Assembly: GCA_018716225.1 (NCBI GenBank) | Contig: DVKE01000033.1 | Span: 1 to 42,346 of the forward strand | Direction of reading: 5' to 3' | DNA from: Candidatus Onthousia faecigallinarum | GTDB taxonomy: Bacteria; Bacillota_I; Bacilli_A; RF39; UBA660 | DNA length: 42,346 nucleotides | Shown here: one piece after another, positions 1 through 42,346 of the stretch | Layout: the number at the start of each line of letters is the position of its first letter | How positions within the stretch are numbered: position 1 is the first letter of the stretch | The notes under the pieces: generated by a model | Told to the model about the DNA's origin: nothing | The model's database searches: none | What the model saw: only the letters and a program-made list of their open reading frames with translations | Translations under genes and position numbers: made by a program

Positions 1-6
1 AGTTGA

Positions 7-133
7 TTTCAAAACTAAATTTCAGTAAAAAATTATTGTAATTAAAGGAAATAGAAAAAACTAGATAATTTTAAGTATAAAAATTCTTAAAATGAAATCT
101 AGTTTTTTTGGTTTTCTAAAATTAAATTTCAGT
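7..133 (+). repeat. Two inward copies of the element end motif (left end)
   Basis: Copies at 7-26 and 112-133 share TTTC(T)AAAA(C/T)TAAATTTCAGT. They flank the terminator-like hairpin. They are related to the copies at 1597-1792 and are probably transposase-binding ends. Confidence 0.7.
55..108 (-). terminator. Large hairpin downstream of the transposase gene
   Basis: A 12-bp arm (55-66, AAAAAACTAGAT) pairs with 97-108, and an inner 8-bp arm (68-75) pairs with 86-93, with a small bulge and a 10-nt loop. A-runs and T-runs flank the arms, so it could end transcription in either direction. It lies just 3' of the transposase stop codon and is repeated intact in the second copy at 42270-42323. 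Confidence 0.6.
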
Positions 134-166
134 TTTTGTAATGCTAATTTTACTTATTAAAAATGC

Positions 167-1498
167 TTATTTTTTTAATAACTTTGGGGACAAAATAATG
201 TCCTTAGAATCAATAACTTTATAACCTAAAACATTCATAATAAAATCTGCTTTTTCCTTGCCAATTTCTTCTATTAAAGTTTCATATGGACTTTTATAAT
301 TTAATAATCTTCTTGGGTAACTATTAACGTGTGACATAACTAAATTAATGTCTTTTTGAGTTAAATTATTAAAAGTAGTCCCTTTAGGTAATATTTTTCT
401 AAGTTCTACATGATTTTTTTCTATCTTTCCTTTTTGATTTGATTTGCCAGGATCACAGAAAAATAAATTTATTTGATTGTCACCTTCTAAAGTCTCTATT
501 TCTTCTATCATTGTAAATTCTACACCATTATCAGTTAGCATAATTCTAAATAAAAGTATAAATAATTCTGTAGTTAATTTTTTCTTCAATAAATTTAGTT
601 CTTTATTTACTTTTGATGCTGTTTTATTATCTAGTAATATTGCTATCATAAAATTTGATTTTCTAAATAATAAAGTTAATACAACTTTCTTATCGGTTGT
701 TTTTCCTATAACAGTATCCATTTCAGTAATTTTATAATCTTTATGTTTGTTAATAAAGATAACGAAACAATCATAGTTTCTATTTACCTTAAGCTTTTGA
801 ATTTTATTTTTTTCTTCATCAGGTATATCTTTTTCTTTTTTATCTTTATCTCTTTTCTTATAACTGACTTTTTTAACTAAATCAATATTTCTGAATTCAA
901 AAATACCATCATTTGTATAATTATAATAAGAAGATGTGCATTTTTTAATGTTATCGTCAGTCTTAACAATAGCATCTAAAGATTGACCATTTTTAATTCG
1001 CCTTTTTATCTCTGTATTAGCATAATCAATTTCTTCTTCAGTTAATCTATGTCCTTTTCTTGAATTAACAAGGGACTCATGGTATTCTATATTTGCACGC
1101 TTTGCTAAATAAACCATTTTAACATTAAAGCATTCTTTGGCTGATTTACAACCATTACAAACATATGGCTTTTTAGTAAGGCGTTCACATAGATATTCTT
1201 TATAGTTAAGACATATATTATTACAGAAATGTCTTTTACAAGATCTACATAAATTATCACAAGGTTCAATATTACATAAACCTTTTATTTTACAAGATCT
1301 ATCTTTAAAATACATACATAAATTTCTATTACCATTGAAATTAGATGGATATTTCTTTTCTCTATGATTTATAATTTCATATTTGACAGTATTATATGAT
1401 TTATCAATACTATTTGCTATTTCAGTTAAAGTTTTGTTTTTGTTTAAACCTGCTTCTATATCTTTACGATCTGTTGCGGAAAGATGCTTATTTTTCAT
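167..1498 (-). CDS. IS30-family transposase
   Basis: DDE transposase expected to cut and join the ends of the surrounding element. The N-terminus (residues 5-45) is the IS30-type helix-turn-helix (LSATDRKDIE then EIANSIDKSYNTVKYEI). A cysteine-rich zinc-binding region follows (about 61-123, including PYVCNGC), as seen in many Firmicutes IS30 proteins. The catalytic core shows D261 (MDTVIG), D323 (LTDNGVEF) and E360 (QKGKIEKNH). The C-terminal region has the usual PRRLLNYKSPYE stretch. At 443 residues it is at or slightly above the usual family length and has no internal stop. The start ATG at 1498 has no strong ribosome site nearby. Its codons are more AT-rich than those of the housekeeping genes. 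Confidence 0.92.
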   Translation of the reverse strand: MKNKHLSATDRKDIEAGLNKNKTLTEIANSIDKSYNTVKYEIINHREKKYPSNFNGNRNLCMYFKDRSCKIKGLCNIEPCDNLCRSCKRHFCNNICLNYKEYLCERLTKKPYVCNGCKSAKECFNVKMVYLAKRANIEYHESLVNSRKGHRLTEEEIDYANTEIKRRIKNGQSLDAIVKTDDNIKKCTSSYYNYTNDGIFEFRNIDLVKKVSYKKRDKDKKEKDIPDEEKNKIQKLKVNRNYDCFVIFINKHKDYKITEMDTVIGKTTDKKVVLTLLFRKSNFMIAILLDNKTASKVNKELNLLKKKLTTELFILLFRIMLTDNGVEFTMIEEIETLEGDNQINLFFCDPGKSNQKGKIEKNHVELRKILPKGTTFNNLTQKDINLVMSHVNSYPRRLLNYKSPYETLIEEIGKEKADFIMNVLGYKVIDSKDIILSPKLLKK

Positions 1499-1596
1499 TT
1501 CATATTCTTACCTCGCTTTCTTATCTTTTTGTAAAATCTTAGCATTACTATTAAAGAATATAGTAATATCTTAAATAATTAAAGTAGTGAGGTATA

Positions 1597-1792
1597 TTTC
1601 TAAACTTAAATTGCAGTTATTATGTAAATAATAGTGAAATTAACTTTTAGAATATATACATATTGATTTCTAAACTTAAATTGCAGTTAAATAAATTATT
1701 CACTGCAATTTAGTTTTAGAAATAGTATTAATAAAAAAACAATAAGCTTTTCTAATACTAAATTTCACTTTACTCCAAAACTGAAATTTAAC
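1597..1792. repeat. Cluster of six direct and inverted copies of the element end motif
   Basis: Direct copies lie at 1597-1620, 1667-1690, 1749-1769 and (degenerate) 1773-1792. Inverted copies lie at 1633-1652 and 1702-1722. The consensus is close to TTTCTAAACTAAATTGCAGT. The pairs 1597-1620/1633-1652 and 1667-1690/1702-1722 form imperfect palindromes. The cluster fills much of the gene-free stretch 1499-1893, between the transposase start and the adhesin promoter. Confidence 0.75.
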
Positions 1793-1832
1793 TTTAAAAT
1801 TAAGGAAAAGAAAAAAATCTTATTAAGAATGG

Positions 1833-1861
1833 TTGAAACCAAAAATAAAATATAGTATAAT
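1833..1861 (+). promoter_or_regulatory. Sigma-A-like promoter for the adhesin gene
   Basis: TTGAAA (1833-1838) is separated by 17 nt from TATAAT (1856-1861). The adhesin start codon follows at 1894, with a GAAAGGA ribosome site before it. It sits just outside the element-end repeats, so the element may influence this promoter. Confidence 0.75.
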
Positions 1862-1893
1862 CGAATTACAAAATAGAAAGGATAAGGGTATAG

Positions 1894-4107
1894 ATGGAAA
1901 AGAATATAAAAAGAAAAAAGAAATTATCAAAGACAAAACTTAGTAATAAAAGACCATTCATTATCAATTTGTCTTTCGTTGCCTTAATTGGAATTGCTGC
2001 CTTTTTAATGTTATTTTATCAAAAAACAATGGCCGCAGATCCTGCTCCAAGTCAAATACATGGAACGGTATTGTATCACGGCGAATCTCCATTTACTTCA
2101 CAAGATGTCTTTACAGTAATGGGGGTTTATGAAACCCAACAACCAGCTTACTGTTTAAACCATGATCTTGATGCGATAGGACAAATTAGCTCGATAGGAT
2201 CGCCAGGAGAAGTCATGACTCTTCAACAATCCGATCAAGATGCGGGAATGACTTACATTTTACAAAATGGTTATCCCAATGCCAATCCTTTAGGAGGTTC
2301 TTATTCCAATGAAGATCAGTATATCGTTACGCAGTGGGCTGTTTGGATTTACTTATATGATACGGGACAAGATCTAAGTGGTAAAACAAGTCTACATAGA
2401 ACAGATGTTTTAACCAATTATGGAGAATATAGTGCTGCTGTACAAAGATTAGTAGATGGTGCTAAAAATGCGAAAAGCCAACAAACGGAACCTACATTAA
2501 GTTTTAATGGTACAGTAACTATATCTCCAAGCAGTGATGGAAATAATTTTGAAACGTCAATGATTAGTATTAATGCTTCTTCTAATTTGACAAGTTATGC
2601 TGTAGAAGTAACAGCCCCAAGCGGCTTTTCTGTCGTAACAAATTCTGGAACCACCATAGCTGGAACAGATTTAGCTAGTCATACCTTTTCTCCTTCTGAA
2701 TCATTTAAAATTGTAGTACCGGCTAGCACCTCCATAAATTCTGGTAATAGAACCATTTCAATCAAAGTAAGAGGCACTTTCTCTGGTAGTGCTTATTATC
2801 GCTATGTACCAACTAACACGAATGTTCAACATGCAACCCCTGCCATTGTATATACAGTTACTTCGGAAAAAGAAATACCAACCCAAGTAACAATCCCCGT
2901 TGCAAAATTAAGTGTCCTAAAAGTAGATGCCGAAACCAATCAGCCAATCGCGGGCGCTACGTTACGCTTGAAAAATAGCAATGGTGATGTAGTTGAAGAA
3001 TGGGTAACAACGACGGAAGCAAAAGTGTTCGACAATTTACTTGTAGGCTCAACTTATACAGTAGAGGAAGTATCATCTGCAAATGGTTATGTTAATCAAG
3101 GACCATCAAAATCAATCACTTTAACTGCTGATAATGTAGATACTCCAGCTACTATAACAATGGAGAATGGAACTACAAAAATTCAAATCGGAAAGATTGA
3201 TTTAGAAACGGGTAAATATATTGCCGGTGCAACTTTAAGAATTGTAAATCAAGAAACAGGAGAAGTATACTTGGATAATATTGTAACTACGGAAGAACCA
3301 ACCTTGATTACAAAGATTCCAGTAGGTACCTATGTATTACAAGAAGTTTCCGCTCCTTCTGGTTATGTTTTAAATCCAACTTCTCTAATGTTTACCGTAA
3401 GTAACACAGGAAGCGTCCAACAAGTATTTATAAAGAATAACTATACTTATGTAAGTATTGCTGATCAAAAGATTAGTATTGATTTATCCATTAAAGGATA
3501 CAAAATTGAAATCAAAGACAGTGCTGGTAAAGTAGTAGATAGTTATACTAGCGATGGAAAAGTTCATACGACAGATGAATTACCAGTTGGAAGATATACC
3601 ATCGAAGAAGTTGAAGCACCAGCTGGATACGTTTGTTATCCTTCTCCAATTGAAGTATATGTCCCAGAAAAAGGAACAGTAGGAGCAAACGAGCTTTACT
3701 TCCCGAATGATTATACGAAAGTTCAAATTAGCAAAGAAGATATCACAACGAACAAAGAACTTCCAGGAGCAGAAATTGAAATTCACGATGAAAATGGAGA
3801 TGTTATAGAGAAATGGACTTCTACCGATACGCCTCATGAAATCGATCGTTTACCAGTCGGAAAGTACGAATTAGTAGAAACAATCGCTCCAGAAGGTTAT
3901 ACTTTACAAGAAAATGCTATTTCTTTCGAAGTATTAGAAACCGGAGAAATTCAATCTTGTATAATGTACAACCAACCAAAAGTGGAAGTTCCTAATACAG
4001 CGGATAATGCAAATATAGTTACTTATCTCTGTGGAATTGTTATTGTGCTTTGTGGAATTGGTTTAATTCTATACAATGTTCATGAACACAAGAAAAAGAA
4101 AAAGTAG
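1894..4107 (+). CDS. Thioester-domain, SpaA-repeat surface adhesin with VPNTA sorting signal
   Basis: Predicted cell-wall-anchored adhesin. Residues 1-47 are a basic signal peptide with one hydrophobic segment ending near TMAADPA. The next domain looks like a thioester domain: C87 (PAYCLN) and Q147 (VTQWAVW) are placed as the Cys-Gln pair known to form an internal thioester that can react with host surfaces. Four SpaA/Cna-B-like repeats start near residues 337, 427, 516 and 607. Repeats 1, 2 and 4 keep the lysine after the first strand (VLKVD, IGKID, ISKED) and the YxxxE motif expected for isopeptide bonds; repeat 3 lacks that lysine. The C-terminus has VPNTAD (699-704), a hydrophobic helix and a KKKKK tail: a sortase signal of variant type. 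The sortase gene follows directly. A terminator hairpin lies right after the stop codon. Confidence 0.88.
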   Translation: MEKNIKRKKKLSKTKLSNKRPFIINLSFVALIGIAAFLMLFYQKTMAADPAPSQIHGTVLYHGESPFTSQDVFTVMGVYETQQPAYCLNHDLDAIGQISSIGSPGEVMTLQQSDQDAGMTYILQNGYPNANPLGGSYSNEDQYIVTQWAVWIYLYDTGQDLSGKTSLHRTDVLTNYGEYSAAVQRLVDGAKNAKSQQTEPTLSFNGTVTISPSSDGNNFETSMISINASSNLTSYAVEVTAPSGFSVVTNSGTTIAGTDLASHTFSPSESFKIVVPASTSINSGNRTISIKVRGTFSGSAYYRYVPTNTNVQHATPAIVYTVTSEKEIPTQVTIPVAKLSVLKVDAETNQPIAGATLRLKNSNGDVVEEWVTTTEAKVFDNLLVGSTYTVEEVSSANGYVNQGPSKSITLTADNVDTPATITMENGTTKIQIGKIDLETGKYIAGATLRIVNQETGEVYLDNIVTTEEPTLITKIPVGTYVLQEVSAPSGYVLNPTSLMFTVSNTGSVQQVFIKNNYTYVSIADQKISIDLSIKGYKIEIKDSAGKVVDSYTSDGKVHTTDELPVGRYTIEEVEAPAGYVCYPSPIEVYVPEKGTVGANELYFPNDYTKVQISKEDITTNKELPGAEIEIHDENGDVIEKWTSTDTPHEIDRLPVGKYELVETIAPEGYTLQENAISFEVLETGEIQSCIMYNQPKVEVPNTADNANIVTYLCGIVIVLCGIGLILYNVHEHKKKKK

Positions 4108-4135
4108 AAAGGACATGAAAATGTTCTTTTTCTTT
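4108..4135 (+). terminator. Terminator after the adhesin gene
   Basis: AAAGGACAT (4108-4116), loop GAAA, then ATGTTCTTT (4121-4129) running into a T-rich tail. It separates the abundant surface protein from the sortase gene, which has its own promoter. Confidence 0.75.
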
Positions 4136-4143
4136 GGGGATAA

Positions 4144-4172
4144 TTGACAAACAAGATAAACTAGGATAAACT
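4144..4172 (+). promoter_or_regulatory. Promoter for the sortase gene
   Basis: TTGACA (4144-4149), 17 nt, then TAAACT (4167-4172). The -35 is perfect and the -10 weak. The sortase start codon is at 4206. Confidence 0.5.
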
Positions 4173-4205
4173 TTTATTTAGAAGAATAGAAAGGATAAAA
4201 GAAGT

Positions 4206-4826
4206 ATGAAAAGGAAAAAGATCGTTATTACAATTAGTCTTTTGATTATTTCTTTTGGTCTTTTCTTATTGTCTTATAACTATTTCATGGAACAAAAGTT
4301 AGCAGTATATAATAGTATGAATTTACAACTTTATTCGTTAGAAGGACCAGAAGAGGAAGACTTAAGTGTTCAAGTAGAAGTAAATGATATCGAAGGAGAG
4401 GAAGAACCTGTCCCAGAAGTTTCAGGAAGAGAATACATTGCTACCCTTAAAATTCCTGCTATTTCTCTTAATTTAGGCTTAGTAAGTCCTGATTCTCCTT
4501 ATAATAATGTCGATAGTAATATTACAATTATTAGTCCTTCAGATATGCCAGATGTTGAAAAAGGAAATTTAATTATCGCTGGTCATTCGGGAACAGGATA
4601 CTTAGCTTTTTTTCGAAATTTATATCGCCTTCAGATAGGAGCACAAGCCTCTGTAACTTATAACGGCGTCCAATATAATTATCGCTTAGTAGATATTTAC
4701 TTCGAAGAAAAAACAGGATATGTTAGCATTCATCGGGATCAAAACAAAAAAACATTAACCTTAATTACTTGTACCAAAGATAACGATACCATGCAAACAA
4801 TCTATATTTTTGAAGCAACAGAATAG
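4206..4826 (+). CDS. Sortase family protein, probably specific for the adjacent VPNTA protein
   Basis: Membrane-anchored transpeptidase expected to cut a sorting signal and join the protein to the cell wall. One N-terminal membrane helix (about residues 7-27) is followed by an acidic linker (50-75) and the sortase barrel. The catalytic His lies in AGHSGTG and the catalytic Cys in TLITCTK. The arginine normally found about 8-10 residues after the Cys is not evident: the segment reads DTMQTIYIFEA, with Gln at about that place. This may be a natural subclass or reduced activity. The gene lies next to its only visible substrate and is followed after 10 nt by a membrane protein gene. The class (B- or D-like) cannot be fixed by eye. 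Confidence 0.85.
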   Translation: MKRKKIVITISLLIISFGLFLLSYNYFMEQKLAVYNSMNLQLYSLEGPEEEDLSVQVEVNDIEGEEEPVPEVSGREYIATLKIPAISLNLGLVSPDSPYNNVDSNITIISPSDMPDVEKGNLIIAGHSGTGYLAFFRNLYRLQIGAQASVTYNGVQYNYRLVDIYFEEKTGYVSIHRDQNKKTLTLITCTKDNDTMQTIYIFEATE

Positions 4827-4836
4827 AGGGGATAAA

Positions 4837-5439
4837 ATGGATGAATTGACAATTTTTGAAATCTTTCAGAATGTTTTTTCACAACTCTTTTCTTCTTCTT
4901 TTTTAATCTATTTAGTTGGTTTTTTGATTCTTATTGCTGGAATCTATCTTTTAACAAGAAGAAAGAAAAGTAAGTTGATTAATATTTTAATAGGTCTTAG
5001 TTGGGTATGTTATATGGCAGCCATCGTATGGCTCGCTTTGCCTGTATTATCACAAATACTATCCTCTGCGGTTCAAGGAATTTTAACGCAACTATATTTC
5101 CCTTCCATTGCCACTCTTGTCATTATCCTAATTATTACTTATGGGATAGGAATTTCTTCTTATTTAAAGAAAGAAAAAACAACTTTAATTACCAAAATAA
5201 ACAAACTATTTTTTCTCTTTATGAATCTTTTATTTGGTCTTTTGATTTATCAATTTATGGAAAAAAAGTGGGATCTTAGTGCTGGGATTCTTCTTTATAA
5301 AGAAAAAGATCTTCTTAGCATTTTAGAGTTGATTACCTTCTCCTTTGTTCTTCTTCTTTTCTTCAATATAATCGCTAAAATCACTTCTCTTATCATGAAG
5401 AAGATAGAAGCAAGAAAAAGTCCCAATCTTAAATCATAG
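4837..5439 (+). CDS. Small multi-pass membrane protein of unknown function
   Basis: Not recognised. About 200 residues with five probable membrane helices (near 17-40, 50-75, 85-105, 120-145 and 165-190). The chosen ATG at 4837 follows AGAGGGG (4825-4831) immediately after the sortase stop; an in-frame start further upstream would overlap the sortase gene and has no ribosome site. Position suggests co-transcription with the sortase, so a role in secretion or assembly of the adhesin is possible but unproven. Confidence 0.75.
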   Translation: MDELTIFEIFQNVFSQLFSSSFLIYLVGFLILIAGIYLLTRRKKSKLINILIGLSWVCYMAAIVWLALPVLSQILSSAVQGILTQLYFPSIATLVIILIITYGIGISSYLKKEKTTLITKINKLFFLFMNLLFGLLIYQFMEKKWDLSAGILLYKEKDLLSILELITFSFVLLLFFNIIAKITSLIMKKIEARKSPNLKS

Positions 5440-5441
5440 AA

Positions 5442-5468
5442 TTGATTGATACTACTTTCCTGTATAAT
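5442..5468 (+). promoter_or_regulatory. Possible promoter upstream of the amidase gene
   Basis: TTGATT (5442-5447) and TATAAT (5463-5468) with a short 15-nt spacer. The leader to the start codon at 5611 is about 140 nt and contains an inverted repeat of about 10 bp (TTCTTTCTTT...AAAGAAAGAA, about 5540-5563) without a T-run. Confidence 0.4.
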
Positions 5469-5610
5469 TGGATAGGGATAGATAAATATATCTAATACGA
5501 AATAAAGATTTTAGAAGAAACTCATGATGAAAAAGGATGTTCTTTCTTTGCCAAAAGAAAGAAGGATAGAAAATTACCAAAAAAACATATACTTTATTAG
5601 GTGAAGAGCA

Positions 5611-6285
5611 ATGATCCGAAAATATAAAGTCACGTTTTTTGTTTTCTTCCTTCTTTTTCTTTTTTCCTTACAATTAGTAGATGCCAAACGAAATCCTAAA
5701 CAAGATTTGAATGGCAAAATCATTACGATCGATCCGGGTCATGGCGGAAGAGATAGTGGTACTACTTATGGAAAAATTTATGAAAAAGACTTAAATCTAG
5801 AAATTTCAAAAAAACTAAAAACAGTTTTAGAAGAAGCTGGGGCTACCGTTTATATGATAAGAAAGGGTGATAGTGATTTATCAAGCAAGTGGGACAAAGC
5901 GAAAAAACGTGGGGATTTATATAGAAGAATATTAAAGATTCAAGAAAATAAAAGTGATTTATATTTATCCATTCATATAAACTATCATTATTATAGTAGT
6001 GTTAGGGGAGCTGAAGTTCTATATCATCCCATTAATCCGAATAATTTAGTATTAGCAGAATCTATTATGAATGAGTTTAAGAATGATTTAAAGACGGATA
6101 GAAAAGTTATTAAAACGAATTTATATCTTTATTCTAATACAAGAGTACCTGGTGTTTTAATAGAGTGTGGCTTTCTATCTAATCCGAATGAAAGATATTT
6201 ATTGCAAAAAGAAAGTTATCAAGAAAAACTTGCACAATCTATTACGAATGGGGTAGAAAATTATTTTAAAGAGATAGAAAGATAA
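5611..6285 (+). CDS. cwlD: N-acetylmuramoyl-L-alanine amidase, CwlD-like (Amidase_3)
   Basis: Zinc amidase that cleaves the bond between MurNAc and the stem peptide. In spore formers CwlD takes part in making muramic lactam in the cortex. The N-terminus has a signal/anchor helix (residues 4-24). The Amidase_3 domain fills about 35-222, with zinc ligands H44 (DPGHGG), E58 (EKDLNLE) and H122 (LSIHIN), and the catalytic E185 (VLIECGFLSNP). The length of 224 matches CwlD of other Bacilli. The start follows GGTGAAG. Spore genes elsewhere in the window support the CwlD reading, but a vegetative amidase role cannot be excluded. A decayed duplicate of its 3' part lies about 175 nt downstream. Confidence 0.85.
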   Translation: MIRKYKVTFFVFFLLFLFSLQLVDAKRNPKQDLNGKIITIDPGHGGRDSGTTYGKIYEKDLNLEISKKLKTVLEEAGATVYMIRKGDSDLSSKWDKAKKRGDLYRRILKIQENKSDLYLSIHINYHYYSSVRGAEVLYHPINPNNLVLAESIMNEFKNDLKTDRKVIKTNLYLYSNTRVPGVLIECGFLSNPNERYLLQKESYQEKLAQSITNGVENYFKEIER

Positions 6286-6460
6286 CTTTGTATTTTTTGG
6301 AGTTCTACTCTAATTTTGTAAAAAAGTAAGTACACCTTATTATTGAACAGGTAGTCAAATCTTTCAAACAATGAAAAAATGTGTCAAAATATTATCCGAT
6401 TGAGTTGATATTTTCGATTTATTTGCTTTTTTTAATAAGAAATTAATGAACTTAAAAAAG

Positions 6461-6556
6461 ACTAATTTATATCTTTATTCTAATACAAGAATATCAGGAA
6501 TTTAATAGAGTGTAGTTTCATATTGAAAAACATTTATTACAAAAAGAAAGCCATCA
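6461..6556 (+). pseudogene. Decayed duplicate of the amidase 3' region
   Basis: This stretch matches the amidase gene around 6116-6225: the shared run beginning AATTTATATCTTTATTCTAA (6463-6482) continues through AATAGAGTG, and ATTTATTAC AAAAAGAAAG matches ATTTATTGC AAAAAGAAAG. It contains a single-base deletion and a deletion of about nine bases, so it has no usable frame. Weak similarity may extend left to about 6440. It is the main content of the gene-free stretch 6286-6614. Confidence 0.8.
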
Positions 6557-6575
6557 ACTTTGCCTTGTTGATAGC
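6538..6575 (-). terminator. Terminator for the SpoIID-like gene
   Basis: On the minus strand GCTATCAAC (6575-6567), an 8-nt loop, GTTGATGGC (6558-6550) and then TTTCTTTTTG. It lies about 40 nt past the end of the SpoIID-like gene and partly uses the amidase-derived remnant. Confidence 0.75.
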
Positions 6576-6614
6576 TATAAAAAAGGAACCTTAAATTGTT
6601 TTCTCCAATAAATA

Positions 6615-7679
6615 CTATTTCTCTTTGACATTTAAAATAACATCTTTAAAATAATATCCTAAAATTTGACGATAATTACAATCAAGATTTGCCAGAGCGC
6701 TCGCTCCTACCAAACTAAGCCCATAACCACTTCCTACACCCCTTGTAATAAAGGTAAGACCGTCTTTCTCAATTAAAATTGTGGCATCGGAAGAAGGAAG
6801 GCCTAATTGGGTAATCAAATCTTTATCGGAGAAAGTTTGATTCCCAATCCGTAAAGATTTGATCCGATTTCCTTCACTCACATTTAAAATTTGAACCGGA
6901 TAAGCTTTCCCTTCCTTTAAGCGTAATTGCTCTTTTAATTGCTCAATCGTAAAATGTCTTTGTTGCAGATAATGAGGATAAGCAAGATCCCAAAAGCTTT
7001 CTTTTCGTACCAAATAAGGAACCCCTTCTTTTTCCTCTGTATATCCATTGCTAGCGATATGATAATAACAGTCAATGGCTTTTTCTTGGTAAGTCAAATA
7101 CTCGTTTTTTGTTTCTTCGATCGCTTTTTGAAAAAGATCAAAATAAGTATGATAGGTAGTAGGGTATAATAACTTATAATAATTGTGATTGGTATAAGTG
7201 AAATATTGACAAGTAAGAGGTATTTTTTCCTTTTCTTCCATGTGATGAATGATTTCACTTCGATATAAAACTACCAATGCTTTTAAAGCTTCTAAAGGAA
7301 GAGTCATCTTGATATTGGTAAAAAGAAGACTAAGAAGCAAGTCATAAATACTTAAATTTTCATGATTAGTCATGGTAACTTTTGTCTTTTGATCATCATA
7401 ATGATGTTCTTTCTTTAAATGCAAGACTTTACTAACAATGCCATCCACTACCACTACGACCTTATCCCCTTGAAATTGAATTCTTTCCTTGCAAAGCCAA
7501 TCATTCGCTTTATTCTCTAATTCATAAGAGTCTAATTCTTCACTAAATTCATAGCCAAAAGTCAAATATAAATACAAAACGTCTTCAGATTTTTCTTTTA
7601 CTACCCTATAACTTTCTAACATAGTATCACCTAAAAATAGTGTGATCCAAAAAAAGGAAAATATACAAAAAAGAAACAA
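6615..7679 (-). CDS. spoIID: SpoIID/LytB-domain protein
   Basis: SpoIID is a membrane-bound glycan-strand lyase that works with SpoIIP and SpoIIM during engulfment of the forespore. Two family landmarks are visible: LPLEALKALVVLYRS (about residues 126-140, matching the LPxEALKAQAVAART motif with its key Glu), and the C-terminal RGVGSGYGLSLVGASALAN plus ILGYYFKDV, matching GHGVGMSQYGA...ILxYYYP. The N-terminus is a hydrophobic segment (1-19) suitable as an anchor, favouring the start at 7679. A start at 7622 has a better ribosome site (AGGTGATACT) but would lose the anchor. Sequence between the motifs is divergent, so SpoIID itself versus a paralogue is not settled. Three nt separate it from the upstream phospholipase-like gene. 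Confidence 0.75.
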   Translation of the reverse strand: MFLFCIFSFFWITLFLGDTMLESYRVVKEKSEDVLYLYLTFGYEFSEELDSYELENKANDWLCKERIQFQGDKVVVVVDGIVSKVLHLKKEHHYDDQKTKVTMTNHENLSIYDLLLSLLFTNIKMTLPLEALKALVVLYRSEIIHHMEEKEKIPLTCQYFTYTNHNYYKLLYPTTYHTYFDLFQKAIEETKNEYLTYQEKAIDCYYHIASNGYTEEKEGVPYLVRKESFWDLAYPHYLQQRHFTIEQLKEQLRLKEGKAYPVQILNVSEGNRIKSLRIGNQTFSDKDLITQLGLPSSDATILIEKDGLTFITRGVGSGYGLSLVGASALANLDCNYRQILGYYFKDVILNVKEK

Positions 7680-7682
7680 AGT

Positions 7683-8669
7683 TTATGCTTCTTCTTCAAA
7701 GTATTTAAAATTTTCACCCTTTTTACAATCTTTCCCCGTTGTATAAGAAAGATTAGGAAATAACTTTTTTAAGTTTACTTTCTTAGTATCTTTTAAATAA
7801 GCATTGACCTCCTTAATTAATTGATTGGTTTCATAGAGAGCTTCTAAATAAAGATCAACAACACTCTCTTTATGCTTTTCCCTTTTTAAACAAGGATGAT
7901 TCCACTGTTCATATTTTAGATTTAAATAATTTTTTTGATCAATTAAAGATTGGTGATAAGAAATAGCTTTCAACTGAAAGGTAGTTTTGGGTTTTAAAAG
8001 GTCAAAAAACTGATAAGCTTTCTTTTTTATCCCATATTTATCATAACGAAAATATTTTAAAGCAGAATACATTTGTTTTAAACTCTTTTGGTAAAAATAA
8101 CACATGTTTTTCACCCCAAAAGTTTCTTCAAAAGCATAATTAATCACCTCTTCTAATTCTAAAGAAAAGGGCATAAAGTCAAAACAAAAATCATAAAAAG
8201 AAAATGCATAGGGATTGGAATGTTCCCGTTGCTTGATAAAATAATTATCTATAAAGATTTCCATATATTCATGTTGTTGTTGAAAACGATAAGTTTCTTT
8301 GTCTTCTTTTTTGAAAACTCCTGTTTTATAAAAGACAAAAGGATGTATTTTGCTATCTAATTTATAGTGACAAATCATACCATATAGAAAACTCATAACA
8401 TCAGGTATTTTGTAATAACAATTATATTTAATATAATTAATTAAGTTAAGAAAAAATTCTTGGCTCTTATGAGTATGAAAATAATTACCAAATTCTTGTA
8501 CTTTTTCTCCCTTTTTAAGAGAAATTTTATTGTAAAAAAACAAAGCATCCATACTCTGCCCAAACATACGCATTCTTTTCTTTTCATCCATGAGAAGGCT
8601 TTTTAAACCAATAGGTAGCGCATCATAAACGTCCATAGCAAAATAAGCATGAGTAACGGTCGCTGGCAT
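7683..8669 (-). CDS. Zinc-dependent phospholipase C-like protein
   Basis: Resembles the zinc-dependent phospholipase C family. It starts with MPATVTHAYFAMDVYD (His7 near the N-terminus), followed by GQSMDALFFY, FHTHK, GMICHYKLDSKIHPF and HEYMEIFID: the scattered His/Asp ligands typical of this fold. It is 328 residues, without a clear signal peptide, so a cytoplasmic role on unknown phosphoester or lipid substrates is likely. The start follows a strong GGAGGG site. It forms a two-gene unit with the SpoIID-like gene, transcribed from the 8691-8696 region. Activity on phospholipids is inferred from the family only. Confidence 0.75.
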   Translation of the reverse strand: MPATVTHAYFAMDVYDALPIGLKSLLMDEKKRMRMFGQSMDALFFYNKISLKKGEKVQEFGNYFHTHKSQEFFLNLINYIKYNCYYKIPDVMSFLYGMICHYKLDSKIHPFVFYKTGVFKKEDKETYRFQQQHEYMEIFIDNYFIKQREHSNPYAFSFYDFCFDFMPFSLELEEVINYAFEETFGVKNMCYFYQKSLKQMYSALKYFRYDKYGIKKKAYQFFDLLKPKTTFQLKAISYHQSLIDQKNYLNLKYEQWNHPCLKREKHKESVVDLYLEALYETNQLIKEVNAYLKDTKKVNLKKLFPNLSYTTGKDCKKGENFKYFEEEA

Positions 8670-8690
8670 AATAACCCTCCTTACTTTAAA

Positions 8691-8696
8691 ATTATA
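8691..8696 (-). promoter_or_regulatory. Extended -10 promoter for the phospholipase/SpoIID-like pair
   Basis: On the minus strand the sequence reads ATGCTATAAT, a TGn-TATAAT extended -10, about 20 nt before the GGAGGG ribosome site. No clear -35 is visible. Confidence 0.5.
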
Positions 8697-8742
8697 GCAT
8701 ACTTTTTCATGAAAAACTCACAATTTTTCCGCAATTCTATGT

Positions 8743-8748
8743 TATAAT
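8743..8748 (+). promoter_or_regulatory. -10 box for the Abi_2-htrA unit
   Basis: TATAAT at 8743-8748, only about 20 nt before the start codon at 8767, so the leader is very short. It is divergent from the minus-strand promoter at 8691-8696. Confidence 0.5.
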
Positions 8749-8766
8749 GCATAATAGGTGATAGGG

Positions 8767-9720
8767 ATGATAGGCAAACAATTTAAAAATTTAGAAGAAC
8801 AAATTGAGATTCTAAAATATAAAGGAATGCAAATTCCAAATGAAGAAGAAGCTAAGAAAGTCCTTCTAAGAGAAAATTATTTCTTTTTAAATGGTTATCG
8901 CTATCCTTTCCTAAAGAGCCTAACAGAAAAGAAGTTTATCGAAGGAACAACTTTTGAAGAATTGTATAGTTTATTTTTATTTGATCGTTCCATTCGTAAT
9001 GTTTTCTTTAAAAATCTTTTGGTAATTGAAAACAACTTAAAATCTATTTTCTCTTATCAATTATCTAAGAAATATGGATATAAAGAAAAGGATTATTTAC
9101 GACCCAAAAACTTTACTCAAGATCGCAGCAAGAGTAAACAAGTAAATGACCTATTACGAAAAATGAAGCGTCAGATAAGAGTCAACGGATCACAACATAG
9201 TGCCACTGCTCATTACATAACAAATTATGGCTATATTCCACTATGGATTCTTGTAAAAGTACTTTCTTTTGGTATTGTAGGAGAATTGTTTTCTATCTTA
9301 AAGTATGAAGATCAAAAAAACATTTGTAATTTATATCATATTGAAGTCGAAACATTTCAACTCTATTTACCAATCTTATCAAACTATCGAAACCTCTGTG
9401 CTCATGAAGATATTCTTTATGAAAATAAGACTCAAAAAGAAATTCCGGATACGATCTATCACCAAGTATTAAATATTCCAAAAGAAGAAGGCGAATATAT
9501 TTATGGAAAAAACGATTTGTTTGCACTACTCATTATTATGAAGCAAATGTTATCAGAGGAAGAATTTAAGAACTTAACGATTGAGTTAGAAGAGTGGATT
9601 CAAAATTTAAACTATAATTTACATACGATAAAAATAGAAAAGATTTTAACAAGAATGGGATTTCCAGCTAATTGGAAACAATTAATGAAAATTGAAAGGA
9701 GTATGGAAGATGAAGCATGA
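8767..9720 (+). CDS. Abi_2 family (AbiD/AbiF-like) HEPN protein
   Basis: Matches the Abi_2 family, named from lactococcal abortive-infection proteins AbiD and AbiF, which stop phage growth; many members have no tested role. Visible landmarks are the N-terminal FKNLEEQIEILKYKGM, ENYFFLNGYRYPF (about 36-48), LFLFDRSIRNVFF, and the HEPN-type R-x4-H motif in YRNLCAHEDILY (about 209-220), which in HEPN RNases is catalytic. The ATG at 8767 is preferred because AGGTGA (8756-8761) is correctly spaced; a GTG lies at 8758. The last codons overlap the htrA start by 11 nt, so the two are translated from one message. No phage or restriction genes are nearby. Confidence 0.82.
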   Translation: MIGKQFKNLEEQIEILKYKGMQIPNEEEAKKVLLRENYFFLNGYRYPFLKSLTEKKFIEGTTFEELYSLFLFDRSIRNVFFKNLLVIENNLKSIFSYQLSKKYGYKEKDYLRPKNFTQDRSKSKQVNDLLRKMKRQIRVNGSQHSATAHYITNYGYIPLWILVKVLSFGIVGELFSILKYEDQKNICNLYHIEVETFQLYLPILSNYRNLCAHEDILYENKTQKEIPDTIYHQVLNIPKEEGEYIYGKNDLFALLIIMKQMLSEEEFKNLTIELEEWIQNLNYNLHTIKIEKILTRMGFPANWKQLMKIERSMEDEA

Positions 9721-10831
9721 AAGAATAAAAGAATTTGTCCTAATTATTATAGCTTTTTTAGTAGGAGGAGTTAGTACTTATTTTATCATTGGGGAAAAGA
9801 TTGGCTCTACCAACACCTCGACTTCTATTGTAGGAGGGGGGTGTAGTGCTGAAAACTGTACGAAAGTAGCAGTTGATGAATCGGGAATTAGCGATTCGGT
9901 AGAAAAAGTCTATGATGGAGTATTGATGGTACGAAATTATCAAAAAGATCAAGTCGCTTCTACAGGAACTGGTTTTGTGTATAAGATCGACGGAGATGAT
10001 GCTTATGTTATGACCAATCAACACGTAGTAGAAGGTGCTGATCGGGTTACTGTTATTGATTCAAAAGATCAAGAAATCGAAGGGGAGGTTTTAGGAGGCG
10101 ATACTTATGTTGATATCGCTATCATCAAAATAAAAAAGACGGATGATATCATTGCTTTAACTCTTGCTAGTAGTGAAAATGCGAAACTAGGAGATCTTGT
10201 CTTTACGATAGGGTGCCCTTTAGGTTATGATTATCGTGGTAGTGTTTCTACAGGACATTTAGCAGGAAAAGATCGCATGGTAACAGTAAGTACTTCAAAT
10301 AATTCCTCAAGCGGTGATTGGGTAATGGAAGTATTACAAACGGATGCTGCAATTAATCCTGGAAATAGTGGAGGACCTTTATTCAATGTCAATGGAGAAG
10401 TGATTGGTATTATTTCCATGAAACTAGTCCAAACGGAAGTAGAAGGAATGGGATTTGCAATTCCGATTGAATATGCTACAAGTAAACTAGAAACTCTAGA
10501 AAAAGGAGAAACCATTGAATGGCCATTATTAGGAGTTCAAATGGTCAATGTATCGGATGCTCTTAATTCTTATCGTTACAGTAATTATAATATTCCAGAA
10601 GGAGTGGAGTCAGGTGTCATTGTAGTAGGAATTGAGAAAGGAACTGGAGCAGAACACTCTGATTTACAAGAAGGAGATATTATTGCCAAGATTAATGATG
10701 AAGAAGTAGAAAACTCTGCTTACTTACGTTATGAATTATATAAATATTCACCAGGAGATAAAATTACAGTAACCTACTTAAGAGATGGAAAAGAACATAC
10801 CACTCAAGTAAGCTTAAGCAAAAGTGAATAA
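9710..10831 (+). CDS. htrA: HtrA/DegP-like membrane-anchored serine protease
   Basis: Surface quality-control protease of the trypsin-like S1C family with one PDZ domain. One membrane helix (about residues 7-27) anchors it, and the catalytic domain faces outward. The triad is visible: H105 (MTNQHVVEGAD), D135 (YVDIAIIKI) and S220 (NPGNSGGPLFN). The PDZ domain covers about 265-365 (ESGVIVVGIEKG...LQEGDIIAKIND). The start at 9710 follows AAAGGAG and overlaps the end of the Abi_2 gene; it matches the position where the hydrophobic anchor should begin. At 373 residues it is close to the Bacillus HtrA paralogues in length. A bidirectional terminator follows. Confidence 0.93.
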   Translation: MKHERIKEFVLIIIAFLVGGVSTYFIIGEKIGSTNTSTSIVGGGCSAENCTKVAVDESGISDSVEKVYDGVLMVRNYQKDQVASTGTGFVYKIDGDDAYVMTNQHVVEGADRVTVIDSKDQEIEGEVLGGDTYVDIAIIKIKKTDDIIALTLASSENAKLGDLVFTIGCPLGYDYRGSVSTGHLAGKDRMVTVSTSNNSSSGDWVMEVLQTDAAINPGNSGGPLFNVNGEVIGIISMKLVQTEVEGMGFAIPIEYATSKLETLEKGETIEWPLLGVQMVNVSDALNSYRYSNYNIPEGVESGVIVVGIEKGTGAEHSDLQEGDIIAKINDEEVENSAYLRYELYKYSPGDKITVTYLRDGKEHTTQVSLSKSE

Positions 10832-10832
10832 A

Positions 10833-10866
10833 AAAGACTGTCTTAGAAAACTTCTAACAGTCTTTT
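10833..10866. terminator. Bidirectional terminator between htrA and the NrdD-like gene
   Basis: AAAAGACTGT (10833-10842) pairs perfectly with ACAGTCTTTT (10857-10866) around a 14-nt loop. The two genes converge here, and the minus-strand gene's last codons lie inside the stem. Confidence 0.85.
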
Positions 10867-12854
10867 CTTTTTATTTCAATACAACCGAAGTTGGCTTTTT
10901 GTATAGAATCAATCGCTTCTTCCATAGATTTAAAATCATCAAGATAAATGGTATCAAGATGTCCCCCGTTGGCAAGTTTTTGAAATCCAGCCAAACTTTC
11001 TTGTTTGACCGGTAGAAAATAACCAGATGAATACTTTTCTTGATCTGTAATACCTTTTAACTTTCCAAAAATAGCGGTATCTTGTTGCTTAAATTCTCTT
11101 TCAACAAACTCGTAAGGAACAGCAGAAAGAGAAAAATTAAGATTGTTTTCGTCACTTAATTTTGTAATTTTCTTTTTCATAAACTGAACAATTTCTATCC
11201 CATAGGTAAGTCTCTGATCCTTCTTCTCTGCTTGAAACAAAGCTTCTAAACATTCTTTTAAACCACAAAAATGAATGGTTAAGGTACCGTGCTTTAAAAT
11301 TTTTCTTAACCGATCTCCATCTTTTAATTTTTCTCCATCATGCCACACGCCGTACCCATATAAAACAGGCAACTGCCGAATATGTTTTGAACATTCAATT
11401 TCAAAACGATTCAAAAGAGCGTCACTAGCACTTTTTATTACTCCATCTAATTCTTTATAAAAGCCTCTTAAGTCCAAAGGATGTTTTAAAGCAATGCGTA
11501 CAAGATTAATCGAAACGGTCGCTAAATTTCCTTTTCCTCCCACTAATTTTTTTTCCAAAGTGGTATTATCTTCGATAACTCGTGCACCATAAGGAAAATA
11601 AGAGACCACTTCTTCTTTTAAAGAATTAAAGCGATTATCCAAAAAGATATAATAACAGTGACAAAACCTTGCTTGATAAGAAATTTCTTGAAATTGTTTA
11701 AAATAAGGATAATTCGGACTATGAGAAGAAGAATTTATTTTCTTTGATACTTGAAAGAAATAATGGATGCGTTCTTGATCTTGTAAGGAAGAAAGAATGG
11801 AATCTAAAACCAATTGGCCCGCAAAAGAAGAGGCCATTCCAAAATTATAAGCGATCTCTTTTTCCAAAGAGAAAGAAAACAAAGAGGCAAGAGATGCGGA
11901 AAGCATTCTTTTTAATTGACTAAGGGAAGCAGCAAAGATATTTTGGCAAGAAAGAAGTAAGAAATGATTCTCATGAACAAAAGAAGCGAACAGGTCTTTT
12001 GGAAAAGTAAAATCGGTTAAGTGATCAAGCTCTTTTTCTAGTTTTTCCAAAGAGAAAAAGTTTTCAAATTCATTCGCTTGAAAGAAAAGGGCAAAATAAT
12101 TTTTTAAGATCTCTTTATATTGTTTTAAAGCAATCGATTCTAAAGCAAGATCAAAACTTGAGAACATGATGGAACCATAAACTTCATTTTGTAGGGAAAG
12201 AAGCAGTTTTTTGATTAATTCAAAATAACCAGTTACTTGAGTTTGTGATCGTAAAGCAAGAGAAAAAGGAGTATCTAGAGTTTCTAATTCCCTTAAATCA
12301 ATCGAAATAGACTCGATGGAACCCATAGGAATGGTTTCTATCGAATGAAGGAAAATAGTCCCACTATCATGACTTTTTACTGTTTTACTATCTAAAAGAT
12401 AAGCTTTGGCAAATTCATAAGAGATGGTAGAACCAAACTTACTAAGTAGGGAAGAAGGGGTATCCTGCTCCTTTGGTTGGTAGAGTCCCAAGGCTTCAAT
12501 CGCTTTTAGAAACTTATGTTGCTGTTTCCCGACAAAAGTTTTCCTTGAGATATTTCTTCGCTTTCGATAGGCCGAAAAAGACTGATAAACATCCATAAAT
12601 TTTTCCTTTTGTAACACCATTTCAATAATATCTTGAATATTTTCAATATTAATCGTCTTTCGATCTTGATAATCTTTTTCTATTTGTTGAAGTACTTTTT
12701 CATACACTTTATTGACATCTTCATCATGATAGGGAATGTCAACCGAACGAAAAGCTTTTTGAATGGCTAAGGCAATTTTTTCGCCTTGAAAAGCAGTTCT
12801 CTGACCACTTCTTTTTACCACGATTAAAGTATCAAACAGAGTTGTTTTTGACAT
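10854..12854 (-). CDS. NrdD-like protein with ATP-cone, lacking the glycyl-radical end
   Basis: Related to class III anaerobic ribonucleotide reductase. An ATP-cone occupies about residues 10-100 (VVKRSGQRTAFQGEKIALAI). The NrdD-type barrel follows, with GGKGNLATVSINLVRIAL (about 439-456) matching the RGNxSxxTINLPR motif. Just before it, the expected GCR motif with the active-site Cys reads YGAR (A424). The HIHDxD...C region near 170 (HSIETIPMGSIES) shows no Cys. The protein stops after GGHLDTIYLDD...CIEIKRKDC, where NrdD normally continues into a four-Cys zinc ribbon and the glycyl-radical site. No nrdG activase is adjacent. It is therefore unlikely to reduce nucleotides and may be a regulatory or repurposed paralogue. 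ATG at 12854 is chosen for its spacing from AAGGAGG; a GTG at 12860 lies too close. Confidence 0.8.
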   Translation of the reverse strand: MSKTTLFDTLIVVKRSGQRTAFQGEKIALAIQKAFRSVDIPYHDEDVNKVYEKVLQQIEKDYQDRKTINIENIQDIIEMVLQKEKFMDVYQSFSAYRKRRNISRKTFVGKQQHKFLKAIEALGLYQPKEQDTPSSLLSKFGSTISYEFAKAYLLDSKTVKSHDSGTIFLHSIETIPMGSIESISIDLRELETLDTPFSLALRSQTQVTGYFELIKKLLLSLQNEVYGSIMFSSFDLALESIALKQYKEILKNYFALFFQANEFENFFSLEKLEKELDHLTDFTFPKDLFASFVHENHFLLLSCQNIFAASLSQLKRMLSASLASLFSFSLEKEIAYNFGMASSFAGQLVLDSILSSLQDQERIHYFFQVSKKINSSSHSPNYPYFKQFQEISYQARFCHCYYIFLDNRFNSLKEEVVSYFPYGARVIEDNTTLEKKLVGGKGNLATVSINLVRIALKHPLDLRGFYKELDGVIKSASDALLNRFEIECSKHIRQLPVLYGYGVWHDGEKLKDGDRLRKILKHGTLTIHFCGLKECLEALFQAEKKDQRLTYGIEIVQFMKKKITKLSDENNLNFSLSAVPYEFVEREFKQQDTAIFGKLKGITDQEKYSSGYFLPVKQESLAGFQKLANGGHLDTIYLDDFKSMEEAIDSIQKANFGCIEIKRKDC

Positions 12855-12876
12855 AATCACCCCTCCTTATACCTTT

Positions 12877-12905
12877 ATTATACTTGTAAAAAAGAAAGAA
12901 CGCAA
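12877..12905 (-). promoter_or_regulatory. Promoter for the NrdD-like gene
   Basis: On the minus strand TTGCGT (12905-12900), 17 nt, TATAAT (12882-12877). It lies back to back with the promoter of the small membrane protein gene. Confidence 0.6.
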
Positions 12906-12921
12906 TGGAGCAAAAAAGGAA

Positions 12922-12950
12922 TTGACAAGTTACAAGGAATCTCGTATTCT
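12922..12950 (+). promoter_or_regulatory. Promoter for the small membrane protein gene
   Basis: TTGACA (12922-12927), 17 nt, TATTCT (12945-12950). A GAGAGGAG ribosome site and the ATG at 12973 follow. Confidence 0.7.
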
Positions 12951-12972
12951 AATAGTAGAGAGGAGTGAAATA

Positions 12973-13182
12973 ATGTTTGTTCTAGGAGTATTAGCAATTA
13001 TTATCGGAGCGATTCTAACGATCGTAGGATTTGCTATGAACAATAGTTTAGAAGCTCAATTAATTAGTGCTTTCTCTACAGGATCAACCAATCCAGGAAC
13101 GATATTTATCGTGATCGGAATCATCTTATTAGTAGTTGGGGTTCTATTAGTAGTGATGAAGAAAAAGAAAGCTCAAAAGTAA
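12973..13182 (+). CDS. Small two-helix membrane protein
   Basis: About 69 residues: a hydrophobic helix (2-22), a short polar loop rich in Ser, Thr, Asn and Gly (23-43), a second helix (44-62) and a basic KKKKAQK tail. The ATG at 12973 follows AGGAG with good spacing. It has its own strong promoter and a strong terminator, so it is a monocistronic, probably well-expressed gene. No family was recognised; the helical hairpin resembles many small stress- or envelope-associated proteins, but no function is assigned. Confidence 0.75.
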   Translation: MFVLGVLAIIIGAILTIVGFAMNNSLEAQLISAFSTGSTNPGTIFIVIGIILLVVGVLLVVMKKKKAQK

Positions 13183-13216
13183 AAGAGAAAGGTCGAAAGA
13201 TCTTTTTTCTTTTGAG
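13172..13216 (+). terminator. Terminator after the small membrane protein gene
   Basis: A long hairpin around the GAAA loop: AGAGAAAGGTC / GATCTTTTTTCT, with outer arms CTCAAAAG (13172-13179) and CTTTTGAG (13209-13216). It overlaps the stop codon. Confidence 0.75.
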
Positions 13217-13253
13217 TGACAAATTCTTGTCTAATAAAAGAAAAACTTTCTTT

Positions 13254-13281
13254 TTGAAACAAAAAAATGTTACAATATAAA
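13254..13281 (+). promoter_or_regulatory. Promoter for the ABC importer operon
   Basis: TTGAAA (13254-13259), 16 nt, TATAAA (13276-13281), followed by a GTGGGG ribosome site and the ATG at 13298. Confidence 0.6.
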
Positions 13282-13297
13282 AGAAAGTGGGGATAAG

Positions 13298-14413
13298 ATG
13301 ATTACATTTGAAAAAGTAAGTAAAGCTTATAAAGATGTTACCGTATTAAAAGATATTTCTTTTACCATTGAAGATGGCACATTAGTAACTTTAATTGGAG
13401 AATCAGGCTGTGGCAAAACGACGACTTTAAAAATGATCAATCGTCTAATAGAACCAACTTCTGGTAAGATTCTAATCAATGGAGAAGATGTTCATAAGAA
13501 AAATGAAATTGAATTAAGAAGAAGTATTGGCTATGTTATTCAACAAACGGGACTTTTCCCTCATTTAACCATTAAAGAAAATATTGAAATTATACCTAAA
13601 GCCTTAAAAATGGAGAAAAAGAAAATCGAAGCGAAAACCAAAGAAGTATTAAAAATGGTTGATTTGGATGAGGATCTACTTGATCGTTATCCCAATGAAT
13701 TATCCGGCGGACAACAACAACGTGTAGGAATTGCACGGGCTTTTATGAATGATCCAAAAATCATTTTAATGGATGAACCCTTTAGTGCTCTTGATCCCAT
13801 GAGTCGAAGTGCTCTTCAAGAAGAATTGTTAAAAATACAAGATAAATTTCATAAGACAATTGTCTTTGTAACCCATGATATGGATGAAGCGATCAAGTTA
13901 GCGGATAAAATTGCCATTATGGATGGGGGAAAATTGGTTCAATATGATACCCCAGAAAACATTTTAAAACACCCGAAAACCGAATTTGTCAAAGAATTTG
14001 TAGGAAAAGATCGAATCTGGGATTCTCCAGAACTCATCAAAGTAAAAGACATTATGATTACCAATCCGGTTACGTGTCTTCCTCATTACTCTATTTTTTA
14101 TTGTTTAAATAAAATGAAAATGATGCATGTTGATAGTTTAATAATTGTAGATGAAGAAAAAAGATTTAAGGGAATGCTTTATGCCGAAAGTATTGTCGAA
14201 GAAAAAAGTACCAAAAGAAAAGCTGAAGATCTGATGATCGATGACGTTGTGACAGTCAAAGAAGATCAATCGATTGTTGATTTAGCGAAATTAGTGAAAA
14301 CAAACCGTCTTTCTACGATTCCCGTCTTAGATAATGATAACAAAGTATGTGGCTTAATCACAAGAAGTAGTTTAATTACAGCCTTAAGTCAACAATTTTT
14401 AAAGGAGGAGTAA
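13298..14413 (+). CDS. ABC importer ATPase with CBS pair (OpuCA/EgtV type)
   Basis: ATP-binding subunit of a glycine betaine/carnitine/choline-type importer. Walker A is GESGCGKTT (34-42), the signature LSGGQ is at 135-139, and Walker B is IILMDEP (155-161), followed by an SALD D-loop and the switch His in FVTHDMDEA. The C-terminal third (about 250-371) is a pair of CBS domains (IMITNPVTCL... and MIDDVVTVKEDQSI), which in the OpuA/OpuC family sense ionic strength or cyclic di-AMP. The next gene starts one base after the stop, so the two form a tight operon. In related systems the substrate can also be ergothioneine (EgtU type), so it is left open. Confidence 0.92.
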   Translation: MITFEKVSKAYKDVTVLKDISFTIEDGTLVTLIGESGCGKTTTLKMINRLIEPTSGKILINGEDVHKKNEIELRRSIGYVIQQTGLFPHLTIKENIEIIPKALKMEKKKIEAKTKEVLKMVDLDEDLLDRYPNELSGGQQQRVGIARAFMNDPKIILMDEPFSALDPMSRSALQEELLKIQDKFHKTIVFVTHDMDEAIKLADKIAIMDGGKLVQYDTPENILKHPKTEFVKEFVGKDRIWDSPELIKVKDIMITNPVTCLPHYSIFYCLNKMKMMHVDSLIIVDEEKRFKGMLYAESIVEEKSTKRKAEDLMIDDVVTVKEDQSIVDLAKLVKTNRLSTIPVLDNDNKVCGLITRSSLITALSQQFLKEE

Positions 14414-14414
14414 T

Positions 14415-15983
14415 ATGATGGACTTTATAAATTATATGATCGAAAATAAAGATCAAAGCCTTTCTCTTTTCTTAGAACATATTGAACTGACAGTGCTAGC
14501 GGTTGCTTTCGCTATTTTAATTGGTGTTCCTATTGGTATTTTTATCAGTTATGTCAAAAAATTAAATAAACCTGTTTTAGGAATAGCTAGTGTTGTACAG
14601 GCGATTCCATCGATGGCTCTTCTTGGTTTCATGATCCCTTTTCTTGGGATTGGAACGGTACCGGCGATTGTAGTGGTGATTCTCTACTCCCTTCTTCCAA
14701 TTATTAAAAACACTTATACAGGTATTAGTGGAATCAGTGATACAATGATAGAAGCAGCGACAGGAATCGGACTTACCAAAGGACAAATTTTGTTTAAAAT
14801 TCAAATTCCTCAAGCTTTACCGGTTATTATGGCAGGCATTCGTATTTCGGCTGTTTCGGCGGTAGGACTCATGACTATGGCTGCCTTTATTGGAGGCGGA
14901 GGTCTTGGTTATCTTATCTTCTCAGGTATTCGAACTGTTAATAACTATCAAATATTAGCAGGGGCCATTCCAGCTTGTATTCTTGCCTTAGCAGTTGATT
15001 ATTTCTTTGGCCTTATTGAAAAATTAGTAACTCCTATCAGTTTACAAATGCAAGGCAAAACAAGAGAACAAGTCTTAAATGGAAGAAAAAAACAAAAGAT
15101 TATTGTAGGTATCATTCTCGCTCTTATTGTTCTTCTATTTCTTAGTACGATCAAATTGGATAAACCAAACGAAAATACCCTAACCGTCGGTTCTAAAGAC
15201 TTTACCGAACAAAACATCTTATGTGAAATGACTAGTAATTATATTGAAGCGAATACCGATATTGCCGTTTCAAGACAATGTAACTTAGGAGGAGCCCAAG
15301 TTGTATTCTCCGCCCTTAATCGAGGAGATATTGACCTTTATATTGACTATTTAGGAACTGATTATACCGATATTTTAAAGCATACCCCGATCAGCAATGT
15401 CGATCAAGTTTATCAAACAGTCAAAAAAGAATTCAAAGAGCAATACGGTATTGAAGTATTAAACCCCATGAACTTTAATAATACCTATGCTTTAGCGGTA
15501 AGACAAGATACTGCTCAAGAATATAATTTAAAAACCATTTCCGATCTTGCTAGAGTATCCCAAAACTTAACCATTTCTCCAACCCTAGAATTTGTCAATC
15601 GTCAAGATGGCTTACCAGGCTTATTACAAACCTATAACCTATCATTTAAAGACACCATTGCTATGGATGGTAGCCCAAGATACACCGCCTTAATGAATAA
15701 CAATAGTCAAGTGATAGATGCCTTTACCACTGATGGACTGCTAAGAAAGTTTGATCTTGTTGTCTTAGAAGATGATAAAAACTTCTTTCCCCCATATTAT
15801 GCCGTACCTCTTATGAAAACAGAAACTTTAAAAACATATCCAGAACTAGAGAATTTATTAAATACACTAGGAACTTACTTAACGGATGCTGTAATGCAAG
15901 AGTTAAACTATCAAGTCGATGAACTAGGACGCTCTCCCGAAAGAGTCGCAAGGGAATTTTTACAAGCACAAGGATTGATTTAG
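14415..15983 (+). CDS. Fused ABC permease and substrate-binding protein (OpuC/EgtU type)
   Basis: One 522-residue chain joins the two remaining parts of the importer. Residues 15-215 are the permease with about five to six helices and the ATPase-contact loop (EAATGIGLTKGQILFKIQIPQALP). A helix at about 230-248 leads to the outward-facing binding domain (about 258-520), beginning TLTVGSKDFTEQNIL, as in OpuAC-type proteins, and containing LGGAQVVFSALNRGDIDLYIDY. The start has a GGAGG site at the end of the ATPase gene. Fusions of this kind occur in lactococcal BusB and in the pneumococcal ergothioneine importer EgtU, so either osmoprotectant or ergothioneine is a reasonable substrate. Confidence 0.9.
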   Translation: MMDFINYMIENKDQSLSLFLEHIELTVLAVAFAILIGVPIGIFISYVKKLNKPVLGIASVVQAIPSMALLGFMIPFLGIGTVPAIVVVILYSLLPIIKNTYTGISGISDTMIEAATGIGLTKGQILFKIQIPQALPVIMAGIRISAVSAVGLMTMAAFIGGGGLGYLIFSGIRTVNNYQILAGAIPACILALAVDYFFGLIEKLVTPISLQMQGKTREQVLNGRKKQKIIVGIILALIVLLFLSTIKLDKPNENTLTVGSKDFTEQNILCEMTSNYIEANTDIAVSRQCNLGGAQVVFSALNRGDIDLYIDYLGTDYTDILKHTPISNVDQVYQTVKKEFKEQYGIEVLNPMNFNNTYALAVRQDTAQEYNLKTISDLARVSQNLTISPTLEFVNRQDGLPGLLQTYNLSFKDTIAMDGSPRYTALMNNNSQVIDAFTTDGLLRKFDLVVLEDDKNFFPPYYAVPLMKTETLKTYPELENLLNTLGTYLTDAVMQELNYQVDELGRSPERVAREFLQAQGLI

Positions 15984-16041
15984 TTCTTGTGTTTTGCTTT
16001 CCTTTATTATAGAATAAAAATAAAGACGAGGTAGGGATATT

Positions 16042-17829
16042 ATGAAATATGGTGGAAAAGCAGACTCTTTATTATTTTTAAGAGAAAATAAAATACTAGT
16101 ACCTAATTTTTTCATCATCACAAAAGAAGATTATACTAATTTTTTAACAAAAAATAAGATTGATGCCGAAATAAAAACTTTATTTTTAAATAAAGATTAT
16201 CAAAAGATAAAAAAATTAATAAAAAAGCAATCTATTACCCAAGAATTAAAAGAAAAAATAGAAGAAAAGACTTTAAAAATAAGTAGCCAATTCTACGCAG
16301 TACGTTCTTCCGCTACGAACGAAGATGGAGAAAATAAATCTTATGCAGGGCAGTATGATAGTTTTTTAAATATAAAAAAAGAAAAATTATTTGAAAATAT
16401 TAAGAATTGTTGGTGTTCTTTATACAATGAAAATGTAATTCTTTATAGCAAAGATTTTGATATTTATGGCATGAATGTAATCATTCAAGAAATGATCGAA
16501 CCAGACTATTCTGGAGTAATATTTTCAATAGATCCATCTTCAGAAACTAAAAACTATACTATTATTGAAATGGTAAAAGGCTTAGGCGAAAAATTAGTTT
16601 CAGGAAAAGTGACACCCACAAAAATTTTTATAAGAAAACAAACGAAACGAATCGATTTAAAATTAGGAAATTTAAATATAAAAAAAGATACTATAAATGC
16701 CCTAATGGAAAATGTAGAAAAAATAGAAAAAATCTACAACCAACCAATGGATATCGAATATGCAATTACAAAAGATGAATGCTATATATTACAAGCTCGT
16801 CCAATCACCGCAACCTCTCTCTCTCCAAAAACATTTGATTTATTCTTAACGAGGCAAAAACCAATCATAGATATAGAAATATTTTATAAAGGAGAATATG
16901 AAGGAATAAAAGCAATAACTAGAAATCTATATTATTTCAAACCCTTATTTGTTTACAACAAAGAAGAAAATAATGTATCTATTTATTATAATGGAGTAGA
17001 CTTAGAAGAATTACCAGAACCAATGTATTATTATTTAGATTTAGATTTTGACAAGACGTTAGATTATTATGAAACAATAAAAAAAGATATCAAATACTTA
17101 GATAATATTATTGATAATAACCAAACAATAGAATATAAAGGTTATATAGAAAAGATAATCGAAATTTATCCCTTTACTAGCTTAGGTCAATTAGCAGGAC
17201 ACTTTAATGAGATGACCCAAAGAGTGAAAGATGTATTAATTGAGTTTAGAGAGAAATATGATTATATAATATATAAAGCCATAGATTATTTAATATTAAA
17301 AGTAAAAGAAAAATTACCAAAGGAATATCAAGCGTATATAGATTTTCTTAAATTAGAAGAAGCAGTAAATAACAATTTTCCTAGTATAGAAGAATTAGAG
17401 AAAAGAAAACAAGGTTATATTTATTATAATGGTGCGCTTTATGTAACAGAAGATTACGATCAATTTTTTTGTAAACAGAATATTAGTATTGCTGCCAAAG
17501 AAAATGCTTTATTAACTGGAACATTCACCTATTATTCAGGAGAAAATATAAAAGGTAGAGTTTGCAAGATAATGAATGACAAAGACTTTTCTAATTTTAA
17601 AGAAAAAGATATTATTGTAACACCTATGACATCTCCAAAGTTTTTAAGCATTCTAAAACATTGTCAAGCCATCATTACGGATGAAGGAGGAGTTACATCG
17701 CATGCCGCCATTATTTCAAGAGAATTAAAAATACCATGCTTAGTTGGAACAATGGGAGCGACGAAGAACTTATCTACAGGTGATTTTATTGAAATAACAC
17801 CAAGAGGAGAGGTTAAAAAGATAAAATAA
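16042..17829 (+). CDS. PEP-synthase-like phosphotransferase (rifampin-phosphotransferase architecture)
   Basis: Contains the two ends of PEP synthase but not its PEP-binding barrel. Residues about 1-260 are the ATP-grasp domain (MKYGGKADSL at the start, YAVRSSATNEDGENKSYAGQ, VIIQEMIEPDYSGVIFSIDP, YILQARPIT). Residues about 490-595 are the swivelling phosphohistidine domain, with GGVTSHAAIISRELKIP carrying H554. The 230-residue middle shares no motif I recognise. This ATP-grasp/middle/His-domain order matches rifampin phosphotransferase, which moves the beta-phosphate of ATP to a small molecule; the present protein is much shorter (595 residues), so its acceptor is unknown. Codons are far more AT-rich (many ATA and AAA) than in the flanking importer and thiI genes, suggesting acquisition. 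Confidence 0.8.
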   Translation: MKYGGKADSLLFLRENKILVPNFFIITKEDYTNFLTKNKIDAEIKTLFLNKDYQKIKKLIKKQSITQELKEKIEEKTLKISSQFYAVRSSATNEDGENKSYAGQYDSFLNIKKEKLFENIKNCWCSLYNENVILYSKDFDIYGMNVIIQEMIEPDYSGVIFSIDPSSETKNYTIIEMVKGLGEKLVSGKVTPTKIFIRKQTKRIDLKLGNLNIKKDTINALMENVEKIEKIYNQPMDIEYAITKDECYILQARPITATSLSPKTFDLFLTRQKPIIDIEIFYKGEYEGIKAITRNLYYFKPLFVYNKEENNVSIYYNGVDLEELPEPMYYYLDLDFDKTLDYYETIKKDIKYLDNIIDNNQTIEYKGYIEKIIEIYPFTSLGQLAGHFNEMTQRVKDVLIEFREKYDYIIYKAIDYLILKVKEKLPKEYQAYIDFLKLEEAVNNNFPSIEELEKRKQGYIYYNGALYVTEDYDQFFCKQNISIAAKENALLTGTFTYYSGENIKGRVCKIMNDKDFSNFKEKDIIVTPMTSPKFLSILKHCQAIITDEGGVTSHAAIISRELKIPCLVGTMGATKNLSTGDFIEITPRGEVKKIK

Positions 17830-17934
17830 TGCTTTAGTATTTAAGAAAGTTAAGATATTATATAGACAAATAAATTTAGTTTAGGGCTTTGCCTTTATAT
17901 GCGTACTTAAGGCAAAAGGAAGGAGAACTCAAAA

Positions 17935-18078
17935 ATGAAAGAAGGAAACGCTCAACAGACAAAATATGTCTGCCAATTGCCTGTTCAGAAATTTAAAATT
18001 GTGAAAGAAGCGGAAGAAGGAAAGTTTGCTCAAATTTTATTTCAAAAGTTGAACACAACTTTTGTAATAAATGATTAG
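17935..18078 (+). CDS. Possible 47-residue protein on a foreign fragment
   Basis: A short frame with a good AGGAG site (17921-17925) nine bases before ATG. It begins MKEGNAQQTKYVCQ and ends FVIND. Its base use is less AT-rich than the surroundings, and it runs antisense over the 3' end of the interrupted HETNH gene. A hairpin repeat (TTTGCCTT...AAGGCAAA, about 17889-17917) precedes it. It may be real, or a chance frame on an inserted fragment. No family was recognised. It lies in the otherwise gene-free plus-strand stretch 17830-18832. Confidence 0.35.
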   Translation: MKEGNAQQTKYVCQLPVQKFKIVKEAEEGKFAQILFQKLNTTFVIND

Positions 18079-18655
18079 TTTCATGAATTAAAGTATGCAA
18101 AGATATTTTTCCTTTTTTTATTTTTAAGTACATTAATGAACTATGATTGGTATAAGGATAAGCTCCCCCAGCTGTTGCTGTTCCTAAACTTCTTCCTATT
18201 AAAGAAAGCTGCTCTGATAAACTTCCTTTGTTCAGATCTAAAATAACACTTAAATCTGTTTCATTAATCTTTCTTTATTGCAAGTATAAGTAATAAATAT
18301 AAGTTAACAATTCTTCTTTTAGCTTTTGCTTTTTGAAAGTCATTGGATTTTCGTCATTTAAGGCATAATCTATTAAATTTTCTACGGTTACTTTATGATT
18401 AGACTTAATGATCATAGAATGAATAGAATTTTTTAATACGCTATCAGCTTCAGCTATTTTATTATCTAATTCATTTTGTTTTATATTAGTTCCTACATAA
18501 ACAATAATTAGGTCCTCTATTACAGAATCGATTTTTCCTTTATTCTCTTCGCCATAATATTTCGTAAATGCTTTCCTCAATGTTTCAAGAACTTTTAGCA
18601 TATTTTTATCTCTTAATTTTATATAGTTATCTATTAACAAATTGTTTGATACCAT
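17993..18655 (-). pseudogene. Interrupted gene with HETNH metal-binding motif
   Basis: The frame opens at 18655 after a strong AAGGAGGG site and encodes 126 charged, helical residues, then meets TAA at 18277-18275. The same frame continues for another ~93 codons to TAA at 17995-17993, reading INETDLSVILDLNKG..., AYPYTNHSSLMYLKI and LHTLIHETNHLLQ. HETNH fits the HExxH zinc-protease pattern. No ATG, GTG or TTG opens the second part close to the TAA, so a single gene broken by a nonsense change is the simplest reading. The 3' end is also replaced by unrelated sequence beyond the palindrome at 18043-18064. The first 126 residues could still be made as a truncated protein. The family was not recognised. 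Confidence 0.65.
18043..18064. repeat. Perfect 9-bp palindrome at a likely breakpoint
   Basis: CAAAAGTTG (18043-18051), loop AACA, CAACTTTTG (18056-18064). It marks the point where the interrupted minus-strand gene loses its coding character and the plus-strand short frame ends. There is no T-run, so a terminator is unlikely. Confidence 0.6.
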
Positions 18656-18780
18656 TATGCCCTCCTTACTATATTTATTCTATCATATTCAAGCTAAGAA
18701 ATTCATCTTAATTATAAATTGCAAATAAAAGAAACTTTATACAAAGAAAACTTATTAAGATATCAGAAAAAAGATTTTCT

Positions 18781-18808
18781 TTGAAACTTTGGTACAACAT
18801 GGTATAAT
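18781..18808 (+). promoter_or_regulatory. Promoter of the nifZ-thiI operon
   Basis: TTGAAA (18781-18786), 16 nt, TATAAT (18803-18808), with a TGG extension before the -10. The start codon at 18833 follows a GAGGGG site. Confidence 0.75.
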
Positions 18809-18832
18809 AACGAGGAGAAATGAGGGGATCCT

Positions 18833-19939
18833 ATGATTTATTTTGATAATAGTGCTACGACAGAAGTAAGGGAAGAAGTTCTTGATACCTTTGTAACCGT
18901 AACCAAAAAATTTATTGGCAATCCAAACTCTTTACATAAATTAGGATTGGAAAGTAAAAAACTAATGAGTGAAGCAACCAAACAGGTAGCCGATCTTTTA
19001 CACGTCAAAGAAGAGGAAGTAATATTCACAAGTAGTTCGAGTGAAGCGAATAATTTAGCCATCAAAGGAGTATTAGGTTATTATCCTAAAAGGAAAAAAT
19101 TGATACTTACGACGATGTTAGAACACGCTTCTATTTATGAGACTTTACAACATTTTGACGAAGATGTGATTGTAAAATTTTTGAAATTAGATGACAAAGG
19201 ACATATTGATTTACAAGATTTAGACGAAAAATTAAAAGAAGAACCCTTACTTGTCAGTGTTCATCATGTAAATAGTGAAGTAGGAACCATTCAAGATATT
19301 GAAGCAATTGGTAAGAAAATAAAAGAATATCCCAAAACACTATTTCATGTCGATGGAACACAAAGTGTAGGCAAGATTCCTGTCAACTTAGAATATGTTG
19401 ATCTCTTTAGTTTTAGTGCCCATAAGTTTTTTGGCTTAAAAGGAATCGCTTGTTTAATCAAAAAAGAAAAAGTAGGCTTAAAACCTTTAATTGATGGTGG
19501 AGATAGTCAGACCATCTACCGTGCCGGCACTCCATCCGTTGCTTTGATTGCCTCTTTTGCGAAAGCCTTAAGATTAATCTTAGAAGAAGAAAAGAAAAAT
19601 TATCAACATGTCAAAGTCTTAAATGAAAAAGCAAGAGCTGAATTAGAAAAACTTCCGAATGTTATCATTAATTCGCAAGAAGGTGATTCTCCTTATATTT
19701 TAAATTTTAGTATTTTAGGACAAAAACCAGAAACCGTCTTACATAAATTAGAACAATTTGATATTTATCTTTCTACCAAAACCGCTTGTTCTTCCAAAGA
19801 AGAAAAATCAAGAACCGTTTATGCTTTAACTAAAAATGAAGAACGTAGCAAAAGCTCACTACGAATTAGTTTTTCAAAAAATAATACTTTAGAAGAAGTA
19901 GAAACTTTTATAAAAGTTTTAAAGGAGGAAATACTATAA
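18833..19939 (+). CDS. nifZ: Cysteine desulfurase of the NifS/NifZ type
   Basis: PLP enzyme that takes sulfur from cysteine and passes it on as a persulfide. The N-terminal IYFDNSATTEVREEV is typical. The PLP lysine is K198 in FSAHKFFG, preceded by HVDGTQSVGK. The sulfur-accepting cysteine is C319 in KTACSSKEE, followed by LRISFSKNNT. At 368 residues it is of normal length. ThiI follows with no gap, an arrangement known from Bacillus, where the dedicated desulfurase NifZ (YrvO-like) feeds ThiI for 4-thiouridine in tRNA; that role is inferred here from the pairing. A -10/-35 pair precedes the gene. Confidence 0.93.
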   Translation: MIYFDNSATTEVREEVLDTFVTVTKKFIGNPNSLHKLGLESKKLMSEATKQVADLLHVKEEEVIFTSSSSEANNLAIKGVLGYYPKRKKLILTTMLEHASIYETLQHFDEDVIVKFLKLDDKGHIDLQDLDEKLKEEPLLVSVHHVNSEVGTIQDIEAIGKKIKEYPKTLFHVDGTQSVGKIPVNLEYVDLFSFSAHKFFGLKGIACLIKKEKVGLKPLIDGGDSQTIYRAGTPSVALIASFAKALRLILEEEKKNYQHVKVLNEKARAELEKLPNVIINSQEGDSPYILNFSILGQKPETVLHKLEQFDIYLSTKTACSSKEEKSRTVYALTKNEERSKSSLRISFSKNNTLEEVETFIKVLKEEIL

Positions 19940-21127
19940 ATGGAACGAATTATTTTAATCAAATATGGCGAAATGACAACCAAAAAAGGAAATCGTAATT
20001 TCTTTGTCAAAACGTTAGCTTCTAATCTAGAGCAAAAACTAAAAGATTATCCTTGCACCTTAGAAAAAGATATGGCTAGAATGTATCTTTCTTATGATGA
20101 AAGAGAAGAACAAGAAATATTAAATGCCATCCATACTGTTTTTGGTATTCACTCTTATCATATTGCGTATACTTGTGAAAGCAACTTAGAAGAAATCAAA
20201 AAAACATTGCAAGAAACCATTCAAAAAGAAGTTTTCCACACCTTTAAAGTGGAAGTGAAGCGTAGCGATAAAAGTTTTCCCCAGAATAGTGTGGAGTTAG
20301 CTCCTATTTTTGGGAGTGTCGTTTTAAAAAATAAAGAAGGGGTAAAAGTAGATGTTCATCATCCAGATGTCGTTGTGCATGTAGAAATAAGAAAAGAAAA
20401 AACCCTAATTTATTATAACGAATATAAAGGCTTAGGAGGCTATCCAGTTGGAACGCAACCCCAAGGAATGTTGATGTTAAGTGGCGGTATTGATTCTCCT
20501 GTTGCAGGCTATCTTGCGATGAAACGTGGGATCAAGATCGAAGCTGTTTACTTTGAAGCCATTCCTCATACGAGCTTAGAGGCAAGAGAAAAAGTAAAAA
20601 CCTTAACAAGAAAATTGGCCAAATATCAAGGGATGATTCATTTACATATTGTTCCTTTTACCGAAATTCAAGAAGAAATTTATAAAAATGTCAAAGAAAA
20701 TTATGTGATTACCATTATGCGTCGCATGATGTATCGAATTATGGAAAAACTAGCCCAAAAAAATAAAGCTCTAGCCATTATCAATGGGGAATCGATTGGA
20801 CAAGTGGCAAGCCAAACCCTAAATAGTATGTTTGTCATTAACCATGTGATAAGGCTTCCAGTCATTCGTCCTGTCGCTTGCCTTGATAAATTAGAGATCA
20901 TTGAGCTAGCGAAAAAAATTGACACTTATAATACTAGTATCTTACCTTATGAAGATTGCTGTACTGTTTTTGTTCCTAAACATCCGGTGATTAATCCCAC
21001 CTTAGAAGAATGCGAAAAAGAAGAACAAAAATTTGAATTTAAAAATTTAATTGATCAAGCAGTCGAAGAAACAAGAGTTTTAAAAATAAAAGATCAAGAA
21101 GAAAAAGTATATCAATCTTTACTATAG
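19940..21127 (+). CDS. thiI: tRNA 4-thiouridine synthase ThiI
   Basis: Adenylates U8 of tRNA and replaces its oxygen with sulfur; in some bacteria it also serves thiazole synthesis. A ferredoxin-like/THUMP region covers about residues 1-165, followed by the PP-loop SGGIDSPV (181-188), IINGESIGQVASQTL and the C-terminal PYEDCCTVFVPKHP, which holds the conserved Cys. The rhodanese domain of E. coli ThiI is absent, as in Bacillus, consistent with direct sulfur transfer from the adjacent desulfurase. The ATG at 19940 directly follows the upstream stop, with AAAGGAGG inside the end of that gene. Confidence 0.95.
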   Translation: MERIILIKYGEMTTKKGNRNFFVKTLASNLEQKLKDYPCTLEKDMARMYLSYDEREEQEILNAIHTVFGIHSYHIAYTCESNLEEIKKTLQETIQKEVFHTFKVEVKRSDKSFPQNSVELAPIFGSVVLKNKEGVKVDVHHPDVVVHVEIRKEKTLIYYNEYKGLGGYPVGTQPQGMLMLSGGIDSPVAGYLAMKRGIKIEAVYFEAIPHTSLEAREKVKTLTRKLAKYQGMIHLHIVPFTEIQEEIYKNVKENYVITIMRRMMYRIMEKLAQKNKALAIINGESIGQVASQTLNSMFVINHVIRLPVIRPVACLDKLEIIELAKKIDTYNTSILPYEDCCTVFVPKHPVINPTLEECEKEEQKFEFKNLIDQAVEETRVLKIKDQEEKVYQSLL

Positions 21128-21201
21128 CCAAAAATTACCAATCGAAAAAAGGTATGAAATATAAGAATTTTCACAATCTACTAGTGTAGGAGGTGAAAAC
21201 A

Positions 21202-21414
21202 ATGAGCAACTCAAATCAAGGATCAATGAAAATGAGAGTGCCTGGAGCTAAACAAGCTATCGATAAGATGAAATACGAAATCGCTAATGAATTCGGAGTT
21301 AATTTAGGACCAGATGCAACAAGCCGTGCTAACGGATCTGTTGGTGGTGAAATTACTAGACGTTTAGTTCAAAACGGACTTAATCAAGTAAGTGGAAGTT
21401 ATTCTAATAAATAA
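21202..21414 (+). CDS. Alpha/beta-type small acid-soluble spore protein
   Basis: DNA-coating protein made in the developing forespore that protects spore DNA. Family marks are [17 protein letters not shown] (with the EIANE germination-protease cut region) and [19 protein letters not shown], the two conserved helices. It is 70 residues, the usual size. The ATG at 21202 follows a perfect AGGAGGTG; an in-frame GTG at 21193 overlaps that site and is rejected. Upstream, GTATGAA (21152-21158) and CAATCTA (21174-21180) loosely fit a sigma-G-type promoter. A strong terminator follows. Its presence is the clearest single sign that the organism makes spores. Confidence 0.95.
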
Positions 21415-21430
21415 GTAAGATAACTTAAGC

Positions 21431-21458
21431 GATAGGCAGAAGATGCCTATCTTTTTTT
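21431..21458 (+). terminator. Terminator after the SASP gene
   Basis: GATAGGCA (21431-21438), 5-nt loop, TGCCTATC (21444-21451), then a T-run. It insulates the spore gene from the following paralogue array. Confidence 0.9.
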
Positions 21459-21466
21459 ATTGTTTT

Positions 21467-21476
21467 ATGCTATGAT
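21467..21476 (+). promoter_or_regulatory. Extended -10 promoter for the paralogue array
   Basis: ATGCTATGAT has a TGC extension before TATGAT (21471-21476). Its -35 region would lie in the T-run of the SASP terminator. The start codon follows at 21517. Confidence 0.45.
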
Positions 21477-21516
21477 AGGCAAAAAAAGAAAAAATCAAAG
21501 CAAAAGTGGTGATGAT

Positions 21517-23241
21517 ATGGCAAAGAAATATACAGAGGAACAATTAAAAGAAGCGTTAGAAATCTATAAAGAAAATCATAAAGATAGTGTTTACATTCCC
21601 CAAAACGCCGTAGTAACCTTAAAAGATGGAACCAAAGTAAATTTAGGAACCTGGGGAAGCCATATGAAAAGTCGACTTAAAACAATATCATCTGAATTAA
21701 AAAAAGAAGTTCTATTTTTATATCCAAAGCACTTCGAAGATAATAAAAGATCATATTCCTTAGCTCAATTAAAAGAAGCCTTAGTTTTTTATAAAAAAGA
21801 ACACAAGGATAGCAAGTATATTCCCACAAATGCAATAGTAACCTTAAAAGATGGAACGAAAGTGAATTTAGGAACTTGGGGAAATAATATTAAAAGTGGA
21901 TCTACAAAAATATCTTTCGAATTAGAAAAATTAGTTTATACTTTGTTTCCAAAGCAATTTGAAGAAGTTAGAAAAATATATACAGAAGAACAAATAAAAG
22001 AAGCGCTAAGACTCTATAAAAAAGGGCACAAGAATAGCGAGTTTATTCCTCAAAATGCCATAGTAATATTAAAAGATGGAATGAAAATAAATTTAGGAAC
22101 TTGGGGGAGGAATGTTAAAAGTGGAATTACAAAAATATCATCTGAATTAAGACAAGAAGTCCTCACTTTCTACCCAAATCAATTTGAAATTAGAAAAAAA
22201 ACCAAAACTGGTAAGGAATCAATCTCCCCTTTAGAGAAGTATAAAGAACTTTTCAAAGGCGATGAAGTAAAGGCCAAACAGGTAGTAGAATGTTTAAGAA
22301 AATTAAGAGAAAAAAGACAAGCAAAGAAGAGTTATGAGTGGAATATAGAAGATGTATTACAAGAGTTTCATATTGATCGCAAACAGTTGGATTCTTATCT
22401 TAAGAAAACCGTCAAAGAGGAGAGAAAAAGTACATCTTTAGAGTATCATGGTCAAGATCTTCACTCTTATTGCCTGGAACAAGGTTATAATTATGAAATT
22501 CTTGTAAAAGCTCTTCGTCTTCATTCCTTTTGCGGACATGATACCTTGGAACAGTTAATCAATCGCATTCTTACCCAAACCCCAAACAGGATTCCTACTT
22601 GGATCTATGAAAACTATGGAACTTTAATAGAACAAAAATTAATTTGGTTAAAGCTAGATAAAAGTAAAATCTTAAAGAGTATGAGTCAAAATATTATCCC
22701 GTTAGAAGAAGCGATTCGGCATGATATCTTTTTACAAGAAAGAAAAGAGCAAACCAATGATTGGTTAGAAGAGCCTTATAATTATTTGGTGGCACAAATA
22801 AATTCGGGCCAAGGAAGAAAAGAAACAGAAGAAAATTTAGCTTACAACTTTTATATGCTAGTAAAAAAATATCATTTGACTCCTTCAGAATATCAAATCT
22901 TATGGAATAGTATCTCACATTATATTAATACCATACACTCTTATCAAATCATCGATGTAGGCCTCGCTGGAAGAACTATAGACAAGATAGAAAAGATAAA
23001 AAAATATCAATTGGATCAGGATGACATAAAAGAAAGTTATCTTTTTGCTCTTTCCTTTGATAAAAAGCTCTCTCAAAGAAGTGATTTATTAAGATCCTTT
23101 TTGATGAAGAAGGGATCTGATATTCAAGAGGTTCAGAAATCTTTAAAAAACACCTTAACAGAAAAAGAGTTTTCTGCTATCCAAAAGATAAAAGCAGAAA
23201 TGAATCAAACCATTCAAAAAGTAAAAAAATTAAAATTGTAG
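21517..23241 (+). CDS. Repeat-domain protein 1 of a three-gene paralogous array
   Basis: Unrecognised family. Three N-terminal modules of about 75 residues occupy about 3-225; each reads roughly YTEEQLKEAL..YK..HK.S..IP..A.V.LKDG.KVNLGTWG..VKSG..KIS.EL...L.P.QFE. The IP...LG.W pattern recalls helicase-associated domains, which bind nucleic acid, but that link is pattern-based only. A basic linker (KVKAKQVVECLRKLREKRQ) leads to a conserved C-terminal half with SYCLEQGYNYEILVKAL, HDTLEQLINRI, TWIYENYG, MSQNIIPLEEAIRHD and NDWLEEPYNYL. No signal peptide or membrane helix. ATG at 21517 is chosen for the AGTGGTGAT site and the match of MAKK..YTEE to the paralogues. Its last 70 residues differ from those of proteins 2 and 3. 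Confidence 0.8.
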   Translation: MAKKYTEEQLKEALEIYKENHKDSVYIPQNAVVTLKDGTKVNLGTWGSHMKSRLKTISSELKKEVLFLYPKHFEDNKRSYSLAQLKEALVFYKKEHKDSKYIPTNAIVTLKDGTKVNLGTWGNNIKSGSTKISFELEKLVYTLFPKQFEEVRKIYTEEQIKEALRLYKKGHKNSEFIPQNAIVILKDGMKINLGTWGRNVKSGITKISSELRQEVLTFYPNQFEIRKKTKTGKESISPLEKYKELFKGDEVKAKQVVECLRKLREKRQAKKSYEWNIEDVLQEFHIDRKQLDSYLKKTVKEERKSTSLEYHGQDLHSYCLEQGYNYEILVKALRLHSFCGHDTLEQLINRILTQTPNRIPTWIYENYGTLIEQKLIWLKLDKSKILKSMSQNIIPLEEAIRHDIFLQERKEQTNDWLEEPYNYLVAQINSGQGRKETEENLAYNFYMLVKKYHLTPSEYQILWNSISHYINTIHSYQIIDVGLAGRTIDKIEKIKKYQLDQDDIKESYLFALSFDKKLSQRSDLLRSFLMKKGSDIQEVQKSLKNTLTEKEFSAIQKIKAEMNQTIQKVKKLKL

Positions 23242-23256
23242 TAGGAGGACGACGGG

Positions 23257-24927
23257 ATGAAAAATCAAAAATATACGGATACAGAATTAGAAGAAGCTTT
23301 AGTAATTTGTAATAGAAAATATCCTAAAAAGGATCATATTCCTCAAAAAGCAGTAGTAATTTTAAAAGATGGAAGGGTAGTGAAAATAGGAAATTGGGGT
23401 AGTAATATAAAAACAGGAAATACCCATTCTTCAAAAGAAATAAAAGCAATTCTAGATAAACTTTTCCCTAATCAATTAACTTATCAACGACATTTTTATA
23501 CAGACCAAGAAATTAAAGAAGCAATTAAGAAATACAAAGAAGAAAATCCTACCTTACAATGGATTGATAGTTCCGCCGTTGTTATTTTAGACAATGGGAA
23601 AAAAGTACTATTGGGAGCTTATGGACAGCGTATTAAAAATGGGGTCAAGAAAATATCTGAGGAAATGAAAGCATATATTCTTTCTTATTTTCCAAACTTA
23701 TTTGAGGGGAAAAAGCCTTTTCTAGCCCAACAAAAAGATTCCCTATTAAAAGAAGCTTTGAAAGCTTATAAAGAAGGACATCCGAAAGCCAATAGAATTC
23801 CCTTGAAAGCGATAGTAATTTTAAAAGATGGTAGAAAGGTAAGAATAGGAAGTTTTGCAGCCAATGTAAAAAATGGTTCCACCAAAGCTTCACCCGAAAT
23901 ATATAATCTTCTGCTTTCTTTATATCCTCATCATTTTGATAAGCAGCGAGGATCCGTAAACTCTTATGTAGTTCAACAAGTAATGAGAAAGGAAAGAAAT
24001 AAATATGATTTCTGGACAGTAGAGCATGTATTAAAAAAATTTGGATTAAGAAAAGAAGCTCTTGATCAAATTCTTTCAAAGATAAAAATAGAATCCCCAA
24101 AGGATTTTTCAAAACAAGAACAGACGAAAGTATTAATATCCACTTATTGTAACAGCCAAGGATATGATTATGAAAAGTTAAAAAAAGCTTTTCAATTACA
24201 TAATTTTTGTAAGCAAGATACACTAGAGCAATTAATCAATCGTGTTATTACTAAACTTCCGAATGAGATTTCTACTTGGATTTATGAAAAGTATGGAAGT
24301 CTGGTAGCAGAGAAATTAACTTATTTAAAATTAGACGCGAAAGCAATATTAAAATATATGAGTGATAATATTGTTTCAATAGAAGAAGGAATTCAACATG
24401 AAGTGTTTGAGGAAGAAAAACAAACCGAAGGGAACAACTGGTTAGAAGATCCTTATAATTGCTTTATCAAAAAAAAGCAAAAGGAAGAGAATGTTTTAGA
24501 AGAGATCACAGAATTTAAAGAGGCATACCCCCTTAATGAATTGGAGAGTCAAGTACTAACAAAAAGTATCAGAAGATATTTTCAACTCCTAGGAGAATAC
24601 CGAATATTAGATGTAGGACTTACAGTTGATCAAAAAGAAAAAATAGCGAAGATCAAAAAGTATCAGATGAATGAAGAAAATATTGAAGAAAGTTTCTTTG
24701 TCCCGCTTTTCTTTGATCAAGGAGTGTTATTGGGAAAGCAAAAGAAACTTTATCAAAGAAGAGAAGTTTTAAGACAATATATTATTGATTGGAATTATTA
24801 TACGGAGGAAGAAAAAGAATTATTAACCACTACTTTTACGAAAGAGGAACTTCATTATATGGATCAATCTAGAAAGGAAATTGATCAAGTAATAAAAAAG
24901 ACGAAAACCAAAAGCTACAAAAGATAA
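23257..24927 (+). CDS. Repeat-domain protein 2 of the paralogous array
   Basis: Paralogue of its two neighbours and the most diverged. Three N-terminal modules (about 4-75, 78-150 and 155-230) keep the LKDG..V.(I/L)G core but lose the tryptophan in places (GAYGQRIKNG, GSFAANVKNG). The C-terminal half keeps YCNSQGYDYEKLKKAFQLHNFC, DTLEQLINRVI, STWIYEKYGSL, MSDNIVSIEEGIQHEVF and NNWLEDPYNCF. The tail (EESFFVPLFFDQGVLLGKQ, LRQYIIDWNYY, EELHYMDQSRKEID) is shared with protein 3 but not protein 1. An AGGAGG site lies 9 nt before ATG and 15 nt separate it from gene 1, so the two are one operon. Function unknown. Confidence 0.8.
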   Translation: MKNQKYTDTELEEALVICNRKYPKKDHIPQKAVVILKDGRVVKIGNWGSNIKTGNTHSSKEIKAILDKLFPNQLTYQRHFYTDQEIKEAIKKYKEENPTLQWIDSSAVVILDNGKKVLLGAYGQRIKNGVKKISEEMKAYILSYFPNLFEGKKPFLAQQKDSLLKEALKAYKEGHPKANRIPLKAIVILKDGRKVRIGSFAANVKNGSTKASPEIYNLLLSLYPHHFDKQRGSVNSYVVQQVMRKERNKYDFWTVEHVLKKFGLRKEALDQILSKIKIESPKDFSKQEQTKVLISTYCNSQGYDYEKLKKAFQLHNFCKQDTLEQLINRVITKLPNEISTWIYEKYGSLVAEKLTYLKLDAKAILKYMSDNIVSIEEGIQHEVFEEEKQTEGNNWLEDPYNCFIKKKQKEENVLEEITEFKEAYPLNELESQVLTKSIRRYFQLLGEYRILDVGLTVDQKEKIAKIKKYQMNEENIEESFFVPLFFDQGVLLGKQKKLYQRREVLRQYIIDWNYYTEEEKELLTTTFTKEELHYMDQSRKEIDQVIKKTKTKSYKR

Positions 24928-24933
24928 AATATT

Positions 24934-24962
24934 TTGACAGAAAAAAAGAAAAGTTATATAAT
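24934..24962 (+). promoter_or_regulatory. Consensus sigma-A promoter for repeat-domain gene 3
   Basis: A perfect TTGACA (24934-24939), 17 nt, and a perfect TATAAT (24957-24962), right after the stop codon of gene 2. Gene 3 can thus be expressed separately from genes 1 and 2. Confidence 0.85.
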
Positions 24963-24989
24963 AAAGCGCAAAAAAGAGGAAAATAAAAA

Positions 24990-26528
24990 GTGCCAAGAAA
25001 GCAAGCATACACAGAAGCTCAATTAAAAGAAGCCTTAAAAATCTATAAAGAAGAACATAAAAATAGTGATCATATTCCTTATAGAGCAGTAGTAACTTTA
25101 AAAGATGGAGCGAAAGTGAATTTAGGAACCTGGGGAACTTATATTAAAACAAGAAAAAAGTCGATATCACCGGAATTAGAAAAAGAAATTATTAGTTTGT
25201 TTCCCACACAATTTGAAGATAATAGAAGAACATATTTGGAAGAACAGATAAGAGAAGCACTAGATATCTATAAAAGAGATCATAAAGATAGTGACCATAT
25301 TTTACGGAGTGCCGCAGTAACCTTAAAAGATGGAACTAAAGTTAATTTAGGGACTTGGGGAAATAATGTCAAAAGAGGAACTACAAGAATATCGCTTGGA
25401 TTAAGAAAAAAAGTTCTTGAACTGTTTCCGAATCAGTTCAAGGTGATAAAAAAATCAAAGACAGGTAAGGCATCAACTTCTACGTTTCAAAAGTATAAAG
25501 ATCTTTTCGATGGGAATGAAGAAAAGGCAAAACGAGTTGTAGAGTGTCTTAAAGAGTTAAGAGAGAGAAGACAAAGTCGAAAGAAACAAGAATGGAATAT
25601 CGATAATTTGTTACAAGAGTTTGATGTTAATCTGGAACAGTTAGATTCTTATTTGAATCGAACAAAGACCGAAGATAGATCAGCTCCTTCTTCTCCTTTA
25701 AAATACCATGGAGAAACACTTCGTTCTTATTGTATCGAACACGGTTATAACTATGATCTTATTTCAAAAGCCGTTCGTCCTCATGATTTCTGTTCTCATG
25801 ATACTCTAGAACAACTAATCAATCGCGTGATTACAACTTATCAACAAGAAGGACAACATGCTCCCTCTACTTGGATCTATGAAAAATATGGAAACTTAGT
25901 AAAACATGAATTGACTTATCTTCATCTAGATAGTAATGCTATTTTGAAAAATATGAGTCAAAATGTTATTTCTTTGGAAGAAGCGATTCGTCATGATGTT
26001 TTCTTAAAAGAGAGAAAAGAGCGAACCAATGATTGGTTAGAAGAACCCTACAATTACTTAGTAGAAGAAATTGATAGTGAAAAAGGAAAAGAAGAAACAG
26101 AGAAAGATTTAGTGAATCGTTTTTATGGTTTAGTAGAAGAATATCATCTAGACCAATCGGAATATCAAGTCTTATGGAATAGTATTTCAAGATATATTAA
26201 TACTATGAGAGAATATCAAATGTTAGATGTAGGACTTACGACCAACGAAGAAGAAAAGATCGAGAAGATCAAGAAATATCGCATGGAGGAAGAAGACATT
26301 GAAGAGAGTTTCTTTGTCCCTCTTTCTTTCGATAAAGGGGTTTTAGTAGGAAGACAAAGTGAGTTATACAAAAGAAGAAATGAGTTAAGACAATATATTA
26401 TTGATTGGGATTATTATAGTGAGGAAGAAAAAGAAGCTTGGAAAAGTAAATTTAATTCTGAAGAGCTTCATTATATTAATAAGACAAGAAAAGATATTGA
26501 TAAAACAATCCAAAGTGTAAGAAAATGA
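24990..26528 (+). CDS. Repeat-domain protein 3 of the paralogous array
   Basis: Starts with GTG after AGAGGA. Only two N-terminal modules are present (about 5-80 and 81-155), both with the full LGTWG signature. The following linker and middle (KAKRVVECLKELRERRQ, EHGYNYDLISKAVRPHDFC, HDTLEQLINRVI, TWIYEKYGNL, MSQNVISLEEAIRHDVF, NDWLEEPYNYL) are closest to protein 1. The last ~90 residues (EESFFVPLSFDKGVLVGRQ, LRQYIIDWDYY, EELHYINKTRKDID) are closest to protein 2. The gene therefore looks like a recombinant of the other two. It is 512 residues, predicted soluble, with no known domain in the C-terminal half. It has its own strong promoter. Confidence 0.8.
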   Translation: MPRKQAYTEAQLKEALKIYKEEHKNSDHIPYRAVVTLKDGAKVNLGTWGTYIKTRKKSISPELEKEIISLFPTQFEDNRRTYLEEQIREALDIYKRDHKDSDHILRSAAVTLKDGTKVNLGTWGNNVKRGTTRISLGLRKKVLELFPNQFKVIKKSKTGKASTSTFQKYKDLFDGNEEKAKRVVECLKELRERRQSRKKQEWNIDNLLQEFDVNLEQLDSYLNRTKTEDRSAPSSPLKYHGETLRSYCIEHGYNYDLISKAVRPHDFCSHDTLEQLINRVITTYQQEGQHAPSTWIYEKYGNLVKHELTYLHLDSNAILKNMSQNVISLEEAIRHDVFLKERKERTNDWLEEPYNYLVEEIDSEKGKEETEKDLVNRFYGLVEEYHLDQSEYQVLWNSISRYINTMREYQMLDVGLTTNEEEKIEKIKKYRMEEEDIEESFFVPLSFDKGVLVGRQSELYKRRNELRQYIIDWDYYSEEEKEAWKSKFNSEELHYINKTRKDIDKTIQSVRK

Positions 26529-26652
26529 AAAACAAATCGAAATAGAAAGGCTTTATTGATGAAGTTTTACAAGTTTCCATTCTAAAAAAGATAAAACAAC
26601 AGGTGCACAAATCTTCTCTTTCATGTATAATAAGTGAAAGGAGAGAAAAAAG

Positions 26653-27846
26653 ATGAAATTATTATCCATTAATGCAGGTAGCAGTTCATTGAAGTTTCGT
26701 TTATATGAAATGCCAGAAGAAAAATTATTAATGAAAGGAATGTTTGAGCGCATCGACTTAGAAGGTTCTAGTTATAGCGTGCGGATTGGTGAAGAGAAAA
26801 AAGGAGAACTTGTTCCTTTAAAAGATCATAATGATGCGGTGAAGCTACTATTAAATATATTAATTGAAAATAAAGTAGTAGAATCACTTGATGAAATCGA
26901 AGCGGTTGGACATCGTGTGGTTCATGGGGGAAACAAGTATTCTAAAAGTGTGGAGATTACCGATCGTGTTTTACTTGAAATTGAAGGAATTTCCGAGTTA
27001 GCTCCTCTTCACAATCCAGCTGCTTTAAAAGGAATTTATGCTTTTCAAAGTAATATTCCGAATGCCAAGATGGTCGCTTGTTTTGATACCGCTTTTCATC
27101 AGACGATGAATGAAGCGACTTATCTTTATCCGGTACCTTATGAATGGTATGTAAAATATGATGTTAGAAAGTATGGATTCCATGGTTTAAGTCATAAATT
27201 TATTACCGAAAAGATGACAGAAATTTTAGGGAAAAAGCCCAATTTAATTATTTGTCATATTGGAAATGGTGGATCGATTACGGCCGTAAAAGAAGGATGT
27301 TGTATAGATACTTCGATGGGCTTTACTCCAAACTCAGGAATTATGATGGGAACGCGTTCTGGAGATATTGATTATTCAATTATTAGTTATGTCATGAAGA
27401 AAGAACAGCGAAACCTAGATTGGATTGAACAACAATTAAATAAAGAAAGTGGTCTTGAGGGAATTGCAGGAATGAGTGATTTACGAGATATTGATCGGGC
27501 GTTTGAAGCGAATGAACAAAAAGCTTCTTTAGCGATTGAAATGTATACTTCAAGAATTGCTGATTATGTAGCGAAATACTATGTAAGATTAGGTGGAGTA
27601 GTCGATGCTATTTGTTTCACTGCTGGTGGTGGTGAAAACGATGATATCATTCGCGGAGAAACGTTAAAGAAACTTACTCCTCTTGGAATTGTTCTTGATG
27701 AAGAAAAGAACAAAGAAACGATTGTTCGTAAAGGAGTCGAAGGCATTATTACGAAAAGTGAATCAAAAATTCCGGTCTATGTTTTAGCAACGGATGAAGA
27801 ATTAATGATCGCTCGGGATACGTATCATGTTGTAATAGAAGGGTAA
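26653..27846 (+). CDS. ackA: Acetate kinase (first of two)
   Basis: Makes ATP from acetyl phosphate, the last step of fermentative acetate production. Family motifs are present in order: LSINAGSSSLKF at the N-terminus, GHRVVHGG, PLHNPAAL, FDTAFHQTM, YGFHGLSHK, CHIGNGGSITAV, GTRSGDID and the C-terminal TDEELMIARDT. The late motif reads TAGGGENDD rather than the usual TAGIGENS, with neighbouring residues also changed; protein 2 keeps the common form. At 397 residues it is of normal length. A TATAAT box (26626-26631) and an AAAGGAG site precede it. Sequence differences from the second copy are large enough that the duplication is not recent. Confidence 0.92.
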   Translation: MKLLSINAGSSSLKFRLYEMPEEKLLMKGMFERIDLEGSSYSVRIGEEKKGELVPLKDHNDAVKLLLNILIENKVVESLDEIEAVGHRVVHGGNKYSKSVEITDRVLLEIEGISELAPLHNPAALKGIYAFQSNIPNAKMVACFDTAFHQTMNEATYLYPVPYEWYVKYDVRKYGFHGLSHKFITEKMTEILGKKPNLIICHIGNGGSITAVKEGCCIDTSMGFTPNSGIMMGTRSGDIDYSIISYVMKKEQRNLDWIEQQLNKESGLEGIAGMSDLRDIDRAFEANEQKASLAIEMYTSRIADYVAKYYVRLGGVVDAICFTAGGGENDDIIRGETLKKLTPLGIVLDEEKNKETIVRKGVEGIITKSESKIPVYVLATDEELMIARDTYHVVIEG

Positions 27847-27903
27847 TTCCTTCCTTTTTATGTCTAAAAAAAGAAAATAGCATAAGCTAACATAGGTGAA
27901 AAT

Positions 27904-28833
27904 ATGAAAGAAAATAAATTTTTACAAAATGATTATGGTCTAGCTTATGTAAATCCACATGGGATTGGCTATAAATGTGAATCCTTCCAAGTTCGTTTTC
28001 CCCCACAACATCAAAATAGGCAACCGGGGATGGAATATGTCATGACACCGAAGCCGATCTTTGATAATCCCAACTATCGCGCGAGTGGAAAATTAAAAGG
28101 GAAAGTAGCGATCATTACAGGTGGTGATTCGGGGATTGGAAAAGCGGTAGCGGTTCTTTTTGCCAAAGAAGGGGCAAGCCTTGTTTTGGTTTATTATGAT
28201 GAAGATCAAGATGCTTTTGATACCAAAAAGATTGTTGAATATTATGGAGGAAATTGTATCCTAATCAAAGGAGATATAAAGGAAAGAAATTTTAGTAAGA
28301 GAATTGTGCAAGAAACATTGAATTGTTTTGGAAAGATCGATATTTTAATTAACAATGCTGGGGTACAATATCAACAGAAGAAATTAACGGATATTAGTGA
28401 AGAACAATTTGATAAAACGATGAAGACCAATGTCTATGGTATGTTCTATCTAACCAAAGAAGTGCTTCCGCATTTAAAGGCGGGTAGTTCTATCATTAAT
28501 GTGACTTCTATTACGACTTTTAAAGGAGAACCTGAATTAATCGATTATGTAACGAGTAAAGGGGCGATTGTAGGTTTTACAAGATCACTTTCTACCAATC
28601 TTGCTACCCAAAATATTCGAGTGAATGCCGTGGCACCGGGTGTCTTCTGGACTCCTTTGCAACCTGCTTGCTGGGAAGAGGAGAAAATTCCTACCTTAGG
28701 ATCCGACTCTGCTATGAAACGGGCAGGCGAAGTCGTGGAAATAGCGCCGATCTTCTTATATTTGGCTAGTGATGATGCTAGTTATACAACGGGTCAAGTC
28801 TTCCATATTAATGGTGGAGAATACAAAGGATAA
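27904..28833 (+). CDS. Short-chain dehydrogenase/reductase with N-terminal extension
   Basis: NAD(P)-dependent oxidoreductase of the classical SDR type. The cofactor motif TGGDSGIG is at 72-79, NNAG at 150-153, and the catalytic S202, Y215 and K219 (YVTSK) are in place. The C-terminus SYTTGQVFHINGGEYKG is typical. About 65 residues precede the Rossmann fold (FPPQHQNRQPGMEYVMTPKP), as in the YhdF/YghA/general-stress-protein-39 group, whose substrates are mostly undefined. AGGTGA precedes the start codon. It lies between two acetate kinase genes, and a hairpin terminator follows, so it may be expressed with the first kinase. The substrate cannot be named. Confidence 0.9.
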   Translation: MKENKFLQNDYGLAYVNPHGIGYKCESFQVRFPPQHQNRQPGMEYVMTPKPIFDNPNYRASGKLKGKVAIITGGDSGIGKAVAVLFAKEGASLVLVYYDEDQDAFDTKKIVEYYGGNCILIKGDIKERNFSKRIVQETLNCFGKIDILINNAGVQYQQKKLTDISEEQFDKTMKTNVYGMFYLTKEVLPHLKAGSSIINVTSITTFKGEPELIDYVTSKGAIVGFTRSLSTNLATQNIRVNAVAPGVFWTPLQPACWEEEKIPTLGSDSAMKRAGEVVEIAPIFLYLASDDASYTTGQVFHINGGEYKG

Positions 28834-28836
28834 TAG

Positions 28837-28864
28837 GAAAAGGAGATTGATCCTTTTCTTATTT
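28837..28864 (+). terminator. Terminator after the SDR gene
   Basis: GAAAAGGA (28837-28844), loop GATTGA, TCCTTTTC (28851-28858), followed by TTATTTCC. A TATAAT box for the next gene lies at 28877-28882. Confidence 0.65.
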
Positions 28865-28910
28865 CCTTTCCTGTAGTATAATAACAATAGATTTAGGAAA
28901 GAGGGAAAAT

Positions 28911-30098
28911 ATGAAAATTATTTCAATCAACACAGGAAGTAGTTCCTTAAAATTCAGTCTATTCAATATGGATAAGGAAGAAGTGATAGCAAGTGGTCTT
29001 TTTGAACGCATCGGTTTAGAAGGAAGCAGCTATACGATCAAATTCCATGGTGAAAAAATCAAAGAAGAAATCGAACTTCAAAATCATACTGATGCAGTAA
29101 AAGTGTTACTAGAAAAATTAATTTCTTTAAATATTATCGGCTCTCTAGATGAAATTAATGGGGTAGGACATCGCCTTGTTCATGGAAAAGATAAATATTC
29201 ATCAAGCGTATTAATTACTGATGAAGTGGTAGAGGATTTAATCAAGTTTAAAGACTTTGCCCCTCTACACAATCCAGCGAATGTCTTAGGAATCAATGCT
29301 TTTCGGGAAGTGTTGCCTGATGTTCCCATGGTAGGAGTTTTTGATACTGCTTTTCATCAGACGATGAGTCAAGAAGAATATCTTTATCCAGTACCTTATG
29401 AATGGTATCAAAACTATGGTGTTAGAAAATATGGCTTTCATGGAACAAGTCATCGTTATATAACCAAGAAGATTAGTAAAGAATTAAACCGAAACGATTT
29501 AAAAATCATTAGTTGTCATGTCGGAAATGGAGGATCGATCACGGCCATTAAAGATGGCAAATGTGTAGATACTTCGATGGGCTTTACCCCGCTTGCAGGA
29601 ATTATGATGGGCACACGGTCTGGAGATGTGGATGCTTCGATTATTCCTTATGTAATGGAACAAGAAGGACTTAATGCCAGTGAAGTGGTAGATGCTCTAA
29701 ATAAGAAATCAGGTTTGCTTGGTATTAGTGAGAAAAGTAGTGATATGCGTGATGTGGTAGCCGGTATGGAAGAAGGCGATGAAAAGTGTAAGTTAGCTTT
29801 TGATATGTACACAAGAAAAGTAACGAACTACATTGCCGAATATTATGTCTTATTAGGCGGAGCCGATGTCATTGTCTTTACCGCTGGACTTGGGGAAAAC
29901 AGTGTTCCCTTCCGTAAAAGAGTTTGTGAAAATTTAGTTTGTCTTGGTATTAAACTAGATGAAAAAGCAAATGATTGTATGGGAGAACTTCGTAAAATTA
30001 GTAGCGACGACTCTTCCGTTTTCGTTTATGTTATCCCAACCGATGAAGAATTAATGATTGCGGAGGATACCAAAAGAATAATAAATGAGATTGGATAA
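28911..30098 (+). CDS. ackA: Acetate kinase (second of two)
   Basis: Second acetate kinase homologue, 395 residues, with all usual motifs: ISINTGSSSLKFSLF, GHRLVHGK, APLHNPANV, FDTAFHQTM, YGFHGTSHR, CHVGNGGSITAI, GTRSGDVD, TAGLGENS and TDEELMIAEDT. It keeps the standard TAGxGENS site that the first copy has altered. It starts after a GAGGG site, has its own -10 box, and its stop lies 5 nt before the nrnA start, so nrnA and ysxC probably share its transcript. Either copy could be the housekeeping acetate kinase; the other might use a different acyl phosphate. Confidence 0.93.
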   Translation: MKIISINTGSSSLKFSLFNMDKEEVIASGLFERIGLEGSSYTIKFHGEKIKEEIELQNHTDAVKVLLEKLISLNIIGSLDEINGVGHRLVHGKDKYSSSVLITDEVVEDLIKFKDFAPLHNPANVLGINAFREVLPDVPMVGVFDTAFHQTMSQEEYLYPVPYEWYQNYGVRKYGFHGTSHRYITKKISKELNRNDLKIISCHVGNGGSITAIKDGKCVDTSMGFTPLAGIMMGTRSGDVDASIIPYVMEQEGLNASEVVDALNKKSGLLGISEKSSDMRDVVAGMEEGDEKCKLAFDMYTRKVTNYIAEYYVLLGGADVIVFTAGLGENSVPFRKRVCENLVCLGIKLDEKANDCMGELRKISSDDSSVFVYVIPTDEELMIAEDTKRIINEIG

Positions 30099-30103
30099 GA
30101 AAA

Positions 30104-31075
30104 ATGTTTAAAAAAATATACAAAGAAATAAAAAAATACGATACGATCATTCTAGCAAGGCATATAGGAGTCGATCCGGACGCGATGGCCAGTCAGTTGG
30201 CTTTGAAAGAAGCGATCAAGTTAACTTTTCCTAAGAAAAAAGTATATGCTGTAGGAAATGGTAGTAGTAAATTTTCTTATTTGGGAAAACTAGATAAATT
30301 AGAAGAAGATTGGCAAGATTTTTTGTTGATCGTCTTAGATACTCCTGACCGGAAACGGATTGATTTTAAAGACTTAGATAAAGCCGGAGAAATTATTAAA
30401 ATTGATCATCATCCTTATATTGAAACCTTTGGGGATTTGGAGTATATAGACTCCAAAGCAAGCAGCACTTGTGAAATCTTAATGGAAATGTTATGTGCGA
30501 CCAAATTAAAATGTAATGAACAGATTGCCAAAACCCTATATTGTGGCTTAGTAAGTGATTCCAATCGTTTTCTTTTTGACAGCTCTACTCCAAAAACTTT
30601 TGCTCTTGTTAGCTATTATCTAGCCAAATATCCTTTTTCTTTATCTGAACTTTATCATAAAATGTATTTAAGGCCTTTAAAAGAAGTGCGACTAGAAGGT
30701 TATATTGCTGAAAATATGAAAGTATCAGAAAATGGAGTGTCTTCTATTTTTCTAACCAATGATATTATTAGTAAATTTAAAGCTGATACCGCTTCGGCTG
30801 GCAATATGATAAATAACTTTAACTTTATTGAAGAAATATTAGTCTGGGTGATCGTAACAGAGGATTTAAAAAATAACAATGTTAGAATTAATATTCGTTC
30901 AAGAGGGCCTGAGATCAACAGAGTAGCAGAAAAATACAATGGGGGAGGACATCCCATGGCGAGTGGGGCTCGAGTAGGAAGCTTTGAAGAAGCCGAAGAA
31001 TTGATTGAAGATTTAGATATCGTAACCAAACGTTATATAAGGAGCGTGGAACAAAATGAAAATAACAAATGCTGA
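30104..31075 (+). CDS. nrnA: DHH-family nanoRNase/pAp phosphatase NrnA
   Basis: Hydrolyses short oligoribonucleotides left after RNA decay and also 3'-phosphoadenosine 5'-phosphate. The DHH domain has HIGVDPDAMAS near the N-terminus, LDTPDRKRID, the name-giving IDHHP and GLVSDSNRF. The C-terminal DHHA1 domain carries the substrate-binding NGGGHPMASGA. It is 323 residues, near the usual 310-320. The ribosome site (GGATAAGAAA) is weak and the gene starts 5 nt after the acetate kinase stop, suggesting coupled translation. Its end overlaps ysxC by 20 nt. Confidence 0.92.
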   Translation: MFKKIYKEIKKYDTIILARHIGVDPDAMASQLALKEAIKLTFPKKKVYAVGNGSSKFSYLGKLDKLEEDWQDFLLIVLDTPDRKRIDFKDLDKAGEIIKIDHHPYIETFGDLEYIDSKASSTCEILMEMLCATKLKCNEQIAKTLYCGLVSDSNRFLFDSSTPKTFALVSYYLAKYPFSLSELYHKMYLRPLKEVRLEGYIAENMKVSENGVSSIFLTNDIISKFKADTASAGNMINNFNFIEEILVWVIVTEDLKNNNVRINIRSRGPEINRVAEKYNGGGHPMASGARVGSFEEAEELIEDLDIVTKRYIRSVEQNENNKC

Positions 31076-31649
31076 GTTAGCAGTCATGGCCACCCGACGC
31101 AGTCAATATCCAGAAGATGGGAAGCCAGAATTTCTCTTAGTAGGACGTAGTAATGTTGGGAAGAGTAGCTTTATTAATACCCTTTTAGAGAGAAAAAATC
31201 TCGCTTACACCTCAAGTCGCCCAGGGAAAACACAAACTTTAAATTTCTATGAAGTAAATCATGAATTTTACTTGATTGATGTACCCGGTTATGGCTATGC
31301 AGAAGTGAGTAGAAGTGTTCAAGAGAAATTTGGTAAAATGATTGAAGAATACTTAGAAACAAGAAAAGAATTAAAAAGAGTTTTTTTTCTCGTTGATTTT
31401 CGCCATAAACCAAGTGAAGATGATGTTATGATGTATAATTTTCTAAAATATTATAAAATTCCTGTCACCATTGTAGCGACCAAAGCCGATAAAATTGGAA
31501 CAAGCAAAAGAGAAAAATGCAAAAAACAAATCTTAGAAACGCTTGATTTAGTTGTAGGGGATAACTTAGTGATCTTCTCTAGTGAAACCAAAGAAGGAAA
31601 AGAAGAAATCCAAAAAGAATTAGAAGACTTAGCCGTAGACACGATCTAA
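31056..31649 (+). CDS. ysxC: Ribosome-biogenesis GTPase YsxC/EngB
   Basis: Essential GTPase helping assemble the large ribosomal subunit. The G1 motif GRSNVGKSSFIN, a conserved Thr in SSRPGKTQTLNFY (switch I), G3 DVPGYGYA and G4 TKADK are all present. It is 197 residues, as in Bacillus YsxC. The start is supported by AAGGAG inside the end of nrnA. A terminator hairpin overlaps the last codons. Confidence 0.95.
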   Translation: MKITNAELAVMATRRSQYPEDGKPEFLLVGRSNVGKSSFINTLLERKNLAYTSSRPGKTQTLNFYEVNHEFYLIDVPGYGYAEVSRSVQEKFGKMIEEYLETRKELKRVFFLVDFRHKPSEDDVMMYNFLKYYKIPVTIVATKADKIGTSKREKCKKQILETLDLVVGDNLVIFSSETKEGKEEIQKELEDLAVDTI

Positions 31650-31657
31650 GTCTTTTT
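31624..31657 (+). terminator. Terminator at the end of ysxC
   Basis: AAGACTTAG (31624-31632), 13-nt loop, CTAAGTCTT (31646-31654) and then TTT. The stem includes the stop codon region. Confidence 0.7.
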
Positions 31658-31682
31658 GCATACCCTACACTAGGTGAGAAAC

Positions 31683-32156
31683 ATGCATATGGTATTTGAA
31701 GAGGATGACTCCTTTACGATTTTTTTTATGAAAAATATTTATGATCAAGATAAAACGGAAACTATGAAAAATATTAAAGAATTCTTATTAACCTATAATC
31801 AATATTATCATTTTCTAAAAGCTGGTTTCTATCAAGTCGAAGTGGGTTTTCATGAAAAGATAGGAACCATATTAAAAATTTCTTTTCTCGATGATTTTGA
31901 TTTAGGAGATCATAATATTGATATGAAAATTATTTTTGTGGGAAGACAGAAGATTATTTTGGAGCTAGAAGAGATTCCTTTTGGTATAGAAGATTTTTAC
32001 CTTTATCAAGGAAAATTCTATTTGTTAGAAGAAGAATTAACGAAGAAAAAATTTTTTCGAGTTTTAGAACATAGTAAAATCCTTTATGGAGAAAAAGTAG
32101 CAAAATTAAAGCGATATCTAAAAAAGTGTCATTTAAAAAAAGATCAAGTATTTTGA
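31683..32156 (+). CDS. Hypothetical protein of about 157 residues
   Basis: Not recognised. The protein is acidic at the start (MHMVFEEDDSF), with alternating hydrophobic and charged stretches suggesting mixed alpha/beta structure (HFLKAGFYQVEVGFHEKIG, MKIIFVGRQKIILELEEIP), and a basic C-terminus (LKRYLKKCHLKK). No membrane helix or signal peptide. The ATG at 31683 is preferred over an in-frame GTG at 31674 because AGGTGA (31672-31677) then becomes the ribosome site. It follows ysxC by about 35 nt beyond a terminator and converges with the Fic gene. Confidence 0.65.
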   Translation: MHMVFEEDDSFTIFFMKNIYDQDKTETMKNIKEFLLTYNQYYHFLKAGFYQVEVGFHEKIGTILKISFLDDFDLGDHNIDMKIIFVGRQKIILELEEIPFGIEDFYLYQGKFYLLEEELTKKKFFRVLEHSKILYGEKVAKLKRYLKKCHLKKDQVF

Positions 32157-32161
32157 TCTTT
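32131..32161 (-). terminator. Terminator for the Fic gene
   Basis: On the minus strand AAAGATCAA (32161-32153), 5-nt loop, TTGATCTTT (32147-32139), then a T-run to about 32135. It overlaps the end of the plus-strand hypothetical gene; on the plus strand it lacks a T-run. Confidence 0.75.
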
Positions 32162-32186
32162 CAAAAAAATGGATTCCGTTAGCATT

Positions 32187-32846
32187 TTAGCTCTCAAACT
32201 CTAAGCCAAAAATACAATTATCATACAAAAAAGAAATTATTTTCTCTTTTTCACCTGTATTATAATATTCTGTTAACAATTGATTAAAACGAGGAATAAA
32301 CTCTTCTTTAACCGTAAGAATACCACAACCATTTTGAATTAAAATCTTATTGGCTACGATCATGCTCGTTCTTTTATTTCCATCCCAAAACAGCTGACTT
32401 CGCATCAAATAAAGCATAAGATTTAAGCTTCTACTCGTAGCATTCTCCTCCTCTAGGATATTTGTCATTTGTTTTATGACTTCTTCTTTTTTAGGAATGC
32501 TTGGGATAAAATCAACTCCATTGATCCCAACTTTTCCATTCCGTAAAACCCCCCATTCTAAAGATTCATTTCTAGATACAAAAGAATTTATTTTACAAAT
32601 AAAATCAAGATTAATTTCTGCATCAATATGGGAAAGAGTAAATTTCCAAGCATCCCTTAGATTTAAAATACAATTGATTTCATCTAATTTTAAAGTAGGA
32701 ACATTCACTCCCTCTAAAATGGTTTGTATATCAGAATAAGTGGTATTTATTCCTTCCAATTTTGCACTGTTATAGATATTAGAAACGAGCACTTTTTTCG
32801 CTAAGAATATATTTTGTTCTTTTGTTAGTTGAAATTTATTTTTCAT
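32187..32846 (-). CDS. Fic-domain protein with altered catalytic motif
   Basis: Fic enzymes usually transfer AMP or a similar group from a nucleotide to a target protein. The core motif normally reads HPFxDGNGR; here it is QLFWDGNKRT (151-160), so the catalytic His position is Gln151, while the nucleotide-binding DGNKR part is kept. The N-terminal NSAKLEG (S27, E31, G32) matches the inhibitory SxxxEG helix. These features suggest an inactive or differently acting member. A start at 32846 is chosen because AGAGGTG sits 5-7 nt before it; a GTG at 32855 lies inside that site. It lies between the 31.7-32.2 kb hypothetical gene and spoIVA. No antitoxin-like partner is visible. Confidence 0.85.
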   Translation of the reverse strand: MKNKFQLTKEQNIFLAKKVLVSNIYNSAKLEGINTTYSDIQTILEGVNVPTLKLDEINCILNLRDAWKFTLSHIDAEINLDFICKINSFVSRNESLEWGVLRNGKVGINGVDFIPSIPKKEEVIKQMTNILEEENATSRSLNLMLYLMRSQLFWDGNKRTSMIVANKILIQNGCGILTVKEEFIPRFNQLLTEYYNTGEKEKIISFLYDNCIFGLEFES

Positions 32847-32897
32847 CTCTTTCACCTCTTTTTCCTTAAACTCATTATACTATAAATAAGAGAAAAG

Positions 32898-32926
32898 AAA
32901 AAAGATTCCCTTCTCGAATCTTTTTT
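32898..32926 (-). terminator. Terminator after spoIVA
   Basis: On the minus strand AAAAAAGATTC (32926-32916), 7-nt loop, GAATCTTTTTT (32908-32898), then CTTTTC. The stem touches the spoIVA stop codon. Confidence 0.85.
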
Positions 32927-34400
32927 ACAATACAATAGCGATCATATTATTGGATCCCTTATTGACAATTTTGGTAAGGGTCTGTTGTAATTTATAACGA
33001 ATATTATCAGGCATCATAGCAATTTTAGATTGGATTCCTTCTTGAACGATGTTATCAAGGCTTCGACCAAAGATCTCACTTTTCCAAATTTCACTTGGAT
33101 TGGTTTCATAATCTCTCATTAAGTAGTCAATTAGCTCTTTGCTTTGGGTTTCACTTCCAATAATTGGTTCAAAAGTAGAGTGCACATCAACTCGGATCAT
33201 ATGAATACTGGGAGCTACAGCTTTTAACTTGATACCATAGCGGGATCCTTGCTTGATAATTTCTGGTGATTCTAACTTCATATCTTCAAGCGCTGGTGTT
33301 GCCACCCCATAACCAGTTTGTTTTACCATCTTAAGCGCATACTTGATTTGATCATATTCTCTTTTCGCTTCCTCATAACCTTGGAATAAAGAAAGAAGGG
33401 CAGCTTTACTTGTAACATCAATTTTAACGATATCTTTTAAAACTTGATTATATAATTCGGCGGGAGCTTCTAAATTAATGGTAACAATACCAGTGGCAGG
33501 ATCCACTTCGGCAATATAGGCTTTTTCAATGGATTCACAGTCTTTAAAATGATCAGTAATCGATTCAATATCTCTTAATTTATCAATCTCTACCACACTT
33601 TCACGAATCGCATCAATATATTGCTTTTTGATTGGATTATCGTGATTTAAAATAGCGATCCACTCAGGCATATTCACTCTTACTTCTAAAATTGGAAATT
33701 CATAAAGTGCTTCTCTTAAAATCATGATCATTTCCCGTTCATTCATTGCTTCGATATTAATCGGTAAGACCGGCACTTGATGTTCTTCGTGGAGGGTTTC
33801 TGCAAGTCTTTCCGTTTCAGGTAGCGTCGGGTGTGTAGAATTTAAAAGGACAATAAAAGGTTTTCCCATCGATTTTAGTTCTTCAATCACCCTATCTTCG
33901 GCATTTAAGTAATCACTTCGATTAAATTCTCCAATTGACCCATCGGTAGTCACTACAATTCCAATCGTCGAATGATCTTTGATTACCTTCTCCGTACCAA
34001 TTTCTGCCGCTTCCGTAAAAGGAATTTCTTCATCATACCAAGGAGTTTTGACCATTCTAGGACCATTTTCATCACTCGCTCCTTTTGCATTATCAATGAC
34101 AAAGCCTACACAATCAACGAGTCTGATATTACAACTAAAATCATCAATCTTTATTTTTGCTGCATGATTGGGTACAAACTTAGGCTCGGTTGTCATAATG
34201 GCTTTCCCTTGAGCACTCTGAGGAATTTCATCCAAAGTCCTTTTTTTCTCATATTCATCTTCAATATAAGGAAGGATAAGGGTTTCTACCATTTTCTTAA
34301 TAAAAGTGCTTTTCCCCGTGCGAACAGCACCTACCACTCCTAAATAAATATCTCCTCCTGTGCGAAGAGCAATATTTTTGATAATTTCTGATTTTTCCAT
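32925..34400 (-). CDS. spoIVA: Stage IV sporulation protein A, coat morphogenetic ATPase
   Basis: Cytoskeletal ATPase that polymerises on the forespore surface and is the base layer for the spore coat. The N-terminal MEKSEIIKNIALRTGGDIYLG is nearly the Bacillus sequence, with Walker A GAVRTGKS (24-31), LVDCVGFV (switch region) and a C-terminal domain ending NMIAIVL. The length of 491 matches the 492 of B. subtilis. ATG at 34400 is preferred to the one at 34406 because AAAGGTGA is then 6 nt upstream and the MEK start agrees with homologues. A sigma-E-like promoter precedes it. spoIVA is made in the mother cell under sigma-E in Bacillus. Confidence 0.97.
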   Translation of the reverse strand: MEKSEIIKNIALRTGGDIYLGVVGAVRTGKSTFIKKMVETLILPYIEDEYEKKRTLDEIPQSAQGKAIMTTEPKFVPNHAAKIKIDDFSCNIRLVDCVGFVIDNAKGASDENGPRMVKTPWYDEEIPFTEAAEIGTEKVIKDHSTIGIVVTTDGSIGEFNRSDYLNAEDRVIEELKSMGKPFIVLLNSTHPTLPETERLAETLHEEHQVPVLPINIEAMNEREMIMILREALYEFPILEVRVNMPEWIAILNHDNPIKKQYIDAIRESVVEIDKLRDIESITDHFKDCESIEKAYIAEVDPATGIVTINLEAPAELYNQVLKDIVKIDVTSKAALLSLFQGYEEAKREYDQIKYALKMVKQTGYGVATPALEDMKLESPEIIKQGSRYGIKLKAVAPSIHMIRVDVHSTFEPIIGSETQSKELIDYLMRDYETNPSEIWKSEIFGRSLDNIVQEGIQSKIAMMPDNIRYKLQQTLTKIVNKGSNNMIAIVL

Positions 34401-34431
34401 ACACATTCACCTTTTCTTTTTCTTCTATTTC

Positions 34432-34459
34432 ACTTTATGAAATGAAATAAGAATTATTC
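34432..34459 (-). promoter_or_regulatory. Possible sigma-E promoter of spoIVA
   Basis: On the minus strand GAATAAT (34459-34453), 13 nt, CATAAAGT (34439-34432), loosely matching the sigma-E pattern (-35 with ATA, -10 CATACAAT). Position and known regulation of spoIVA support it. Confidence 0.45.
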
Positions 34460-34462
34460 CAA

Positions 34463-34482
34463 GAAAAAAGAGCCAAAGCTCT
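34463..34482 (-). terminator. Short terminator after spoVIF
   Basis: On the minus strand AGAGC, loop TTTG, GCTCT, then TTTTTCTT. The stem is only 5 bp, so it may be leaky and allow read-through to spoIVA. Confidence 0.5.
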
Positions 34483-34720
34483 AAAACATTTTATCGACAT
34501 CCGATGGAACCTGATCATTTATAATCGTATGAATGATTTTTTCTTTTTTCTCCTGTGTAATATTCTTTCCCGTCATATTCGCTATTTCATCCACTACTTC
34601 GCTAAGTGTCGCTTCATCTTTCATGTTACCATTTTGTAATTTATTCGCAAGATTTAAAATAGAATCTTTACTAACATTCGTCTTTTGTTCTACCTTTTTA
34701 AAAAAACTATCACCAAACAT
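34481..34720 (-). CDS. spoVIF: Stage VI sporulation protein F-like
   Basis: Small soluble protein matching the SpoVIF family known from Bacillus, where it affects late coat assembly. Recognisable stretches are FFKKVEQKTNVSKDSILNLANKLQ near the N-terminus and LSEVVDEIANMTGKNITQEKKEKII later. It is 79 residues, as usual. An AGGAGG site precedes it. It lies between the small gene after der and spoIVA, and in Bacillus genomes related genes also sit close to der, gpsA and spoIVA, which supports the call. Confidence 0.85.
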   Translation of the reverse strand: MFGDSFFKKVEQKTNVSKDSILNLANKLQNGNMKDEATLSEVVDEIANMTGKNITQEKKEKIIHTIINDQVPSDVDKMF

Positions 34721-34757
34721 TTTTTCTCCTCCTATATTAAAATATGAAAAAAGAAGG

Positions 34758-34946
34758 TTAGAGTTCCTTCTTTTCTTCTTTTGCCATTCTTTTTAAACAT
34801 TTTTCTTTTCTTTTGGCAAATTCCATAGATTTCTTTTGAAAAACTTCAAGTGACATTTGCTTTTTTTCGTAGCGGTCATTTAAAATGGCTACCGCTCTTT
34901 CAATCCCTTCTAATTCTGTTTTAGGATCTTCTCGGTGAAATAACAT
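34758..34946 (-). CDS. Small basic protein after der
   Basis: 62 residues, no family recognised. The sequence is a single long, highly charged helix (ELEGIERAVAILNDRYEKKQMSL...RKEKCLKRMAKEEKKEL), probably soluble and able to form a coiled coil or bind RNA or membrane. Its ATG overlaps the der stop codon (TAATG), and GGGGG lies upstream, so it is translationally coupled to der. A paired role with Der or SpoVIF is possible but unproven. Confidence 0.7.
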   Translation of the reverse strand: MLFHREDPKTELEGIERAVAILNDRYEKKQMSLEVFQKKSMEFAKRKEKCLKRMAKEEKKEL

Positions 34947-36256
34947 TATTCATCCCCCTTTCGATTCTTAAATTGTAAGACAATGGGAGTCCCCTCAAAT
35001 TCAAAATTTTCCCGTAATTTATTTTCTAAATAACGTTCATAAGAGAAATGAACAAGACCCTTATTATTTACTCGGAACGTAAACTTGGGAGGTTTGATTC
35101 CAGTTTGACTCGTAAAGTAAATCTTTAAGCGTTTCCCTTTATAACTAGGTGGAATATTTAATTGATAAGCATCCATAATGACTTGATTTAAGACACTTGT
35201 TTTAATTTCGCGTTTTATATTTTCCGAGACTTTAATTACTTCTGGCATAAGGGTATGAATTCTTTTTTTTGTCAAAGCCGATAGAAAAACAATCGGAGCA
35301 TAGGTTGCAAATTGAAATTCTGCTCGCATTAATTTTTGAAAGTCATGGATCGTAGTATCTTTGACTAAGTCCCATTTGTTCACAACAAAGATAATCCCTT
35401 TTCCCTTTTCAATAGCATAACCCGCAATATGTTTATCATGTTCTTTAATACCGTCATCGGCATTAATAACAATAAGACAAATATCACTACGGTCAATTGC
35501 TCTCATACTACGTAATAAACTATACTTTTCAACGGTCTCAAAGACTTTTCCTTTTTTTCGCATTCCAGCCGTGTCGATTAAAACATACTCTTCTCCATGA
35601 TATTTAAAAACAGAATCAATCGAATCCCTTGTCGTTCCAGCGATAGGGGATACGACCACTCTTTCCTCGTTTAAAAGAGCGTTGGTAAGACTACTTTTTC
35701 CGACATTAGGTCGCCCGATAATACTAATTTTAATTCTAGTATCTTCTTCTTGTTCTTCTTGTTCTTTGAAAGAAGCAGTAACGGTATCCATCAATTCAAT
35801 ATAACCCGTATTATGAATGGCACTAATCGGAATATAATCTTGAAAGCCTAACTCATAAAAATCGTATAAATGTTCTTTTGCTTCTTTATTATCTACTTTA
35901 TTGATCGCTACAACAACTTTTTTTCCACTTTTCCTTAAAATATCACGAACTACCAAATCATTTCGGGTACATCCCTCTTTCCCATCTACCACAAAGATGA
36001 CAACATCCGCTTCTTGAATTGCAATTTCCGCTTGAATTTTAATTTCCTCATTGAAATTTGCTTTCTCTACATCAATACCTCCTGTATCAATCAAAAGAAA
36101 TTTTTTGTTTTGGTAAGTTACTTCTTGATAGATCCGATCTCTTGTTACTCCTGGCGTATCCTCGATGATAGCAATTTTTCCTCCCGCAATTTTATTAAAA
36201 AGAGTACTCTTTCCCACATTAGGACGCCCCACGATCGCTACGGTATTTCGAACCAA
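34946..36256 (-). CDS. der: Ribosome-associated GTPase Der (EngA)
   Basis: Essential GTPase with two tandem G domains, needed to assemble the 50S subunit. The first domain has GRPNVGKSTLFNK, DTGG and NKVD; the second has GRPNVGKSSLTNA, DTAGMRKKG and NKWD; a KH-like domain ends the protein (FTFRVNNKGLVHFSYERYLENKLRE). A TTG at 36256 is chosen: it follows GGAGGG with 7-nt spacing and gives 436 residues, the same as Bacillus Der, starting MVRNTVAIVG. A longer frame from 36295 adds residues without homology. It leads an operon with the 62-residue gene and spoVIF. Confidence 0.96.
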   Translation of the reverse strand: MVRNTVAIVGRPNVGKSTLFNKIAGGKIAIIEDTPGVTRDRIYQEVTYQNKKFLLIDTGGIDVEKANFNEEIKIQAEIAIQEADVVIFVVDGKEGCTRNDLVVRDILRKSGKKVVVAINKVDNKEAKEHLYDFYELGFQDYIPISAIHNTGYIELMDTVTASFKEQEEQEEDTRIKISIIGRPNVGKSSLTNALLNEERVVVSPIAGTTRDSIDSVFKYHGEEYVLIDTAGMRKKGKVFETVEKYSLLRSMRAIDRSDICLIVINADDGIKEHDKHIAGYAIEKGKGIIFVVNKWDLVKDTTIHDFQKLMRAEFQFATYAPIVFLSALTKKRIHTLMPEVIKVSENIKREIKTSVLNQVIMDAYQLNIPPSYKGKRLKIYFTSQTGIKPPKFTFRVNNKGLVHFSYERYLENKLRENFEFEGTPIVLQFKNRKGDE

Positions 36257-36321
36257 AGTACATCCCTCCTTTTTGTGATGAGTGTATTGTATCATAAATT
36301 TACAAATTTTAAAATATCCTA

Positions 36322-36327
36322 TATAAT
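36322..36327 (+). promoter_or_regulatory. -10 box for the YjdF-like gene
   Basis: TATAAT at 36322-36327, followed by AAGGAGG (36336-36342) and the ATG at 36352. It is divergent from der. No clear -35 was seen. Confidence 0.45.
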
Positions 36328-36351
36328 TAAGAAAGAAGGAGGTTTATAAAG

Positions 36352-37251
36352 ATGTCAAAATGGAGGAATTTTTATCAAAAAATAAAAGAACACTATCAAA
36401 AAGAAGAAAGAAAAGGAGTAGCTTATCTTTATGCTTTTTTACGATTTTTAGTTATTTTATGTTTGATTCGAGAAATATTATTAGGAAATTATCATAATGC
36501 CTTTTTATGTATTTTAACTCTTTTTTTATTTCTTTTGCCCTTTATCATTAGTGATAAATTTAATCTAAAAATACCTCCTTTACTAGAAACTTTGTTGCTT
36601 CTTTTTATCTTTTCGGCTGAAATATTAGGAGAAATTCAAAATTTCTATGGTATTTTTCCTCATTGGGATAACATTTTGCACACCCTTAATGGCTTTTTAG
36701 CAGCCGGAATTGGTTTTTCCCTTGTCTATCTTTTAAATGAAAGTGAAAAAATCAATCTTCATTTAACCCCTGTTTTTGTAGCTTTAGTTTCCTTCTGCTT
36801 CTCAATGACAGTAGGAGTACTTTGGGAATTTTTCGAATATGGAGCCGATCAGATTACAAATTCTGATATGCAAAAAGATACTTTGGTACAAAAAATCTCC
36901 TCGGTAGAATTCGATGGAGCGAAAAGTAATGTTCCTGTAGTGATTCAAGATATCAATAGAACCATTATTTATTATGGGGAAGGAAAACAAGAGGTCATTG
37001 ATGGAGGCTATCTTGACTTAGGAGAAATTGATACCATGCAAGATTTAATTGTAAACTTTATTGGTGCGGCTACCTTCTCCACCTTGGGTTACTTTTATAT
37101 AAAAACAAAAAAAGGATATAGACTATTAGAAGGCTTTGTTGTAAAAAAAGAAAGACCTAAAAGAAGAAAAAAAGAAATCAACCAGCCCAAAGCTAGTTAT
37201 TTCTTTTTTCTTTTAAATTCAATAATATCTTGGACTTCACAATTTAAATAA
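36352..37251 (+). CDS. YjdF/DUF2238-like membrane protein
   Basis: 299 residues with about six membrane helices. Family-like motifs are FPHWDNILHTLNGFLAAGIG (about 102-121) and VGVLWEFFEYGADQ (about 157-170); the conserved His, Asp and Glu near the membrane suggest metal or substrate handling, but no activity is known to me. A soluble loop of about 50 residues follows the WEFFEYG helix, then one last helix (QDLIVNFIGAATFSTLGYFYI) and a basic tail (KKERPKRRKKE). Its 3' end overlaps the convergent XRE gene by 55 nt. AAGGAGG precedes the start. Confidence 0.78.
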   Translation: MSKWRNFYQKIKEHYQKEERKGVAYLYAFLRFLVILCLIREILLGNYHNAFLCILTLFLFLLPFIISDKFNLKIPPLLETLLLLFIFSAEILGEIQNFYGIFPHWDNILHTLNGFLAAGIGFSLVYLLNESEKINLHLTPVFVALVSFCFSMTVGVLWEFFEYGADQITNSDMQKDTLVQKISSVEFDGAKSNVPVVIQDINRTIIYYGEGKQEVIDGGYLDLGEIDTMQDLIVNFIGAATFSTLGYFYIKTKKGYRLLEGFVVKKERPKRRKKEINQPKASYFFFLLNSIISWTSQFK

Positions 37252-37442
37252 TTACAAAGTCTTGCTAAAACATAAATATCAATTCGGACTAAATTGCCAC
37301 TAGCAAGTCGCTTGATCACTTTAAAATCTGTATTCGTATCTCGTACTAATTTATTTTTAGAAATATGATTTGCTTTTAACAGATTCTCGAGTTTAAAAAT
37401 ATAAACTCCATTTTCAACTTCTAACTCAACGCTCTTATCCAT
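37197..37442 (-). CDS. Small XRE/Cro-type transcriptional regulator
   Basis: 81 residues. The HTH occupies about 15-75 (FKLENLLKANHISKNKLVRDTNTDFKVIKRLASGNLVRIDIYVLARLCNYLNCEVQDIIEF), the compact one-domain type (YozG/XRE) common in Firmicutes, ending in a basic KRKKK tail. It should bind DNA as a dimer. AAAGGAGG precedes ATG on the minus strand. It converges with, and overlaps by 55 nt, the end of the YjdF-like gene. Targets are unknown; the 180-nt region before it is shared with the divergent gene at 37625. Confidence 0.85.
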   Translation of the reverse strand: MDKSVELEVENGVYIFKLENLLKANHISKNKLVRDTNTDFKVIKRLASGNLVRIDIYVLARLCNYLNCEVQDIIEFKRKKK

Positions 37443-37587
37443 ATTTTTCCTCCTTTATTAACATCGCCATAAAAACATTGTAACAATCCAAGTGGTAAAT
37501 AACTAGTGGATATATAACCATAATTATTTTTCCCAAAAACAAAAAAAGAAATCAAAAAGAAGAAAATTTTTCTAAAGATAAGATTTG

Positions 37588-37596
37588 TGCTATAAT
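37588..37596 (+). promoter_or_regulatory. Extended -10 promoter for the gene at 37625
   Basis: TGC-TATAAT ending at 37596, followed by a GGGGAGGG ribosome site (37611-37618). The -35 is weak. Confidence 0.55.
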
Positions 37597-37624
37597 AGGT
37601 AACAATTAATGGGGAGGGAAGACA

Positions 37625-38545
37625 ATGATGGCATTAACTCAAGAAGAGCTTTGGCATAAAGAAGCATTACAGAAATTAGCAACTGGTGTTTTTATTGGTT
37701 ATCAAAATATGATTGATTCAATTCTTTTTCATTCGAGTGAAGTAACATTAACAGACATAAATAAGCTAAATCAATTATATGTGGTAGAAAACTATTATTA
37801 CTATGAGATCCTCACAAAAAAAGAAAGAAAAAATATCTTAAAAGAAATGGAAGAAGAACTACATCAAAAATCCGCAAAAGAAGACTTTGAAGCAATTCTA
37901 TCTTTGGAAACAGAGACGTTGCCGTTAAGAAGAGTTCGAAAAAAATTAAAAAAGATGGAAAGAGAAGAAGAACAGAAATTACCTTTAAATGCTGCACTAG
38001 CCCAAGAAATGGAAACCTCCTTCTTAACTTTTTTAGAAGAAGAATTAAACAATAAGAATCAAAAAAAAGAAGTAAGAGATATTTTAAAAAGAAATCGTTT
38101 TTATTTTATCTATTTATCCGATCAAGAGTATCAACACATGAATAATTTGTTTCAATATAATCGAAATGGAAAAATTGTAGATTATATAGAACTTTTAAAG
38201 AAGAATTATCCTTCTTTTGAACAAGAAATTGTAACCAAAAAAGAAGAGTATGGAAAGAGGTTGGCTCAACAAGCCCTAGGAAAGATATTTACTTTTTCTG
38301 ATTTCACTTTGCAAACAGGAAAAATGGAACAAGCCGAGGTGGTTCAGCGACAGCAACAACTACGAGCAAGTTTTTTATTACTCGATAAAAAAGATATTGA
38401 TCAAAGTATACAAGAAAGTATATTAAAACAAAATAATTTAAAAGAGAAAAAGGAAGCGTTGACCCTCATTCATACAACGGTAGAAAAGGCTTCTTCGGAT
38501 AAACAAAAGCTTTTCTTAAATGATAATCCAAGATTGCAGAAGTAA
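37625..38545 (+). CDS. Hypothetical charged helical protein
   Basis: 306 residues, not recognised. Mostly helical and rich in Lys, Glu and Gln, with segments such as EILTKKERKNILKEMEEELHQK and RRVRKKLKKMEREEEQK suggesting coiled-coil. No signal peptide or membrane helix. Two ATG codons open the frame (37625 and 37628); GGGGAGGG suits either. It has its own promoter and lies next to gpsA, with about 65 nt between. A role in protein-protein contact is plausible, nothing more. Confidence 0.7.
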   Translation: MMALTQEELWHKEALQKLATGVFIGYQNMIDSILFHSSEVTLTDINKLNQLYVVENYYYYEILTKKERKNILKEMEEELHQKSAKEDFEAILSLETETLPLRRVRKKLKKMEREEEQKLPLNAALAQEMETSFLTFLEEELNNKNQKKEVRDILKRNRFYFIYLSDQEYQHMNNLFQYNRNGKIVDYIELLKKNYPSFEQEIVTKKEEYGKRLAQQALGKIFTFSDFTLQTGKMEQAEVVQRQQQLRASFLLLDKKDIDQSIQESILKQNNLKEKKEALTLIHTTVEKASSDKQKLFLNDNPRLQK

Positions 38546-38611
38546 GCTTGTTCTCTTTTCAAACTAAGAAAGTTATGGTACGATAGTAAAACAGAAAAGG
38601 ATGCGATAAAA

Positions 38612-39583
38612 TTGAAAATAACAATATTAGGAACAGGGGCTTTTGGTTTGGCTTTGGGGAGTTTGTGGCATCAATATTCAAATAGTGATATCATTTTTTG
38701 GACTTCTTTTCAAGAAGAGGAGGAAGAAATTACGAAACATCATACTTATCAAAGAGTACTACCTGGAATTACTTTAAAAGAAGATTTAGTAGTAACAAAA
38801 GATTTAAAAGAAGCGATAAGAAAAACCAATCTGATTGTGCTAGCTGTACCATGTGGGGCAGTAAGAAGTGTTTTAAAACAAGTAAATGAAGTGGCACAAG
38901 GGCCCCATCATTATCTTTTTGTTTCTAAAGGATTGGAAAAAGGAAGCAATGATCTAATGTATGATATTTTTAAAGAACAAAACACTTTAGGAACATTTAG
39001 TTATTTAGCTGGTCCTACATTTGCCAAAGAATTAATTCAAAATATTCCTACTGGGATGACACTTGCTACAAGAGAAGAAGAAGTAGAAGCAATAGTAAAA
39101 ACGTTATTTCAAAATACAGCTATTGAAATTGAAATTAGCAGGGATCTGATTGGAGTAGAGTATGCCAGTGTAATCAAAAATATTTTAGCTATTTTTATGG
39201 GAGCTTTAGGGGTACGATATGATATTGATTCTACCAAAGCTTATTTTTTAACGGAAATGGTTCATCAGATGGAATCCTTACTAATTTCCTTAGGAGGAGA
39301 GAAAAGAACAATTTATACTTATTCGGGAATTGGTGATTTAATTTTAACTTGTAATAGTATCAATAGTCGTAACTATCGTTATGGAAGATTATTAGAACAA
39401 GACAGAGAAAAAGCCGAAGAGTTTCTGCATGCAAATACTGTAGAAGGAAGATATGCTTTAGATGCTATCTTAGAAGTTTGCCAAGAGAAAAAAATATCCG
39501 CTTCTCTTTTAATTTTTATGAAAGATTACATTGATAAAAAAATAAGTTTAGAAGAAATTTTTAAATTATTTAGAAAAGAATAG
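38612..39583 (+). CDS. gpsA: NAD(P)H-dependent glycerol-3-phosphate dehydrogenase
   Basis: Makes sn-glycerol 3-phosphate for phospholipid synthesis. The N-terminal cofactor site is KITILGTGAFGLALGSLW; SKGLEKGS, LAGPTFAKEL, the catalytic Lys in EYASVIKNILAIFMG, and GIGDLILTC(N)S followed by NYRYGRLL are present in order. It is 323 residues. The start is TTG at 38612 after an AAAGG site; the nearest ATG (38601) is out of frame and stops at once. In Bacillus gpsA lies between der and spoIVA; here it is about 2.3 kb away on the opposite strand. Confidence 0.95.
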   Translation: MKITILGTGAFGLALGSLWHQYSNSDIIFWTSFQEEEEEITKHHTYQRVLPGITLKEDLVVTKDLKEAIRKTNLIVLAVPCGAVRSVLKQVNEVAQGPHHYLFVSKGLEKGSNDLMYDIFKEQNTLGTFSYLAGPTFAKELIQNIPTGMTLATREEEVEAIVKTLFQNTAIEIEISRDLIGVEYASVIKNILAIFMGALGVRYDIDSTKAYFLTEMVHQMESLLISLGGEKRTIYTYSGIGDLILTCNSINSRNYRYGRLLEQDREKAEEFLHANTVEGRYALDAILEVCQEKKISASLLIFMKDYIDKKISLEEIFKLFRKE

Positions 39584-39591
39584 GAGGTAAA

Positions 39592-40725
39592 ATGGAAGTT
39601 TATTTAGAACCGATTAAAATTGCTTTTTTTACTTTTCCACTTTTGGCTTTGTTAATTACTTTACCTTATTTAATCTATCAGTATCACAAGTTTGGATCGG
39701 TTCCTTTTTTAAGAAGTGCTATTGTATATACTTTTGCTCTATATTTGTTAACTGCTTTTTTCCTTGTTATACTACCTTTGCCCTCAAGACAAGCAGTAGC
39801 TTTGATGCCTACCAAGACACCTCAGTTAATACCTTTTCATTTTATTAAAGATTTTATGGACAATACCAATATTGTATGGAAAGATCCGAGAAGTTATCTT
39901 ACTTTAATTAAAAATCCTACTGTTTATACAGTATTATTTAATATTGTTTTAACGATCCCCTTTGGTATTTATCTTCGTTATTATTTTGAAAAGAAATGGT
40001 CAAAAGTATTGCTTGCATCTTTTCTTCTTAGTCTTTTCTTTGAAGTGACGCAATTAACAGGTTTATTTGGAATTTATCCAAAAGCTTATCGTCTTTTTGA
40101 TGTGGATGATTTACTGATGAATACTTTAGGTGGAATGATTGGTTTTTGGATTACTCCTCTTTTAACTTGCTTTCTTCCTAGTAGAAAGAAATTAGATGAA
40201 ACCTCTTATAAAAAAGGACAAGAAGTTTCCATTTACCGAAGAATTATTGCTTTCTTTATTGACATGGGTGGATATACGCTTTGTTTTGGAATAGTAAGTC
40301 TTTTATTTCCTCATTGGAATCAATATCCCATTTTATTTCTTCTTGCTTTCCTTATTTATTATATTTTGATCCCAATTATTACCAATGGATATACGATCGG
40401 AAAATTTGTAGTAAAAATAAGACTAGCCTACAAAGGAAAAAGAGGTAGGATTTTCTTCCTTATTTTAAGAGAGTGCTTGCTTTATCTAGGAACATTGTTA
40501 TTACCGTTTTATTGCCTTAACTTACTAGAGATAGATACAAATTCTATTTTTATGGAAAGATTGATTCATTTGATAGTCCTCTTCTTTCTTATTTATTATT
40601 TGACTTTTCTGCTTCAATTTTTCAAATCGTTAGTTGGAAAAAAACGCCCTTTCCTTTATGAAAAAATTACCAAAACGGAAAATGTTAGTACGATCGTTAT
40701 AAATATGGAGTTGCAAGAAAAATAA
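39592..40725 (+). CDS. VanZ-RDD fusion membrane protein
   Basis: An N-terminal VanZ-like domain (about 1-200; TAFFLVILPLPS, LIPFHFIKDF, FNIVLTIPFGIYLRYYF, FFEVTQLTG, DVDDLLMNTLGG) is joined to an RDD domain (about 210-345; IYRRIIAFFIDMGGYT, NGYTIGKFVVKIRL). VanZ was named from teicoplanin resistance, but most members are of unknown role; RDD proteins are implicated in ion transport in some bacteria. About nine membrane helices are expected. AGGAGG precedes the ATG, 8 nt after gpsA, so the two are co-transcribed. No van cluster is present, so antibiotic resistance is not inferred. Confidence 0.88.
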   Translation: MEVYLEPIKIAFFTFPLLALLITLPYLIYQYHKFGSVPFLRSAIVYTFALYLLTAFFLVILPLPSRQAVALMPTKTPQLIPFHFIKDFMDNTNIVWKDPRSYLTLIKNPTVYTVLFNIVLTIPFGIYLRYYFEKKWSKVLLASFLLSLFFEVTQLTGLFGIYPKAYRLFDVDDLLMNTLGGMIGFWITPLLTCFLPSRKKLDETSYKKGQEVSIYRRIIAFFIDMGGYTLCFGIVSLLFPHWNQYPILFLLAFLIYYILIPIITNGYTIGKFVVKIRLAYKGKRGRIFFLILRECLLYLGTLLLPFYCLNLLEIDTNSIFMERLIHLIVLFFLIYYLTFLLQFFKSLVGKKRPFLYEKITKTENVSTIVINMELQEK

Positions 40726-40738
40726 TTTATGATAAAAT
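40711..40738 (+). promoter_or_regulatory. Promoter for the DUF308 gene pair
   Basis: TTGCAA (40711-40716), 16 nt, TAAAAT (40733-40738), followed by GGAGG and the ATG at 40761. Confidence 0.45.
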
Positions 40739-40760
40739 AAAAGTGTAGTGGAGGAAGATT

Positions 40761-41399
40761 ATGAAAATAGAAATTAAAAAAATACTTTGGCCATCACTTG
40801 TAAGTTCTCTTGTTATTTTAATTTTAGGATTCCTGTTAGTATTTCAATCAGAGGTAACCTTAATGACGATTTCCTACATTATAGGGGCTATTTTATTTGC
40901 AATTGGAATTATTGCGATGATTCGTTTTTTCACAAACAAGAGTGAAGATTCTTTCAGTCAATTAAATATTGTTTATGGAATTATTTGTATTTTAGCGGGA
41001 ATTTTCTTTGTGAAAGAACCAAAAATGATTGGAAGCATTATTCCAGTTGTCTTGGGAATTGGGATCATCATTAACAGCTCTATTAAGGTACAACAAGCCC
41101 TTGTTTTAAGAAATGTGAAGAATAAATATTGGACAATCTCTCTTGTTATTTCTCTTTTAAGTTTAGTCTGCGGTGTTGTCCTATTGTTTAATCCGTTTTC
41201 GGGTGCTGTAGTACTTACCAAAATTATTGGAATATTCCTTATCCTTTATGCTGTATTAGATTTAGTCAATACTTTCTTACTAAAAAAGAGCAATGGAATT
41301 CAAATCGAAATAGAAAAAAAAGAAGTTTCGAATAGTGCTCATGCGAAAGATGCTAAAATTGTAAAAGAAATTAAACATAGGGAAGAAAAAGAAAAATGA
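40761..41399 (+). CDS. DUF308 (HdeD-like) membrane protein
   Basis: 212 residues with six membrane helices in three pairs, the pattern of the DUF308/HdeD family (LGFLLVFQSEVTLMTISYIIGAILFAIGIIAMI, then LAGIFFVKEP and CGVVLLFNPFSGAVVL repeats). HdeD is linked to acid stress in E. coli, but Firmicutes members are uncharacterised. A charged cytoplasmic tail of about 35 residues ends in REEKEK. Its stop codon overlaps the ATG of the next small gene (ATGA), implying translational coupling. Confidence 0.88.
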   Translation: MKIEIKKILWPSLVSSLVILILGFLLVFQSEVTLMTISYIIGAILFAIGIIAMIRFFTNKSEDSFSQLNIVYGIICILAGIFFVKEPKMIGSIIPVVLGIGIIINSSIKVQQALVLRNVKNKYWTISLVISLLSLVCGVVLLFNPFSGAVVLTKIIGIFLILYAVLDLVNTFLLKKSNGIQIEIEKKEVSNSAHAKDAKIVKEIKHREEKEK

Positions 41400-41554
41400 T
41401 TTTATTTGATGTAGGGGAAGAATTAAACCGATTAAATCGAGGAATTATAAATTTTCTAGAGCAAAATAAGGATAGTCCAATTTTTTGGAGCGTGATTGTT
41501 ATTGCAATCTTTGCAATTGCTTGTAGTGTGATACAATATTTAAATCGAAAGTAG
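41396..41554 (+). CDS. 52-residue single-helix membrane protein coupled to the DUF308 gene
   Basis: Starts at the ATGA overlap with the DUF308 stop (41396-41399). It has an amphipathic N-terminal half (MILFDVGEELNRLNRG) and one membrane helix (about 29-46, IFWSVIVIAIFAIACSVI), ending YLNRK. No family was recognised. A terminator hairpin follows directly, closing the two-gene operon. Coding status rests on the overlap, the clean membrane-protein pattern and the terminator position; it may act as a small partner of the DUF308 protein. Confidence 0.7.
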   Translation: MILFDVGEELNRLNRGIINFLEQNKDSPIFWSVIVIAIFAIACSVIQYLNRK

Positions 41555-41579
41555 AAGAGCTTTTCCATTGCTCTTTTTT
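41555..41579 (+). terminator. Terminator after the DUF308 operon
   Basis: AAGAGC (41555-41560), 9-nt loop, GCTCTT (41570-41575) and a T-run. Confidence 0.75.
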
Positions 41580-41617
41580 CTTTTTTTCGTTATAATCAAA
41601 AAAAGGAAGGACGTATT

Positions 41618-42169
41618 ATGGAACGGTTACAAATAGGGAAAAGATATTACATACATAGTTATAAACATAATGGGAAAATTTATAAAGCTTGGGATGAGGC
41701 CGTTTTGCTGGATTATCGAAAGGAAGAAGGTATTTATATATTTGGCAATGATCATACAAAAGTTACAGAAGTGGATGGAAGAAGTTGGCACACCAAAGAA
41801 CCGGCAATTCTCTTCTTTTTTGAGAATCATTGGTATAACATCATTGGGCAATGTAAAAAACAAGGGATTTATTACTATTGTAATATGGCAAGCCCTATCC
41901 TTATAGAAGAAGACACGATTAAATATATTGACTATGATTTGGATGTTAAAGTGTTTCCCAGTGGTAGTTTTAAGATCGTAGATCGTAAAGAATACTATTT
42001 TCATAAAAAAAAGATGAAATATCCAAGTGAAATCGATCAAATTATCAAAGAAGAATTAAGTGAATTAATTGCGTTGATAAGAGAGAAAAAGAATTACTTT
42101 TCAAAAGAAGTAATAGAGTATTATCGTAAAAAATATGAGAAAATAAAGGCTGAAGAAGAGAAAGAGTAA
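41618..42169 (+). CDS. DUF402 nucleoside tri-/diphosphatase (Ntdp-like)
   Basis: 183 residues matching the DUF402 family, whose Staphylococcus and Bacillus members (Ntdp/YgaC) hydrolyse nucleoside tri- and diphosphates. Landmarks: IHSYKHNGKIYKAWDEAVLL near the N-terminus, PAILFFFENHWYNIIGQCKKQGIYYYCNMASP in the centre, then IDYDLDVKVFPSGSFKIVDRKEY, with conserved acidic residues in the IDYDLDVKV stretch that bind metal in the family. The C-terminal helix is highly charged. AAGGAAGG precedes the start. It is the last gene before the repeated IS end. Confidence 0.88.
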   Translation: MERLQIGKRYYIHSYKHNGKIYKAWDEAVLLDYRKEEGIYIFGNDHTKVTEVDGRSWHTKEPAILFFFENHWYNIIGQCKKQGIYYYCNMASPILIEEDTIKYIDYDLDVKVFPSGSFKIVDRKEYYFHKKKMKYPSEIDQIIKEELSELIALIREKKNYFSKEVIEYYRKKYEKIKAEEEKE

Positions 42170-42215
42170 TTCTTTCTTTTTTTGAAATGTATTTTTTGCA
42201 AAGAAATATAATTTT

Positions 42216-42346
42216 AGTTGATTTCAAAACTAAATTTCAGTAAAAAATTATTGTAATTAAAGGAAATAGAAAAAACTAGATAATTTTAAGTATAAAAATT
42301 CTTAAAATGAAATCTAGTTTTTTTGGTTTTCTAAAATTAAATTTCA
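42216..42346 (-). mobile_element. Start of a second IS30-type element copy (exact 131-bp repeat of 1-131)
   Basis: Identical base for base to 1-131, including the end motif (42222-42241), the large hairpin (42270-42323) and most of the inner end motif. The window stops inside it. The same orientation means the two copies are direct repeats about 42 kb apart. The preceding 42170-42215 holds nothing recognisable. Confidence 0.85.

What the first reader, a model, noticed from the sequence alone, without database searches (positions are those of the whole stretch)
21517..26528. Three-gene array of unknown proteins built from a ~75-residue repeat module plus a shared novel C-terminal half
Eight copies of one module (3+3+2) with core LKDG-x-KVNLGTWG followed by KSG..KIS and P.QFE precede a common ~330-residue region that matches no family I know. 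The IP...LG.W pattern resembles helicase-associated domains, hinting at nucleic-acid binding, yet no helicase is attached. The array lies between a spore DNA-binding protein gene and acetate kinase, with genes 1-2 as one operon and gene 3 under its own consensus promoter. This is the best candidate here for an undescribed system.
Basis: partly seen in the sequence, partly recalled or inferred. Interest (0 to 1): 0.75.

Follow-up and report, generated by a model that had tools for sequence, protein, structure and literature searches.

The report
Bacterial DNA readers from swappable modules
Three neighbouring genes in a gut bacterium encode proteins built from repeated blocks that appear to read DNA (or RNA) sequence, because a few residues on one helix of each block change from block to block while the rest stays fixed, as in zinc fingers or TAL effectors; no description of this protein family was found.

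Summary
In detail: three genes (574, 556 and 512 aa) carry 3+3+2 copies of one ~72-residue module (each E<=2e-30) and a shared C-terminal region of ~340 residues. The C-terminal family was found only in the window's own GTDB family of host-associated Bacilli (4-6% of sampled genomes), as singletons, tandem pairs and triplets, and one run of about ten genes. It was not found in phage, plasmid or viral collections.

The link runs through intermediates: the window's own copies score below Pfam's threshold.

The main new result: in six independent groups the modules are conserved except at the same few sites (the residue after "IP", and LG+1, +4 and +8 along helix 2). Those sites hold 2 acidic residues in 248, against 136 in 794 at other variable sites, and take 26% of recent changes (7% expected). 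Repeats of a true Streptomyces HA helicase vary in the same register. Paralogues keep 93-95% identical C-terminal regions while their module residues differ.

Best reading: modular sequence-specific nucleic-acid binders that aim one constant helical/HTH domain at different sites. DNA binding is inferred, and the biological role is open.

The parts
21517..23241 (+). gene 1 (574 aa): three modules plus C-terminal region; its last ~60 residues lack the conserved VLxGxxSELYxRR..YIIDW block
21529..21741 (+). g1 module 1; variable residues Q(P+1), T(+1), S(+4), H(+5), S(+8)
   Evidence: residues read from the sequence
21754..21966 (+). g1 module 2; variable residues T, T, N, N, S
21979..22188 (+). 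g1 module 3; variable residues Q, T, R, N, S
22234..23238 (+). g1 C-terminal conserved region
23257..24927 (+). gene 2 (556 aa): three more diverged modules plus C-terminal region
23272..23481 (+). g2 module 1; variable residues Q, N, S, N, T
23497..23706 (+). g2 module 2; variable residues S, A, Q, R, N
23737..23943 (+). g2 module 3; variable residues L, S, A, N, N
23911..24924 (+). g2 C-terminal conserved region
24934..24962 (+). sigma-70 consensus promoter (12/12, spacer 17) upstream of g3
24990..26528 (+). gene 3 (512 aa, GTG start): two modules plus C-terminal region; AlphaFold2 model pLDDT 81.6
25008..25220 (+). g3 module 1; variable residues Y31, T47, T50, Y51, T54 of the protein; helix 2 = residues 45-53 in the model
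25233..25442 (+). g3 module 2; variable residues R, T, N, N, R
25488..26525 (+). g3 C-terminal conserved region; modelled alone at pLDDT 86.4, pTM 0.81, almost all helical
21193..21414 (+). upstream boundary: alpha/beta SASP gene (not part of the family), followed by a terminator-like hairpin at 21431-21451
26653..27846 (+). downstream boundary: acetate kinase (not part of the family); SASP and ackA are directly adjacent in sister species G197 and G221

Best explanation
The three genes are paralogues of a family of modular, sequence-specific nucleic-acid-binding proteins, most likely reading double-stranded DNA. Each N-terminal module is a divergent HA-type unit: helix 1, a beta-hairpin, helix 2, helix 3. 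Helix 2 and the residue just before the hairpin would carry the base-contacting residues. Two to about eight modules in a row would read a composite site, and module duplication plus changes at these positions would retarget the protein. The C-terminal ~340 residues are a constant, almost all-helical region whose first part is related to HTH-repeat proteins. It would be the shared scaffold or effector brought to each site, most plausibly acting as a DNA-bound regulator or silencer. Shown: architecture, HA relationship through intermediates, variable register, bias against acidic residues, conserved C-terminus beside variable modules. Inferred: that the ligand is DNA, that helix 2 is the reading surface, and that the C-terminal region is an effector. 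Gain, loss and spread suggest, but do not show, a role in conflict with mobile DNA.
For: Variability: entropy at LG+1/+4/+8 is far above random trios of columns in six groups (P 0.00025 to 0.002 in G202, BRZ_NH, Faecimonas, G110, G535 and G014; G110 and G535 are one genus). A strongly diverged module class in G135 shows the same pattern. pN/pS is 0.86-1.27 at these sites against 0.28-0.43 elsewhere. Among 23 near-neighbour module pairs, 63 of 244 differences fall on 4 of 59 sites, 26% against 6.8% expected. Chemistry: 2 of 248 acidic residues against 136 of 794 at other variable sites (Fisher P 4e-15), with N/Q/S/T/H/Y/R enriched. Structure: helix 2 of g3 module 1 is residues 45-53 and the variable residues are 47, 50, 51 and 54. 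HA link: PF03457 over cut-off in L060 with one full-length stretch; tblastn of its modules in plasmids finds 14 records, all Actinomycetota, with every annotated match an HA-domain or helicase gene; hhalign of window modules against intermediate modules gives E 1.5e-7, 94%, and of all modules against true Streptomyces HA repeats E 1.1e-4. Repeats of a Streptomyces HA helicase vary in the same register, LG+4 and LG+1 ranking first and second, P 0.002. Paralogues in one genome: C-terminal regions 95.4% and 93.4% identical while module residues differ. HTH content. One member (L063) is followed in the same ORF by RNA polymerase alpha-CTD-like domains.
Against: No binding is demonstrated. The window's own three proteins give no HA hit in Pfam, and the direct hhalign of window-type modules to true HA repeats is weak (E 0.095); the link needs intermediates. 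In the window alone the variability test is weaker (P 0.04). The four sites were first noticed by eye in some of the groups later tested, and modules within a genome are not independent, so the P values overstate. Synonymous sites are near saturation, and pN/pS of about 1 fits relaxed constraint as well as positive selection. Module arrays are not uniformly basic (net +8 to +18 in the window, -6 in L048). No partner gene was seen to recur.
Confidence: 0.62

Rival explanations
1. The modules are modular protein- or peptide-binding repeats (or cell-surface variants), and the variable face recognises proteins rather than nucleic acid.
For: Variable faces on repeat scaffolds are also typical of protein-binding repeats (established knowledge). 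The arrays are not strongly basic in all members.
Against: Acidic residues are almost absent from the variable sites (2 of 248), which is unusual for protein interfaces. The homologous HA repeats sit on helicases, and part of the rest of the protein is HTH-related. No signal peptide or membrane anchor was noticed in the sequences (read by eye, not tested).
Confidence: 0.13
2. The variable sites are merely tolerant, solvent-exposed positions in a fast-duplicating repeat, and the proteins bind nucleic acid without specificity or do something else.
For: pN/pS at the sites is about 1 rather than well above it. Modules are duplicated often: module nucleotide identity reaches 94% within L056.
Against: Other positions that should be exposed, on helix 1, stay conserved. 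The residues are chemically restricted. The same register recurs in diverged module classes and in a helicase's HA repeats.
Confidence: 0.17
3. A mobile-element or anti-mobile-element (defence) gene: a cargo family at integration hot spots whose diversification follows an arms race with phages or plasmids. This concerns the role and can hold together with the best explanation.
For: Patchy presence (4 of 35 genomes in the genus; 11 of 193 in the family). The SASP-ackA site is empty in sister species, and ORF6N, Fic/RhuM or Rpn-like genes lie around ackA in others. A gene-sized unit is shared between two sites of one genome.
Against: No convincing hit in PADLOC; none in phages, plasmids or IMG/VR. 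No nuclease or other effector domain; no partner gene seen to recur.
Confidence: 0.3

Closest known systems
Helicase-associated (HA) domain, Pfam PF03457
   Same: Module with G..LG.W...R; multi-copy; same variable positions after LG in a Streptomyces HA helicase; Pfam match over cut-off in relative L060
   Different: No helicase or other enzyme attached; window modules are below the Pfam cut-off and lack the C-terminal GF.W motif (they end in FP.QFE); arrays are fused to an unrelated C-terminal region
TAL effectors, C2H2 zinc-finger arrays and STAR/MOON/pTERF DNA-binding tandem repeats (PMC11417379)
   Same: Works like them by inference: conserved repeat scaffold, a few variable residues at fixed sites, conserved flanking region, paralogues with different residue sets
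   Different: Different, longer repeat (~72-86 aa); no code known; binding not shown; this family was not found in the parts of that survey read here or by keyword
HTH-repeat proteins (distant relatives L064, L101-L105)
   Same: Share the first half of the C-terminal region; also multi-module DNA-binding-type proteins
   Different: N-terminal repeats are ordinary HTH units rather than HA-like modules; one match per genome; the last part of the C-terminal region is barely recognisable in L101-L105
RNA polymerase alpha C-terminal domain (PF03118)
   Same: Found downstream in the same ORF in relative L063
   Different: Absent from the window's proteins; one member only

Membership tests
HA domain PF03457 | Score over Pfam's gathering threshold in the window's own proteins | tested here: not met
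   No HA hit at E<=1 for g1, g2 or g3
HA domain PF03457 | Score over threshold in homologous members of the same family | tested here: met
   L060 31.4 bits vs 28.4, one full-length stretch; L058 24.7 bits, full-length but below cut-off; L048 33.4 bits only as a sum over repeats and so weak, since unrelated models reach similar sums, e.g. T2SSB 3.6e-9 in L107
HA domain PF03457 | Profile similarity of the modules to bona fide HA repeats | tested here: inconclusive
   Direct window-type modules vs Streptomyces HA repeats E 0.095; all family modules E 1.1e-4; window-type modules vs intermediates E 1.5e-7
HA domain PF03457 | C-terminal GF.W / GM.W motif of the module | tested here: not met
   Window modules end in FP.QFE; the motif is present in L051, L052, L053, L058 and L060
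HA domain PF03457 | Attachment to a helicase | tested here: not met
   No helicase domain in any family member scanned
TALE-like / zinc-finger-like modular readers | Conserved repeats with variable residues confined to fixed sites | tested here: met
TALE-like / zinc-finger-like modular readers | Sequence homology to the TALE repeat or C2H2 zinc finger | tested here: not met
   No such Pfam hit in any member scanned
TALE-like / zinc-finger-like modular readers | Sequence-specific DNA binding with a residue-to-base code | not testable with these tools
   needs SELEX, one-hybrid or a structure with DNA
Known anti-phage defence systems (PADLOC) | Match to a defence protein model | tested here: not met
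   No hit for g1 or g2; PsyrA at E 0.058 for g3
Any solved fold for the C-terminal region | Structural match | tested here: inconclusive
   C-terminal model pLDDT 86.4, pTM 0.81; Foldseek best E 1.5; VIA-align best Z 6.1, within noise for helical proteins

The most novel reading that the evidence does not exclude
The HA domain in general is a modular nucleic-acid reader with a simple specificity set (the residue before the hairpin plus LG+1, +4, +5 and +8 of helix 2), so HA arrays form a further class of natural, possibly programmable, sequence-specific binding proteins next to zinc fingers, TAL effectors, PUF and PPR proteins. This family is its helicase-free bacterial form, in which one constant C-terminal domain is aimed at many sites.
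Probability: 0.35. Interest if true: 0.88.

Novelty: new variant of a known kind. Interest (0 to 1): 0.68.

Why it matters
HA domains are annotated as helicase-associated, and the searches here found no paper that works out what they recognise. A natural set of arrays with a conserved scaffold and a few variable helix positions makes the question directly testable: different arrays from one genome should select different sequences, and swapping the variable residues should swap the site. If so, it adds a modular DNA-reading fold and explains a gene family that duplicates and diversifies within a group of uncultured gut Bacilli.

Tried and rejected
Domain libraries: NCBIfam, PHROGs and PADLOC on the three proteins gave nothing usable. 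Weak Pfam hits such as Cellulase, T2SSB or EAD10 were rejected as noise, mostly summed over repeats. HA as a family search over 245 genomes of the phylum at E<=1e-5 found nothing and its controls did not ring, so that absence is uninformative. IMG/VR with g3 gave no relatives, and with the C-terminal alignment the tool could not form patterns. tblastn of the C-terminal region in phages and plasmids: none. Foldseek of full-length g3 in PDB: nothing; in BFVD the top row is a phage 'Helicase associated domain' protein at E 0.039, prob 0.84, and a second row has prob 0.98 at E 0.17, taken only as a lead. VIA-align gave only generic helical matches. PDB sequence search with the modules and with the C-terminal region: nothing convincing. 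Considered and dropped: low-complexity similarity (modules reach E<=2e-30 each); recent lateral arrival judged from base composition (array GC 0.30-0.32 matches the window); RNA genes in the window (none). Records of Prescottella equi plasmids among the hits were not fetched; Streptomyces plasmids were used for true HA repeats instead.

Full report
What is there. The window holds three co-directional genes between an alpha/beta SASP gene and ackA: g1 21517-23241, g2 23257-24927 and g3 24990-26528. A profile of the N-terminal module finds eight copies in the array, 3+3+2, each at E<=2e-30, and two further copies in one more gene of the same 1.15-Mb draft genome, on contig C56. That gene lies next to secE, nusG and rplK (identified by eye). 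The C-terminal ~340 residues are shared by all four. g1 and g2 are 15 bases apart. g3 has its own perfect TTGACA-17-TATAAT.

Distribution. The C-terminal family was found only in the GTDB family of the window: 11 of 193 genomes with g3 as query, 16 of 288 in the order with the alignment, all in that family, 4 of 395 across the class, again all in that family, and 4 of 35 in the genus. Named relatives are gut MAGs such as Candidatus Onthousia faecavium and Candidatus Faecimonas gallistercoris. No relatives were found in IMG/VR, phages or plasmids. Copy number varies: single genes, tandem pairs (L051), triplets (the window, L058) and about ten in a row in G135 (L065/L066). In the neighbourhoods that I could read, neighbours differ from genome to genome and no partner recurs (part of that output was cut), apart from orthologous sites in close relatives.

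The site. In two relatives (L049, L050) the SASP-ackA site holds one gene of the family. In G197 and G221 SASP and ackA are adjacent and the site is empty. Other sister species carry ORF6N, Fic/RhuM or Rpn-like genes around ackA, so the place is a hot spot for accessory genes. In one genome (BRZ_NH bin11) two copies at unrelated places share 86% nucleotide identity over their common part; the similarity begins about 50 bases before the start codon of L052's gene and ends about 12 bases after the stop codon triplet's start region. The family thus seems to spread as single genes, by a route not seen here.

What the modules are. The window's modules do not reach Pfam's HA model, but relatives do: L060 scores 31.4 bits against a cut-off of 28.4 with one full-length stretch, and L058 24.7 bits full-length. 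L048's 33.4 bits is a sum over repeats, and such sums also produce nonsense hits elsewhere, so little weight is put on it. tblastn of L060's modules in plasmids returns 14 records, all Actinomycetota, and every annotated match is a helicase-associated-domain or helicase gene. hhalign links window-type modules to the L058/L060/L052 modules at E 1.5e-7, and the whole module set to Streptomyces HA repeats at 1.1e-4. The direct comparison of window-type modules with Streptomyces repeats is weak at 0.095. I therefore call them divergent HA-like modules, homologous to HA through intermediates, and not members by Pfam's criterion. The g3 model (pLDDT 81.6) gives helix, hairpin, helix, helix per module.

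The variable positions. When modules of one genome are aligned, most columns are fixed and a few vary strongly, at the same places in unrelated groups: the residue after IP (or its equivalent), and the residues 1, 4 and 8 after the G of LG/IG, with +5 and +9/+10 in some groups. A trio test against random columns gives P 0.00025 to 0.002 in six groups and 0.04 in the window's own eight modules; smaller sets range from 0.01 to 0.31. The strongly diverged modules of G135 (28 copies) show the same register around IN-x-FW-x-x-x-K. pN/pS is 0.86-1.27 at the sites and 0.28-0.43 elsewhere. In 23 near-neighbour pairs, 26% of the amino-acid differences fall on four of 59 sites. The residues found there are Q, S, N, A, R, T, K and others with almost no D or E: 2 of 248, against 136 of 794 at other variable sites. 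In the g3 model the sites 47, 50, 51 and 54 lie along helix 2 (45-53) and just after it. These tests are not fully independent: the sites were first seen by eye, modules share ancestry, and synonymous sites are near saturation. The recurrence across genera and module classes is the stronger argument.

A check outside the family. Seven HA repeats of one Streptomyces plasmid helicase (L139) show the same register: LG+4 and LG+1 are the two most variable of 38 columns and LG+7 is an invariant R; P 0.002 for the trio. This suggests the register belongs to the HA fold and is not peculiar to the gut family; it is one protein only.

The C-terminal region. Modelled alone it is a confident, almost all-helical structure (pLDDT 86.4, pTM 0.81) without a convincing match among solved structures; a missing match does not show that the fold is new. 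Its first half is shared with ~390-residue proteins of other genera whose N-termini are ordinary HTH repeats (Pfam HTH hits; PHROG matches include HNH-endonuclease and other DNA-related families). One member, L063, is followed in the same ORF by two RNA polymerase alpha-CTD-like domains. Paralogues within a genome keep this region nearly identical (95.4% for L052/L053, 93.4% for L047/L048) while their module residue sets differ (the first letter of some printed sets in that call is misread by the script, so the sets for the window given in the parts list were read by eye).

How it most likely works. The simplest account is a constant domain aimed by a variable array: modules read nucleic acid through helix 2, and duplication or mutation of modules gives new targets. 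That the ligand is DNA is inferred from the HA and HTH relationships and from the near absence of acidic residues. That the constant domain acts as a regulator or silencer is inference with little direct support. Protein-binding repeats and relaxed constraint are the main rivals.

What is known. A 2024 survey of DNA-binding tandem-repeat proteins (PMC11417379) describes STAR, MOON, pTERF, NORD and MIRAGE; nothing like this family appeared in the sections read, and the word 'helicase' occurs there only in a keyword list. Searches for papers on the HA domain (PF03457) found none dealing with its recognition, with the limit that only open-licence papers are held.

Verdict. I rate it a new variant of a known kind (modular nucleic-acid readers), interest 0.68.

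Noticed in passing
window 26653-27846 and 28911-30098: Two acetate kinase paralogues (54% identical) separated by a short-chain dehydrogenase gene; two copies are present in most members of the genus.
   Followed up: partly
window 23040-23241: The end of g1 lacks the block VLxGxxSELYxRR...YIIDW that is conserved in nearly all other members, so g1's C-terminus may be degenerate or altered.
   Followed up: no
L132, L137, L124, L120 (ackA neighbourhood of sister species): The SASP-ackA region is an accessory-gene hot spot: ORF6N, Fic/RhuM and Rpn-like genes appear around ackA in different species.
   Followed up: partly
L063:6906-9320 (-): A family member followed in the same ORF by two copies of a unit with an RNA polymerase alpha-CTD-like domain (PF03118, 2.5e-9), suggesting a link to transcription.
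   Followed up: partly
L107:9630-10988 and 7468-9690 (-): A module-only ORF (6 modules) overlaps, in another frame, the next family gene (5 modules plus C-terminal region): probably one 11-module gene split by a frameshift, real or from assembly.
   Followed up: no
L056 (start), L057 (end), L047, L048: Contigs break inside modules or C-terminal regions of this family, so copy numbers in draft genomes are lower limits.
   Followed up: no
L065:5319-20000 and L066:1-1509 (-): A run of about ten family genes in G135 with a strongly diverged module type (YIELLN...FxNGxxINxFW), the largest array seen.
   Followed up: partly
L103, L104, L105: Distant HTH-repeat relatives lie in a conserved gene order in three species of one genus, next to a ~2000-residue protein; they look like a vertically inherited single-copy gene.
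   Followed up: no
window 1-1500: The first 1.5 kb has GC 0.23, well below the rest of the window (0.27-0.38).
   Followed up: no
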